Shown one piece after another: positions 1 through 53,694 of a stretch of DNA of 53,694 bases (positions are counted from its first letter, which is position 1; every line of letters starts with the position of its first letter). The DNA is from an uncultured Methylococcaceae bacterium. Its GTDB lineage: Bacteria > Pseudomonadota > Gammaproteobacteria > Methylococcales > Methylomonadaceae. The notes beneath the pieces were generated by a model. The model had not been told where the DNA came from. It ran no database searches and saw only the letters and a program-made list of their open reading frames with translations. A program made the position numbers and the translations under genes. The DNA lies in assembly GCA_903839855.1 (NCBI GenBank), contig CAIMEB010000181.1, positions 1-53,694 on the forward strand. Reading direction: 5' to 3'.

Positions 1-51
1 AAATATGCTGAAGCGATTGGCTTAACTGCTAGCGCTGCAACACCAGCATAA
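1..51 (+). CDS. gvpA: Gas vesicle structural protein GvpA, C-terminal fragment (cut by window edge)
   Basis: The first 51 bases encode the last 16 residues of a GvpA and a TAA stop. The residues are the same as the C-terminus of the next gene, and the DNA differs from it at one position only (last Ala codon gca versus gcg). This is the 3' end of an upstream tandem gvpA copy. GvpA is the small hydrophobic shell protein whose ribs form the gas vesicle wall. The stop is followed by a good ribosome site (aaggagaa) for the next copy. Confidence 0.85.
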   Translation, partial: KYAEAIGLTASAATPA

Positions 52-81
52 ACCATTACACAATTTTAAGGAGAAGCTATC

Positions 82-300
82 ATGGCTAAAGTACAAAAAT
101 CAACCGACTCTTCTAGCTTAGCTGAAGTTGTAGACCGTATTCTTGACAAAGGCATCGTTATTGATGCGTGGGTTAAGGTTTCATTAGTAGGTATCGAATT
201 ATTATCAATCGAAGCTCGCGTTGTTATCGCTTCTGTTGAAACTTATTTGAAATATGCTGAAGCGATTGGCTTAACTGCTAGCGCTGCAACACCAGCGTAA
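82..300 (+). CDS. gvpA: Gas vesicle shell protein GvpA
   Basis: This 72-residue protein is the main gas vesicle wall protein. It has the family's core: a [19 protein letters not shown] segment (first helix and start of the beta hairpin), then [32 protein letters not shown] (second strand and helix). Length and sequence are typical of GvpA. The start is set by an aaggagaa ribosome site 8-9 bases upstream. It follows a nearly identical copy at the window edge and precedes gvpC, so it is the first-operon structural gene. The promoter lies outside the window; in Serratia this operon needs the NtrC-type regulator GvrA. Confidence 0.97.
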
Positions 301-316
301 TTACATTGAAGAGAAA

Positions 317-383
317 AAGTGCCTAATTGTTATTTTTTCAAACATACGGGCACTTCCAACTTCCTCAAGTCCACCGCTTGGGG
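317..383 (+). promoter_or_regulatory. Two hairpins between gvpA and gvpC
   Basis: AAGTGCC (317-323) pairs with GGGCACTT (348-355), and CCTCAAG (363-369) pairs with CTTGGGG (377-383, with a G-U pair), followed by a few T. There is no long U tract, so full termination is doubtful. Such stems after gvpA could act as attenuators or mRNA stabilisers that keep shell protein in excess over GvpC. The function is inferred. Confidence 0.45.
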
Positions 384-417
384 TTTGTCATAAAGAGATA
401 ACCTAAGGAGAACACCC

Positions 418-912
418 ATGGGACGTTTCACAGATGATCTGGCGCAATTACGAAGTAATATTAATAGTACTCGTGAAGACCGCTTATCTGAACAAAATGC
501 ACGGATTTTTAGTGTAAAAGCTCAGATATCTGACTTTGCTGCAACTCGTGCGAGCAACGGAATACAAGATGCTAAAGCACGGGCAGCGTTTGTCAACAAT
601 AATGCGAATGACGTTAATCGTTTAGTAAACTCATTTCATCACCTTCGTCAGGTGTTTGGGCGGCAGGGGCGCGAAGAGCGAGCCGCTTTTGTAAATGACT
701 TGTCAAAAAATACGTTCGATTTACTGACCAGCTTTAGTGTTGATCACAGAAATACGGCTGAACAGGATGCAAAATCAAGAGCAGACTTTGTTTCGGCGAA
801 TATAAGCAGTGTTAATGCTTATATTAATGAAGCCGCACAAGATAGAGCTGGTGCTCATGCTGCTTTTTTCGGCACAGGTGCCGCTAAAAAAAAAACAGCA
901 TTCATAGCATAG
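418..912 (+). CDS. gvpC: Gas vesicle scaffold protein GvpC (0-frame product, probably truncated)
   Basis: GvpC binds the outside of the vesicle and stiffens it. The 164 residues carry arginine-led repeats spaced exactly 33 residues apart: R22, then RAAFV at 55-59, RAAFV at 88-92 and RADFV at 121-125. This is the 33-residue periodicity known from cyanobacterial GvpC. The protein is helical, polar and rich in Ala, Asn, Arg and Glu. Ribosome site: aaggagaa before ATG 418. The frame closes at TAG 910-912, shortly after an A10 tract at 886-895. The -1 frame stays open for another 80-odd codons, so the listed stop may not be the real end of the protein. Confidence 0.9.
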   Translation: MGRFTDDLAQLRSNINSTREDRLSEQNARIFSVKAQISDFAATRASNGIQDAKARAAFVNNNANDVNRLVNSFHHLRQVFGRQGREERAAFVNDLSKNTFDLLTSFSVDHRNTAEQDAKSRADFVSANISSVNAYINEAAQDRAGAHAAFFGTGAAKKKTAFIA

Positions 913-1142
913 CGATTGGGCTTGTTGATGAGACTACAGATAAAACTGATGAAAATACGCCGATACAGGATGAAGAGCCAAGTATTGAAAAGCAGCAAGC
1001 GCTGTCAGAGGCTGTAGAACTAACAGAGGCATCTTCATCAGACTCAGTCATCATCGAGCCATTAGAAAGCTCAGAAGTGAAAAAGTCGAAAAAAGCGACT
1101 AAACATCACGACACATCGTTAGGAAAAAAGGAAGGCAAATAG
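886..1142 (+). other. gvpC: gvpC C-terminal extension in the -1 frame after an A10 tract
   Basis: Reading -1 relative to gvpC, or with one extra A in the A10 run at 886-895, gives an open frame to TAG 1140-1142. It adds 85 residues, for a total of about 241. The tail is acidic then basic (DETTDKTDENTPIQDEEPS, later EVKKSKKATKHH). No start codon with a ribosome site serves this segment alone, and gvpN begins only at 1380. The simplest reading is a GvpC tail reached by slippage, or a recent one-base deletion. Polymerase or ribosome slippage on A9-A10 runs is known in several bacteria. Confidence 0.6.
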
Positions 1143-1180
1143 TAACTTAATGCAAATTAAGAACAAGTGCTGACTCATAT

Positions 1181-1215
1181 AGACCTTTAGTCTTTTTTAA
1201 AAATACTAAAGGTCT
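1181..1215 (+). terminator. 11-bp inverted repeat after gvpC
   Basis: AGACCTTTAGT (1181-1191) is a perfect inverted match to ACTAAAGGTCT (1205-1215), with a 13-base loop. It follows the end of the extended gvpC frame (1142) by about 40 bases. A T-rich run sits in the loop rather than after the stem, so it may be a weak terminator or an mRNA-processing stem. Confidence 0.4.
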
Positions 1216-1251
1216 TACAAATTGTATTCACAGTTACATCAAAGTTTTATA

Positions 1252-1314
1252 TTTAAGTGCTGGCAGAGCTAAGTTCAGAATGCTTGCATTCTTTAAATAG
1301 TAGAAGCACTTAAA
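1252..1314 (+). promoter_or_regulatory. Nested inverted repeat upstream of gvpN
   Basis: TTTAAGTGCT (1252-1261) is a perfect inverted match to AGCACTTAAA (1305-1314). Between them lies a second palindrome, GAATGC-TT-GCATTC (1278-1291). Together they can fold into a stem with an inner hairpin, ending 66 bases before the gvpN start. It could be a regulator-binding site or a structured leader; the sequence does not decide. Confidence 0.4.
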
Positions 1315-1379
1315 ACCATCCGATTTTTTAATTCCTTGTTATCGGGAAGGACAGGTGCCATTTTGGCTCAGGAGCATTT

Positions 1380-2372
1380 ATGATTAGTAATAAAGCCGTT
1401 TCAAATTCAAAATATGAAGTAAAAGATGATCTTATCGTTCCAGAAGCGAGTAAAGGTTTTGTTGTTACAGCCTATGTAAAGGAGATAATAGATCGTTCGT
1501 TGGTTTACTTAAATGCAGGCTATCCAGTTCACTTTGCAGGGCCATCAGGAACAGGAAAAACAACGTTAGCATTTCATCTGGCAGCCCTATGGGGGCGTCC
1601 TGTTACTTTATTACAAGGTAATCAAGAGTTTGTAAGTTCCGATTTAACAGGAAAAGATGTTGGCTATCGCAAAAGCAGTTTAGTGGATAACTATATACAT
1701 TCAGTATTGAAAACTGAAGAACAGATGAGTCGTATGTGGGTCGATAACCGTTTAACTACGGCTTGCCGAAATGGGGATTTGTTGATCTATGACGAGTTTA
1801 ATCGTTCGAAGGCCGATACCAATAACGTACTGTTATCGGTTTTATCAGAAGGCATTTTAAATTTACCGGGTTCACGTGGTGCTGGTGAAGGTTATCTGGA
1901 TGTGCATCCTGGCTTCCGCGCTATTTTCACCTCTAACCCTGAAGAATATGCCGGTACGCATAAGACGCAAGATGCATTAATGAATCGCATGATTACAATT
2001 AATGTGGGTCTTGTTGATCGGGATACTGAGGTACAGATACTTCATGCCCGCTCTGAATTGCCAGTAAAAGAATCCGGGTACGTTGTAGATATAGTCAGAG
2101 AATTACACGGTAACGACCACGAAGCGAAACATGGTTTGCGGGCGGGTATTGCTATTGCTCGTATTCTCCAAATACAAGGTATGAAGCCACGTTATGGTGA
2201 TAAACTATTCCACGCTATCTGTTATGATGTTTTGAGCATGGAAACAGCTAAAATACAACATGCTGGTCGCTCTATATTTCATGAAATGATTGATGGTGTG
2301 ATTCGTAAGTATTGTCCCCCAGTGGGTTCAGAAGCGATCAAAGCGACTACAAAAATAAAAGCAGTAGAGTAA
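1380..2372 (+). CDS. gvpN: Gas vesicle AAA+ ATPase GvpN
   Basis: GvpN is a MoxR-type AAA+ ATPase found in nearly all gas vesicle clusters; it aids vesicle growth, probably acting on GvpC. The 330 residues show Walker A GPSGTGKTT at 54-62, Walker B DLLIYDEF at 133-140, followed by NRSKADTNN, and a sensor-1 FTSNP around residue 183. Length and motif order are normal for GvpN. The start ATG has a caggag ribosome site. The gene follows gvpC after a structured 237-base gap and precedes gvpV, as in Serratia. Confidence 0.96.
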   Translation: MISNKAVSNSKYEVKDDLIVPEASKGFVVTAYVKEIIDRSLVYLNAGYPVHFAGPSGTGKTTLAFHLAALWGRPVTLLQGNQEFVSSDLTGKDVGYRKSSLVDNYIHSVLKTEEQMSRMWVDNRLTTACRNGDLLIYDEFNRSKADTNNVLLSVLSEGILNLPGSRGAGEGYLDVHPGFRAIFTSNPEEYAGTHKTQDALMNRMITINVGLVDRDTEVQILHARSELPVKESGYVVDIVRELHGNDHEAKHGLRAGIAIARILQIQGMKPRYGDKLFHAICYDVLSMETAKIQHAGRSIFHEMIDGVIRKYCPPVGSEAIKATTKIKAVE

Positions 2373-2374
2373 TC

Positions 2375-2464
2375 ATGGCTATAATCACGAGTCCGCCACG
2401 AACAGTTTCAGAGATAAAAACACAGTCTGGATGGAAGTATTCTGAATTGAGAATCAAGTGTTGA
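2375..2464 (+). CDS. Possible 29-residue ORF between gvpN and gvpV
   Basis: An ATG two bases after the gvpN stop opens a 29-codon frame (MAIITSPPRTVSEIK...). It ends 10 bases before gvpV. There is no clear ribosome site other than possible coupling to gvpN termination. It has no recognisable family and may be a leader peptide, the remnant of a longer gene, or chance. Confidence 0.25.
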   Translation: MAIITSPPRTVSEIKTQSGWKYSELRIKC

Positions 2465-2474
2465 GGTTGTTATC

Positions 2475-2666
2475 ATGAATAAAGTTCATACCACTGCTCA
2501 TATCCGTACGATGCGTATGGCGAAGAGTTATCGCTCATGTGTTAATTTGACCGGTAAATCGCAAATACTTTCCGAACGTGGGCGTATTTGTTCAGAAGAG
2601 TATCAGCGCTTGAACCGCTTGAGTCAGGCAAATCATAAGAAGCATTTATTAGGGAGGGTTTTGTGA
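2475..2666 (+). CDS. gvpV: Gas vesicle accessory protein GvpV
   Basis: This small basic protein (63 residues) lies between gvpN and gvpF1, the position of gvpV in Serratia sp. 39006. It is rich in Arg, Lys, Ser and His and has no membrane segment or catalytic motif. The likely fold is short helices (SEEYQRLNRLSQANHKKHL). The stop overlaps the gvpF1 GTG start by 4 bases, so translation is coupled. The name rests mainly on position and size; the molecular role is not known. Confidence 0.75.
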   Translation: MNKVHTTAHIRTMRMAKSYRSCVNLTGKSQILSERGRICSEEYQRLNRLSQANHKKHLLGRVL

Positions 2667-3481
2667 GTACTGATAAACTAAGAAACAGTCGGGCAAAAGT
2701 ACTTTATGCGCTTTGTGTTTCCGACGGTTTAAAGCCTAGCTACCAATTGCAAGGCATTGAGTCGGCAGCAGTTTATGCTATAGATCAAGACGGATTAAGA
2801 GCGGTGGTTAGCGATACGGCTAGTACTCGTTTGCGTCCAGATAGACGAAATATTAGTGCGCATCAAACAGTATTGCACTCATTGACAGAAGATAGAACTG
2901 TATTACCTATGCGTTTCGGTGTTATTGCTCGAAATGCTGAGGCAGTAGAAAAGCTTCTGGTCACTAATCAGGAGGCAATCAGAGAGCATTTTGAACGTCT
3001 GAATGGGCGTGTAGAAATGGGCTTACGGGTTTCTTGGGATGTAGCAAATATTTATGAATTCTATGTTGCTAACCATCCAAGCTTGAGGCAGGGACGAGAT
3101 GAAATATTGGATAGGGATGCCAATAACATCGATCATCGTGATGAAAAAATTCGTTTGGGAAATCTGTACCAATCGTTACGAGATGCTGACAGACTAGAGT
3201 TCACCGAAAAAGTGAAAGACGTGCTGTTCGATTATTGTGAAGATATTGTTGAAACAACGCTTAAGCGGGAAAAAGATGTAATGAATTTGGCCTGTTTAGT
3301 CGAAAGAGACAAACTTGACGAGTTTGCAAAAGGCGTTTTTGAAGCATCAAAACTATTTGATAATGTATATTTATTTGATTATACAGGTCCTTGGGCACCC
3401 CATAATTTTATTACACTGGATTTGCATGCGCCAACTGATAAAAAGAACGCATTAAAGAGCGTCAAAAACCATACACAGTAA
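2663..3481 (+). CDS. gvpF1: Gas vesicle protein GvpF/GvpL family (GvpF1)
   Basis: A GvpL/F-family assembly protein, 272 residues. GvpF binds GvpA monomers and is thought to act in nucleation. Seen here: the N-terminal strand (KVLYALCVSD), the central TVLPMRFGVIA motif that marks the family, and the C-terminal NVYLFDYTGPWAPHNF, matching the usual 'GPWPPYSF' ending. The start is GTG 2663 with a strong agggaggg ribosome site inside the end of gvpV. It is the first of four GvpF/L domains in the window (others at 12033, 12812 and 42262). Confidence 0.95.
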   Translation: MSTDKLRNSRAKVLYALCVSDGLKPSYQLQGIESAAVYAIDQDGLRAVVSDTASTRLRPDRRNISAHQTVLHSLTEDRTVLPMRFGVIARNAEAVEKLLVTNQEAIREHFERLNGRVEMGLRVSWDVANIYEFYVANHPSLRQGRDEILDRDANNIDHRDEKIRLGNLYQSLRDADRLEFTEKVKDVLFDYCEDIVETTLKREKDVMNLACLVERDKLDEFAKGVFEASKLFDNVYLFDYTGPWAPHNFITLDLHAPTDKKNALKSVKNHTQ

Positions 3482-3493
3482 AAAGGCCATGCC

Positions 3494-3775
3494 ATGCTCT
3501 TAGTTGACGATATATTATTTTCGCCTGTTAAAGGAATCAACTGGATTTTTAAAAAAATCCATGAGCTGGCAGAAGAAGAGTTAGCTGGAGAAGCTGATAG
3601 GATTCGTGACAATCTCACAGAGCTATATATGCAACTAGAAACAGGTGAGATTACCGAAGAAGAGTTTGAACAGCAAGAAGCCATATTACTAGACCGATTG
3701 GATGCTCTAGATGAGGAAGATGATTTAATAGGCGAAGACGAAGAAGACGAAGAAGACGAAGAAGATGAGGTATGA
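3494..3775 (+). CDS. gvpG: Gas vesicle protein GvpG
   Basis: GvpG is a small helical assembly protein that accompanies GvpF and GvpL. The 93 residues show the family pattern: a hydrophobic start (MLLVDDILFSPVKGINWIFKKI) followed by a helical acidic stretch with EELAGEADRI and LETGEITEEEFEQQE. It ends in an almost pure Asp/Glu tail encoded by GAAGACGAA-type 9-base repeats from 3733. The last bases overlap the gvpW ATG (ATGA). The acidic tail is longer than usual and may be a slippage-prone tract. Confidence 0.93.
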   Translation: MLLVDDILFSPVKGINWIFKKIHELAEEELAGEADRIRDNLTELYMQLETGEITEEEFEQQEAILLDRLDALDEEDDLIGEDEEDEEDEEDEV

Positions 3776-5691
3776 CTCAAATGATTTACCCCAATTTTCT
3801 ACAAGAAGGCTCATTAAAGCTGGTTTTCTTTGGCGGTAAAGGGGGTGTGGGAAAAAGCACTTGTGCAACTGCCACTGCTTTAAAATTGGCACAAGATCAT
3901 CCAGAACATGTTTTTTTGTTAGCCTCGACTGACCCCGCGCACTCTCTCCTGAATATACTTTCTACTTTGGAATTACCCAAAAACTTAGAAGTTCGTGAAC
4001 TGAGTGCCGTCGCTTCATTGCATGAATTTAAAGTGCAATATGATACTTTCCTGAAAGAAATCGCAGAACGCGGAACTTTTCTGGATCAAGCCGATATTAA
4101 AAACCTAATGGATACGGCTCTTCCTGGTATGGATGAGTTGGCCGCTTATCTTGAAATTGCTAAATGGGTTCAAGAAAACAATTACTATAGAATCATTATA
4201 GATACCGCTCCGACAGGTCATACGTTACGACTATTAAATATGCCAGAGTTAATTCATCGCTGGTTAATTGCCTTGGATACATTACTTGCCAAACATAGGT
4301 ACATGCGAAGTCATTTTGGCGGTGATAAGCATTTGGATCATCTGGATGTTTTTTTACTGGACATGAATGATTCACTAAAATCAATGCATACATTGATGGT
4401 GGATAAAGAGCGATGCAACTTTATTTTGGTCATGGTAGCTGAATCTATGATTGTGGAAGAAAGTATCGATCTGGCTAAGGCCTTAAGTAAACAAAAGGTG
4501 TTTTTGTCTGATCTCATTCTTAATCGACTAACACCCGAAAGTTCCTGCCAGATATGCACTCTAGAAAATAACAGACAAAAGCTGGCTTTAAAGAAAATCA
4601 TTTTAAATTTGTCTGAACACCCGCTTTGGACACTGCCTTTGTTGGTTGATGAGCCTCGAGATAAACTACTGGGGATGCTTTGGTCTGAGTTAGATGTGCT
4701 TGATAAGGATCCTGGAAGACTAATATTTATCTCCAGTGAGTGTGAATTGCCTTTACATGTAGAAAGCCCAATCCAAATACCTGCCAATAGTTCAAGGTTG
4801 ATTATTTTCGCAGGCAAAGGAGGAGTAGGTAAGACAACCTTGGCGTGTGCAACTGCATTACGATTACAAAATGCTTATCCGGAACTACGCATTTTGTTGT
4901 TTTCAACGGATCCTGCGCATTCCATTGGCGATTGTTTGGGGTTGAGGGTACAATGCGCCCCTACAAAAGTAATTTTAAACTTGGATGCTCAAGAAATAAA
5001 TGCAGAAGCGGATTTTGAAAAAATTCGGATGGATTATAGAGAAGAGTTGGAAGATTTTCTACGAGACACTTTACCAAACCTGGATATTACTTTTGATCGT
5101 GAAGTGTTAGAGCGCTTACTTGATCTAGCACCCACCGGATTAGATGAAATTATGGCACTAACTACTATAATGGATCATCTTGATAGCGGTCGCTATGACA
5201 TGATTGTTGTGGATGCCGCCCCCAGTGGACATTTATTGCGTTTACTGGAATTGCCTGAGTTGATCAGAGACTGGCTGAGAATTTTTTTCTCATTGTTGCT
5301 CAAATACCGTAGAATTATGCGCTTTCCACATCTATCAGAACGATTGGTGAAGCTTTCGCGTGAATTAAAAAATCTGCGAGTGCTGTTGCAGGCGAGTGAG
5401 CAAACAGGGGTTTATGCGGTGACTATTCCTACTCATTTGGCGTTTGATAAAACCAGTGAAATGACACAGGCTTTACAGCGATTGGGTATCGATATTAGAG
5501 CACTGATTGTTAATCAAATGACGCCAGTAAGCTTTTGTAAGTTTTGCCAAACTATTGCAGATCACGAGTCAGAACAGTTAAAAAATGCTCATGAAACATT
5601 CCCTAATTTGCCTACAGCTTTGGTTTTTCGACAAAATGACCCAGCAGGTTTAAGTAAGCTAAGGAGTTTGGGTTCTGCACTTTACATATAG
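3772..5691 (+). CDS. gvpW: Tandem ArsA/Get3-like ATPase GvpW
   Basis: A 639-residue protein made of two ArsA/Get3-type P-loop domains. Domain 1 has the deviant Walker A GGKGGVGKST at 21-30, STDPAHS, and IIIDTAPTGHTLRLL. Domain 2 has GKGGVGKTT at about 348-356, STDPAHS, and VVDAAPSGHLLRLL. Each domain carries a CxxC pair (SCQICT, FCKFCQ), like the zinc-binding pair of Get3 dimers. Get3/ArsA proteins handle hydrophobic cargo or oxyanions; the setting suggests a chaperone for the very hydrophobic GvpA. There is no ars gene nearby. It overlaps gvpG by 4 bases. The symbol is taken from its place in the Serratia-type order. Confidence 0.85.
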   Translation: MTQMIYPNFLQEGSLKLVFFGGKGGVGKSTCATATALKLAQDHPEHVFLLASTDPAHSLLNILSTLELPKNLEVRELSAVASLHEFKVQYDTFLKEIAERGTFLDQADIKNLMDTALPGMDELAAYLEIAKWVQENNYYRIIIDTAPTGHTLRLLNMPELIHRWLIALDTLLAKHRYMRSHFGGDKHLDHLDVFLLDMNDSLKSMHTLMVDKERCNFILVMVAESMIVEESIDLAKALSKQKVFLSDLILNRLTPESSCQICTLENNRQKLALKKIILNLSEHPLWTLPLLVDEPRDKLLGMLWSELDVLDKDPGRLIFISSECELPLHVESPIQIPANSSRLIIFAGKGGVGKTTLACATALRLQNAYPELRILLFSTDPAHSIGDCLGLRVQCAPTKVILNLDAQEINAEADFEKIRMDYREELEDFLRDTLPNLDITFDREVLERLLDLAPTGLDEIMALTTIMDHLDSGRYDMIVVDAAPSGHLLRLLELPELIRDWLRIFFSLLLKYRRIMRFPHLSERLVKLSRELKNLRVLLQASEQTGVYAVTIPTHLAFDKTSEMTQALQRLGIDIRALIVNQMTPVSFCKFCQTIADHESEQLKNAHETFPNLPTALVFRQNDPAGLSKLRSLGSALYI

Positions 5692-5714
5692 ATAAACTGT
5701 TGGGAGTAGCTATT

Positions 5715-5909
5715 ATGACAAACAAGCAATATCAGGATGAAAAAGAACAGGTTTCTCTTTGTGAGGCATTGGATCGTTTATTAAACAAAGGAGCTGTTGT
5801 CGTTGCAGATGTCACCGTTTCAGTTGCAAATATTGATTTGATTTACTTGAGTCTACAGGCTTTAGTTGCTTCAGTTGAAACGGGTAAACAATTACGGGGA
5901 AGAGAATAA
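5715..5909 (+). CDS. gvpA2: GvpA-family minor protein (GvpA2; GvpJ/S-like)
   Basis: A 64-residue GvpA paralogue with the core SLCEALDRLLNKGAVVVADV, then DLIYLSLQALVASVE. It lacks the C-terminal extension of true GvpA and resembles the minor GvpJ/GvpS-type proteins thought to form vesicle tips or nuclei. A TTG in frame lies at 5700, but ATG 5715 fits the gggag ribosome site at 5702-5706. Its stop overlaps the gvpK start (TAATG). In Serratia the gene here is called gvpA2. Confidence 0.9.
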   Translation: MTNKQYQDEKEQVSLCEALDRLLNKGAVVVADVTVSVANIDLIYLSLQALVASVETGKQLRGRE

Positions 5910-6256
5910 TGTCAAAGAATCAATTATTATCAAAGCGCTCTAAAGTTGATGCGGTTCCGTTCATTGCACAGCAATTGGTTGCTGCAAATACGCCTCGAAA
6001 ATTAGATATTGATGGAGATCGAGTTCGTAATGGTTTAGCACAACTTGTTTTAACGTTAGTCAAGTTACTACACGAGCTTCTTGAACGGCAGGCCATAAGA
6101 AGAATGGATTCGGGTTCCTTAAGTGATGAAGAAATTGAACGCTTAGGAACGACTCTGATGCGTCAAGCCGAAGAATTAGATAATCTACGCGAAGTCTTTG
6201 GCCTCAAAGATGAAGATTTGAATTTAAACCTAGGTCCTTTGGGCCGATTATTATAA
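5909..6256 (+). CDS. gvpK: Gas vesicle protein GvpK
   Basis: GvpK is a conserved small assembly protein. The 115 residues match the family: RKLDIDGDRVRNGLAQLVL near the start, VKLLHELLERQAIRRMDSG in the middle, SDEEIERLGTTLMRQAEEL, and a LNLGPLGRLL tail. It is translationally coupled to gvpA2 through an overlapping TAATG. The last residues are echoed by a short stretch at 6647-6730, just before gvpA3. Confidence 0.95.
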   Translation: MSKNQLLSKRSKVDAVPFIAQQLVAANTPRKLDIDGDRVRNGLAQLVLTLVKLLHELLERQAIRRMDSGSLSDEEIERLGTTLMRQAEELDNLREVFGLKDEDLNLNLGPLGRLL

Positions 6257-6305
6257 AAAATGAGTTCCGTGAACAATTATACAAAATTATTCTGGATTAT
6301 TTATG

Positions 6306-6330
6306 AACACAGTCTTTGTGTTTTCTTTTT
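6306..6330 (+). terminator. Weak hairpin with T-rich tail between gvpK and gvpX
   Basis: AACACA (6306-6311) pairs with TGTGTT (6317-6322) across a 5-base loop, followed by TTCTTTTT. The 6-bp stem is short, so at most partial termination or attenuation is expected. The aaaggag ribosome site of gvpX follows directly. Confidence 0.4.
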
Positions 6331-6344
6331 AAAGGAGTTTCATC

Positions 6345-6599
6345 ATGGTTAATACTTCTACAGACAATAACACATCAACCCAAGGGTTCCTTTTGCGAAT
6401 GGGCAATGCTTGGCTTGAACAAGGAGAGCTTCGGCAAGCCATAGGTGTGTTTCTAAAAGTTGTTGAGGAATATCCTGGTAGTGATGAAAGTAATGTGGCG
6501 AAATCCGCTTTACTGGATATCGCTCAACGTTACGAAAAAGAGGGGCAATTACGACTATCTTTGGATATTCTTGAAAGGCTTGATAATGCCGTCAATTAA
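6345..6599 (+). CDS. gvpX: TPR-like gas vesicle accessory protein GvpX
   Basis: An 84-residue protein with one or two helical repeat units like a tetratricopeptide repeat: GNAWLEQGELRQAIGVFLKV, then SALLDIAQRYEKEGQLRLSL. It probably serves as a small protein-binding adaptor. It has the position and size of gvpX in the Serratia-type cluster. A good aaaggag ribosome site precedes ATG 6345. Its partner is not known; neighbours suggest GvpK or the GvpA3/J type protein. Confidence 0.8.
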   Translation: MVNTSTDNNTSTQGFLLRMGNAWLEQGELRQAIGVFLKVVEEYPGSDESNVAKSALLDIAQRYEKEGQLRLSLDILERLDNAVN

Positions 6600-6646
6600 G
6601 TGCAATGAAATTTATTCCTCACTGTGGATTGTATAAGCAGTACATT

Positions 6647-6730
6647 ATGAATGCGACAATTAGTATGAGCTATTTGCCTATCGGGAAAAATGTGCACGAG
6701 GATTTAAGACCTATCGGTCGATTACTGTAA
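6647..6730 (+). pseudogene. Possible remnant of a gvpK C-terminus
   Basis: A 27-codon frame before gvpA3 ends in EDLRPIGRLL and a stop; gvpK ends in LNLGPLGRLL and a stop. The shared ending at the same place relative to the stop suggests the tail of a lost second gvpK copy, perhaps from duplication of a gvpA-gvpK unit. The match is short and could be chance. Confidence 0.35.
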
Positions 6731-6741
6731 GGATTTACGTC

Positions 6742-7071
6742 ATGAGCGACAATAAAAAATTAACCCACTCAACAAACTCGACTACGGTAGCTGATTTGCT
6801 AGAGCGGCTGTTAGATAAAGGGATAGTTATAAGTGGTGATATTCGTATTCGTTTAGTTGAAGTCGAATTACTTACACTTGAAATCCGCTTATTAATATGT
6901 TCTGTAGATAAAGCATTGGAAATGGGATTAGATTGGTGGACAGGTAATCCTGCCTTTGATTCCAAGGCTAGAGTACCAGCATTGCCCAATTTAGAGCTGG
7001 AAGATCGTCTTAAGCGTTTAGAGGATAGATTAGAGTTAGTGCTACCTGTGATTGAAGAAAAACAGATCTAA
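6742..7071 (+). CDS. gvpA3: GvpA-family minor protein (GvpA3; GvpJ-like)
   Basis: A 109-residue GvpA paralogue. The core TVADLLERLLDKGIVISGDIR and VELLTLEIRLLICSVDKALEMG are GvpA/J-like. A C-terminal extension of about 40 residues (NLELEDRLKRLEDRLELVLPVIEE) is predicted coiled coil, as in GvpJ/GvpM proteins. It is likely a minor wall or tip component, not the bulk shell protein. Ribosome site: taagga before ATG. The order gvpX-gvpA3-gvpY matches Serratia. Confidence 0.92.
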   Translation: MSDNKKLTHSTNSTTVADLLERLLDKGIVISGDIRIRLVEVELLTLEIRLLICSVDKALEMGLDWWTGNPAFDSKARVPALPNLELEDRLKRLEDRLELVLPVIEEKQI

Positions 7072-7083
7072 GAATGGTCTTTT

Positions 7084-7665
7084 ATGCGAGCATTAATTTA
7101 TTTTCCAATTATTCATAGTCCTAAGGATCTGGGTTCGTTAGGTAAAGCAGCTACTGATCTCAGAAGTGACGCGCAAGAAAACAAATATCTTGACGCTGTT
7201 AAACAGTTTTGGGAAGTCGTAGCCAAAACCATTGATGGTTTGGAGTTGGACTATAATGGTTTAAAGCTTTATCAGGATGGATTACCTGTTTGTGGAAAAG
7301 AACAGGAAATCGTTGCGGAGGTCGCGAAGTCAGGAAGTGAAAACTATAGGTTACTGCAAACGTTAAATCAAAAAGGAGCAGTAATTATGGGCACTGAATC
7401 TCCGGAGCTTTTGGTTAAAGAGCGTGATTTAATGATGCGGATGCTAAATTCAACCGAGTTTGTAAAGACTTCCTTAGAAAATGCACAGACATTATTAAAT
7501 CAGCGAGATGAATATATCGCGCAACGAATTGCTCAAACATTACAGGACAACGAGATGGGCATACTCTTTCTTGGACTCATGCATGATATTGAAGCAAGGC
7601 TGCCAGAAGATATTTTTCTTATTGAGCCGCTAGGTAAGCCAAGTGTTTTAAAAGGTGGAAGCTAA
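7084..7665 (+). CDS. gvpY: Gas vesicle accessory protein GvpY
   Basis: A 193-residue soluble protein with no motif I can name. It has a beta-strand start (MRALIYFPIIHSPKDLGSL), a helical middle, and a last part with repeated Leu/Asp helices (IAQTLQDNEMGILFLGLMHDIEARL). The last gene of the first block, it corresponds to gvpY by position. It starts 13 bases after gvpA3. The role is unknown; gvpY is retained in this cluster type, which suggests a part in vesicle assembly. Confidence 0.75.
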   Translation: MRALIYFPIIHSPKDLGSLGKAATDLRSDAQENKYLDAVKQFWEVVAKTIDGLELDYNGLKLYQDGLPVCGKEQEIVAEVAKSGSENYRLLQTLNQKGAVIMGTESPELLVKERDLMMRMLNSTEFVKTSLENAQTLLNQRDEYIAQRIAQTLQDNEMGILFLGLMHDIEARLPEDIFLIEPLGKPSVLKGGS

Positions 7666-7705
7666 TTGCATTGCTAATAACCTTTTCGGTGTATTCAATT
7701 TAAAA

Positions 7706-7735
7706 TTGAGTTTACAGGGTTATGATTGCTATAAT
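7706..7735 (+). promoter_or_regulatory. Sigma-70 type extended -10 promoter before gvrA
   Basis: TTGAGT (7706-7711), an 18-base spacer, and TATAAT (7730-7735) preceded by TGC, giving an extended -10 (TGCTATAAT). It is about 140 bases upstream of gvrA. It overlaps an inverted repeat (ATAACC 7677-7682 with GGTTAT 7718-7723, inner TTCAATTT/AAATTGAG) that could end the first operon or bind a regulator. It fits an independent promoter for the gvrA-gvrC block. Confidence 0.6.
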
Positions 7736-7875
7736 GAACGTTTAAAAAGTTCAGCGACTAACCAAAATGCCATTTTATTTGAGCAGTCAATAGGCTTACA
7801 TAGCTTCTCGGTGTTTGTTTCTAAGTGCATTGTTATCGCTTGTTAATTAAGATAACTCATTGATATATCTAACCC

Positions 7876-9363
7876 ATGAAACCACATAGTTCAGGATACA
7901 TCCTAATCATAGATGACAACAAAGATATTTGTGATTTGTTGGCTCATCTTTTGAAGCATGCTGGCTATGAAACCCAACAGGGGTACGATGGTAACACTGC
8001 AATAAATTTATTGTCACAGTGCGAGCCTGATTTACTGCTCCTCGATAGTGTTATTCCTGAGCCTAACGGGATGGTCGTGTTGGCTAAAGCACATAGCATG
8101 TACCCGCAACTTCCAATTATTATAATTACTGGATCAGCGGGAATTCTAAGCGCAGTTTGTGCAATCAAAGCGGGCGCATGGGATTATCTACCAAAACCTT
8201 TCGATAATAATCGAGTCTTAGAGTTAGTTAATCGTGCTGTGCAAACACGCGGTGGCAAAAGAGATATAAATAGCCTACCCGATAGAGATTTTTACGCTCG
8301 AATTGGCGAGTCAATGGGTAGAAGCCCAGAAACCCAAAAAATTTTAAAGGATATTGTGCGTGTTGCGCACACTGACTTTTCTGTTATTATCCAAGGTGAA
8401 ACTGGAACTGGCAAGGAAATGATTGCTAGAAATATTCATTTGTCAAGTAAGCGTTCGACGGCAAGCTTTATTCCTATTGATTGTGGCGCAATATCAGATT
8501 CATTAATCGAAAATGAATTGTTTGGTCATGAAAAAGGCTCTTTTACAGGCGCCGATCACGCCTCCATAGGTAAGTTTGAAGCCGCTAATGGTGGTACTTT
8601 ATTTCTGGATGAAATCGCCAATATGACGTTATCCGCACAATCAAAACTGCTTCGGGTGTTGCAAGAGCATGTTATTTATCGTTTAGGTGGCGTAAAAGCT
8701 ATTCCTGTTAACGTTCGTATACTGGCTGCAAGCAATGAAAACCTGTTGGATGCGGTCATTAGAGGTAAATTTCGTGAGGATTTGTATTATCGTCTTAACG
8801 AATATGTCATTCATATCCAGCCATTACGTGAACGTCCAGAGGATATATTGTATTTAGCAAATCTTTTTATGAAAGAGGTTTGCACTGAACTTGGCATAGA
8901 GCTGTTGACCTTTTCAAATGAAGTTAAAAACTTACTGTTAAACCATAAATGGACGGGTAATGTTCGAGAACTACGCGCTGCCGTTCGGCGCTTAGCTTTA
9001 ATCTCCCGTGGGGAAGAAGTTGTTGTTGAAGATTTAAATTTTTTATTCGCTAGTCATCCTTCTAAACCGTCCAACTTAGTTTCATATCAGGTCGAAAACG
9101 CTGAGGATACAATAGATACAACAAAGTTGAAAGAAGATAATCTAAACTGGTCATGTTTAAACCACATAGACTACGGTGAGTATAAGAATTTGTCTTTGAA
9201 GGAAATTCGTCGTATCAATAACGCTAAAGTAGATAAATTAATAATTCAATCGGTTCTAAAAGAAACCGGAAACAATAAGGCCGAAGCAGCACGGCGTTTA
9301 AATATTGATTACAAATCACTGTGCTCTAAACTTAAAGAGATAACTAAATCCGAGGTAAGATAG
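7876..9363 (+). CDS. gvrA: NtrC-family sigma-54 activator GvrA
   Basis: A 495-residue response regulator. It has an N-terminal receiver domain (acidic IIDDNKD, phospho-acceptor Asp in LLLLDSVIPEPNG, conserved Lys in LPKPFD), a central sigma-54-interacting AAA+ domain with Walker A GETGTGKE at about 174-181 and a sigma-54 contact loop GSFTGA at about 221-226 (usual form GAFTGA), and a C-terminal Fis-type helix-turn-helix (NKAEAARRLNIDYKSLCSKL). In Serratia, GvrA is needed for expression of the gvpA operon. The partner kinase is probably GvrB. The first gene of the second block. Confidence 0.92.
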   Translation: MKPHSSGYILIIDDNKDICDLLAHLLKHAGYETQQGYDGNTAINLLSQCEPDLLLLDSVIPEPNGMVVLAKAHSMYPQLPIIIITGSAGILSAVCAIKAGAWDYLPKPFDNNRVLELVNRAVQTRGGKRDINSLPDRDFYARIGESMGRSPETQKILKDIVRVAHTDFSVIIQGETGTGKEMIARNIHLSSKRSTASFIPIDCGAISDSLIENELFGHEKGSFTGADHASIGKFEAANGGTLFLDEIANMTLSAQSKLLRVLQEHVIYRLGGVKAIPVNVRILAASNENLLDAVIRGKFREDLYYRLNEYVIHIQPLRERPEDILYLANLFMKEVCTELGIELLTFSNEVKNLLLNHKWTGNVRELRAAVRRLALISRGEEVVVEDLNFLFASHPSKPSNLVSYQVENAEDTIDTTKLKEDNLNWSCLNHIDYGEYKNLSLKEIRRINNAKVDKLIIQSVLKETGNNKAEAARRLNIDYKSLCSKLKEITKSEVR

Positions 9364-9365
9364 CA

Positions 9366-9893
9366 ATGATAAGTAAAAAAGGTAACTTGACCGGGAATGT
9401 AGAAGGCATTTTGCGAGGACTAGGCGATTTAGTAGAAAAGCTGGGTGAACTAGCCGAAAAAGGAGATCAATTAAAACGCAGTGGCGTTTTTGATATTGAT
9501 ACAGGAGGCGGCAAAGATGCTAAGGCGGTCTACGGCTTTTCGATGAAAATGGGTTTGAATGGTAATCAGGAGCCGCACATTGAACCTTTTGGAAATGTTC
9601 ATCGTGATGAAAAAACAGGTGAAACCACGGTACAGGCAGTGTCTGAACCGTTGATTGACATTATCGAAGAAAGTGATCATCTTTTAGTGTTGGCTGAAAT
9701 GCCGGGTGTAGCTGACGGAGACATTCATTTAGATTTAAACGGTGATATTTTAGTGCTACATGCCGAAAAGGGCAGTAAGAAATATCACAAAGAAATCGTC
9801 TTACCGCATGCCTTTGAGAGTAATTCAATGGAGCGCTCTTGCCATAACGGCATTTTAGAAGTCAAACTAAAACAGCGAGACGATTATGAATAA
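9366..9893 (+). CDS. gvpH: Hsp20-like gas vesicle protein GvpH
   Basis: A 175-residue protein. The N-terminal part (MISKKGNLTGNVEGILRGLGDLVEKLGELAE, then a Gly/Asp-rich linker) is typical of GvpH; the C-terminal 80 residues form an alpha-crystallin/Hsp20 domain (PLIDIIEESDHLLVLAEMPGV, DGDIHLDLNGDILVL, HNGILEVKL). In haloarchaea GvpH is a small heat-shock-like protein that keeps GvpA soluble. It overlaps gvpZ by 8 bases and sits two bases after the gvrA stop, so it belongs to the same transcript. Confidence 0.9.
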   Translation: MISKKGNLTGNVEGILRGLGDLVEKLGELAEKGDQLKRSGVFDIDTGGGKDAKAVYGFSMKMGLNGNQEPHIEPFGNVHRDEKTGETTVQAVSEPLIDIIEESDHLLVLAEMPGVADGDIHLDLNGDILVLHAEKGSKKYHKEIVLPHAFESNSMERSCHNGILEVKLKQRDDYE

Positions 9894-12036
9894 AGAACTT
9901 AAGCTTAAGGTTACTGAAGCCCTGTCCAAAGATACCGGTCGTGGTTATGCACGTATGGATCCATCGGACATGGCAAAGTTAAATTTAGCTGTGGGAGATA
10001 TTGTCCAAGTATCCAGTTCAAAAGGCAGTGGCGTTGCCAAATTAATGCCGACTTATATTGATCTGCGCGGCAAAGGCATTGTGCAATTGGATGGCTTGAC
10101 TCGGCGTAATGCGGCTCTGAGTTTGGATGAAAAGGTTCTCATTGAACCTGTTACCTGTAAACAGGCTACTCGCATTGTTCTTATTCCTACTACGATTACG
10201 CCCAATCCACGTGATTTAGATTACATAGGTAGCCTACTTGATGGTTTACCTGTTAAAAAAGGTGATCTATTACGTGCCCATTTGTTTGGTAGTCGTTCGG
10301 CGGAATTTAAAGTCGAAAGTACACTACCCGAAGGTGCAGTACTGATTAATCCCACGACAGCACTCGTTATCGGTGGCTCAAAAGAAACCAAGAATGCTAC
10401 AGGAAATGGCCAACGCCTGTCGTATGAAGATGTCGGCGGATTAAGAGGCCAGGTACGCCGCATTCGGGAAATGATCGAGCTACCTTTGCGTTATCCTGAA
10501 GTCTTTGAGCGCTTGGGAATAGATGCTCCGAAAGGTGTATTACTATCGGGTCCACCGGGTTGTGGAAAAACGCTGATTGCACGCATAATCGCCCAAGAAA
10601 CAGAAGCTCAATTTTATACCATTAGCGGTCCTGAGATTGTACATAAGTTTTATGGTGAAAGTGAAGCTCATTTACGTAAAATTTTTGAGGAAGCGGGTCG
10701 AAAAGGCCCCAGTATAATCTTCCTTGATGAAATTGACTCTATCGCCCCGCATAGAGACAAGGTTGTCGGTGATGTTGAAAAACGTATCGTTGCTCAACTA
10801 TTGGCTTTAATGGATGGTTTAAAGAGCCGAGGCAAAGTCATTGTTATCGCAGCAACCAACTTACCTAACGCAATTGATCCTGCTTTACGACGTCCTGGAC
10901 GGTTTGACCGAGAAATCTCTATCCCTATTCCAGACCGTGAAGGTCGGCGTGAAATCATCGAAATTCACAGTAGAGGAATGCCTCTAAATGATGATGTAGA
11001 ACTCAATATTGTTGCTGACGTCACTCACGGTTTCGTCGGTGCCGATCTGGAAGCTCTATGCCGTGAAGCAGCAATGAGTGCATTGCGACGCCTCCTCCCT
11101 GAAATTGATTTCAGTGCAGCAGAAATCCCTTATGAACGTCTCTCTGCATTAACAGTGACAATGGATGACTTTAGAGCTGCCTTATGCGAAGTATCTCCCT
11201 CAGCTATCCGTGAGCTATTTGTGGATATACCCGATGTGCGCTGGAAAGACGTGGGTGGGTTGGATGATATTCGTCGTCGCTTGATCGAGTCAGTTCAATG
11301 GCCCATTAAATATCCCGAGCTTTATCAGCAAGCGGGTGTCAAACCCCCTAAGGGTTTGTTATTGGCAGGGCCACCGGGTGTTGGCAAGACCTTAATTGCA
11401 AAAGCCATAGCCAATGAAAGTGGTGTAAATGTTATCTCTGTTAAAGGGCCGGCACTGATGTCTCGCTATGTGGGAGACTCTGAGCAAGGCGTGCGAGATT
11501 TGTTTCACAAAGCCCGTCAAGCAGCACCCTGTATTATTTTTCTCGATGAAGTTGATTCAGTGGTGCCTTCAAGGGGAGAAGGCTCAACAGACTCTCATGT
11601 TGCTGAGCGAGTGTTAAGTCAATTTCTATCAGAAATGGACGGTTTGGAAGAACTCAAAGGCGTCTTTGTGATGGGCGCGACTAATCGTGTGGATTTAATT
11701 GACCCAGCGATGCTCCGTCCTGGGCGTTTTGATGAAATCATTGAGTTAGGCTTGCCCAATGAAGAAGCACGCAAACAGATTCTAACAGTACACTTACGCA
11801 ATAAACCGCTGAGTGAAAACATTCTAGTGGATAAATTGGCTGCTCGTTGTTTTAATGCGAGTGGAGCAGAGCTTGCTGCTGTTTGCAATCGTGCCGCGTT
11901 ATCCGCTTTACGTCGTGCAGTACAACAATGTAATAGTGATGAGACTCCTAATAAATTAACCGTGCTTATAGAACAGCATGATTTTGATGAAGTTATTGCA
12001 GAAATGTTTGGTAAAGAAGGTGAGGATCTTCGGTGA
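9886..12036 (+). CDS. gvpZ: Cdc48/p97-like double AAA+ ATPase GvpZ
   Basis: A 716-residue protein built like archaeal Cdc48/VAT. It has an N-terminal double-psi barrel region (GRGYARMDPSDMAKLNLAVGD, about residues 18-38), AAA D1 with Walker A GPPGCGKT at about 222-229 and IIFLDEIDSI, and AAA D2 with GPPGVGKT at about 495-502 and IIFLDEVDSV. Second-region-of-homology arginines are seen in both (RRPGRFD, LRPGRFD), so both domains look active. It is a protein-unfolding or remodelling machine; the context says it acts on Gvp proteins. It overlaps gvpH and gvpF2 by 8 and 4 bases. The symbol follows the Serratia order. Confidence 0.85.
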   Translation: MNKELKLKVTEALSKDTGRGYARMDPSDMAKLNLAVGDIVQVSSSKGSGVAKLMPTYIDLRGKGIVQLDGLTRRNAALSLDEKVLIEPVTCKQATRIVLIPTTITPNPRDLDYIGSLLDGLPVKKGDLLRAHLFGSRSAEFKVESTLPEGAVLINPTTALVIGGSKETKNATGNGQRLSYEDVGGLRGQVRRIREMIELPLRYPEVFERLGIDAPKGVLLSGPPGCGKTLIARIIAQETEAQFYTISGPEIVHKFYGESEAHLRKIFEEAGRKGPSIIFLDEIDSIAPHRDKVVGDVEKRIVAQLLALMDGLKSRGKVIVIAATNLPNAIDPALRRPGRFDREISIPIPDREGRREIIEIHSRGMPLNDDVELNIVADVTHGFVGADLEALCREAAMSALRRLLPEIDFSAAEIPYERLSALTVTMDDFRAALCEVSPSAIRELFVDIPDVRWKDVGGLDDIRRRLIESVQWPIKYPELYQQAGVKPPKGLLLAGPPGVGKTLIAKAIANESGVNVISVKGPALMSRYVGDSEQGVRDLFHKARQAAPCIIFLDEVDSVVPSRGEGSTDSHVAERVLSQFLSEMDGLEELKGVFVMGATNRVDLIDPAMLRPGRFDEIIELGLPNEEARKQILTVHLRNKPLSENILVDKLAARCFNASGAELAAVCNRAALSALRRAVQQCNSDETPNKLTVLIEQHDFDEVIAEMFGKEGEDLR

Positions 12037-12815
12037 GCGCAAAGGTTGAATCGCCTCTTGCCTTATATCTTTATGGTTTTACCTTTCCAGGAACCGTTGT
12101 ACCGTCGGTTTTAGGTGTCGATGACGAACATATACTCACCGATTACGCATCCTCAGGATTAAATGCAATTATCAGTTCAGTTGCATTACTTGATTTTACC
12201 GGTGAAGCCGGTGAAATCAATTTGCAGAATGTTGCCTGGCTAACCCCTCGAGCTTGTCGTCATGCACTGGTTATTGACAAGCTAATGGAACAGGGTGCTG
12301 TTTATCCCTTATCATTTGGCACCTTGTTTTCCAATATCAAGGCATTGGAGCAGGAAATGAAAGTCCGTGCCAATGCTGTATTAGCGGTATTGCATCATGT
12401 GGCAGGTTGCCAGGAGTGGTCTCTGGAAGCAACACTTAATCGTAAAAAAGCGGTTGATTATTTGTTAGTCGAAGGTCTGCAATCCGGGCAATTTATATTG
12501 CCTGAAGGTGCTGGTCGTCGGCATCTTGAAGAGCAGAAATTACGAAGGAATTTAGCGTCTGAATTAAATGGCTGGTTAACACAATGCTTAACATCAATTC
12601 AAGACGAATTACGTTCACTAACGCATGATTTTCGCTCACGGCGAATAACAGACGATAAGGTTCTACACACTGTCTATTTGCTCCCTGTTGAAAAAGTAGC
12701 TGCTTTCCAGCAACAGGTTAGCATCATCAGTACTCGTTTTGACGCTTATGGATTTAACTTTCGAGTTACAGGTCCATGGGCTCCCTATAGTTTTTCGCAA
12801 CTTGCCAACTTATGA
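12033..12815 (+). CDS. gvpF2: Gas vesicle protein GvpF/GvpL family (GvpF2)
   Basis: A 260-residue GvpL/F protein. Family marks: LALYLYGFT at the N-terminus, GAVYPLSFGTLFS (the counterpart of 'VLPLRFGT'), and the C-terminal FRVTGPWAPYSF. The start is GTG 12033 inside the end of gvpZ; the 3' end overlaps gvpF3 by 4 bases. Tight overlaps show a coupled gvpZ-gvpF2-gvpF3 string. It presumably binds GvpA or other Gvp proteins during early assembly. Confidence 0.93.
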   Translation: MSAKVESPLALYLYGFTFPGTVVPSVLGVDDEHILTDYASSGLNAIISSVALLDFTGEAGEINLQNVAWLTPRACRHALVIDKLMEQGAVYPLSFGTLFSNIKALEQEMKVRANAVLAVLHHVAGCQEWSLEATLNRKKAVDYLLVEGLQSGQFILPEGAGRRHLEEQKLRRNLASELNGWLTQCLTSIQDELRSLTHDFRSRRITDDKVLHTVYLLPVEKVAAFQQQVSIISTRFDAYGFNFRVTGPWAPYSFSQLANL

Positions 12816-13456
12816 GCTTTTTACTGTATGGTATTCTTAACGAAGCGTCATCGTTAGTTATTGAACCTACTTTTACACTTATTAAATCGGCAGAACTAGT
12901 TGCTGTAGCCAAAGCTTGCGGGAATGAAGTTAGTCGAGAACCTGATCTGGTTTTAGCTTATGGTGAAAAGGTAATGAATATTCATCAACAAACCACCTTG
13001 ATCCCCATGCGCTACGGCAGTATTTTAGCAGATGAAGAGACCGTAAAGACACACTTGCAAGATAATCGGTCACGTTATCAGACTCGTTTAGCCGAACTCG
13101 ATAATTGTGAGGAAATGGGTGTTCGCCTATTACTGCAAGCCTTTTCTGATAACGACACGTATCCTCAGCAACCATTGAGTGGACTCAGTTATTTGCAGGC
13201 ACGAAAGCGCGCTTACGCCATACCAGAACAGGCTGAACAACAAGCGGCATTTCTAGAAGATGCATTATCAGGGCTTTATCGCCAGCATTGCGCGGCTATC
13301 AGTGTTTTTAATGGACAACAGACTTACTTGTTAAGTTATTTAGTGCCTCGTAGCAATCTACCCGCCTTTCAGAAGCGATTGAATTCATTGGTAAAATGCG
13401 TAATAAATTTGGGTTCTATTAGCGGACCCTGGCCTCCGTATAGTTTTGCTAACTAA
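12812..13456 (+). CDS. gvpF3: Gas vesicle protein GvpF/GvpL family (GvpF3)
   Basis: A 214-residue, shorter GvpL/F paralogue. It has FLLYGILNE at the N-terminus, TTLIPMRYGSILAD in the middle and the ending GSISGPWPPYSF. The ATG overlaps the gvpF2 stop (ATGA). It diverges clearly from GvpF1 and GvpF2, so the three are old paralogues and probably not interchangeable. Confidence 0.93.
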   Translation: MSFLLYGILNEASSLVIEPTFTLIKSAELVAVAKACGNEVSREPDLVLAYGEKVMNIHQQTTLIPMRYGSILADEETVKTHLQDNRSRYQTRLAELDNCEEMGVRLLLQAFSDNDTYPQQPLSGLSYLQARKRAYAIPEQAEQQAAFLEDALSGLYRQHCAAISVFNGQQTYLLSYLVPRSNLPAFQKRLNSLVKCVINLGSISGPWPPYSFAN

Positions 13457-13482
13457 ATCTTTCGAACTCAGATTCTATTATC

Positions 13483-14931
13483 ATGTCAGAAAATCCAATA
13501 AAAAGCAGTTTTCAAATTCAGTATGAAATGCTGCTAAATGCCATTCCTTCTTCTGTTTTAATGGTTGATAGAAAGCTTCAGATACTCTCGGTTAATGAGA
13601 ATTTTTTAATAAAAAGCCAACGTAGTAAAGATACCACCGTTGGTCGTCATTTAGCAGATGTATTTCCTCTTGTTATTCTACAAAGTACCTGTATTGAGGA
13701 AAGCATACGTAATGTGTTTAATTCCAGCATTGCTGTTAAGGGGCAGAAGATGACTTATCGAGCCCCTGGGGTTCCACTTCGTATTTATTACTATTCTATT
13801 TTACCTATCCAAAGTGATCAAATCATCCTCATTATGGAGGATGTTACTGAACAGTTTCGTCTTTCTGAAGAAGTTCGTCGAGTAGAGCGGCATTTGGCAT
13901 CAATTGTCGAAAGTGCAAGTGATATTGTACTTTCAACCGATATTGATGGACGCGTATTAACATGGAACTCAGCGGCAGAAAAGCTATCTGGACTGAAAAC
14001 ACAGGACGTTTATGGGCGTTACTTTTTTGACTTCTGTGACGCAAATCAAAAACAGATGGTGGAACAAATTTTTCAGCGCATGAAAACCAGCAACGCTGCT
14101 CACACTACAGAATTTAATTTATTAACACCTAGCAATAGTGGAACTATTTTAATCTCCTGGGTATTTTCACCCATGAAAGATGATTATTCTAAGACTGTCG
14201 GTACCGTTGTAGTGGGTAGAGACTTAGCTGAGCGGCTCAAACTGGAGCTACAATTACGTCAATCGCAAAAACTGACAGCCTTAGGTGTTATGGCTGGAGG
14301 TATTGCTCATGAAATTCGTAATCCGCTGGCAATTTGTTCTTCGGCTGCACAATTTCTACAAGAAGACCGGATTCCCGATGAGTTTCAAAAGGAATGTGCA
14401 AAAAAAATACAAACCAATATTCAAAAAGCCTCTGCTATTATCGAAAATCTACTCCGTTTTGCCCGTTCATCGCTTGATACAGAAATGATTGAGGTTGATT
14501 TAATTTCCGTTCTTAAGGAAACGATTGATCTTGTCACTAATCAGGCCAAAGTACAAAAAATAAAGATACACCTGTCCTTACAAAAAAGTAGCGTTGTTGT
14601 CTCTGGCGTGCCTGGATTATTGCAGCAAGTCTTTATGAATATATTTCTAAATGCTATTAATGCAATGCCTACGGGTGGTGTCTTGAGTATTACCGTTAAT
14701 TCCGTTGAAGATCGGGTAATTGTACGTATCATTGATACCGGTGTTGGTATTCCTGCTGGTGAACTGGATAAAATATTCGACCCTTTCCATACATCTTCGC
14801 CGGTAGGTCAAGGAACTGGCTTGGGCTTATCTATTTGCTATAGTATCATTCGTCAACATCTTGGCTCTATTCAGGCTGAAAGTCGTCTCGGTCAAGGTGC
14901 TGCTATAATTGTTACACTGCCACTCTTGTGA
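13483..14931 (+). CDS. gvrB: PAS-domain sensor histidine kinase GvrB
   Basis: A 482-residue NtrB-like kinase with no membrane segments. Two PAS domains come first: about residues 10-115 (LNAIPSSVLMVDRKLQILSVN) and 130-250 (SIVESASDIVLSTDIDGRVLTWN). Then a HisKA dimer domain with phospho-His in GGIAHEIRNPLA, and an HATPase domain with the N box MNIFLNAINAMP, DTGVGIP and GTGLGLSI. It is cytosolic, so it senses an internal signal such as redox, small ligand or energy state. It probably phosphorylates GvrA and/or GvrC. It is coupled to gvrC by a 4-base overlap. Confidence 0.88.
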   Translation: MSENPIKSSFQIQYEMLLNAIPSSVLMVDRKLQILSVNENFLIKSQRSKDTTVGRHLADVFPLVILQSTCIEESIRNVFNSSIAVKGQKMTYRAPGVPLRIYYYSILPIQSDQIILIMEDVTEQFRLSEEVRRVERHLASIVESASDIVLSTDIDGRVLTWNSAAEKLSGLKTQDVYGRYFFDFCDANQKQMVEQIFQRMKTSNAAHTTEFNLLTPSNSGTILISWVFSPMKDDYSKTVGTVVVGRDLAERLKLELQLRQSQKLTALGVMAGGIAHEIRNPLAICSSAAQFLQEDRIPDEFQKECAKKIQTNIQKASAIIENLLRFARSSLDTEMIEVDLISVLKETIDLVTNQAKVQKIKIHLSLQKSSVVVSGVPGLLQQVFMNIFLNAINAMPTGGVLSITVNSVEDRVIVRIIDTGVGIPAGELDKIFDPFHTSSPVGQGTGLGLSICYSIIRQHLGSIQAESRLGQGAAIIVTLPLL

Positions 14932-15308
14932 AGTTAATGGGCAAAAATATTTTAATAGTAGATGATGAACCTGATATGTGCTGGGTTGTTTCTCAAATCA
15001 TTCAATCACAAGGACTGAATGTTGTCACAGCTTACACTGGCGAAGATGCTTGTTTTAAATTATCCAAAGGTGATTTTTCTGTCGTTTTCTTAGATGCTAA
15101 ATTGCCTGACATGGATGGTTTAGATGTTGCCAGGCGTATACATGCTATAGTCAAAGAAAGACCTCTTGTTGTGCTGGTTTCTGGTTATCATTACCGGGAT
15201 GATCCGATTGTTCGAAATGCACAGGAAGAGGGACTTATCTGTTGCTTCTTAGCCAAGCCCTTCAGTAATGAAGAGCTTATCGGCATATTGATTTCTTTAT
15301 CGTGTTAA
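14928..15308 (+). CDS. gvrC: Single-domain response regulator GvrC
   Basis: A 126-residue stand-alone receiver domain: acidic pair in ILIVDDEPD, phospho-acceptor Asp in VVFLDAKLPDMDG, switch Ser in LVSGYH, conserved Lys in LAKPFS. There is no output domain. The GTG at 14928 overlaps the gvrB stop; an ATG three codons later (14937) is an alternative start. It could act as a phosphate sink or relay between GvrB and GvrA. Last gene of the gas vesicle island; the next gene is convergent. Confidence 0.88.
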   Translation: MKLMGKNILIVDDEPDMCWVVSQIIQSQGLNVVTAYTGEDACFKLSKGDFSVVFLDAKLPDMDGLDVARRIHAIVKERPLVVLVSGYHYRDDPIVRNAQEEGLICCFLAKPFSNEELIGILISLSC

Positions 15309-15373
15309 GAATACCTGTTCTTGACTCTATAGCAGGAATCACAGATTGATTTTCAAGCTACCAGTTTTGAACG

Positions 15374-16480
15374 TTAAACTTTAGGTAGTTGTCTCAATTT
15401 CTCAACGACTTTATCACCGAACTCAACTGTGTTAATCATGGTGACACCGCTGCCGGGTTTAGAGAGATCAGCTGTTGAATAACCATCCGCAAAAACACCT
15501 TGCATAGCCGCCCACACATTCTTGGCTTCTTCAGCCATATCAAAGCTATTTTCTAACATCATAGCCACAGAGCCAATCATAGAATAGGGGTTAGCAATGT
15601 TTTTACCTGCGATATCTGGTGCAGAGCCGTGAGACGGTTCATAGTACGCTTTTTCGGGGCCTATACACGCAGAAGGCATCAAACCTAAAGAACCTAAAAT
15701 ACCACCACCTTGATCACTTAAAATGTCACCAAACATGTTTTCCATCACCATCACATCAAATTGAGTCGGTCTTAGGCACAGATTAGTAGCCGCTGAATCA
15801 ACCAATTGGTGGATCACTTGTACGTCTGGATATTCAATCGCGACTTCATCCAGAATTTCATTCCACAATACGCTAGATTTTAAAACGTTACTTTTGTGAA
15901 TGTTATGTAAGATCTTTTTACGTTTAGACGCTAATTTAAAACCTTGATGCAAAATCTGACGAATCTGATTTTCATCATATTCTAAAGTTTCTTTAACATA
16001 ACGTAAGCCTTGTTCGTTAATTCCCATTTCTTTGTTACCAAAGTACAGGCCGCCGACCAGTTCACGCACCATAATGATATCAATGCCTTCACCGATTACT
16101 TCAGGTTTTAATGGCGAAAAATGAGCCAAGGCTTTCGGTAATGAAACGGGACGAAAGTTTGCGTAAGTATTGTAACGACGACGAAGCGGTAATAACGCGC
16201 CGCGCTCTGGTTGTTTATCAATAGGAATTTTTTTAGATTCTTCATGGCTTAACCCAATGGTACCCTTGAGGATAGCATCGGCTTGATCACAAATATCGAT
16301 AGTTGCTTGTGGGAAGGCATCACCAAATTCAAAATATGCACAGGCACCAAAAGCCGCAGGCATTAATTCAAAAGTGACATCATTTCTTTCTTCGATAACT
16401 TTAAGTACCTTGATGGCTTCTTTAGTGATTTCAGGGCCGATACCGTCACCAGCTAATAGGGCGATTTTATAGTTTTTCAT
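15374..16480 (-). CDS. leuB: Isopropylmalate/isocitrate dehydrogenase family protein (LeuB-like)
   Basis: A 368-residue beta-decarboxylating dehydrogenase: start IALLAGDGIGPEIT, substrate-loop arginines in LLPLRRRYNTYANFRPV, the Tyr of VRELVGGLYFG, the metal aspartates in NMFGDILSDQGG, and the NAD site EPSHGSAPDIAGKNIANP. Most likely 3-isopropylmalate dehydrogenase of leucine synthesis. The substrate loop (RRRYNTYANFRP instead of the usual LRKxLxxFANLRP) leaves some doubt; homologues acting on related malates exist. It stands alone, facing the gvp cluster, with no leuCD beside it. Confidence 0.72.
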   Translation of the reverse strand: MKNYKIALLAGDGIGPEITKEAIKVLKVIEERNDVTFELMPAAFGACAYFEFGDAFPQATIDICDQADAILKGTIGLSHEESKKIPIDKQPERGALLPLRRRYNTYANFRPVSLPKALAHFSPLKPEVIGEGIDIIMVRELVGGLYFGNKEMGINEQGLRYVKETLEYDENQIRQILHQGFKLASKRKKILHNIHKSNVLKSSVLWNEILDEVAIEYPDVQVIHQLVDSAATNLCLRPTQFDVMVMENMFGDILSDQGGGILGSLGLMPSACIGPEKAYYEPSHGSAPDIAGKNIANPYSMIGSVAMMLENSFDMAEEAKNVWAAMQGVFADGYSTADLSKPGSGVTMINTVEFGDKVVEKLRQLPKV

Positions 16481-16798
16481 TTATTCCTGTTTGTTTTTTA
16501 TAGTTATAAAACGAAATGTGGTATTACAGATGATATTTTACTTTATTTTTTATTTGTAACCTTGGGAAAAAGAAAATTAAACTAAAACTAGTATTCTGTC
16601 ATTTATAGTGTCAGATAAGGTTTTTTCTGTTTTATCCGTGCATCCTCAGCGGTAAATCGTTATTCCATAGGGCGAGTGATAACATTCGCGATTTCTTTTT
16701 TCTTGCCACACTGAAATTTCTATTTCCACCTGCATTGATTTGTAGGGGCTACCGTTGACGCTGAGTTATAATGGCGGATTTTTAAGAGTACCGGGTAG
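16481..16798. other. Intergenic region between divergent leuB-like and dut genes
   Basis: 318 bases without a gene, AT-rich. A TATAAT at 16767-16772 lies 26 bases before the dut ATG and is the best -10 candidate for dut; no good -35 is seen at the right spacing. No ORF or long repeat stands out. Confidence 0.5.
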
Positions 16799-17257
16799 AT
16801 GAAAAGATTAATTGAAACCAGGGTTGTTAATCCCTTACTTGAAAAATACGGTATACCGGCCTATAAAACGACAGGCTCTGCAGGAATGGATTTAATTGCT
16901 TGTATTGAAGAATCTACAGTTATTAAAGCAGGTAAAAACAAACTGCTTGGCTCGGGCTTAGCCATTAATATTCAGGATCCCGGTTTAGTGGCAGTTGTAG
17001 CTAGTCGAAGTGGTTTGTGCCTCAACAATCAGGTTCGGGTGGGACAAGGCTTAGGCATTATCGATTCAGATTATCACGGAGAAATAGGCGTTATCTTACA
17101 TAACGAGGGTGAGTCTGATTATACTGTTCAGCCCGGTGAAAGAATTGCTCAATTACTTTTTATGCCTGTTGTTCAAGTTGCTCTTAAACTAGTGGACACC
17201 TTTACTACCCACACCGATAGGGGGGACGGTGGTTTTGGTCATACCGGACGTCATTAA
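16799..17257 (+). CDS. dut: dUTP diphosphatase (dUTPase)
   Basis: A 152-residue trimeric dUTPase, which splits dUTP to dUMP and PPi. All five motifs are seen: AGMDL near residue 30, ASRSGL (motif 2), GIIDSDYHGEIGV (motif 3, with the uracil-reading beta hairpin), GERIAQLLF (motif 4) and the C-terminal RGDGGFGHTG (motif 5, P-loop like). Full length. It precedes argB, an association also seen in other gammaproteobacteria (dut-algC-argB in pseudomonads). Confidence 0.97.
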   Translation: MKRLIETRVVNPLLEKYGIPAYKTTGSAGMDLIACIEESTVIKAGKNKLLGSGLAINIQDPGLVAVVASRSGLCLNNQVRVGQGLGIIDSDYHGEIGVILHNEGESDYTVQPGERIAQLLFMPVVQVALKLVDTFTTHTDRGDGGFGHTGRH

Positions 17258-17278
17258 TCTCGACACCGCTTACTTTAG

Positions 17279-18229
<951 letters not shown>

Positions 18230-18266
18230 GATTAGCCAAGAACATTTAAACTGCTAACTTTTTTCA

Positions 18267-18292
18267 GGAGTGGCACAAGCCACTCCTTTTTT
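18267..18292 (+). terminator. Rho-independent terminator after argB
   Basis: GGAGTGGC (18267-18274), loop ACAA, GCCACTCC (18279-18286), then TTTTTT. A perfect 8-bp GC-rich stem with a U tract. It ends the dut-argB unit and lies just before the convergent yggT-family gene. Confidence 0.92.
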
Positions 18293-18302
18293 AATGGTTT
18301 CT

Positions 18303-18881
18303 TTAGCTAAGCAAGTTTGATAGTTGGTACAAGGGGGGCAAAATAAGCATTTTTGCCAACTGTAACAGTACTAAGGCGACTAAGGGCGATAAATCAATGC
18401 CACCGAGGTAAGGAATGCCTCTACGAATGATATTAAGCAAGGGATTCGATAAGGTTGTTAAGATCGAAGCCGTCGAATAAAAACTGCCTGGATTCACCCA
18501 GCTCAGTATTGCACTTGCAAAAATCGTAAAGACGAATATATTCAGAAGTAATGAGATCAATTGGGCAATAGCCGTCAGTGCCAAGGCGCCAATGTTGATC
18601 AGGCCACCACTCATTAAAAAGCTGATAGAAAAGTCAGCCAGCATTTGTAAAGCCAGCATAAGAATCAGTGAAGAAGTGTCTATTTTTCCAATAGACGGCA
18701 CAAAGCGGCGCAGGATTTTTAACGGTGGATGTGTTACTTTGACCAGAAACTGAGAAATAGGATTATAAAAATCGGCGCCACACCATTGCAATAAGAAGCG
18801 TAGTAATACCGCAAGAATATAGAGAGAAAAAACAGTGTCGATTACAAAGATAATCGGGTCAGTGAGGTAAGTTGATTCCAT
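18303..18881 (-). CDS. YggT family membrane protein
   Basis: A 192-residue membrane protein with two tandem YggT (CCB3/YlmG-like) units: residues about 8-100 and 100-190. Each has two hydrophobic segments; the first has NPISQFLVKVTHPPLKILRRFVP, the second SNPLLNIIRRGIPYLGG. YggT proteins are linked to cell-envelope or division functions; the exact role is unsettled. Its start overlaps the proC stop by 1 base, the usual proC-yggT pair. Confidence 0.92.
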   Translation of the reverse strand: MESTYLTDPIIFVIDTVFSLYILAVLLRFLLQWCGADFYNPISQFLVKVTHPPLKILRRFVPSIGKIDTSSLILMLALQMLADFSISFLMSGGLINIGALALTAIAQLISLLLNIFVFTIFASAILSWVNPGSFYSTASILTTLSNPLLNIIRRGIPYLGGIDLSPLVALVLLQLAKMLILPPLYQLSNLLS

Positions 18882-19708
18882 TAGTGAGTCTCCGAAGGTT
18901 TGGACATTTCAATTGAACGGTCTTTTGCTGCGTGTAAGGCTTTTGATACTAATTCGGTAAATCCACCTTGTTCAAACGTTTCAATGGCGCGTTGCGTTGT
19001 GCCGCCAGGAGACGTAACCCGCTTACGTAATTGTTCTGGAGACTCCGAGGATTCCAGGGCAATTTTGGCAGCACCCAATGCGGTTTGTTGTACTAACAAT
19101 CGAGCCGTTGTTTCATTTAAGCCTAGCTCTAAAGCGGCTTTTTCCATCGCTTCCATTAATAGAAAATAATAAGCGGGGCCACTTCCAGAAACCGCAGTAA
19201 CAGCATCCAATTCACTCTCATCATCAACCCATAATGCAATCCCTACAGAACGCATGATATTTTCAGCCAGATCATGTTGTTCAGCATTGACCTGAGCATT
19301 CGCATGGAGTGCCGTAGCGCCTGTTAATACCAGTGCTGGTGTGTTAGGCATACAGCGGACAATGGCGGTTTCGGTGCCTAGCCATTGACTCAAACTGGTT
19401 TGGCTAATACCGGCTGCAATAGAGACAACCAGGGATTTTTTTTCTTGTATTAACGGTGCTGCATTAACAGCGACTTCGTTGAGTATTTGTGGCTTGACTG
19501 CTAACACGACAACATCGACGGCATTGATAACGTCAGCATTGTTTATTGAAGTATTAACGTGAAGCTTCTCAGCTAGAGATTTAAGAGCCTCTGGGTTGAC
19601 ATCAGAAACCCAAAGATGTTGTGGAGAATGGCCACTGGCAATTAAACCACTGAGTAAGCTAGATGCCATATTGCCGCCGCCGATAAAACCAATTTTTTGT
19701 GTATTCAT
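18881..19708 (-). CDS. proC: Pyrroline-5-carboxylate reductase
   Basis: Last step of proline synthesis, NAD(P)H-dependent reduction of pyrroline-5-carboxylate. The 275 residues show the N-terminal Rossmann motif IGFIGGGNMASSLL, VVLAVKPQ, MPNTPALV, and the C-terminal signature AVSGSGPAYYFLLMEAM plus VTSPGGTTQRAIETFE. Full length. Cotranscribed with the yggT-family gene downstream. Confidence 0.97.
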   Translation of the reverse strand: MNTQKIGFIGGGNMASSLLSGLIASGHSPQHLWVSDVNPEALKSLAEKLHVNTSINNADVINAVDVVVLAVKPQILNEVAVNAAPLIQEKKSLVVSIAAGISQTSLSQWLGTETAIVRCMPNTPALVLTGATALHANAQVNAEQHDLAENIMRSVGIALWVDDESELDAVTAVSGSGPAYYFLLMEAMEKAALELGLNETTARLLVQQTALGAAKIALESSESPEQLRKRVTSPGGTTQRAIETFEQGGFTELVSKALHAAKDRSIEMSKPSETH

Positions 19709-19837
19709 TTTTATTAAGGTTAGGTGAGGTTAAACATATTTTAACCTATATGAGGTCAGTGCAATAATTCACAAGCGTTTTCCTATAAAATTAGACATTA
19801 AATATATACTTTTTCGTATGAAAGGATAATTCAGTGA

Positions 19838-20830
19838 ATGATTGACACTATTTATATAGAAGAAAAGATCCGGCAACACCCCCGTGTTACCGAGATTATA
19901 AAGCGTTTTGCTCAAGCTAGAACGATTACCTGTGATCGGTATGGAGAGGTCTTTAATCCTAAAGCGCAGAACTTTAGATTACAAAAGCAAAAGCCCGCGT
20001 TAATACTGGCAGAAAAATATAAGCATTTCATTATGCCAGCCCCTTTAGGTTATGGTATTGGCGCAAGCAAAAATTATTATTTCTCACACATGCTTAATTG
20101 TTTGTACGATTGTCGTTATTGTTTTTTACAGGGCATGTATCAATCGGCTAACTATGTTTTATTTGTTAATTATGAAGATTTTCAGACAGAGATTCAGCAA
20201 CGTAGCGCAGAGACACCCAATGAATCCGTGCATTTCTTTTCCGGGTACGATTGCGATAGCCTAGCTCTGGAACCCGTGACAGGGTTTGCTGAGCATTTCT
20301 TACCCGTGTTTAAGCAAATACCTAATGCCTGGTTAGAACTAAGAACTAAAAGCACTCAGGTCAGAAGTTTGTTAAATACAGAAGCATTTGATCGTTGTGT
20401 CGTCGCCTTTAGTTTAAATCCTGAAGAGATTGCTACCAAAGTAGAAGCTAAAGCACCACCCTTAGAACGTCGTCTCGACGCTTTATGTAAAGTACAGGCA
20501 CACGGTTGGCAAGTTGGCTTACGTTTTGATCCGATTATTTATCAAACCGGTTATCAACAACAATATCAGCGGCTGTTTGAGCAGGTATTCTCAAAAATCA
20601 ACCTGGATCAATTACATTCAGTGAGTCTGGGTGTATTTAGACTACCCGAAAGTTATTTTAAAAAGGTGCATAAGCTTTACCCTGAAGAAAGGTTATTTGT
20701 AAGTCCGTTTGATCATCAACAGGGCATGGTTTCTTATAAAAAAGAACTAGAGCAAGAAATCATGACTTATTGCTCAGAACAACTATTACGCTATATTCCA
20801 AAGTCATTATTTTTTCCATGCATATTGTAA
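19838..20830 (+). CDS. SPL-family radical SAM protein (spore photoproduct lyase-like)
   Basis: A 330-residue radical SAM enzyme with the cluster motif CLYDCRYC (Cys spacing CxxxCxxC) at about residues 87-94, preceded by YYFSHMLN. The rest matches the spore photoproduct lyase family (WLELRTKS, VAFSLNPEEI, GWQVGLRFDPI). The prototype SplB repairs a UV thymine dimer in Bacillus spores; homologues in non-sporing proteobacteria are known but their substrate is not. Ribosome site: aaaggat. The 3' end overlaps the SDR gene by 13 bases. Confidence 0.85.
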   Translation: MIDTIYIEEKIRQHPRVTEIIKRFAQARTITCDRYGEVFNPKAQNFRLQKQKPALILAEKYKHFIMPAPLGYGIGASKNYYFSHMLNCLYDCRYCFLQGMYQSANYVLFVNYEDFQTEIQQRSAETPNESVHFFSGYDCDSLALEPVTGFAEHFLPVFKQIPNAWLELRTKSTQVRSLLNTEAFDRCVVAFSLNPEEIATKVEAKAPPLERRLDALCKVQAHGWQVGLRFDPIIYQTGYQQQYQRLFEQVFSKINLDQLHSVSLGVFRLPESYFKKVHKLYPEERLFVSPFDHQQGMVSYKKELEQEIMTYCSEQLLRYIPKSLFFPCIL

Positions 20831-21534
20831 AACGAACCATCTTAGTAACCGGTGCCAGTTCTGGCATTGGTTTGGCGGTTGTACAAAATTTATTGCAACA
20901 AGGGCATACCGTTATTGGTGTTGCTCGCCGCATCACGCTATTAAATGAGCATGTTGATAACTTTATTCCAGTCTCAATGGATTTAAGCCAATTGAATGCA
21001 TTGCCTGAGAAGATACGTGAGTTACAGATAGCTTATCCAAACCTTGATGCCGTAGTCTTTTGTGCGGGTATGGGTCAGTTCGGGTCAATAGAAGAGTTTT
21101 CTTATGCGCAGATAGAATCAGTGATGACCGTTAATTTTACCAGTCAGGTCTATTTAACTAAGGCTCTGTTACCCGATTTAAAACGCAAACCCTACAGTGA
21201 TTTAATTTATATCGGCTCAGAGGCGGCATTAAAGGGCAGTCGTAAGGGCGCGGTGTATTGTGCCAGTAAATTTGCCTTACGAGGCTTTACCCAAGCCTTA
21301 CGAGAGGATTGTGGTAAAAGCAATGTCAGGGTTAGCTTGATTAATCCGGGTATGGTGAAAACCCCCTTTTTTGAGCAACTTACCTTTGAACCGGGGGATC
21401 ATGAAACGAATAGTATTGCTCCAGACGATGTTGCCGAAGCCGTGGCCTATGTTTTAAGTTCGCCCGCCCAAATTGTCATAGATGAAATTAATTTAAGCCC
21501 GCTGAATAAAGTGGTGAGATTTAAAAAAGCTTAA
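20818..21534 (+). CDS. Short-chain dehydrogenase/reductase
   Basis: A 238-residue classical SDR: cofactor motif TGASSGIG at about residues 11-18, CAGMGQFG, catalytic Ser in YIGSEAALKG, and YCASKFALRG with the Tyr/Lys pair. The frame is open farther upstream, but ATG 20818 gives the normal N-terminus just before the Rossmann strand. It overlaps the radical SAM gene, so the two are translated together. Substrate unknown. Confidence 0.9.
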   Translation: MHIVKRTILVTGASSGIGLAVVQNLLQQGHTVIGVARRITLLNEHVDNFIPVSMDLSQLNALPEKIRELQIAYPNLDAVVFCAGMGQFGSIEEFSYAQIESVMTVNFTSQVYLTKALLPDLKRKPYSDLIYIGSEAALKGSRKGAVYCASKFALRGFTQALREDCGKSNVRVSLINPGMVKTPFFEQLTFEPGDHETNSIAPDDVAEAVAYVLSSPAQIVIDEINLSPLNKVVRFKKA

Positions 21535-21564
21535 CTCAGCAATTAGCCGACAGTAATGAACAGA

Positions 21565-22143
21565 TTATGGGGCTTTTTTTAGCATACCCAATTTGGCTTT
21601 CTTTTGTTTTGCACGCTCCGCTTTTTCTTCAGACTCTTTCTCTTTACGTAAACAACGCGCCTCATAGCGTTTCTTTGCCAACTGTGAAGCAGCGGATTTA
21701 TCAATATGCCCCTGATGAACTATAGTCATAGATACCGGTTGCATCACAATACAATCCACCGGACAAGGCGCAATGCAAAGCTCACAACCCGTACATTCCG
21801 AGGCAATAACAGTATGCATAAATTTTGCAGCCCCTAAAATAGCATCGACAGGACAAACAGCGATACATTTAACACAACCAATACAAGCGTCCTCAATGAT
21901 AAAAGCGACCTGTTTAGGCTTATGCTCGCCAAATGTTGGGTTAAGTGGCTTGGGGTCAATGTTTAATAATCGCGCTAACTCCCCAATCCCTAAATCTCCC
22001 CCGGGAGGACATTGATTAATATCAGCTAACCCTGAAGCAATGGCTTCAGCATAAGGACGACAGCCTTGAAAGCCACATTTTCTACATTGGGTTTGCGGCA
22101 AAATTGCATTTATTTGATCAATCACTGTTATAACTTCTAACAC
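21565..22143 (-). CDS. rnfB: RnfB-type iron-sulfur protein (short form)
   Basis: A 192-residue ferredoxin-like subunit. It has the RnfB 4Fe-4S motif [16 protein letters not shown] at about 21-36 with a later Cys (NQCPPGG), and two bacterial ferredoxin motifs [12 protein letters not shown] and [12 protein letters not shown]. The N-terminal membrane helix of classical RnfB is missing, and the tail is Lys/Glu-rich. No other rnf genes are adjacent. Stand-alone short RnfB proteins are known in gammaproteobacteria; this one could donate electrons to a soluble or SoxR-reducing system. Confidence 0.85.
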
Positions 22144-22184
22144 GATACCCGGACATTATTTAGCTAACTGATATGATGGAGTAT

Positions 22185-23609
22185 TTACTTTCCTTTACCG
22201 AACAAACCTTTAAGCTTAGACGTTACTCTAGCGACATCGTCTTTAATAACCTCAATAGGCCCCAATGGAACAGCTAACTGCACAGGTTCGGGTTCTGACT
22301 CAGGTTGGGCATTAACGATAGCAGAAATTCTTTCAACTTCTTTGGGGGTATCAACAACCGGTGCTACAGTATTTTTACGACCCAATAATCCTTTAAATTT
22401 ACCAGCCACACCGGCAGGGCGCTCTTCTAGTGGACGCACATCTCTGGGTTCAATAAATAAAGGTTCTGGCTCAATGTCAGGAATATTAGAAACAGTCTCA
22501 ACAAGCTCTTCTTTTTCAGCAATTGATGTTGATGCCTTTTTGCCAAACAGTCCTTTAAACTTACCCGTCAAGCCACTTGAGGGTTCTTCTTTAACCGGAC
22601 TGGGTATCTCTATCTGCTCATGAGAGGGTTCAATTAAAACAGGTGGTGCAACTTTTTCAATAGCAACCGGTATTTTTACTTTAACTTCAGGCTCTATTGA
22701 AATCGGCTTTGGCTTTAGTTCTGCCTGCTTAACGTCAGTTACTGCTTTAACTTCAGTAACTAGGCGGGTATTTTCAAGTTGCAGAATTAAAGCCTCTTTA
22801 GATGTTAACACTTCTTTTAATTCGCTCAATTGTTGCTGAGTATTAACTAAACTCAGCAACTGCTGTTCCAGCTCAGGAATACGCGCCAGTTCGGCATTAC
22901 TTTTTTCAATCGTCTCCGCTAAAACTTGCTGCGCTTTATCCTGTTGAATTTTCAGGATCGCTTTTTGATCATCAAGAGCCTGCTCTAAAAGAGACAACTG
23001 ACCGGATTGATTGACTAACGCTGCCTGTAACGATTTTACTAACACTTCATTTTCAGTACTTTTTATCTTTTCAGCCTGAAAAGATTCTTGTAATTGAGCC
23101 TTGACCTGTTGCTCGGTTAGCAGTTTTGTCACTAGAAGATTAACCACTCTGTCATGCTGTTGCCACAAACCTTCTGCTTTAATATCACCCATAATAGGTA
23201 GGGGACGCTCGCCTAAATCGACACGGGTCGCTAAAGTCTGAAGCAGAGCCGCAATTTGAGCATTCCGTTGTTTTAATTGTTCCTCATATTTGTTAGCCTT
23301 TTCTGTCTCTATTTGAGCCGTATGCTGCTCTTTCTTCAGTTGCTCATTATTAGTTTTCAGAACTTCTTGCATTGCCTGTAACTGCTGTTCTGAGACAGTC
23401 AGTGCAGCATTAAGGCTAGTCGCCTCTTCGTTATGCGCATTTTCTCTAGCAAGAGCCTTCTTTTTTAAAGAAGAGATTCGAAAGCCATATAGAATGGCAG
23501 TGACGAAGAAAACCACTGCCGTTAAAACAGAAGCATAAACAGGGTTATTTAACGTCAGTGCAAGCCAATCGCTTAGTAAGCCGTTAATAATGGGTAAATA
23601 AGTTTCCAT
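22185..23609 (-). CDS. Membrane-anchored coiled-coil protein with repeated GKFKGLFG motifs
   Basis: About 474 residues, family not recognised. One membrane segment near the N-terminus (SVLTAVVFFVTAILYGF), then a long Gln/Glu/Leu-rich coiled coil (about residues 50-275), then a Pro/Glu-rich disordered part. That part holds three copies of a basic amphipathic motif: GKFKGLFGKK, GKFKGLLGRK and, at the very end, SKLKGLFGKGK. The start at ATG 23609 is preferred over an in-frame TTG at 23624. It could tether envelope, polar or DNA structures; no function is assigned. Confidence 0.75.
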   Translation of the reverse strand: METYLPIINGLLSDWLALTLNNPVYASVLTAVVFFVTAILYGFRISSLKKKALARENAHNEEATSLNAALTVSEQQLQAMQEVLKTNNEQLKKEQHTAQIETEKANKYEEQLKQRNAQIAALLQTLATRVDLGERPLPIMGDIKAEGLWQQHDRVVNLLVTKLLTEQQVKAQLQESFQAEKIKSTENEVLVKSLQAALVNQSGQLSLLEQALDDQKAILKIQQDKAQQVLAETIEKSNAELARIPELEQQLLSLVNTQQQLSELKEVLTSKEALILQLENTRLVTEVKAVTDVKQAELKPKPISIEPEVKVKIPVAIEKVAPPVLIEPSHEQIEIPSPVKEEPSSGLTGKFKGLFGKKASTSIAEKEELVETVSNIPDIEPEPLFIEPRDVRPLEERPAGVAGKFKGLLGRKNTVAPVVDTPKEVERISAIVNAQPESEPEPVQLAVPLGPIEVIKDDVARVTSKLKGLFGKGK

Positions 23610-23712
23610 AAATAGGGTTCTCAATAAAATAAACAGTCGTGTTCAAATACTACAAGAAGGGCATTACGCACTGATTAAGTATGTCGTAATAACCCTTTTA
23701 TCATTCATAAAA

Positions 23713-24249
23713 TTAAAATTCAATACCTTGTTCTGCTTTAATGCCCTTCTGAAACGCATGTTTTATTAACGACATCTCAGTCACTGTATTAGCGATGTCT
23801 ATTACCTCCGGTGCCGCATTGCGTCCTGTTAAAATTAGATGACACCAGGAGGGTTTATTTTTAAGAATAAAGTCAGCCACTTCCTGTCCAGAAAGCCACT
23901 GATAGCCGCAACAATAGTTAATCTCATCTAACAAAATAACATCAAACTCTTCTGATAAGATCTTTTGTTTACTCAACTCCCAAATCTCTTGAGTGGTTTT
24001 AATATCTTGTTCTGGATTTTTAGTATCCCAGGTAAAACCGTCACCCAGCGCGTGCCATTCAATATTATCAAAACGTGCAGCCGCTTTTTGTTCACCTGTT
24101 TGCCACTGACCTTTGATATATTGGATAACACATACCTTCATATTCCAGCCTGCTGCACGAAAAACCATTCCCAAAGCACTAGAAGACTTTCCTTTACCTT
24201 CGCCCGTATTAACGACGACCAAGCCGCGTCGTCTTTCTCTTGATTTCAT
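23713..24249 (-). CDS. cobO: Corrinoid adenosyltransferase
   Basis: A 178-residue CobO/BtuR-type ATP:cob(I)alamin adenosyltransferase. It has the P-loop GEGKGKSSSALGM near residue 17, VIQYIKGQW, DVILLDEINYCCGYQWL and HLILTGRNAAPEVID. It transfers the 5'-deoxyadenosyl group to reduced corrinoids for coenzyme B12. Typical length. It is divergent to hemL, another tetrapyrrole gene; no other cob genes are near, so it may serve salvage. Confidence 0.95.
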   Translation of the reverse strand: MKSRERRRGLVVVNTGEGKGKSSSALGMVFRAAGWNMKVCVIQYIKGQWQTGEQKAAARFDNIEWHALGDGFTWDTKNPEQDIKTTQEIWELSKQKILSEEFDVILLDEINYCCGYQWLSGQEVADFILKNKPSWCHLILTGRNAAPEVIDIANTVTEMSLIKHAFQKGIKAEQGIEF

Positions 24250-24382
24250 GAGCTATTCCATAATTTAATTATTTAGCAAGAAAATACAATTTTTTTACTG
24301 TAGCGAACGCACTCAAGGCATTCAATCATGATAAAGTTATCGTATTATTTTCGTACTTCATTGTAACCTTAAAAATCATATT

Positions 24383-25663
24383 ATGACCGAAGCAACTGTT
24401 TTATTTTCTGATGCCAAGCAATTTATACCCGGTGGTGTTAACTCCCCGGTACGCTCTTTTAATGGTGTAGGGGGGGTTCCTGTATTTATTGATCACGCCA
24501 GTGGTCCTTATTTATTTGATAGCACAGGTAAACGTTACATAGATTATGTGGGCTCTTGGGGCCCCATGATTTTAGGTCATGCTCATCCCGAAGTGATTGC
24601 TGCGGTTAAATTGGCGGCTGAAAAAGGCTTAAGTTTCGGCGCCCCCACTGAAATTGAAACTCAAATGGCGCAACGGGTTTGTGAATTAGTACCCTCTTGT
24701 GATTTAGTAAGAATGGTCAGCTCTGGTACAGAAGCCACCATGAGCGCTATTCGTTTAGCTAGAGGCTATACAGGACGAGATAAAATCGTTAAATTCGAAG
24801 GTTGCTACCACGGTCACTCTGACTCTCTGCTAGTAAAAGCCGGTTCAGGCGCTTTAACATTTGGTGTACCCAGTTCACCGGGCGTACCCGCTTCCGTTGC
24901 CGCAGACACACTGACGTTGACTTATAACGATTCTGAAGCCGTTAAAACCTTATTTGAAGAAATAGGGGCGCAAATTGCCTGCATTATTGTCGAGCCCGTT
25001 GCTGGTAATATGAACTGTATTCCGCCTATACCTGGCTTTTTAGAAACCTTGCGTCAAGTCTGTGACCAGTATGATAGTGTGTTAATTTTCGATGAAGTGA
25101 TGACGGGCTTTAGAGTGGGACTCAATGGCGCACAAGGGGTTTATAATATCAAACCAGACTTGACCACTTTAGGTAAAATTATTGGAGGAGGAATGCCTGT
25201 CGGTGCATTTGGCGGTCAACTTAAAATTATGGAGCAGCTTGCCCCCTTAGGGCCGGTATACCAAGCAGGAACCTTATCTGGAAATCCAGTAGCCATGGCA
25301 GCCGGATTAAAAACCCTTGAACTCATCGCTCAACCCGGTTTTTATGAAGCATTAACTATCAGAACAGAAAAACTAACCCGTGGCTTAAAAGAAATTGCCA
25401 AACAAGCAGGCGTTGCACTAACAACTAATCAAGTGGGTGGTATGTTTGGCCTGTTTTTTAGCCCAGAACCTGAAGTTTCAACGTTTGCACAAGTCATGCA
25501 TTGTGATCAAGTCTTATTCAAACGTTTCTTTCATAACATGCTGGACGCGGGCATCTACTTAGCACCGTCTGCCTTTGAGGCCGGCTTTGTTTCAGCAGCA
25601 CATTCAGATGAAAATTTAGATAAAACTCTCGCTTGTGCAGAAACCGCATTTAAAAGCCTGTAA
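24383..25663 (+). CDS. hemL: Glutamate-1-semialdehyde 2,1-aminomutase
   Basis: The PLP enzyme that makes 5-aminolevulinate for heme and B12 in the C5 pathway. The 426 residues show [15 protein letters not shown] near the start, the substrate loop [35 protein letters not shown], and the PLP lysine at K265 in [17 protein letters not shown]. Length and lysine number equal the E. coli enzyme. The ribosome site is weak. It is followed by a strong terminator. Confidence 0.98.
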
Positions 25664-25699
25664 ACCAAGCGGAGAGTTTTAAAGTTTCTGGATAAAAAG

Positions 25700-25730
25700 A
25701 AGGCACTTAATGTCTATTAAGTGCCTTTTA
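25700..25730 (+). terminator. Rho-independent terminator after hemL
   Basis: AAGGCACTTAAT (25700-25711), loop GTCT, ATTAAGTGCCTT (25716-25727), then TTTA. A perfect 12-bp stem starting 37 bases after the hemL stop. The A-rich upstream and T-rich downstream sides could make it work both ways. Confidence 0.88.
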
Positions 25731-26116
25731 GTGGCAACACACAGGAGAGTTCAAGTGCCTACTTTAAATAAAAGCAATAGCTATGCCAATAGACTCTAAA
25801 CCTTTACACATCGTGACTACCAAAAAAATATCATTGTATAAGAGCCTTAAAAGTACAGATCACGCGCCACTTTTAAGCAATAAATAAGTGCGCTGATGCA
25901 CCTCTTTAGGGCATAAATCATTGTGCTAATCCTTGTAGTCGTCATAAGAAGGCACTCTCATTACAAAAAGAAGAAAAATACCTTAATCTCTAAAGCATTA
26001 CTAACGAGTCATTGGGTGTTAGAATACTCCTCTAAATGGATCTGTTGGGAAGGCGCATTGCTCATTAGAATGCACAAACCCACCATCATTAATACTATTA
26101 TTTATTTGAGGACACT
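25731..26116. other. Intergenic region between hemL and the UPF0182 gene
   Basis: 386 bases with no convincing gene; a 68-codon frame at 25923 has no ribosome site or family likeness. The one structure is an inverted repeat, CTTAAAAGT (25846-25854) with ACTTTTAAG (25869-25877). The UPF0182 promoter is presumably here; no strong -35/-10 pair was found. Confidence 0.5.
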
Positions 26117-28762
26117 ATGCGGAACCTGAAGTTTTTACCCGCGATCATTGGAGCGACACTCATCGTCGCTATCATTTTATTTGTCGCTTTCCATTTCGTA
26201 TTTATTGATCTGTTTGTTGACTTATGGTGGTATGAATCACTTAAGCTTGAAGCTTATTTTTGGCTAAGGCTACTGTATAAGTTTTTTCTATCCGGTGGCG
26301 TAACCCTAGTGTTCTTTTCCATTTTCTTTTTTCACTTCTGGATTGCTTCACGGTATCTAGGCATTAACGCGGCTAATGATGCCTTCAATAATCTGGAAAG
26401 TCGGCGCAGTTTTCAACGTTTTGCTGATATCTTTATGAATGGTTCAGCAAAAGTTTATACGCCCATTTCATTAGCCCTTGCTATCTTTATCGCTATTCCT
26501 TTTTATAACCAATGGGAGGATGCACTGTTATTCTTTTTTGGTCATGACTCAGGCATGACTGAAAATGTTTATGGTAATGATGTCAGCTTTTACATGCTGT
26601 CTTATCCCACCTTTATACTCATTCAAAAAGAACTATTAATTACGGCCATCCTGTTATTCTTTTCAATTGGATTCTTATATTGGCTTGAGCATATTTTTAT
26701 CCCACATCAAAGTAAAGAATATCCTTTAGGTGTTAAAGTCCATCTGAGTATTTTATTAAGCTTTGTGGTCGCTTTCGTGGTCTGGGGCTTTATGCTAGAC
26801 CGTTTTAACCTACTGTATACCAACACCCATGAACCGATCTTTTATGGCCCTGGCTTTGTAGAAATACGCTATCAATTACCGCTTATCTGGCTTCAAATTA
26901 TAACCTTCATAGTGACGGCACTCTCTGCGGGTCTTTTTATTTTTTCAGAACAGCATCGTGTTAAAGCCCCCTTTTTAATCTCATTAAGCGTCTTTATCCT
27001 TGCGCTGGTCTTGCCGAGAATTGAGTTAATACCTAATTTAGTGCATAAATACATCGTCAATCCAAACCCCGTCAAGATGAATAAGCCGTTCATGCAACAA
27101 AATATTGATGCCACACTGAGTGCTTATGACTTAAAAAACATTAATGTCGTAGAACAGTCTATTAAACTCAACGCAACTGAAGATATCGATACCTGGGGCA
27201 CTCAAAAACGCTTTGAGAATATTCCGGTATGGGATAGAGAATTTATTATTGACAGCTATAAGCAATTACAAGAGATTAGACCTTATTATAAAATCTTATC
27301 GGTCGATGAAGATCGTTATTTTGTGCTTGATCACACCCGCCAGGTTAATTTAGCAGCCAGAGAGGTTAACACCAGTAAGTTACCCCCTGAAGCACAAAAC
27401 TGGGAAAACATTCATTTACGCTATACCCATGGCTACGGTGCCGCCGTGACACCCGCTGCACAAGATGCCAATAAACCTTTGGTTTGGTATTTACGTGATT
27501 TAAATATGAACTCTGAGGTTGGCTTTAAAGTTGAACATCCTGATATTTACTATGGCTTAGAGCATTATGACTATGCCATCGTCCCAAATAAACTAAACAT
27601 CGAAGCCATTGCTGGCAGTGACCCCAGTGTAACGCTGGAATATCATGGTGAAGGCGGTATTCCTATCTCTTCTCTCTTTAGAAAAGGCTTATTGTCTTTT
27701 TATTTTAAAGATGAAAAGATATTTCTATCTACCAATATCTCTACACAAAGCAAGATCAAAATACGCAGGAATATCACTGACCGTATTCACACCTTGGTGC
27801 CCTTTTTACACTTGGATAAAGATCCCTATCTAGTGATTAATAGTGATCGGTTTTACTGGATACAGGATGCCTATACGATCTCTAATAAATATCCAGATTC
27901 AAAACCGTCAGGCCATGATTTCTTAGATGGCAAACAGAACTTCAACTACATTCGTAACTCCGTCAAAATAGTGGTTGATGCTTATGATGGTGATGTGGAT
28001 TTTTATATTTCAGACCCGTCTGATGCAATCATCCAGGCTTACAATAACGCTTACCCTGGATTATTTAAAAATCTGGACGAAATGCCAGTGGAATTAAAGA
28101 AACACCTTCGTTATCCCCGTGATCTTTATTATCTACAGATGAAAACCTATGCTAAATATCATCAACAAAGCCCTGAATTGTTCTACGAACAAGCAGAAAC
28201 TTGGGCACAAGCCAAGGTTCGTGGCGAACCTGTACAACCTTATTATCAAACCATGGACTTTGGCAATTGTAATGATTCCGAAGAGTTTGTCTTGATTGAA
28301 CCCATGACCCCCGTAAACCGGTCTAATTTAAGTATGATCGGTGTTGCAGGCACTATGGATAAAAAAACTTGCGGCGACACCAGCTATAAGCCGGGTATCA
28401 CTATCTATAAATTTGGTAAAGATATTCAGGTCAATGGCCCTGCTCAAATTGAAGCGCTCACTCAACAAGACCCAGAAATCTCTGCCCAATTTACCTTATG
28501 GGGGCAATACGGTTCTGTTGTTGAGATGGGTCGTATGATTATTTTACCCATGGGACACACAGTGCTTTATGTTCAGCCTATTTATATCGCCTCAGCCAAA
28601 GATAAAATGCCCCAACTCACCCGGATTATTGTTTCTATTGGTAATGAAACCATTATGGATACCACGTTATGGTCAGCCTTTAATCGGTTAAAGCAGATTT
28701 TTATTAAAAATGCTGCCGAGAGTGATGGTACGGAAACGCCTAAATCCATCATAACGCGCTAA
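26117..28762 (+). CDS. UPF0182 family membrane protein
   Basis: An 881-residue protein of the UPF0182 (COG1615) family. The N-terminal third holds about seven membrane helices (first at residues 6-30, then around 55, 110, 160, 200, 250 and 285). The rest is a large hydrophilic domain, probably outside, with family marks such as TWGTQKRFENIPVWDRE and LVWYLRDLNMNSEVGF. Ribosome site: tgagga. No function is established for the family. It stands alone. Confidence 0.9.
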   Translation: MRNLKFLPAIIGATLIVAIILFVAFHFVFIDLFVDLWWYESLKLEAYFWLRLLYKFFLSGGVTLVFFSIFFFHFWIASRYLGINAANDAFNNLESRRSFQRFADIFMNGSAKVYTPISLALAIFIAIPFYNQWEDALLFFFGHDSGMTENVYGNDVSFYMLSYPTFILIQKELLITAILLFFSIGFLYWLEHIFIPHQSKEYPLGVKVHLSILLSFVVAFVVWGFMLDRFNLLYTNTHEPIFYGPGFVEIRYQLPLIWLQIITFIVTALSAGLFIFSEQHRVKAPFLISLSVFILALVLPRIELIPNLVHKYIVNPNPVKMNKPFMQQNIDATLSAYDLKNINVVEQSIKLNATEDIDTWGTQKRFENIPVWDREFIIDSYKQLQEIRPYYKILSVDEDRYFVLDHTRQVNLAAREVNTSKLPPEAQNWENIHLRYTHGYGAAVTPAAQDANKPLVWYLRDLNMNSEVGFKVEHPDIYYGLEHYDYAIVPNKLNIEAIAGSDPSVTLEYHGEGGIPISSLFRKGLLSFYFKDEKIFLSTNISTQSKIKIRRNITDRIHTLVPFLHLDKDPYLVINSDRFYWIQDAYTISNKYPDSKPSGHDFLDGKQNFNYIRNSVKIVVDAYDGDVDFYISDPSDAIIQAYNNAYPGLFKNLDEMPVELKKHLRYPRDLYYLQMKTYAKYHQQSPELFYEQAETWAQAKVRGEPVQPYYQTMDFGNCNDSEEFVLIEPMTPVNRSNLSMIGVAGTMDKKTCGDTSYKPGITIYKFGKDIQVNGPAQIEALTQQDPEISAQFTLWGQYGSVVEMGRMIILPMGHTVLYVQPIYIASAKDKMPQLTRIIVSIGNETIMDTTLWSAFNRLKQIFIKNAAESDGTETPKSIITR

Positions 28763-28790
28763 GATGTTAACTATCTAATTTCCGGGATAA

Positions 28791-28810
28791 GCAATAGCGG
28801 AAGCTATTGC
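28791..28810. repeat. GCAATAGC hairpin (intergenic repeat copy 1)
   Basis: A perfect 8-bp stem GCAATAGC/GCTATTGC with a GGAA (GNRA-type) tetraloop, followed by acTCGCG. A related hairpin with the same arms and flanking 'agtgc' lies at 38485-38504 after tex. No U tract directly follows, so it looks more like a dispersed palindromic element or weak terminator. Confidence 0.5.
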
Positions 28811-28845
28811 ACTCGCGTTTTTAACCTTTAGCGGTAAGACTCATC

Positions 28846-29394
28846 TTGACTCATCAAGCACTTATTTGTCACCCCTCTAATCAGAAAGCCCCTGTCAATG
28901 GAATACACGTCACCTTGCATTATGAGCCGCAAGGTGACTTACGTATCCACTATGAACTGACCGGTCGCATTGATCAAATTAAAGTCCCGGGGTTGCAACC
29001 TTCAGAACCCGTAGATGGCTTGTGGGCACATACCTGCTTTGAGCTATTTATCGCGGTAAATGATGAAGACGGTTACTATGAATTCAACTTTTCACCGTCA
29101 ACGCAATGGGCAAGCTATGCTTTTAGTGACTATCGCGTACGTAAAACTGATTGGCATCTAATCCAAGCCCCCATTATTGTTGTGACTCAATCATCTACCC
29201 ATTTACGCCTTGAAGCGCGTGTTGCCGCAGCCGATTTACCTTTGCTTACATCCAATTCATCCATCCAATTAGGTTTAACGGCGGTCATTGAAACGAATAC
29301 AGGGCAACACGCTTACTGGGCTTTAAAGCATCCTGAAGATCAACCCAACTTTCACCACCGCGCGGGCTTTATCACTTTATCCAACCTGAATTAA
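28846..29394 (+). CDS. DOMON-like domain protein
   Basis: A 182-residue soluble beta-sandwich protein. Motifs GLWAHTCFELFIAV, YYEFNFSPSTQWASYAF and HYWALKHP-like HAYWALKHPEDQPNFHHR are those of the DOMON-like (carbohydrate-binding-type) family common in proteobacteria. The start is TTG 28846. It sits directly before the DUF1343 gene (10 bases apart), a recurrent pair. Ligand unknown. Confidence 0.82.
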   Translation: MTHQALICHPSNQKAPVNGIHVTLHYEPQGDLRIHYELTGRIDQIKVPGLQPSEPVDGLWAHTCFELFIAVNDEDGYYEFNFSPSTQWASYAFSDYRVRKTDWHLIQAPIIVVTQSSTHLRLEARVAAADLPLLTSNSSIQLGLTAVIETNTGQHAYWALKHPEDQPNFHHRAGFITLSNLN

Positions 29395-29404
29395 CATTAC
29401 ACAC

Positions 29405-30607
29405 ATGAAATTTGGTATTGACCGTTTACTAGAAGAAGCCTCCTTACGCAAACCACTTACTGGCAAACGCATTGCCTTATTGGCACATCCGGCTTCAGTT
29501 ACTCAAGACTTAACGCATTCATTAGATGCCTTAGCCACGTTACCCGACATCACTCTCAGTGCTGCCTTTGGCCCCCAACATGGATTACGTGGTGACAAAC
29601 AGGATAATATGATGGAATCGCCTGATTTTATCGACCCGCTATTAGGTATTCCGGTCTTTAGTCTGTATGGCGACGTTCGACGTCCCACGGCAGCCATGAT
29701 GGATACTTTCGATGTGTTACTCATTGATTTACAAGATCTCGGTTGCCGTATCTATACCTTTATCACCACCTTGCGCTATCTCTTGGAAGCCGCTGCCACT
29801 CACCAAAAAATCGTCTGGATACTTGATCGTCCTAATCCTGCTGGTCGTCCGGTAGAAGGCTTAAGGCTCCAACCGGGTTGGGAAAGCTTTGTAGGTGCAG
29901 GTCCGTTACCTATGCGTCATGGCTTAACGATGGGCGAACTGGCCGGTTGGTTTATTAAAACCTTATCGTTAAACGTCGATTGCCAGGTCATTACCCTGAA
30001 AGACTGGCAACCTGAAGCAGCCCCCGGATACGGTTGGCCATTATATGAACGAACCTGGATTAATCCCAGTCCCAATGCCCCTAATCTTTGGATGACCCGC
30101 TGTTATGCTGGCACCGTGATGTTAGAAGGGACCACATTATCTGAAGGGCGGGGCACGACGCGGCCTCTGGAACTGTTTGGTGCGCCCGACCTTGATGCGC
30201 GTGCGTTAATTAAAACCATGCATGCGTTAGCGCCTCAGTGGTTAACCGGTTGTCGTTTACGTGAATGCTGGTTTGAACCTACTTTTCATAAACATGCACA
30301 CACGCTCTGTGCGGGTGTACAAATTCATGTGGAAGACCCTTCTTATCATCATGAGACCTTTCAGCCTTGGCGCTTACAGGCATTAGCCTTTAAAGTATTA
30401 CGTCAATTACAGCCAGACTATCCTCTATGGCGGGATTTTCCTTATGAATATGAACTGGATCGCTTAGCGATTGATGTTATCAATGGCTCACCCTTGTTAC
30501 GTGAATGGGTTGATGATGCAGAAGCCACTCCCTCTGATCTTGATGCGATCACCTGTCCTGATGAACGCGCTTGGGAACAAGAGCGTTTAGACTACTTATT
30601 GTATTAA
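29405..30607 (+). CDS. DUF1343 protein (NamZ-like exo-beta-N-acetylmuramidase family)
   Basis: A 400-residue DUF1343/COG3876 protein. Seen: RIALLAHPASV, FGPQHGLRGDKQDNM, PVFSLYGDVRRPTA, LLIDLQDLGCRIYTF, WILDRPNPAGRP and LEGTTLSEGRGTTRPLELFG. The family's studied member NamZ removes terminal MurNAc from peptidoglycan fragments. There is no signal peptide, so it acts in the cytoplasm, suiting cell-wall recycling. Cotranscribed with the DOMON-like gene. Confidence 0.88.
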   Translation: MKFGIDRLLEEASLRKPLTGKRIALLAHPASVTQDLTHSLDALATLPDITLSAAFGPQHGLRGDKQDNMMESPDFIDPLLGIPVFSLYGDVRRPTAAMMDTFDVLLIDLQDLGCRIYTFITTLRYLLEAAATHQKIVWILDRPNPAGRPVEGLRLQPGWESFVGAGPLPMRHGLTMGELAGWFIKTLSLNVDCQVITLKDWQPEAAPGYGWPLYERTWINPSPNAPNLWMTRCYAGTVMLEGTTLSEGRGTTRPLELFGAPDLDARALIKTMHALAPQWLTGCRLRECWFEPTFHKHAHTLCAGVQIHVEDPSYHHETFQPWRLQALAFKVLRQLQPDYPLWRDFPYEYELDRLAIDVINGSPLLREWVDDAEATPSDLDAITCPDERAWEQERLDYLLY

Positions 30608-30680
30608 GGGTAACTGTTGCTAAGACCATCGGTTTTGACTGATGAACTTCCGTCTATTCTCAATGAATTCTGAATGACTA

Positions 30681-31106
30681 TTAATGAGTGGTATCAGTGT
30701 CAAATACAGCGTTCAATGTTTCAGCGGTTAAAATAGATTCACTCCAAATATCTAATTCTTGCTCTGCTGCGTTCTCTAACTTATCGATTGCCCAAGTTGG
30801 TAAACTGCCGAAACGTTTTTCGAGTTGCCTTTTTAATACTTTAACCTCACCTGTTAGTACCCCTTCGGCTCTGAACTTTTCCATATACATTCTTTGAACG
30901 CTGTTGATATAACGCATGTCTTCTCTCCTTTCTATTGATTCAATTTCTTGGAATATTTTTGACCAATCAATTTCGGCATAAGCCATTGGAAAGTAAAAAG
31001 CCATTAACTCCGGAAAGTAATGCTCAACCGCGTCTTTCCAGGGACTATCGTAATCATCATTGGAAAATTCATCAATCAGAATCTCTGTATCGTCCGGCTT
31101 TGGCAT
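30681..31106 (-). pseudogene. Internally deleted Rpn/PD-(D/E)XK nuclease-like protein
   Basis: The 141 residues join the conserved start of the large Rpn/'DUF4351' protein group (DSPWKDAVEHYFPELMAFYFP, AEIDW) directly to their conserved C-terminal part (MRYINSVQRM, VKVLKRQLEKRFGSLP). The central nuclease domain of about 200 residues is missing, so the active-site residues are gone. The frame is intact and a ribosome site (aagga) remains, so it may still be expressed as a short protein. Full-length relatives are mobile-element-like and numerous in such genomes; this judgement comes from memory of the family. Confidence 0.65.
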
Positions 31107-31387
31107 TTTTATCCTTATTGGGTTTTAGAGATTATACGTGATGATAAGATGAATGGTGTTTAGAAATCGATCATGGCTGAAATAAGGCTATCATGAAGTT
31201 GGCTAGCAACTTGATCAACGTTCAATATAACTTTGTTCTGATCCTATGAGTTGTAATATTTTCTGGCGAAAAATAGCTTAAGACTCAACACCAATGTCTG
31301 CGTAGAACCCCAAAATCGATCAGTAAAATAGTATTCAGTATATTTACTTGTGTTGATAAGTGATACTTAACAGTATACAATTTAATA

Positions 31388-31666
31388 ATGATAAAAACTT
31401 TTCGACATAAGGGCTTACAGGTCTTTTTTGAGACAGGAAGCAAGGCAGGTATACAGCCGCACCATGCTGGAAAATTGCGCATATTGCTGACCACATTGGA
31501 CAGCGCAAAACATACAGAGGATATGAACGCCCCTAGCTGGAAGTTGCACCCATTGACGGGCAACCTTGATGGGCATTATTCCGTGACTGTAAACGGAAAC
31601 TGGCGATTAACCTTTACCTTTGATGGCGAAAATGCCGAACTGGTTGATTATTTGGACTACCACTAG
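31388..31666 (+). CDS. higB: HigB-type toxin (RelE superfamily)
   Basis: A 92-residue type II toxin: start MIKTFRHKGLQVFFETGSKAGI, then KLRILLTTLDSA and the C-terminal core LHPLTGNLDGHYSVTVNGNWRLTFTFDG. HigB cleaves mRNA on the ribosome. The order toxin-then-antitoxin, 11 bases apart, is that of higBA. Upstream DNA has no strong promoter; autoregulation by HigA is expected of the family. Confidence 0.93.
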   Translation: MIKTFRHKGLQVFFETGSKAGIQPHHAGKLRILLTTLDSAKHTEDMNAPSWKLHPLTGNLDGHYSVTVNGNWRLTFTFDGENAELVDYLDYH

Positions 31667-31677
31667 GAGTAATTGAT

Positions 31678-31965
31678 ATGAGCAGAATGCACAACCCCGC
31701 ACATCCCGGCGAAGTATTACGGGAATGGCTACCAGAAGGTATGACAGTAACAAAGGCAGCTGAAGAATTGCAGGTTTCTCGCGTCACACTTTCTAAAGTT
31801 CTGAACGGTAAGGCAGGAGTAACGGCAGGAATGGCCTTGCGCCTTTCTGTATGGCTTGGCACGTCCCCTGATGTTTGGCTAGGCATGCAAACGCAATGGG
31901 AGCTATGGCAAGCCGAGCAACAACCACGCCCGAATATCAGACCACTTGTCAGACAAGCAGCCTAA
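31678..31965 (+). CDS. higA: HigA-type antitoxin
   Basis: A 95-residue XRE-type DNA-binding antitoxin: NPAHPGEVLREWLPEGMTVTKAAEELQVSRVTLSKVLNGKAGVT covers the signature helix-turn-helix, followed by MALRLSVWLGTSPDVWLGMQ. It neutralises HigB and represses the operon. Ribosome site: aggag before ATG 31678. It lies at the edge of the cassette array but on the opposite strand from the cassettes. Confidence 0.95.
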   Translation: MSRMHNPAHPGEVLREWLPEGMTVTKAAEELQVSRVTLSKVLNGKAGVTAGMALRLSVWLGTSPDVWLGMQTQWELWQAEQQPRPNIRPLVRQAA

Positions 31966-32099
31966 TCCAAAAATGACCGGCTTAATGCAAGCCCCTCCGG
32001 GAATGTGTTGATTTTTAGTTGGAACTGACCGCCAGCAAAGTGCCACTTTGCGACGTTCAAGTATTTCTGCGTATGACGGCTGTAAAACAGAAAGCTGTC

Positions 32100-32151
32100 G
32101 TTTAACGCAAAGTTAAGCGTAGCGAAGCTCCGCTGGAACGTTGAGTTAGGC
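32100..32151 (-). other. Integron attC site (attC-1)
   Basis: 52 bases bounded by GTTTAAC (32100-32106) and GTTAGGC (32145-32151), which fit RYYYAAC and GTTRRRY. The inner arm CCGCTGGAAC is the same as in the site at 33408-33469, and about 31 bases of the right half are identical. The partner arm here (AGTTAAGCG) is more degenerate. Read on the minus strand, it follows the 374-residue cassette gene, the usual gene-attC order. Confidence 0.75.
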
Positions 32152-32167
32152 ATTTAAGTTTACTCTG

Positions 32168-32248
32168 ACCCCAGTTATTTACCCCAGTTATTTTGACCCC
32201 AGTTATTTCGTGACCCCAGTTATTTCGTTATTTCGACCCCAGTTATTT
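32168..32248. repeat. Five copies of ACCCCAGTTATTT
   Basis: Copies start at 32168, 32181, 32196, 32213 and 32236, spaced 13, 15, 17 and 23 bases apart by short AT spacers (some with TTTCG). The last copy contains the stop codon of the minus-strand cassette gene. On the minus strand the unit reads AAATAACTGGGGT, and the array ends in AACTGGGGTCAGAGTAAA, a phrase often seen in proteobacterial intergenic repeats. The array lies between the cassette gene and its attC. Confidence 0.85.
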
Positions 32249-33367
32249 CTGAATCTGCTTTTCTACCTGCCACAGGAAGAACATTGGGTTTGTGCGCTTC
32301 TTGTCAATTTCCGGTTTTTGCGCGATCCGAGTTTTTATCGATTCTACGAGTTGAATTAGTGTAGCTCCTGCGGTTCCAATAACAACGGAGTCAGGTGCCC
32401 CTATGCAAGCAAGCAGTGCAGTAATACCTGTACCCACAACTGCTCCAGCTTGGCGCATTGATTTAAGTTTAACTACAGAGTTCATTTCTGACCTAAGCGC
32501 ATTCAATGGATCATCAATTACTTCTCGTTGTATCTGCCTCACTTTGCGCTCGTAGCCCTCATCGCCAGCAATCTCTCTAACTTTCGATACAGCATCAAGA
32601 ACAGTATCACGGAATCTCATAAACTCATTGGAATAGTCCTTTCTAATTTTAGATAAAGTTTGCGGATCGACCCCAAGCAGATGAGGAATTTCAAGACTTA
32701 TTAGAGTACGCAGGTTTTTATATTCAATACGCGGATCACGACCCACAGCTAAAGGGAAGGCATCGTAGCTTGCGTAGATTGAAAATTCCCTATCTATTGC
32801 AACAGCCTCCATTTCCAAAGTTGGCAAAAATGGAGCAAAAACAACTTCTCCATTTCTTATTAGCGGGCTTTCCGACCACCATTCATAGACATCCTTACTC
32901 CAGTTACACATGTCACTAAAGGCCAAATTCAGATTAGCAACTCGCCCGTCATTTAGAGTAGCTAGAGATGACGACATAACCCAAGGAATTTCCATTCCAA
33001 CTAACGGTAAAGGACCGGGATTTATGTGACGGAATAAACGCTCAAGCTCAATGTGCCTGCATCGCTCTGATTCGGACTGGTCAAGGGGGACAGCCACATG
33101 TGGTGGCTCCCCTTTAATAAAACCCCTCTCATCTCTAACGGCAACGATATCAGCAAAAACATGTAATCTGGAAGCTACCGAGTCAAACTGAAGCATTTTT
33201 GGAACGGTGACTACCAGCTTGTGTCCGGGGGCAGATGCGAACGCGGCGGCTAAGGCATTGGATCGATGTGAGTACCAATGCACAAACCTGTTGTGCCTGG
33301 TTTCTTCGTCTAAGTCGCACCACTCCTTGGCATCTTGATGTATGAGACGAATCAGTTCGGTCGTCAT
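32243..33367 (-). CDS. Cassette-encoded protein of unknown function (374 aa)
   Basis: I do not recognise this family. It is mostly soluble; a hydrophobic stretch near residues 310-340 (AGAVVGTGITALLACIGA, then VVIGTAGATLIQLVE) looks like one or two membrane segments or a glycine-zipper-like hairpin. Before it, a charged helical part (SKVREIAGDEGYERKVRQIQ) may be coiled coil. The gene fills one integron cassette: its start is 41 bases inside the cassette edge at 33408-33414, and attC-1 follows its stop. A toxin, immunity or phage-defence role is possible but not shown. Confidence 0.75.
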   Translation of the reverse strand: MTTELIRLIHQDAKEWCDLDEETRHNRFVHWYSHRSNALAAAFASAPGHKLVVTVPKMLQFDSVASRLHVFADIVAVRDERGFIKGEPPHVAVPLDQSESERCRHIELERLFRHINPGPLPLVGMEIPWVMSSSLATLNDGRVANLNLAFSDMCNWSKDVYEWWSESPLIRNGEVVFAPFLPTLEMEAVAIDREFSIYASYDAFPLAVGRDPRIEYKNLRTLISLEIPHLLGVDPQTLSKIRKDYSNEFMRFRDTVLDAVSKVREIAGDEGYERKVRQIQREVIDDPLNALRSEMNSVVKLKSMRQAGAVVGTGITALLACIGAPDSVVIGTAGATLIQLVESIKTRIAQKPEIDKKRTNPMFFLWQVEKQIQK

Positions 33368-33407
33368 TCTCTTGCCTCGTTAACGCTTATTCATCGTCAG
33401 AAGTGAA

Positions 33408-33469
33408 GCCTAACGCAAAGTTCAGCGGGCGTAGCGATAGCGAAGCTCCGCTGGAACGTTGAGTTAGGC
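33408..33469 (-). other. Integron attC site (attC-2)
   Basis: 62 bases bounded by GCCTAAC (33408-33414) and GTTAGGC (33463-33469), perfect inverted 7-mers. The inner arms are GTTCAGCGG and CCGCTGGAAC, which pair except for one extra base. On the minus strand the extra C lies in the arm next to the gene side (GTTCCAGCGG), as in known attC top strands, so the site is oriented with the minus-strand genes. Spacers of 5-6 bases separate the boxes. The loop contains GTAGCGATAGCGAAGC. Confidence 0.85.
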
Positions 33470-33501
33470 ATTTAATAATTATCCCATAGGACGGGTTAGT
33501 A

Positions 33502-33828
33502 TTAACAGGGGAAGTCAAGTGATTCAATACTATTAAGCGTATTAGTAGGATTGTATGTGACAGTAGAGGCATATGGAACGCTAGAAGTAAAATCATTACT
33601 TGATTGTATATGATATGTAAGAGCGGATAAAAGAACAACGTTTGCAGCCTGTTTAGCAACAATAGATATACCTCTCCAAATATCATTAATACTATTTGAC
33701 TCCTTGATAAATGCGGTGGTTTCTACACGAAGCCATCCAGCTGCAATCAGTGCCAGTCCTAGTCTATTTGATTCGTTTCCATTACTGTTAGTAAAATCAT
33801 AATTAATAGTTCCGCGATAAACTGTCAT
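33502..33828 (-). CDS. Small cassette-encoded protein of unknown function (108 aa)
   Basis: A 108-residue protein (MTVYRGTINYDFTNSNGNES...) with an N-terminal beta strand, a helical middle (NRLGLALIAAGW, WRGISIVAKQAANVVLLSAL) and a Ser/Thr/Asn-rich end. No family recognised. The ribosome site ggagat and the 47-base leader from the cassette edge (GTTAGGC on the minus strand at 33881-33875) are typical of a gene cassette. attC-2 follows 33 bases after the stop. The strand-start pattern resembles small enzyme-inhibitor-like proteins, but that is guesswork. Confidence 0.7.
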   Translation of the reverse strand: MTVYRGTINYDFTNSNGNESNRLGLALIAAGWLRVETTAFIKESNSINDIWRGISIVAKQAANVVLLSALTYHIQSSNDFTSSVPYASTVTYNPTNTLNSIESLDFPC

Positions 33829-33874
33829 GAGATCTCCAAAAATTTAAATCTAAAGGGAGCATCCTTTAGAAGTT

Positions 33875-33944
33875 GCCTAACGTAATATATACGACATCTT
33901 TTGTCTTATAATCCAGCCCCTCTGTCGTATAACTCCAGTTTTTA
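33875..33944 (-). other. Degenerate attC-like site (attC-3)
   Basis: GCCTAAC (33875-33881), 6-base spacer, TATACGACA (33888-33896), then TGTCGTATA (33923-33931), 6-base spacer, and GTTTTTA (33938-33944). The inner arms are perfect 9-bp inverted repeats at correct attC spacing. The outer right box keeps GTT but is otherwise diverged. Together with attC-2 it frames a cassette of about 470 bases. It could also be the remains of an attI. Confidence 0.55.
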
Positions 33945-34445
33945 ATTTTAAGTAATTGATTTAAAATCTGTCCATGATTTCAACACCTCATGTGGTGTTG
34001 ATAAGTACGACATTCCGCCGACAATCAAAAAACAACTATATTTTCCATGATAACCAGAGTTTAGGCAATAAGGTCAGGAATTTAATTTGGGCCCTTTCAG
34101 GCTATTTTGTATAGGTCTGCAATACAAAACATAGCTGCCAATCAAAACTCCATTTAATCAGGCTGCTTTGGGTCGGTAGCGACAACTTGAAACTTCCAAA
34201 AGCAGGCTTTCACTTTTGTTTACCCAAAGTGCATTGATTCAATTATACGACAAAAGGTGGATGAAACAATAGCCAATCGCCGTTTTGAAAGAGTAATGTA
34301 TGACTGCTTCCCCATAATAATCAGTGGCTTTTTTTACAGGAATACGCACCCTATTCACAAATTTTGACCTACTTAGAGTGTGTAAGGTGGCACTAAAACT
34401 GCTGATGACTCCTTATTAAGCAGTCATGGAATATTTATGATTACG
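33945..34445. other. Gene-free region beside the cassette array
   Basis: About 500 bases with no supported gene and no integrase. An imperfect hairpin, GCTATTTTGTAT (34101-34112) with ATACAAAACATAGC (34122-34135), is present. Further TACGACA copies occur near 34007 and 34245, echoing the arm of attC-3. It may be decayed cassette material. Confidence 0.5.
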
Positions 34446-34865
34446 GATGAAGCAAACAAGCCCCAGTCTATAGCAGACTAATACCTAACCACAGTTAACG
34501 AAAACTACTCTGCTCTAAACCCTAATAGGTATGCTCTAATGTGAAAGACTTTCAGAGTAAACTAATCCATGTTTAGAGTAAACAAGTATCAGTTTGCAAC
34601 AAACAAGGTCTTGTTTGCTCTAAACAAGGTTCCTTTTGCTACAAACAAGACCTAGAATGCTCATTTTCTGGCTTACTGACGACCTTCCATCGAGTCGATA
34701 ACCCTAAAACAACCTCTCCTAAGCCCATTTAAGGTCTTGTTTACTCTAAAAGTGATCTTGTTTGCGACAAGAAGAACCTTGTTTGTAACAATCAAGATCT
34801 TGTTTACTACAAACTAGGTCTTGTTTGCTTTAAAAGAGTCCTTGTTTACTCTATTCTTACCCTTT
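34446..34865. repeat. Array with a strict 21-bp period
   Basis: About 20 units of 21 bases in constant phase. Clear unit starts: 34509, 34530, 34551, 34572, 34593, 34614, 34635, then after three degenerate units 34740, 34761, 34782, 34803, 34824 and 34845. The core is TTTRCTNYAAAC followed by AAG and often GTCTTG. Read in the frame of these starts the units give heptads such as FATNKVL and FALNKVP, but stops (TAA, TGA, TAG) interrupt. It could be a decayed heptad-repeat gene, iterons, or a protein-binding array. Confidence 0.8.
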
Positions 34866-34963
34866 CTTAATTTCTTGTGCGGCGGCTTTTATGCGAGTTG
34901 TATTTATTTTCAGTTGTTTATAATACAATGTTCCACAGTAGTTTATTAACAACGGGGAATTTT

Positions 34964-35146
34964 ATGGCAATCAAAAGCAGCACCTTTGGTCGGGTTGAAT
35001 TAAGCGGCAAAGATGCGGCAAGGTTTGTCCAGCACATGAACGAAGATAAAGCTAACCCCTTGGCATTGGCTGCGTTAGCACGTGGCCGTGAAATCAGCGA
35101 GAAAATCAATAAGGGCATCGCGTTTAAACTGAAACGCGATGCTTGA
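34964..35146 (+). CDS. Small antitoxin-like protein upstream of a broken GNAT toxin
   Basis: A 60-residue protein, MAIKSSTFGRVELSGKDAAR..., ending in a basic tail (FKLKRDA). The frame opens farther upstream, but ATG 34964 has a ggggaa ribosome site and gives a clean start. Its stop overlaps by 8 bases the start of a GNAT acetyltransferase pseudogene, the layout of GNAT toxin-antitoxin pairs. Small proteins starting in this way are found next to GNAT genes. The antitoxin role is inferred from this context. Confidence 0.65.
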   Translation: MAIKSSTFGRVELSGKDAARFVQHMNEDKANPLALAALARGREISEKINKGIAFKLKRDA

Positions 35147-35450
35147 TTCAGATTATTTCATTCGTAAACTCGAAGCATCCGATACAGTCAAAAACTTCAA
35201 AGTGGGTAGTCAGTCATTCTTGCCACTTAAAACCTTTCTGCAAAAACAAGCTAAACAATTTCAACAATTCAGTATCGCGTAACCCTACGTTGCCGTGACC
35301 GGCGATAAAGCCATCATCGGCTTTGTAACATTGACCTGTAGCAAAATAGACTTACAGAATGGTTATGACTTGACTGTCAAACTCAAAAACAGTTTCGGGA
35401 CAGAGCTATTGAACAATGACACCAAAATTGCCTCTAATTTTTTCAACTAA
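35139..35450 (+). pseudogene. GNAT-family acetyltransferase toxin, broken
   Basis: From ATG 35139 the frame reads MLDSDYFIRKLEASDTVKNF... to an in-frame TAA at 35280-35282, then continues PYVAVTGDKAIIGFVTLTCSKI... to TAA 35448-35450. The 'YVAV..DKAIIGFVTLT' part is the central strand pair of GNAT toxins (AtaT/TacT type). The acetyl-CoA loop (usually R/Q-x-x-G-x-G/A) is absent, and FGTELLNN appears joined too early, so there is also an internal deletion. The toxin is dead, while the antitoxin-like gene is intact. Confidence 0.7.
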
Positions 35451-35498
35451 TATACTAAAGCACACCTTTTTTCTATCACTAATACTGTAAAATCAAAA

Positions 35499-36035
35499 AT
35501 GACTTTAATATCCCCAAAATCATCCTATTGGTTACCGGAAGACGAATGGCGTAATGTTCAAAAATGCATACCTATTGTATGTGTTGATGCTTTACCATTT
35601 AGAATGGATAAAGGTGAGCTTCGTGAAGTGGGTCTTATCTTGCGAAACACGCCACATCAGGGAGAGCGCTGGTGCTTAGTGGGTGGTCGACTGCAATACA
35701 AAGAATCGTTAAAAGAAGGAATAATACGAGAAATTATCGAAACACTCGGTGACAAGGTCAACATTAAATTTACGGAAGATAAGCCAGCGAAGGTGGTTCA
35801 ATATATGCCTGAAGAGGGATTGGGCGAGTATTTTGATCCTAGGCAACATGCGATTAGTTTAACTTATACGGTATTGCTCTCAGGTATTTTTGTACCTCAG
35901 GGTGAAGCATTGGACTTTAAATGGTTTTCAATCGATCAACTCTATGAAATGGATCGCATCGGTTTTGGGCAAAAACAAATTATTCTTGACTGTCTTCATA
36001 CTATTGATCAGATAACTCCTTTTTTAACTGTTTAG
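35499..36035 (+). CDS. Nudix hydrolase family protein
   Basis: A 178-residue Nudix protein. The box GRLQYKESLKEGIIREIIET fits Gx5Ex7REUxE, but the final Glu of the REUxEE motif is Thr. LVGGRLQYKE and ISLTYTVLLSGIF support the fold. Related DUF4916-type members carry GDP-mannose-like or NDP-sugar hydrolase activity. Loss of one metal-binding Glu could lower or change activity. Start ATG 35499 has no strong ribosome site. Confidence 0.8.
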   Translation: MTLISPKSSYWLPEDEWRNVQKCIPIVCVDALPFRMDKGELREVGLILRNTPHQGERWCLVGGRLQYKESLKEGIIREIIETLGDKVNIKFTEDKPAKVVQYMPEEGLGEYFDPRQHAISLTYTVLLSGIFVPQGEALDFKWFSIDQLYEMDRIGFGQKQIILDCLHTIDQITPFLTV

Positions 36036-36137
36036 ACTCCATACATGTATACGAACAAGCCATTACCTCTACTTTCAGCTTTTTAAAAAGCCAACACTTC
36101 ACACTCTATTCCAAATACTTTTATATTTAAAAACACT

Positions 36138-38420
36138 ATGGACGTAATCCAACGTATTGCCGAAGAATTATCTGTTAATAGTAAGCAGGTTAAAGCCGCC
36201 GTCGCCTTGCTTGATGAAGGCTCAACCGTCCCTTTTATCGCCCGCTATCGTAAAGAAGTCACCGGTGGTTTAGACGATACCCAACTGAGGCAATTAGAAG
36301 AACGTTTAGGTTATTTACGCGAACTGAATGACCGCCGCTCTACGATACTGGAGAGCATCAATTCACAAGGGAAGCTCACCCCTGAATTAGAAAAAGCCAT
36401 CAATGATGCCGACACCAAAACCTTACTTGAAGATTTGTACTTACCTTACAAACCTAAACGGCGAACTAAAGCCCAAATAGCGCGTGAAGCCGGACTTGAA
36501 CCACTGGCGGATGCCTTATTAGACGACCGCTCTCTTATTCCAGACCAAATAGCAGCAACCTATATTGATACAGACAAAGGTGTACCTGATACAACCACCG
36601 CATTAGAGGGCGCCCGTCAAATTATCATGGAGCGTATTTCTGAGAATGCCGAATTACTGGCTGAACTGCGTGAACGTGTTTGGCAAAAAGGCGTGATACA
36701 TGCCACCGTAGTGCCTGATAAAGAGCAAACCGCTGAGAAGTTTAAAGATTACTTTGATTATCAGGAAGCCATTAATAAAATCCCGTCACACCGTGCCTTA
36801 GCGCTTCTTAGAGGACGCAATGAAGATTTATTATCCATCACTCTAAAACCTGCGGTAGAAGACAAAGAAGAACATCTACTCTGTGCACAATTTGTCGCTA
36901 AACATCTTAATGTCACTGATACCACTCGACCTGCTGATGCCTGGTTAGCCGAGACCGCGCGTTTTGCCTGGAAAATAAAGCTGTTTACACGCATTGAGTT
37001 AGACCTAAAATTAAGACTACGCGAAGCCGCCGAAGCCGAAGCGATCAAAGTCTTTGCCAACAACTTAAAAGATTTATTACTCGCAGCGCCAGCCGGTTCA
37101 AAAACCACCATGGGACTCGACCCCGGTATACGTACCGGCGTTAAAGTAGCCATCATTGATCCCACCGGAAAATTATTGGCTACCGATACGATTTATCCTC
37201 ATCCCCCCCGTAAACAATGGGATGAATCTATTGCAATCTTGGCTAAATTAATCGAAAAACATCAGGTTTCTCTGGTCAGTATTGGTAATGGCACGGCCTC
37301 ACGAGAAACGGACCAACTGGTTGCCGATGTCATCAAGCAACATAAAGACCTTAAATTTACGAAAATAACCGTATCTGAAGCCGGTGCTTCGGTCTATTCG
37401 GCTTCTGAATTGGCTGCTAAAGAGTTTCCTGAGTTGGATGTCTCCTTGCGTGGCGCGGTTTCTATCGCCCGTCGTTTACAAGACCCTTTAGCTGAGTTGG
37501 TTAAGATTGATCCTAAATCTATTGGTGTAGGTCAGTATCAACATGATGTTAATCAATTTCAGTTGGCAAAAAGTCTGGACATTGTTGTTGAGGATTGCGT
37601 TAATGCGGTCGGTGTCGATGTGAATACTGCCTCTGCGTCCTTGTTAAAACAAGTATCTGGGCTTTCTGCCAGTGTCAGTGAAAACATCGTTCAGTTTAGA
37701 GACCAAAACGGTCCCTTTGCCAATCGCAAACAACTTAAAAAAGTGCCCCGACTCGGTGACAAGGCTTATGAACAGGCGGCTGGCTTTCTTCGGGTTATGA
37801 ATGGGGATAATCCTCTGGATGCGTCTGCCGTTCATCCTGAGGCCTATCCGGTGGTGGAAGCCATCATCAGTAATACTGGTAAATCTATTCGAGACCTCAT
37901 CGGTCAAAGTGGTTTTATACGCACACTTAACCCAGCCAACTTTACCAATGAACACTTTGGTTTACCGACTGTCACCGACATTTTACAAGAATTAGAAAAG
38001 CCTGGACGTGACCCTAGGCCGGAGTTTAAAAGCGTCGAGTTTAAAGCGGGTATTGAGAAAATATCAGACCTTAAACCGGGAATGCGACTTGATGGCGTCG
38101 TCACCAATGTGGCCAACTTTGGCGCTTTTGTTGATATTGGCGTACATCAGGATGGCTTGATTCATATCTCACATTTGTCTGATACCTTTATCAAAGATCC
38201 CAGAGATGCAGTAAAAACGGGTGATATGGTTAAAGTCAAAGTACTGGAAGTCGATGTTGAACGTAAACGTATTTCCTTATCGATGAAATCATCAACCGAT
38301 GGTGAGATTATTGAAGCTCGACCTGAGCGTGTCAGTCACAAACCCGCACCTAAGCCTAAACAACCGGAACCCACTCAAAACTCAATGGCTAATGCCTTTG
38401 CAAAAGCATTGAAAAAATAA
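36138..38420 (+). CDS. tex: Tex-like RNA-binding transcription accessory protein
   Basis: A 760-residue Tex/YhgF protein. N-terminal helical region ([27 protein letters not shown] is diagnostic), a YqgF/RNase H-like domain ([19 protein letters not shown], at about residue 327), helix-hairpin-helix motifs ([19 protein letters not shown] and [14 protein letters not shown]), and a C-terminal S1 domain ([21 protein letters not shown]) around 650-720. Tex is a conserved nucleic-acid-binding factor involved in transcription and stress. Full length. Confidence 0.97.
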
Positions 38421-38484
38421 TGGCTGGTAACTCGCAATAAATAAAATAGTTAAATAAAACACAAGTTGTTAAAAAAACAAGAGT

Positions 38485-38529
38485 GCAATCGCTTCAGCTA
38501 TTGCCTGTAAAAACAGCTAAAGCTGTTTT
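38485..38529 (+). terminator. Two hairpins after tex
   Basis: First, GCAATCGC-TTCA-GCTATTGC (38485-38504), with one mismatch; it is related to the hairpin at 28791. Second, AAAACAGCT-AA-AGCTGTTTT (38510-38529), a perfect 9-bp stem ending in TTTT. The second could work as a terminator for tex, about 90 bases after its stop. Confidence 0.55.
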
Positions 38530-38652
38530 ACTCCAACATAGATGGCGTTTTATTATTGCGTCTTACCTGAGTTTGAAACGATGTGCCGACTTGTTATCGG
38601 CACAGTCGAATTATCTTCCCGTTAATCACTCAAATAAGGTGATCATTTCGTA

Positions 38653-38973
38653 TCATTGACCTATCCGTGTCCTGAGGCCTGGCGGCATTTCTAGTTTAGC
38701 TCTATCCCAGCCTTCCATATCCAGAATCTCATCCAGGCATTGCTCCATTAGTTGATGAGCCTGTTTTGTCACCTCAGCGATACGCTCATGCACTTTGATG
38801 TGTACATCATTTTCTGAAGGCAAATCAATACACGTTTTCTGATAATCAAATAACTTACGCAAATTGGTAATTTGCATACTGATATGAACCGGACAAGCGC
38901 AATTATAAAGCGCCGCTTGATTATTGATAATAGCCAGTTGTAAGGCCGTAAATTTGTTCTCAAGTTCCACCAT
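38653..38973 (-). CDS. Conserved-looking hypothetical protein (106 aa)
   Basis: A 106-residue helical protein with no signal peptide and no family I can name. It has two Cys close together (YNCACPVHISMQ) and a tail MEGWDRAKLEMPPGLRTRIGQ. The start ATG 38973 has a gaggag ribosome site. Convergent with tex and divergent from the symporter gene. The CxC-P-x-H cluster could bind a metal, but this is speculation. Confidence 0.65.
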   Translation of the reverse strand: MVELENKFTALQLAIINNQAALYNCACPVHISMQITNLRKLFDYQKTCIDLPSENDVHIKVHERIAEVTKQAHQLMEQCLDEILDMEGWDRAKLEMPPGLRTRIGQ

Positions 38974-39196
38974 TAACTCCTCATTAATTTTTAGTTATAC
39001 ACTCTCGGTCGTTAATTGTTATTAAACAGCTTTTTGTAATTCGACCGTTATTGCAGTGATTATGATAACCCGATTACCTCAGACTACCATTAAGAAAATT
39101 TTACACATTAACGCAAAAACTATTTAATATAAGGTACTCTAAGCAGCTTGACGCTCTGGGATGAGTATAATTTTAATTTATTGGAGAGATACTTTT

Positions 39197-40462
39197 ATGT
39201 CAGTTCATACTCACACTGCACCACCCAATCGTCAGACGCTGTATGTTGCTATTGCACTGGTAGTCGGCATCATTGTAGGAGAGCTTCTCAATTTGACATT
39301 AGGTAGTTCCGATGCGGTTCAGGAACACGCCTTACTTAAACAAATAATCGAGGTCTTTGCTGTCTTAACAGATATCTTTTTGCGGCTAGTCAAAATGATT
39401 ATTGCCCCGCTGGTGTTTTCAACCTTGGTAGTGGGAATGGCTAAGATGGGCGATATTCAAACGGTCGGACGTATTGGTATTAAGGCACTGGCCTGGTTTT
39501 TTTCAGCATCAGTGGTGAGTTTGTTATTAGGCTTATTGCTGGTCAATTTATTTGAGCCAGGTCGTTCTTTACATATTACACTGCCTGCTATAGGAACTGA
39601 AACAGGGCTTTCGCAAATTAAGCCCACCCTGGGTAATTTTGTCGCTCATATCGTTCCCAAAAGCTTTACCGAGGCGATGGCAACCAATGAAATTTTACAG
39701 ATTGTGGTGTTTTCCATGTTCTTTGGTATCGCCTGTGCGGCTATTGGAGATCCAGCCAAGCCCACCGTTAAGCTGCTGGATTCATTGGCGCATATTATGC
39801 TGAAAATCACGAGTTATGTGATGCACTATGCGCCTGTCGCGGTATTTTCTGCGATAGCTTCTGTGGTGGCACAGCAGGGTATTGGAGTTTTATTGTCTTA
39901 CGGAAAATTTATTGGTGAGTTTTATTTAGGGCTGTTATTGTTGTGTATCTTACTGGGCTGCGTGAGCTTCTTATTTTTAGGGCGCAGGGTTTTATCCTTG
40001 CTAAGCCATATTCGTGAGCCTATGTTACTGGCTTTTGGTACAGCCAGCAGTGAGAGTGCTTATCCTAAGTTACTACAACAACTTGAGCGCTTTGGCTGTG
40101 ATGAAAAAGTATGTGGCCTGGTCTTACCGTTGGGTTACTCGTTTAATCTGGATGGCAGCATGATGTATATGACTTTTGCGGTCTTATTTATCGCCCAAGC
40201 TTACGGCATCGATATGCCACTTGCAGATCAACTGATTATGTTATTTGTGTTGTTGTTTACCAGTAAAGGCGTTGCAGGTGTGCCCAGGGCGTCATTAATC
40301 GTGATTGCTGCCACGCTGTCGATGTTCAATATTCCAGAAGCAGGCCTATTGTTGCTATTGGGTATTGACCAAATACTCGATATGGGGCGCAGTGCAACCA
40401 ATGTATTCGGTAACAGTATGGCATCAGCCTTGGTCAGTAAGTGGGAAAAAGCCTTGCGATAG
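39197..40462 (+). CDS. Dicarboxylate/amino acid:cation symporter (DAACS family)
   Basis: A 421-residue inner-membrane symporter of the GltP/DctA type with about eight membrane helices. Family marks: FLRLVKMIIAPLVFSTLVVGMA, the re-entrant loop AFGTASSESAYPKLL (serine-rich motif), LPLGYSFNLDGSMMYM and SKGVAGVPRASLIVIAATL. The in-frame ATG 39197 with ggagag ribosome site is preferred over 39161. Glutamate, aspartate or C4-dicarboxylates are likely cargo; the sequence does not separate them. Confidence 0.93.
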   Translation: MSVHTHTAPPNRQTLYVAIALVVGIIVGELLNLTLGSSDAVQEHALLKQIIEVFAVLTDIFLRLVKMIIAPLVFSTLVVGMAKMGDIQTVGRIGIKALAWFFSASVVSLLLGLLLVNLFEPGRSLHITLPAIGTETGLSQIKPTLGNFVAHIVPKSFTEAMATNEILQIVVFSMFFGIACAAIGDPAKPTVKLLDSLAHIMLKITSYVMHYAPVAVFSAIASVVAQQGIGVLLSYGKFIGEFYLGLLLLCILLGCVSFLFLGRRVLSLLSHIREPMLLAFGTASSESAYPKLLQQLERFGCDEKVCGLVLPLGYSFNLDGSMMYMTFAVLFIAQAYGIDMPLADQLIMLFVLLFTSKGVAGVPRASLIVIAATLSMFNIPEAGLLLLLGIDQILDMGRSATNVFGNSMASALVSKWEKALR

Positions 40463-40486
40463 GCAAACAATGGCGGCAAAAAATCA

Positions 40487-42265
40487 TTACGTGAGGACTT
40501 GTGAGACCTCAACTAGGGTGTCGGCACAATCACGAATTTTACTGATATCAACACCCTCTATGAGTTGTCGCAACTCCGTAATCTGCGCCCTGATTTTTGC
40601 TTCATCCGTTTCGCTAATGTAGCGAAAGTATTCATTCAGCGAGAGCTCGATTTCAAAGGCAAGGACTTCGGCATAGTTACGAATATCCGCCAGTTCTCGC
40701 AGTTGATGCGCAGTATTAGCATAGTCTTCGGCCTGCTTTATCATTCGGTTAAGGTCTGCTTCACTCAGATTTGAGCCGCCTTCGATGCGTATTTCCTGTT
40801 CGTTACCGGTGATAATGTCTTCGGCTTTCACCTGAAGGATGCCATTTGCATCAATGTCGAAGGTGACATCAATCTCGATCAAACCGCGTCGTACCGGTGG
40901 AATATCAAGCAGTCTGAAGGTGCCCAGGGATTTATTAAAAGCCGCCATTTCTGACTCGCCCTGAAGGACATGAATCTCTACTGAATCCTGGTTATCTTCT
41001 GCCGTTGTAAAGGTCTTGATCTTACTGGTTGGGATGCTGGTGTTACGCTCAATTATTTTTGTAAAGACCCCGCCCTTGGTTTCAATCCCCAGTGACAGCG
41101 AAGTCACATCCAATAATAACAGGTCTTTCACTTCTCCCTGTAAGATGCCGGCCTGAATGGCTGCACCGATAGCAACGACCTCATCAGGGTTGATATTCTG
41201 ATGCGGATCTTTGCCAATTAATGTTTTTACTTTATTCTGAATGGCGGGCATACGGGTCATGCCGCCAACCAGTACAAGGTGATCAATGGCGCTGGGGGTC
41301 ATGTCCGCATCAGCAAGTGCCTGCATAAGGGGGAATACGGTACGCTCAATCAGGGGGGAGCAGAGTGTTTCTAATTGTGGGCGGGAAAGTTCTATGCTGA
41401 GGTGTATGGGACCTTTGGATGTAGTGGCGATAAATGGCAAGTTAACGTCTGTTATCTGTACAGTCGAGAGTTCAATCTTAGCTTTCTCGACGGCTTCATA
41501 AAGACGCAACAGTGCAATAGGATCACTGGTTAAGTCTATTGCCTGGTCATGCTTAAAGGTATCTATCAGCCAGTCAACGATCGTTTTGTCAAAATTATCA
41601 CCACCCAGATGGTTATCACCACTCGTGGCTATTACCTCAAACAGGCCAGTACTTAGCTCCAGGATAGAGACATCGAACGTTCCTCCTCCCAGATCAAAAA
41701 CCAGAATCGTTTGATCATCAGCCTTATCGAGTCCATAGGCGAGTGAGGCGGCAGTCGGTTCGTTGATAACCCGTAACACATTAAGCCCCGCTATTCGCCC
41801 GGCATCTTTGGTGGCTTTGCGTTGAGCGTCATTAAAGTAAGCAGGCACAGTGATGACGGCTTCTGTTACAGGTTCACCCAGATAGTTTTCAGCATCTATC
41901 TTGAGTTTTTTAAGAATGATGGCGCTGATCTCCTGAGGCGCGTACTGCGCACCCTTTACAGTGACGATAACATCACCGTTCTCGTTTTTATCAATAGGAT
42001 AGGTAGCTAGGGCTATTTCCTCGGGTACTTCGTCCCATTTCCTACCCATAAAATGTTTGATTGAGGTGATCGTGGTGTGCGGATTGTTAAGTTGTTGATG
42101 CCTAGCCGACGTGCCGATGAGCCGTAGTTCTTCTTCGGTAAAGGCGACCACTGAGGGGGTGGTTCGCTCTCCCTCGGCGTTTGGGATGATAATCGACTCA
42201 CCATTGATGAGTACAGCCATACAACTATTCGTTGTGCCAAGATCGATGCCTAGAATTTTGTTCAT
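40487..42265 (-). CDS. DnaK-type Hsp70 chaperone paralogue linked to a GvpF-J protein
   Basis: A 592-residue Hsp70. ATPase domain intact: ILGIDLGTTNSCMAV (1-18), VITVPAYFNDAQRKATKDAG, INEPTAASLAYG, VFDLGGGTFDVSIL, VLVGGMTRMPAIQ. The substrate domain has LSLGIETKGGVFTKIIERN and EIHVLQGESEMA. The lid is short and the flexible acidic C-terminal tail of housekeeping DnaK is missing. Its ATG overlaps by 4 bases the stop of a GvpF-J-domain fusion, and no grpE is adjacent. It is probably a specialised Hsp70 for gas vesicle proteins rather than the general DnaK. Confidence 0.9.
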   Translation of the reverse strand: MNKILGIDLGTTNSCMAVLINGESIIIPNAEGERTTPSVVAFTEEELRLIGTSARHQQLNNPHTTITSIKHFMGRKWDEVPEEIALATYPIDKNENGDVIVTVKGAQYAPQEISAIILKKLKIDAENYLGEPVTEAVITVPAYFNDAQRKATKDAGRIAGLNVLRVINEPTAASLAYGLDKADDQTILVFDLGGGTFDVSILELSTGLFEVIATSGDNHLGGDNFDKTIVDWLIDTFKHDQAIDLTSDPIALLRLYEAVEKAKIELSTVQITDVNLPFIATTSKGPIHLSIELSRPQLETLCSPLIERTVFPLMQALADADMTPSAIDHLVLVGGMTRMPAIQNKVKTLIGKDPHQNINPDEVVAIGAAIQAGILQGEVKDLLLLDVTSLSLGIETKGGVFTKIIERNTSIPTSKIKTFTTAEDNQDSVEIHVLQGESEMAAFNKSLGTFRLLDIPPVRRGLIEIDVTFDIDANGILQVKAEDIITGNEQEIRIEGGSNLSEADLNRMIKQAEDYANTAHQLRELADIRNYAEVLAFEIELSLNEYFRYISETDEAKIRAQITELRQLIEGVDISKIRDCADTLVEVSQVLT

Positions 42266-43335
42266 GCAGGCTTTTTAGCGGTAGTGTTACGCATCAATAG
42301 AGCGCCTTTGTCATCAGTGATAAAGGTTTTCTCGACGGCTTCTTGAGTAAAGGAGATCGTTGTAGTTTTGTCCTGTTCCGAAAAATTCGGCTGACTCTGA
42401 CAATAGGCTTTCACAATGTCGTAGGCAGCGACCACCGCTTTGGTATTTTCTGCGGCTTGGGGATTATTAGGATTTTTATCAGGGTGAAGCGCGAGAATTA
42501 ACTGCCGATAGGTCGATTTTATTGTCTCCCAAGAGGCTTGCTCGGGCAATTGTAATAGTTGCCTAGATTTATCAACCATCGCAAAATTGCCTTGATTTAA
42601 TTCGATATTAACAAAGCTATAGACTGGAAGAGGGCCTATATAGCGAAAGGTAAGTATGTCTTCAAACTCGGTTGCGACTAGATCCACGGCCTCATCAAAT
42701 AGGGCTTCATGATCTTTTTCAACCAGATAACTGCGGTTAAAAATCATCGCTTCTGTTTTTAGTGGGGCGTCTGAATACTCTTTTGAGCAAGCTAATAATT
42801 GTTTATGAATGGCGGCAACAAAGCTGCTTTTTTTTATCTCAGCGGCTTCAAAAAGGAGCTTACCCGCCTGTATAGGGTTGGCTGCATTGGCTAACTCGGG
42901 GGTGTCTTTTAGAATGCCCTGAAGTATGTTGGGTAATTCCCATGAAACCTGGATGATGAGTTCCATCGTTCCTTGCAGTTTATCAAGGTAAGCTCTCAGT
43001 TGAATGTAGGCTTGTTCCAGCACTTTTTCAACGTCTTGACGACTCGTTGCGGTAAAGCCGAATTTTAAAGGTAATATGCTCTTGCTGCCCGTCTGTTTAA
43101 GCAGAAATTCATTAACCTGCTGATATTTTAAAAGATGCGCCTGCTGAGTTTCTTCGTGTGCTGACGACGAACCTGATAAAGCATTGACATCAACGCGGCT
43201 GACAACAGCGACAATATCTCGATAACACACTGTTTCAAGGGGAGCCGCGTTAATTCCACCGGCCTGAAATTCGGCTATATTGGGCATACCCGACTGATTG
43301 TCGATGGTCGCATAAATAAAGTATTTTTCTGTCAT
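42262..43335 (-). CDS. GvpF/GvpL - J-domain fusion protein
   Basis: A 357-residue protein in two parts. Residues 1 to about 240 are a GvpL/F domain: YFIYATIDNQ, SILPLKFGFTAT (compare 'VLPMRFGVIA' in GvpF1), and the ending FRYIGPLPVYSF. Residues about 253-320 are a J domain with LLQLPEQASWETIKSTYRQL and the catalytic HPD at 284-286 (LHPDKNPNN). A short tail follows. An in-frame GTG at 43377 would add 14 residues, but TATAAT lies there and ATG 43335 fits the family start. It would recruit Hsp70 ATPase activity to Gvp clients. Confidence 0.92.
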   Translation of the reverse strand: MTEKYFIYATIDNQSGMPNIAEFQAGGINAAPLETVCYRDIVAVVSRVDVNALSGSSSAHEETQQAHLLKYQQVNEFLLKQTGSKSILPLKFGFTATSRQDVEKVLEQAYIQLRAYLDKLQGTMELIIQVSWELPNILQGILKDTPELANAANPIQAGKLLFEAAEIKKSSFVAAIHKQLLACSKEYSDAPLKTEAMIFNRSYLVEKDHEALFDEAVDLVATEFEDILTFRYIGPLPVYSFVNIELNQGNFAMVDKSRQLLQLPEQASWETIKSTYRQLILALHPDKNPNNPQAAENTKAVVAAYDIVKAYCQSQPNFSEQDKTTTISFTQEAVEKTFITDDKGALLMRNTTAKKPA

Positions 43336-43551
43336 ATTATGATTGTGAGATGGTTTTTGTAATGGCTCATTATACACGGGTAACAGTGCAATTTAGGCTG
43401 TTTAGGCTGGCTATCGACTTAGTTAAATCGAATGATTGCCCCCCTGGCAGCATTGTTTTATTGAAGAAATTCCCATTATTTGTGATAGCATTATCGACAC
43501 CCGTTAGTTCGGGTAGGAAAACTATAATTTCTAACAGAAGAGGACATGACG

Positions 43552-43758
43552 ATGAAAACTAAAATAATGATAGCGACAAGCCTGTTTGCTTTGGCATTGG
43601 TTACAGGTTGCGATAAAACCAGCGAAGAAGCAAAAGCACCTGAAACTGCTGCACCAGCTGCTGCAGTGGCGCCTGCTGCTGCACCGACTCCAACAACGGA
43701 GGCAGCACCTGCACCTACTGAGGCGGCACCTGTTGCGCCAGCACCAGCAGCTAAATAA
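43552..43758 (+). CDS. Small Ala/Pro-rich lipoprotein
   Basis: 68 residues: a signal sequence with lipobox LVTGC (Cys near residue 20), then a low-complexity Ala/Pro/Glu/Thr tail (APAAAPTPTTEAAPAPTEAAP). Probably lipid-anchored in the envelope with an extended linker-like chain. Of two in-frame ATG (43546, 43552) the second has better spacing from agagga. No family assigned. It is divergent from the GvpF-J gene. Confidence 0.75.
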   Translation: MKTKIMIATSLFALALVTGCDKTSEEAKAPETAAPAAAVAPAAAPTPTTEAAPAPTEAAPVAPAPAAK

Positions 43759-43771
43759 TAAACGTCTTACC

Positions 43772-43797
43772 AACGCCCGATTCTTTAATTGGGCGTT
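43772..43797 (+). terminator. Hairpin after the lipoprotein gene
   Basis: AACGCCC (43772-43778) pairs with GGGCGTT (43791-43797), and the stem can extend inward through GATT/AATT. Only ATACTC follows rather than a T run, so its strength is uncertain. It lies 14 bases after the stop codon. Confidence 0.6.
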
Positions 43798-43985
43798 ATA
43801 CTCTTGATACAAACCAAGATCACGCCACATTTTAACCCATGATTATATTTTCTTAAGAGTCAACAAGAAATTGATTTTATTTGTAAAATAGCAGCTTTAT
43901 TGCTCGCTTTGTTGTTTTGTAATAATACTGTAATAATGCTTGGTTATTCTTGCCTCAGTTTTTTTATAACAACCGAGAGCAAATA

Positions 43986-45689
43986 ATGAAATTCTCTAAA
44001 TTGACTTTGGCTATTGCTGCCACACTGGGTGTAAGCGCATCATTTAACGCCGTTGCGCTAGATCTTTATGTAGACACTAAAACCAAGCAACTTTTTGCTG
44101 AACCCGGTCGTGGTCGTGTTCTTTTGGGTGCTTATGAGAAAGTAGTTGAGTCCTCATCGACTCCAGGTACCTCTCATTCAGCGACGCCAGCTCCAGCCGC
44201 AACATCTGCTGAAGTGGCTGCCATTAAGCAGGATCTTGAGTTAAAAACAAATGCAATTAAAGCCTTAGAGGAGCATGCGGAAGAAGAATCAAAGCCTTCT
44301 TCAGTGCATGTTAAGCTAGATGACGGTATTCATTTTGCAACTAAGGATGGTAACTTTACGGCAGGTATTAACGGTCGTTTGCAAATAGATTCACAATCTA
44401 ATATTAATCAACACTTACCCGGTTTATATGGCAATTATGTCAGTGCAACAGGTGCTCCAGCGACATTAAACGATGGTGCGACTTTACGTCGTGCACGTTT
44501 GGGTGTTGAAGGGACTTTCTTCAAAAATACCGATTACAAATTTGAATATGATTTTACACGCGGTAATGGTTTAAATGCGGGCGGTATTACTGATGCCTTC
44601 GTACGTTATAATTTCTCTAGTCCATTTTCAATTAAAGCAGGTTCTTTTAAAGAACCATTCAGTTTAGAAGAAGCGACTAGCAACAGATACCTTACGTTTA
44701 TTGAACGTAACATGGCGGTTAATACGTTCGTTGATAACCTAAATACCTATAAAGTAGGTTTGGGTCTAAATTACTCGGCTGATCGTTGGTTAGTAGGTTC
44801 TTCATTTCAAACTGAAGGTGTAGGTGGATACTCTAATGCTTATGGGTCGAATGCATTGAGTGTGACAGGTGTTAATAGCAATACAGGTAATGGATCAGTG
44901 AGTACTACAGGTAGCGCCTTAGGTACCAATGGTGGTGTTAACCGTAATGGTGGTGGTGGTGATACTAGTTGGGAAGTTAACACCCGTATAGCCGGTACAC
45001 CCTGGTTTGAAAGCAAAACTAAATTCTTGCATGCTGGGGCATCGGGTTCTTACATTAGCATCAATAATAACTACTATGGTACTGGAGCCTTTAATAACGG
45101 CGGCGTTATATTTGCAAACGGTTTGGGTGGTAACGTCGATCGTTCATTAATATTAAGCACGGGTAATTTAACAAGTGGTAACCAAGGTGCGGCTAACCAA
45201 AGACAAGCTAATAATCTGAAACGATTTGGTGGTGAGTCGGCTTTAGTTTATGGGCCATTCTCTGCTCAAGGGGAGTATATCGAAACTGACGTTTCTGGAC
45301 ATGGTTATAATCAAACGTCTTTAAGCGGTTACTACGGTTATGTGACTTACTTTTTAACCGGAGAGTCTCGTAATTATTCTTCTAAAACCGGATCTTGGGG
45401 TCGTATTAAACCAAACCAAAACTTTGACATGAAAGGTGGTAAAGGTGCTTGGGAATTAGCGGCTGGGTATGATTACCTGAATTTACATTCCGGTGCGATT
45501 AACGGCGGTAGAGCCTCAACAGGTAAGTTTGGTCTTAACTGGTATCCAAATTCACATGTACGTGTTATGGCTAACTATATACGCGCTTTAGATATCAATA
45601 CGTCTGGTATGGCAGCGGGAAGTCAAAGCTTAGCCTGGAACAGAGGTGCCTTGGATATGTTTGAAACTCGCGTTCAACTTGATTGGTAA
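43986..45689 (+). CDS. Outer-membrane porin, OprO/OprP-like
   Basis: A 567-residue porin. Signal peptide MKFSKLTLAIAATLGVSASF with cleavage near AVA-LD, a short coiled-coil part (EVAAIKQDLELKTNAIKALEEHAEEE), then a beta barrel with DGIHFATKDGNFTAGINGRLQ and AGSFKEPFSLEEATSNRYLTFIER, typical of the phosphate-selective porin family. It ends VQLDW with the terminal aromatic residue used for outer-membrane insertion. The upstream in-frame start (43950) lacks a signal. Substrate not predictable; followed by a strong terminator. Confidence 0.9.
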   Translation: MKFSKLTLAIAATLGVSASFNAVALDLYVDTKTKQLFAEPGRGRVLLGAYEKVVESSSTPGTSHSATPAPAATSAEVAAIKQDLELKTNAIKALEEHAEEESKPSSVHVKLDDGIHFATKDGNFTAGINGRLQIDSQSNINQHLPGLYGNYVSATGAPATLNDGATLRRARLGVEGTFFKNTDYKFEYDFTRGNGLNAGGITDAFVRYNFSSPFSIKAGSFKEPFSLEEATSNRYLTFIERNMAVNTFVDNLNTYKVGLGLNYSADRWLVGSSFQTEGVGGYSNAYGSNALSVTGVNSNTGNGSVSTTGSALGTNGGVNRNGGGGDTSWEVNTRIAGTPWFESKTKFLHAGASGSYISINNNYYGTGAFNNGGVIFANGLGGNVDRSLILSTGNLTSGNQGAANQRQANNLKRFGGESALVYGPFSAQGEYIETDVSGHGYNQTSLSGYYGYVTYFLTGESRNYSSKTGSWGRIKPNQNFDMKGGKGAWELAAGYDYLNLHSGAINGGRASTGKFGLNWYPNSHVRVMANYIRALDINTSGMAAGSQSLAWNRGALDMFETRVQLDW

Positions 45690-45771
45690 GCTATTTGATT
45701 GTTTTTTAGTCCTGAAGACCACGCTATTGAGTTAAGGTGGCTCGATAGTTTTGCAATCAAATGCAATGCTG

Positions 45772-45802
45772 AGCGGCACTTCTATAGTTGCCGCTTTTTT
45801 TT
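45772..45802 (+). terminator. Rho-independent terminator after the porin gene
   Basis: AGCGGCA (45772-45778) pairs with TGCCGCT (45789-45795), followed by an unbroken run of T to 45802. It ends the porin transcript about 80 bases after the stop. Confidence 0.9.
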
Positions 45803-45877
45803 GCCTAAAATGTCATGACAGTCATCATTAAAAAAGCCAGATGCTTAAACCGCTCTGTTAAGACCTTATCTGATCTG

Positions 45878-46543
45878 CTAATAAAAACTAAAGCGAGTAG
45901 AAATCGATTGACGCGGTATTTTAAATTCTGGCTTGAGCGTTAAACGCCATTCGATAGTAACATTATCTTTGGCACCTAATTTGATTGGTTTTGACGTTGA
46001 TTCTTCAGAGACCAGCATATTAGAATGCCATACTTTCATAATATAGTCGCCCACCGGCAAATCTTTAAAAACTGTTTTGTTATTAGCAACAGTTTTTTCA
46101 AAATACGGTGTCGCAGAAACATAAATAGTGCCTATCATCCAATCATGAATATTACAGCCCAACACCACAACCCCTGGATGATCTAGTAACACGGGTGGGG
46201 CATTAGTTCCCGAATAAAGGGGTAACTCAAAACGCTTAGCAGGTGAAAATGAATACACATGGTGACGAATATCATCATTATTGGGAAAATTAATCCAAGT
46301 ATTGACTTGAACAACCTTAATAAAAGGAAAAAACTCCTTGTCAATTTGATCAACTATTTCCTTCTTTACTTTAGGTTTAGGTAAACTATTTAGATTCAAA
46401 GGGGTTGCAGTGACTACTGCATTTTCAATCAGGTGTCCTTCATTATCTTCGACCGAAACTGTAACCTGAGCCGCCAACGTATTTTGACTGTGTAGGGCTA
46501 AAAGACCTAAAATATAAAAGCATGGAAGATTTTTTAAATTCAT
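45878..46543 (-). CDS. Periplasmic cupredoxin-domain protein ('methylamine utilization'-like)
   Basis: A 221-residue exported protein: signal peptide ending NTLAA, a carboxypeptidase-regulatory-like strand pair (TVSVEDNEGHLIENAVV), and a plastocyanin-like domain with likely copper ligands His in IRHHVYSF and Cys/His/Met in VVLGCNIHDWM. The tail is another beta sandwich (DLPVGDYIMKVWHSN). Such proteins are often labelled methylamine utilization protein. It is the last gene of a three-gene operon with a beta-barrel protein and a GGDEF-EAL sensor. Confidence 0.82.
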   Translation of the reverse strand: MNLKNLPCFYILGLLALHSQNTLAAQVTVSVEDNEGHLIENAVVTATPLNLNSLPKPKVKKEIVDQIDKEFFPFIKVVQVNTWINFPNNDDIRHHVYSFSPAKRFELPLYSGTNAPPVLLDHPGVVVLGCNIHDWMIGTIYVSATPYFEKTVANNKTVFKDLPVGDYIMKVWHSNMLVSEESTSKPIKLGAKDNVTIEWRLTLKPEFKIPRQSISTRFSFY

Positions 46544-46557
46544 AGTCTATCGCTTAA

Positions 46558-47436
46558 TCAAAAATCATACGAAGATGTCAATGTAGGCATACTACCAAAA
46601 TAGTTATTATTGCCCTTGCCATAAATCATTACATACTGATATTCAACACTCATCAACCAATGCGGCATGATTACTTTACTAACACTCGCACTTAAAATAT
46701 GCGTTATCCCCGTCAATCGATAAGCCTCAGCATTCGGTCCAAATGTTGAATCTTCTGTCACCGCAGTGGTCACGGCATCAATATTAGAATTAACATTCTC
46801 TTTCAAAGTCGTCGTAACAACATCCCCCTGTCGAAACTGATAACTAGACTTAATAAACAAACCGCTATTAAAAACGTACACCGAATTTAATTTGAAATGT
46901 TTATTAGTCAAATTATAGACCGCCCCCGATACGCCCTGATCTACAATGACATTGGAATCAGTGAACCGTTTTTCAAATTGTAAATCAGCCCAAACACTTA
47001 ATCTTTCAGTGATTCGTTTACCACTGCTCAATTGCACATGAAGCTTTGACCCGCTTCGTACCTGATTATTATAATCAAGATAAGACCCACGGAATGATAA
47101 CGACGTCCAAGGCGCATATAAACCCAACGCCCACTTTTTAGTGAGTGCCGCACTACCACCTAGAACGATATTATTCATGCCTTTAAATCGATCATAAACT
47201 TCACCATCAAATTCACTTTGAATACTGAATTTATAATGATCATTTAATTGAAAATACTTTCCACCCACCGCCGTAAGAGCAAAGATTGAATCATCAACGG
47301 TATCACCAGATACACCATTATTTAGATTATTATTGTACTTATATTTACCTTCCATTGAAGAATACCATTCCCCAGAAGCACTGGCAGATACACCTAAAAA
47401 TAAACTAATAATCTTAAATGTGGTCTTAATATTCAT
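46558..47436 (-). CDS. Predicted outer-membrane beta-barrel protein
   Basis: About 292 residues. It has a signal peptide (TFKIISLFLGVSASASG-EW) and alternating strand patterns throughout: Tyr/Phe-rich amphipathic strands such as YKFSIQSEFDGEVYDRF, HFKLNSVYVFNSGLFIKSSYQF and LMSVEYQYVMIYG. The C-terminal Phe (SSYDF) marks an outer-membrane barrel. The start overlaps the 3' end of the GGDEF-EAL gene. An in-frame GTG lies three codons upstream. Probably works with the neighbouring cupredoxin. Confidence 0.75.
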   Translation of the reverse strand: MNIKTTFKIISLFLGVSASASGEWYSSMEGKYKYNNNLNNGVSGDTVDDSIFALTAVGGKYFQLNDHYKFSIQSEFDGEVYDRFKGMNNIVLGGSAALTKKWALGLYAPWTSLSFRGSYLDYNNQVRSGSKLHVQLSSGKRITERLSVWADLQFEKRFTDSNVIVDQGVSGAVYNLTNKHFKLNSVYVFNSGLFIKSSYQFRQGDVVTTTLKENVNSNIDAVTTAVTEDSTFGPNAEAYRLTGITHILSASVSKVIMPHWLMSVEYQYVMIYGKGNNNYFGSMPTLTSSYDF

Positions 47437-49828
47437 TAACGTCACGCTTAATATTCAAGGACCATATTGACTCTTTAGCCCATTCCAGCAGCAGCTCGAG
47501 CGGTAATGGACGACAGATATAGTAGCCTTGTAAAAAATCACAACCTAACGATTTCAACAGCTCAGAGGTTGCGCTATTTTCTACGCCTTCAGCCACTACT
47601 TTTAAATTCATATTATGGGCTAACTCCAGGGTTGAAGACACAATCAAATAATCAAAATGATTATTTTGCATATTAAAAACGAAAGACTGATCAATTTTTA
47701 ATTCTGATAAGGGTAACCGTTTTAAATAAGCTAATGATGAATAACCCGTACCAAAATCATCAACAGACAATTGGACACCTATTTTATAAATTTCATTCAA
47801 TACAATCAACGCCTCATCAAGATTAGTCATAATGGCACTTTCTGTCACCTCTAAGATAATCAATTGAGCAGGCACTTGATAACGGCTTAATAAATCAGCA
47901 ATGATGGTTGAGAAGTCTGGAATTAGCAAATCATGCGATGAAATATTAATCGACAAAACTAACTCAATACCCACGTCTATCAACTGCTTTTGCTGCACTA
48001 AAACGCGATCTATCGCCCACAGGGTAATATTTTCTATAAAATCATTTTCTTCCGCAAAAGGAATAAATTCGGAAGGAGGTACTAACCCCTTAATAGGATG
48101 AATCCAGCGAATCAAGGCCTCAGCATGACTGATGATACCGGTGGCTATTTCTAACTTGGGCTGATAATACATAACAAATTCATTCTCAATCACGGCTCGA
48201 CGTATTTCGACCATGAGTGACAAATGATCTTGATCCAAAAACTCAAACGTAGGGTCAAATACCAGGCAACTTTTATGATTATTCTTGGCCTGATACATCG
48301 CTAAACTTGCTTTCTGAACTAAGGAGTTCATGTCAAGAGCATGATCTGGATAGCAACTCATGCCAATACTGACCGTGATCAACACACTCTTATTGTCTAA
48401 TTCAATAGGACTATCGATCACTTTAAGCAATTGCACAGCAGTCTCTTTTGCCTGCTTAAGGTCAGTTTCTAACAACACTGCGAATTCATCTTCCCCCATC
48501 CTTGCCAAGGTATCAATATCTTGGTTTATGACTGTTTTCAGTCTTGTCGCTAATTCAAACAGTAACGTATTACCTAAATCATGCCCCATGATTTCGTTAA
48601 TTTTTTTAAATCGATTAACATTAATTATCATCACGACAAGCGATTTATCGAGTCGATAGGCTATTTTTATGGATTGACTGAGTCGATCGTTGAAAAAAAT
48701 TCGATTAGGTAAGCCCGTTAATGCGTCAAAATTGGCCATCATCATTATTTTGGCTTCTCTATCCTTAATATTATTAGCCATTTCCTGAAATGCAAATGCA
48801 AGTCCACCCATTTCATCAACTCGATTTAAGCTGATTTTAGTTGAATAATCACCCTGTCTGAGACGTTGAGCAATATCAGACAAGGTATGAATCGGTAAGG
48901 TAATATTTTTAGCAATCCGCTTGCTGATTAACAAAGCAATTATGAAAGCTAATAAGCCTAGACCAAAAACTAACTGCTGTAGAAAATACAAGGGCTTAAG
49001 TGCTTTATTTAATGACTGTTGTATTACAACTAACGCGGTTAACTCTTTATCGATATTAATAATTTTAAGATGTGCTAAATAAGTTTCGTTATTTAACTCC
49101 AACTCCACACTCTTTTTGAATTGATCCAGATTAACGTTAGATAAGCTATCTACTAAAAACCGATGCTCTTCCATTGGAAAACTAGAGGCTAAAAGTTTTA
49201 ATTTACCCTTTGAATGGGCTGATTGTTCACGTAAAAAAAACGACAAATCAAGATCAATCAGCTTTTGAATATTACGTATTGATTCATGATTAATAATAAA
49301 GGCGGAAGCAAGCCAGGCAATAGGCATGGGTCCCAATACAGGTACGATTACAATATCGTAAAGCTGATTATTAATAAGCACAATGCTTGTAGCAATGCCT
49401 TGCTGTTCAGCTAAATGCAGTAAATCAGGAAATAACAAACTTTGATTTTCATCGCCACTATAACTAGAAGAGGCTATTATTTTTTGCTGATTATCAGCAA
49501 GAAACATTAAATCTGCTTTTAATCGACCACTATAATTGTCTAAAGTTGAAACAATCGTTTTTTGATCTTCAGTCGCTATTGCCTGACGAAAAGCAAAATC
49601 AGCCACTAAAATTTTAGCATGTTGAGCTAAGGTTTTGCTGTGCTCATCTGAAATATAATCAAATAGTTGTGCGCTTAGATTTAGACTCTTTTCAATTTCA
49701 ACCTTAGCGTTATTCGATAGGATGATGTTCAATATCAACATCAACAGGAGTTGAATGACGAATAAAAGAACACCAAAAGAAAAAATAATATGTGTTTGTA
49801 TGCTACGAAACTGAAAAAATTTTCTCAT
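47426..49828 (-). CDS. Membrane GGDEF-EAL c-di-GMP protein
   Basis: About 800 residues. A first membrane helix (IIFSFGVLLFVIQLLLMLIL), a periplasmic sensor region of about 240 residues, a second helix (LVFGLGLLAFIIALLI), a HAMP domain, a GGDEF domain whose active-site loop is MGEDEF (first Gly of GGDEF shifted to Glu: GEDEF), and an EAL domain with intact EALIRW and DDFGTGYSSL. Likely a phosphodiesterase with a weak or inactive cyclase. Start ATG 49828 is preferred over an upstream GTG. First gene of the operon with the barrel and cupredoxin. Confidence 0.9.
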   Translation of the reverse strand: MRKFFQFRSIQTHIIFSFGVLLFVIQLLLMLILNIILSNNAKVEIEKSLNLSAQLFDYISDEHSKTLAQHAKILVADFAFRQAIATEDQKTIVSTLDNYSGRLKADLMFLADNQQKIIASSSYSGDENQSLLFPDLLHLAEQQGIATSIVLINNQLYDIVIVPVLGPMPIAWLASAFIINHESIRNIQKLIDLDLSFFLREQSAHSKGKLKLLASSFPMEEHRFLVDSLSNVNLDQFKKSVELELNNETYLAHLKIINIDKELTALVVIQQSLNKALKPLYFLQQLVFGLGLLAFIIALLISKRIAKNITLPIHTLSDIAQRLRQGDYSTKISLNRVDEMGGLAFAFQEMANNIKDREAKIMMMANFDALTGLPNRIFFNDRLSQSIKIAYRLDKSLVVMIINVNRFKKINEIMGHDLGNTLLFELATRLKTVINQDIDTLARMGEDEFAVLLETDLKQAKETAVQLLKVIDSPIELDNKSVLITVSIGMSCYPDHALDMNSLVQKASLAMYQAKNNHKSCLVFDPTFEFLDQDHLSLMVEIRRAVIENEFVMYYQPKLEIATGIISHAEALIRWIHPIKGLVPPSEFIPFAEENDFIENITLWAIDRVLVQQKQLIDVGIELVLSINISSHDLLIPDFSTIIADLLSRYQVPAQLIILEVTESAIMTNLDEALIVLNEIYKIGVQLSVDDFGTGYSSLAYLKRLPLSELKIDQSFVFNMQNNHFDYLIVSSTLELAHNMNLKVVAEGVENSATSELLKSLGCDFLQGYYICRPLPLELLLEWAKESIWSLNIKRDVNEY

Positions 49829-49860
49829 TATCAATACCACTTAAGCTAGTTTCCAATTAT

Positions 49861-50061
49861 CTAGGATCGATATGGCGAATTCAAGTCATAAGTGCAACAC
49901 TCGGAAAAGAATATCAGCAGCAGGACGCTCGTCAATATCAACGCGGTCTGGCATGATGCCGCGATAGTCCTTCTTGCCATAACGCTGAGTGAAAATTTTT
50001 GTTTCCGCATGGTTTGAATGTGGTATCTTTCTTCTTGGGTTAGATGGGTGTAGGTACTCAT
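49861..50061 (-). pseudogene. IS30-family transposase remnant
   Basis: The frame begins MSTYTHLTQEERYHIQTMRKQ, the typical IS30 transposase N-terminus, then breaks. A different minus-strand frame downstream reads KIFTQRYGKKDYRG and MPDRVDIDERPAAD, matching a later part of IS30 transposases (RGxIPDRVxIDERP). The middle and the end, including the DDE catalytic part, are gone. Inactive. Confidence 0.8.
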
Positions 50062-50154
50062 TTTTGTGCCTCGTTAGCTTTTGTTTTTGTCGATGGAAAC
50101 TATACCATTTAACTCACTTTCGAAGTGTTGCACTTATGACTTGAATTCGCCATA
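49871..50154. mobile_element. IS30-derived miniature element (284 bp) with 31-bp terminal inverted repeats
   Basis: The left end TATGGCGAATTCAAGTCATA (49871-49890, continuing to 49901) is a perfect inverted copy of 50124-50154. Between the ends lie only fragments of an IS30 transposase. It is a non-autonomous element that an intact IS30 relative elsewhere in the genome could mobilise. It sits between the GGDEF-EAL gene and ndh. Confidence 0.85.
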
Positions 50155-50321
50155 TTGGGCTCATCAGAATACCGCAATCGCGGCATAATGTTACTTTAAA
50201 ATCCCCACACTTTTAATCACACCCGTTTTATACTCTACTAGTTTAAGAAGTTGTAAAATCGGTGACTAAAATATTCATTTAAGGTAATGTTATAGTCTGT
50301 GAAAATAGAAGGGGAAGAGTG

Positions 50322-51629
50322 ATGACTAATGAACACATTGAAAAGCATAAAATTGTAATTGTAGGTGGTGGTGCAGCCGGGCTTGAATTAGCTACTAGCC
50401 TGGGGCGTCAATTAGGTAAACCTGGGTTAGCGGAAGTCACTTTGATTGATGTTGCGTCAACGCATATCTGGAAGCCGTTATTACATGAAGTTGCGGCGGG
50501 AACCCTCGATGAATCTGAACAGGTTGAATATTTACCCCAAGGTCATCGCAATAACTTCTATTTTAGGTTGGGACGAATGGAAGGCCTAGACAGGCAGAAA
50601 AAGCAGATTGTGGTTAGTCCAACGCTCAGTGATAGTGGTGAAGAGTTGATACCGGGGCGTACCTTTAGCTACGATACCCTGGTGATGTCGGTGGGCAGTG
50701 TGAGTAATACGTTTAACATTAAAGGGGTTGCGGAGCATTGTTTATTTCTGGATACCACCTCCCAAGCATTCAAATTTCAGAAGCAACTGTTTGAGTCTTA
50801 TTTAAAAAGCTATATTGGTAAAGACAGTGTCAATATTAAGCCTTTATCGATTGCTATTGTTGGTGCCGGGGCTACTGGTGTTGAGTTAGCCGCGCAATTG
50901 CACGAAGTGACTAATGTGTTGGCAATTTATGGTTTAAATGAGAAGAGTACCGTCAAACTGACCATTATTGAAGCTGCAACACAATTATTACCCGCCCTAC
51001 CCATTAAGTTAGCAACGGCTACGCAGCAACAATTGGTGAGTTTGGGGGTTGTGCTTAAAATGGGTAGGCGTGTTGTTGAGATTACAAAGGAAGGTATTAC
51101 TACTCACGATGGTGAGTTTATTAAGGCTGATCTTAAGGTCTGGGCCGCTGGAATTAAAGCGCCTGATTGGGTGAAAGGTTTAGATGGGCTGGAAACGAAT
51201 CATATCAATCAGTTGGTGGTTGATAAAACCTTGAAAACCAGTGACGATGCTATTTTTGCTATGGGAGATTGTGCGGCTTGTGTATGGCAAGGACATACCG
51301 GTAATGTGCCTCCACGCGCGCAGGCGGCTCATCAACAGGCATCCACTTTATCTAAATCAATCATTAATCAGCTCAAGGGGCGGGAGTTGGTTGAGTTTGT
51401 CTATTATGATTATGGATCTTTGGTTTCTTTGGGAAAATACACCACAGTCGGTAATTTGATGGGTAACTTAATGGGCACCGTCAGCGTCGGTGGCTTTATC
51501 GCTAAAGTAGTTTATTTATCGCTTTATAAAATGCATCAGGTAGCTATCCATGGTTATTTTAGAACCGCTATGTTAACGCTGTCCAATGCTTTTAGACGTA
51601 GCGTTTATAGAAAAATAAAAATGCACTAA
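50322..51629 (+). CDS. ndh: Type II NADH:quinone oxidoreductase (NDH-2)
   Basis: A 435-residue flavoprotein that passes electrons from NADH to quinone without pumping protons. FAD motif IVIVGGGAAGLELATSLG at the N-terminus, NAD motif IAIVGAGATGVELAAQL near residue 182, the second FAD-contact motif FAMGDCAAC, and the quinone-side PPRAQAAHQQ. A C-terminal amphipathic part (FRRSVYRKIKMH) suits peripheral membrane binding. ATG 50322 fits ggggaaga better than GTG 50319. Confidence 0.95.
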   Translation: MTNEHIEKHKIVIVGGGAAGLELATSLGRQLGKPGLAEVTLIDVASTHIWKPLLHEVAAGTLDESEQVEYLPQGHRNNFYFRLGRMEGLDRQKKQIVVSPTLSDSGEELIPGRTFSYDTLVMSVGSVSNTFNIKGVAEHCLFLDTTSQAFKFQKQLFESYLKSYIGKDSVNIKPLSIAIVGAGATGVELAAQLHEVTNVLAIYGLNEKSTVKLTIIEAATQLLPALPIKLATATQQQLVSLGVVLKMGRRVVEITKEGITTHDGEFIKADLKVWAAGIKAPDWVKGLDGLETNHINQLVVDKTLKTSDDAIFAMGDCAACVWQGHTGNVPPRAQAAHQQASTLSKSIINQLKGRELVEFVYYDYGSLVSLGKYTTVGNLMGNLMGTVSVGGFIAKVVYLSLYKMHQVAIHGYFRTAMLTLSNAFRRSVYRKIKMH

Positions 51630-51657
51630 AATTTTTAACTTAAAAAAGATTAGGATT

Positions 51658-52188
51658 ATGTTTGAAGTAGAATATGAGTTTGGTGAAGAAGATTTGATTC
51701 ATTTCAATGAGATACAGTTCATGAGAAATGAGGAGATACAACATAATATTAAGAAGAATCGTTGGATAGTACCTGGAGTAATGGGACTTATTGGGGCTTT
51801 TTATTATTTCTACTATGGTGATATGAAGTCGTCGGGCTACATTGTTGCTATGGCCGTTCTTTGGGCTATTTTATCACCCAAAATAATGATGCTAGATTTG
51901 CGTCGGCAGATTCTTAAGAGTTATACAGCCAAAGAAAAGATCAATATGTTCGGGCTTTACACGCTAACCATAGATCCCGCTAATCCTAATTATTTACTGG
52001 AGAAATCACCCAGTGGTAAAAATAAAATGGCGTGGTCGGAGTTGGTTCGGGTGGAGTATGGTAAACGTTATGTTTATATCTATATTACCTTGAGTACGGC
52101 CTTAGTGATTCCTGTTGACAAGGTAAAGAAAGGCAATCTTGAACAGTTTGCTGAGCAGACAGAAAAGATGATTGAGCGGTTTGCTTAA
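51658..52188 (+). CDS. YcxB-like membrane protein
   Basis: A 176-residue protein with two membrane helices (about residues 38-52 and 60-78: VPGVMGLIGAFYYFYYG, YIVAMAVLWAILSP) and a C-terminal soluble domain (WSELVRVEYGKRYVYIYITL, then ALVIPVDKV) typical of the YcxB family. Function unknown. It lies 28 bases after ndh with an aaagatta leader and may be cotranscribed. Confidence 0.8.
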   Translation: MFEVEYEFGEEDLIHFNEIQFMRNEEIQHNIKKNRWIVPGVMGLIGAFYYFYYGDMKSSGYIVAMAVLWAILSPKIMMLDLRRQILKSYTAKEKINMFGLYTLTIDPANPNYLLEKSPSGKNKMAWSELVRVEYGKRYVYIYITLSTALVIPVDKVKKGNLEQFAEQTEKMIERFA

Positions 52189-52241
52189 CAGTGCTTGTTT
52201 TCTTTTATAGACATCACTGAAAGCGTTCCGGGTATCCTGTC

Positions 52242-53582
52242 ATGGAATTTTATAGTGCCATTCCACCGCTATTAGTACAATTTATTATGACGGTGGCATT
52301 TTCATTCGTGGTGGGGCTTGAATTTCGTACGTATCATCAGGCCAATAAGTATAAACTGAATTTTGGCAGTACCCGTACCTTTGTACTGATTGGTGTTTTT
52401 GGCTTTATTCTCTATAGCCTGGACGCCAGTAAGCAATTATTTGCAGTAGGATTGTTTTTACTCGGTAGTTTTTTATTAATGTTTTACTGGAGGTTGTCAG
52501 CTAATGGACAGCTTTCAATGTTTAGTACGCTATTGGCTCTATTAATATATTTAATGGGGCCAATCGCTAGTGTATTTCCTAGCTGGTTTCTAGTTTTATT
52601 TGCGGTGGTTTTGATCTTGATTTTAAGTGAAAAAACGCTGATTCATCATTTTTCTGATCAACTGGCTAACGAAGAAATTGTAACCTTAGCAAAGTTTTTA
52701 ATTATTTCAGGCGTTATTCTGCCTTTGTTACCTGATCAACCGATTGCTGCTTTGCTGCCGGTGACTTATTACCGAGTTTGGTTTGCAGTGTTAATCGTCT
52801 CGGGCTTTTCTTATCTGAGTTATCTGGTTAATACCTATTTCTTTAAAAATCGTAGTTTGATGATTACTGGATTTTTGGGTGGACTATATTCAAGTACTGC
52901 TGCAACGGTGGTTATTTCGCGCCAGGCTAATGGTCTTAATAGTGCTTCAGGGCGTAATGTATCTCCTGCGCTTATTATGGCGACCACGATGATGTATATT
53001 CGGTTGTTAGCGATCATTTTTGTGTTTGATCGAAGTTTAGCGATGCAGTTATTAACACCTTTTTCAGTGATTATCGTTTTATCACTGATAACGATTACTG
53101 GTCTGTTAACGCTTAAAAAACAAGCGTCACATGTACAGGAAGCCAGTGAAGTCAAACATCCTTTAGAATTAACAACCGCTATTTTATTTGCCGCGCTTTT
53201 TATGGTATTCGCGTTTTTAACAAACTATGTAACCAGTCAGTACGGTAGTCATGGTCTTAAATTCTTAGCCATGATCGTGGGTTTTACAGATATAGATCCC
53301 TTTATATTATCATTATTAAGCGGAAAGTTTGCGGTAACTGATTCAGCAATCGTCTCTGCTATTATGTTGGCTAGTGGTAGTAATAATTTATTAAAAGCGG
53401 CTTATGCAGTTGTCCTGGCTAGAAACCGCTCCGTTTTGTTTGCAGTTGTCTGGTTAGGTATTTTATTTGTGACGTCGTTTTTATATGTTTATCCATTTTG
53501 TTCGAAAAATCTCGTTTCTTTAGGGCGGGGATGTAATGATGCTCTTGCTCACTACTTGACGATTTTAAATTTATCTGTATAA
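52242..53582 (+). CDS. MgtC/DUF4010 family membrane protein
   Basis: A 446-residue membrane protein with about twelve hydrophobic segments. The N-terminal MgtC-like part has FSFVVGLEFRTYHQ and GSTRTFVLIGVFGFI; the C-terminal DUF4010 part has GFLGGLYSSTAATVVISRQA and a second GFTDIDPFILSLLSG. The real MgtC domain helps survival at low magnesium; DUF4010 fusions may be ion-related transporters. Cargo unknown. Confidence 0.85.
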   Translation: MEFYSAIPPLLVQFIMTVAFSFVVGLEFRTYHQANKYKLNFGSTRTFVLIGVFGFILYSLDASKQLFAVGLFLLGSFLLMFYWRLSANGQLSMFSTLLALLIYLMGPIASVFPSWFLVLFAVVLILILSEKTLIHHFSDQLANEEIVTLAKFLIISGVILPLLPDQPIAALLPVTYYRVWFAVLIVSGFSYLSYLVNTYFFKNRSLMITGFLGGLYSSTAATVVISRQANGLNSASGRNVSPALIMATTMMYIRLLAIIFVFDRSLAMQLLTPFSVIIVLSLITITGLLTLKKQASHVQEASEVKHPLELTTAILFAALFMVFAFLTNYVTSQYGSHGLKFLAMIVGFTDIDPFILSLLSGKFAVTDSAIVSAIMLASGSNNLLKAAYAVVLARNRSVLFAVVWLGILFVTSFLYVYPFCSKNLVSLGRGCNDALAHYLTILNLSV

Positions 53583-53641
53583 TGCAGAGTTCTTTCGGGG
53601 CAGGCTCCGAAGGGGTAGAAGAAAAATGATTTAAAAGTCTG

Positions 53642-53669
53642 TTGACATTTTAATTAGATAGGTTAAAAT
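53642..53669 (+). promoter_or_regulatory. Strong sigma-70 promoter at the window edge
   Basis: TTGACA (53642-53647), 16-base spacer, TAAAAT (53664-53669). A perfect -35 with a good -10 and a G/C-rich start region (ggtcggc...), as often seen before stable RNA or highly expressed genes. A short hairpin (TTCGGGG 53594-53600 with CTCCGAA 53605-53611, one mismatch) lies just upstream and may end the DUF4010 transcript. The gene served lies beyond the window. Confidence 0.65.
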
Positions 53670-53694
53670 GGTCGGCTTCGTCGGGGTCTGGTAG

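Follow-up and report, generated by a model that had tools for sequence, protein, structure and literature searches.

The closest described counterparts of the gene examined here are bacterial genes in which slippage on a homopolymer yields two protein lengths. In the available parts of a study of type VI secretion genes (PMC4256274), Citrobacter rodentium tssM1 carries an A11 run just before its stop codon and makes its full-length form by slippage at a level of 20–25%, the short and long forms both being needed, and Yersinia pseudotuberculosis tssM3 makes its shorter form by slippage. The accessible portion of a recoding review (PMC5009743) describes two further cases: Thermus thermophilus dnaX, where the long product lies in a single open reading frame (ORF) with a nine-base homopolymer and nearby stops in the other frames, and slippage gives the short form; and Shigella spa13, where a large-assembly protein gains a C-terminal extension through slippage. 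According to the same source, nine A or T residues are enough for efficient slippage by bacterial polymerase in vivo.

GvpC itself is known as a gas-vesicle coat protein with a repetitive body. In the available parts of two sources, the Anabaena protein is built of 33-residue helical repeats, and the Halobacterium protein carries repeats followed by a globular C-terminal domain, its gene standing in the order gvpACNO (PMC10185304, PMC9372576); the Anabaena repeats lie on the shell, and removal of the termini lowers the collapse pressure (PMC10185304). Those parts make no mention of recoding for either protein. Among cultured methanotrophs, Methylobacter psychrophilus is reported to form gas vesicles (PMC12810054). 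The main texts of two methanotroph papers (PMC12810054, PMC11008690) treat gvp genes without gvpC, gas vesicles are unmentioned in the main text of a large survey of frame transitions (PMC3711429) and in the available portion of the recoding review PMC5009743, and a full-text literature search combining gas vesicle or GvpC with frameshifting or slippage returned no paper that, by its title or abstract opening, describes recoding of gvpC.

We report here a methanotroph gvpC whose layout probably serves the same purpose as that of these genes. In the first of two gvpC families the A run stands before the stop, as in tssM1; in the second the long protein is in frame and slippage would give the short form, the same change of polarity as in tssM3 and a layout resembling dnaX; and the proposed C-terminal extension of a large-assembly protein recalls spa13. 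The settings differ: tssM belongs to type VI secretion, and slippery sites are described as uncommon among tssM genes, whereas the gvpC device is kept across whole clades, and slippage is measured in tssM but deduced for gvpC (PMC4256274, as far as available); dnaX encodes a polymerase subunit with a demonstrated ratio of about 1:1, and spa13 belongs to type III secretion, with an extension that overlaps the next gene, and does not encode an organelle shell protein (PMC5009743, as far as available). Like the Anabaena protein, the product described here has 33-residue repeats, and like the Halobacterium gene its gene lies beside gvpA and gvpN, but the Halobacterium C-terminal domain is globular whereas the methanotroph tail is predicted to be disordered (PMC10185304, PMC9372576, in the parts available). 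Two protein lengths by programmed slippage are thus known; their probable use in a gas-vesicle gene, family-wide and flipped in another family, appears from the literature searched to be new.

The stretch analysed, hereafter the window, is one contig of 53,694 nucleotides from a draft assembly of 294 contigs of an uncultured Methylococcaceae bacterium; a genome scan with the window named two Methylococcales metagenome bins as relatives. The window starts with a gas-vesicle cluster, in the order gvpA, gvpC and a gvpN-like ATPase gene, followed by genes for GvpL/F, GvpG, an ArsA-type ATPase and GvpK (Table 1). We take the gvpN-like ATPase to be GvpN from gene order and general knowledge of such clusters, a GvpN-specific model being absent among its Pfam matches.

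Table 1. Positions in the window of gvpC, its recoding elements and its two neighbouring genes.
Feature	Position	Strand	Basis
gvpA, 72 aa, 5' neighbour of gvpC	82..300	+	Pfam Gas_vesicle 2e-17; NCBIfam GvpA subfamily 3.5e-40
gvpC 0-frame, short GvpC, 164 aa, 33-residue repeats	418..912	+	ATG at 418, ORF; 20 homologous loci
Candidate nascent-RNA hairpin CGGCA-CAGG-TGCCG, 2 nt 5' of the run	870..883	+	Folding; suggestive at most
A10 slippery run	886..895	+	9–12 A here in 20/20 family loci; A10–A11 in 6/6 second-family loci
−1 frame tail of long GvpC, 84 codons, stop TAG 1140–1142	888..1142	+	Opening motif KKNSIxSIAI, acidic middle, basic end
0-frame TAG within long-frame codons ATA GCG (I-A)	910..912	+	TAG in 25/26 loci
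gvpN-like AAA ATPase, 3' neighbour of gvpC	1380..2372	+	Pfam AAA_5 9.8e-18

Several other features of this region are recorded here in their own right. The contig opens within another gvpA copy (positions 1–51), and the source genome holds five Gas_vesicle matches, on contigs C181 (three), C149 and C57; the assembly was therefore probably broken at the contig start by gvpA repeats. Between gvpC and gvpN, at 1181–1215, lies a near-perfect inverted repeat with 17-nt arms (94% complementary) and a 1-nt spacer, also present in loci L002 and L003, which could attenuate transcription into gvpN. Within the cluster, 3772–5691 encodes a double ArsA-type ATPase, matched by Pfam ArsA_ATPase over two stretches (3.6e-109), that might help to target or assemble Gvp proteins. 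Directly 3' of the gvp genes is a CDC48-type double AAA ATPase gene (9886–12036), with a sigma-54 response regulator gene (7876–9363) 5' of it.

The name GvpC rests on gene position, between gvpA and the gvpN-like gene of a gas-vesicle cluster, and on the 33-residue repeats, since no GvpC model in Pfam or NCBIfam was matched by the short protein. The best self-match offset is 33 residues for the window protein (z 3.6) and for the second family (z 3.9), and the same period reaches z 4.3 over 12 clade representatives, the window protein included. Searches of the PDB returned no convincing relative (best E 0.058, unrelated), and neither the body nor the tail gave a convincing known domain in Pfam, NCBIfam or the PDB.

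The sequence-only reading had described a gvpC frame that stops 15 bases after a run of ten A, a −1 frame that stays open to 1142 without a start of its own, and a GvpC of about 241 residues restored by one added A. The stop is present, at a spacing of 14 rather than 15 bases; the rest agrees with our reanalysis, in which the −1 frame read with an extra A gives a protein of 241 aa and the tail translation contains zero ATG codons, its first GTG/TTG-type codon lying 181 nt past the run and 21 codons before the end. We set aside the idea that the A10 run is a statistical oddity in itself, because chance suffices for it in the window: one such run is found, where dinucleotide shuffles give a mean of 2.16, and at least one occurs in 80 of 100 shuffles. 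What is beyond chance, in the aligned sequences, is that run, stop and tail are kept together in relatives.

Homologues of gvpC occur in 19 of 237 genomes of the family, at 20 loci, and the alignment to relatives that the sequence-only reading had called for shows the A run and both frames kept at every one of them: a run of A9–A12 (A10 in 13 loci, A9 in three, A12 in three, A11 in one), a 0-frame stop 5–15 nt past the run, and an open −1 frame. The long protein totals 217–243 residues in the 19 complete genes, and the +1 frame meets early stops. Among relatives with a clear GvpC body, none combines an unbroken frame with the lack of an A run. In these counts the partial locus L021 enters for run, stop and tail only; L002 and L003 duplicate L004 and L005, and L023–L033 and L043 repeat other loci, so that these rows were dropped; and L008, L015 and L021, being identical, near-identical or partial, were omitted from several counts.

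The tail behaves as a coding sequence chiefly by its length. The −1 frame extends 52–78 codons past the 0-frame stop at each of the 20 loci, and the other two frames carry 1–11 stops each over the tail stretches. Since its own stop delimits the tail, the proper test is the open length: over 12 clade representatives the other two frames hold 124 stops in 1494 codons, so that about 12 open codons would be usual, and the 759 open codons observed have a chance of about 10^-28.6 if independent, which the clades are not fully. The tail opens, in its commonest letters, with KKNSIPSIAI, often followed by IDE, then has a charged, variable middle and a basic end; the loss of conservation that the earlier reading had named as evidence against recoding is thus not what we see, the frame being open and the opening motif and basic end being kept. 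At none of the 20 loci does an ATG, GTG or TTG precede the conserved motif in the long frame; the first such codon lies 22–181 nt past the run, is absent altogether in two loci, and is an ATG in a sole case, five codons from the end. The motif could therefore hardly be produced except fused to the gvpC body.

Substitutions in the tail give a weaker signal. dN/dS in the tail is 0.26–0.82 in nine pairs, a tenth pair (L014/L015) being without nonsynonymous change, and six independent pairs taken together show a third-position excess of only 43/105 (p = 0.06); this fits a disordered tail under weak constraint and is no proof of it. As a separate observation, the tails of L019 (genome G228) and L021 (G229) contain an internal duplication, with QHESQDSG present twice, so tail length seems free to change.

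The stop that ends the short protein is itself kept against the long frame. It lies hidden inside a long-frame codon for I, L or V at all 26 loci of both families, as TAG in 25 and as TGA in L018; the long-frame residue changes between I, L and V while TAG persists, and the codon that follows specifies Ala in 22 of 26 loci with all four bases at its third position. Given the encoded residues and codon usage, all 16 clade representatives would carry the hidden stop with a probability of about 10^-9.5 and runs of at least nine A with one of about 10^-5.9, both values being too small because the clades share ancestry. Against this stands that Lys codons in the family are 80% AAA (192/240), and the KKK motif alone therefore makes nine A fairly likely, at about 0.5 per clade.

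When 311 genomes of the order were searched with a profile, 28 matched. Apart from the 19 family genomes, these include six that belong to a single genus of another family and whose gvpC is longer, the tail being in frame (354–369 residues from the ATG in five complete genes; the sixth, L039, is partial); each of the six has an A10 or A11 run at the corresponding position. Slippage in either direction would end translation 4–19 residues after the first codon of the run; with one A removed or two added, the frame meets TAG at a codon homologous to the first family's stop. A tree was built from the GvpC bodies of 24 of the 26 loci (the partial genes L021 and L039 being left out), and one branch with support 100/99 separates the two polarities. 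The tails of the two families match by profile over the first 18 columns only (probability 35%, E 0.0004 for a single comparison). In a predicted model of the in-frame long protein of a second-family locus (L034, unaltered; mean pLDDT 66.8, pTM 0.30), long helices extend as far as residue 249 with moderate confidence, and a tail with pLDDT below 50 follows from about residue 253. We also considered whether the short form, which in the first family often ends in hydrophobic residues (FLV, FIA), might carry a degradation signal; we place no weight on this idea because the short forms of the second family do not share these endings.

In the order, 33 genomes have gvpA matches and 28 a gvpC match, the remaining five being G065, G073, G137, G222 and G286. 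The weak matches in G270, G271 and G296 (E 3.4e-5 to 1.7e-4) are short GvpC-like proteins whose ORFs have no A run of seven or more and no tail. In a sample of the class, 3 of 369 genomes matched, namely the source genome and two weak matches (L045 was judged from its ORF list alone), and in a sample of the phylum 1 of 398, the source genome again; both sets are samples rather than full coverage.

Our results suggest that gvpC is probably subject to programmed transcriptional slippage on poly-A, which would yield a short GvpC together with a longer GvpC bearing a disordered, charged tail: RNA polymerase would slip on A9–A12, so that A residues are added to or dropped from part of the transcripts; unslipped mRNA would give the short form, with its helical 33-residue repeats followed by KKK and a few residues; and mRNA with one extra A would give the long form, with a disordered tail of about 60–85 residues that has an acidic middle and a basic end. 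In the second family the phase would be opposite, the long form being standard and slippage giving the short one, so that both families would keep both forms and differ in the expected ratio alone. A homopolymer of at least nine A lies inside the gene at all 26 loci, and the alternative frame after it, by which programmed slippage is recognized, is kept, the tail substitution pattern being weak as noted above. The kept run and tail lend weight to the earlier suggestion of A-run slippage as a recoding device; the alignments show that run, stop, open tail and hidden stop are conserved, and slippage itself, its rate and the coating of vesicles by both forms are inferred. The flipped family fits slippage because its uninterrupted frame still carries the run.

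The same long protein could also arise from faithful transcripts by programmed −1 ribosomal frameshifting on A_AAA_AAA, a heptamer that stands in phase at 20 of 20 family loci and that, with A_AAA_AAG, is a proven site in some IS elements (PMC4066793, in the part available). We regard this as unlikely. Seven A would suffice for frameshifting, yet at least nine are kept at 26 of 26 loci; a −1 shift out of the long frame of the flipped family misses the conserved hidden TAG, which is reached by the loss of one A or the gain of two; and only two of 26 loci, one being a family locus, have a Shine-Dalgarno-like core (AGGA, GGAG or GAGG) a short way upstream. For 23 of the 26 loci, 80 nt on the downstream side and about 45 nt on the upstream side were folded with a model that does not cover pseudoknots; neither a downstream structure (mean z −0.75) nor an upstream hairpin (mean z −0.60) was consistent among them, although single loci reach z −2 or lower (downstream L013, L018 and L019; upstream L012 and L022). 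These folds give no support to a conserved RNA stimulator, there being no consistent excess over shuffles. The hairpin just 5' of the run in the window resembles a slippage-stimulating stem-loop of a Roseiflexus IS element (PMC5009743, in the part available); as a stimulator it was set aside too, for it folds in L001, L004 and L005 only, at z −0.90 to −0.02, and other loci fold differently.

The remaining alternatives place the change in the DNA. Long A tracts are mutable and GvpC length is conceivable as a contingency trait, so that replication slippage in the run might switch cells heritably between short and long GvpC; but at such a locus relatives would be expected to differ in phase, and none is mixed: polarity is fixed, the short form being in frame at all 20 loci of one family and the long form at all six of the other, and the tree shows a single change, which makes phase variation very unlikely. 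There is still less to be said for a short form that functions alone beside a tail that is the decaying remnant of an ancestral long GvpC. Tail constraint is indeed weak and tail length varies between 52 and 78 codons, but decay over such divergence would give early stops and frame-breaking indels, whereas the −1 frame is open at all 20 loci with its opening motif and basic end retained. The view that the source genome alone carries an error of sequencing or assembly, or a recent disabling mutation, is almost certainly wrong, even though homopolymers invite errors and the assembly that contains the window is a draft. The same layout is found in 18 other family genomes (two of them records QVQE01000013.1 and CAIOMN010000268.1), one genome with the layout, G062 (locus L011), is a single contig, and both the hidden stop and the tail persist across large divergence, so we reject this option, which the sequence-only reading had listed.

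If slippage does supply both forms, their division of labour may be read by analogy; the sequence-only reading had suggested that a switch of GvpC length could tune vesicle stiffness. The C-terminal domain of Halobacterium GvpC binds GvpN, GvpO and other Gvp proteins, and on that model the tail most likely makes some GvpC molecules docking or linking points while the short form stiffens the vesicle; the short form would then mainly stiffen, and the long form would add contact points at a set ratio. More tentatively, and as a possibility that we hold to be doubtful, poly-A slippage might act as a fixed-ratio mixer for an organelle shell, placing long-tailed GvpC randomly among short molecules and so setting the number of docking or linking points per vesicle, with lineages tuning their vesicles through the length or phase of the run instead of through regulation. 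Temperature or growth rate might in addition influence the slippage ratio.

A two-isoform GvpC, if true, would change models of the gas-vesicle coat in methanotrophs, because one of the two proteins escapes plain ORF calling. Conserved programmed slippage would then also reach a structural gene of an organelle, and the two families of opposite phase would offer a natural pair for testing how slippage sets the ratios of isoforms.
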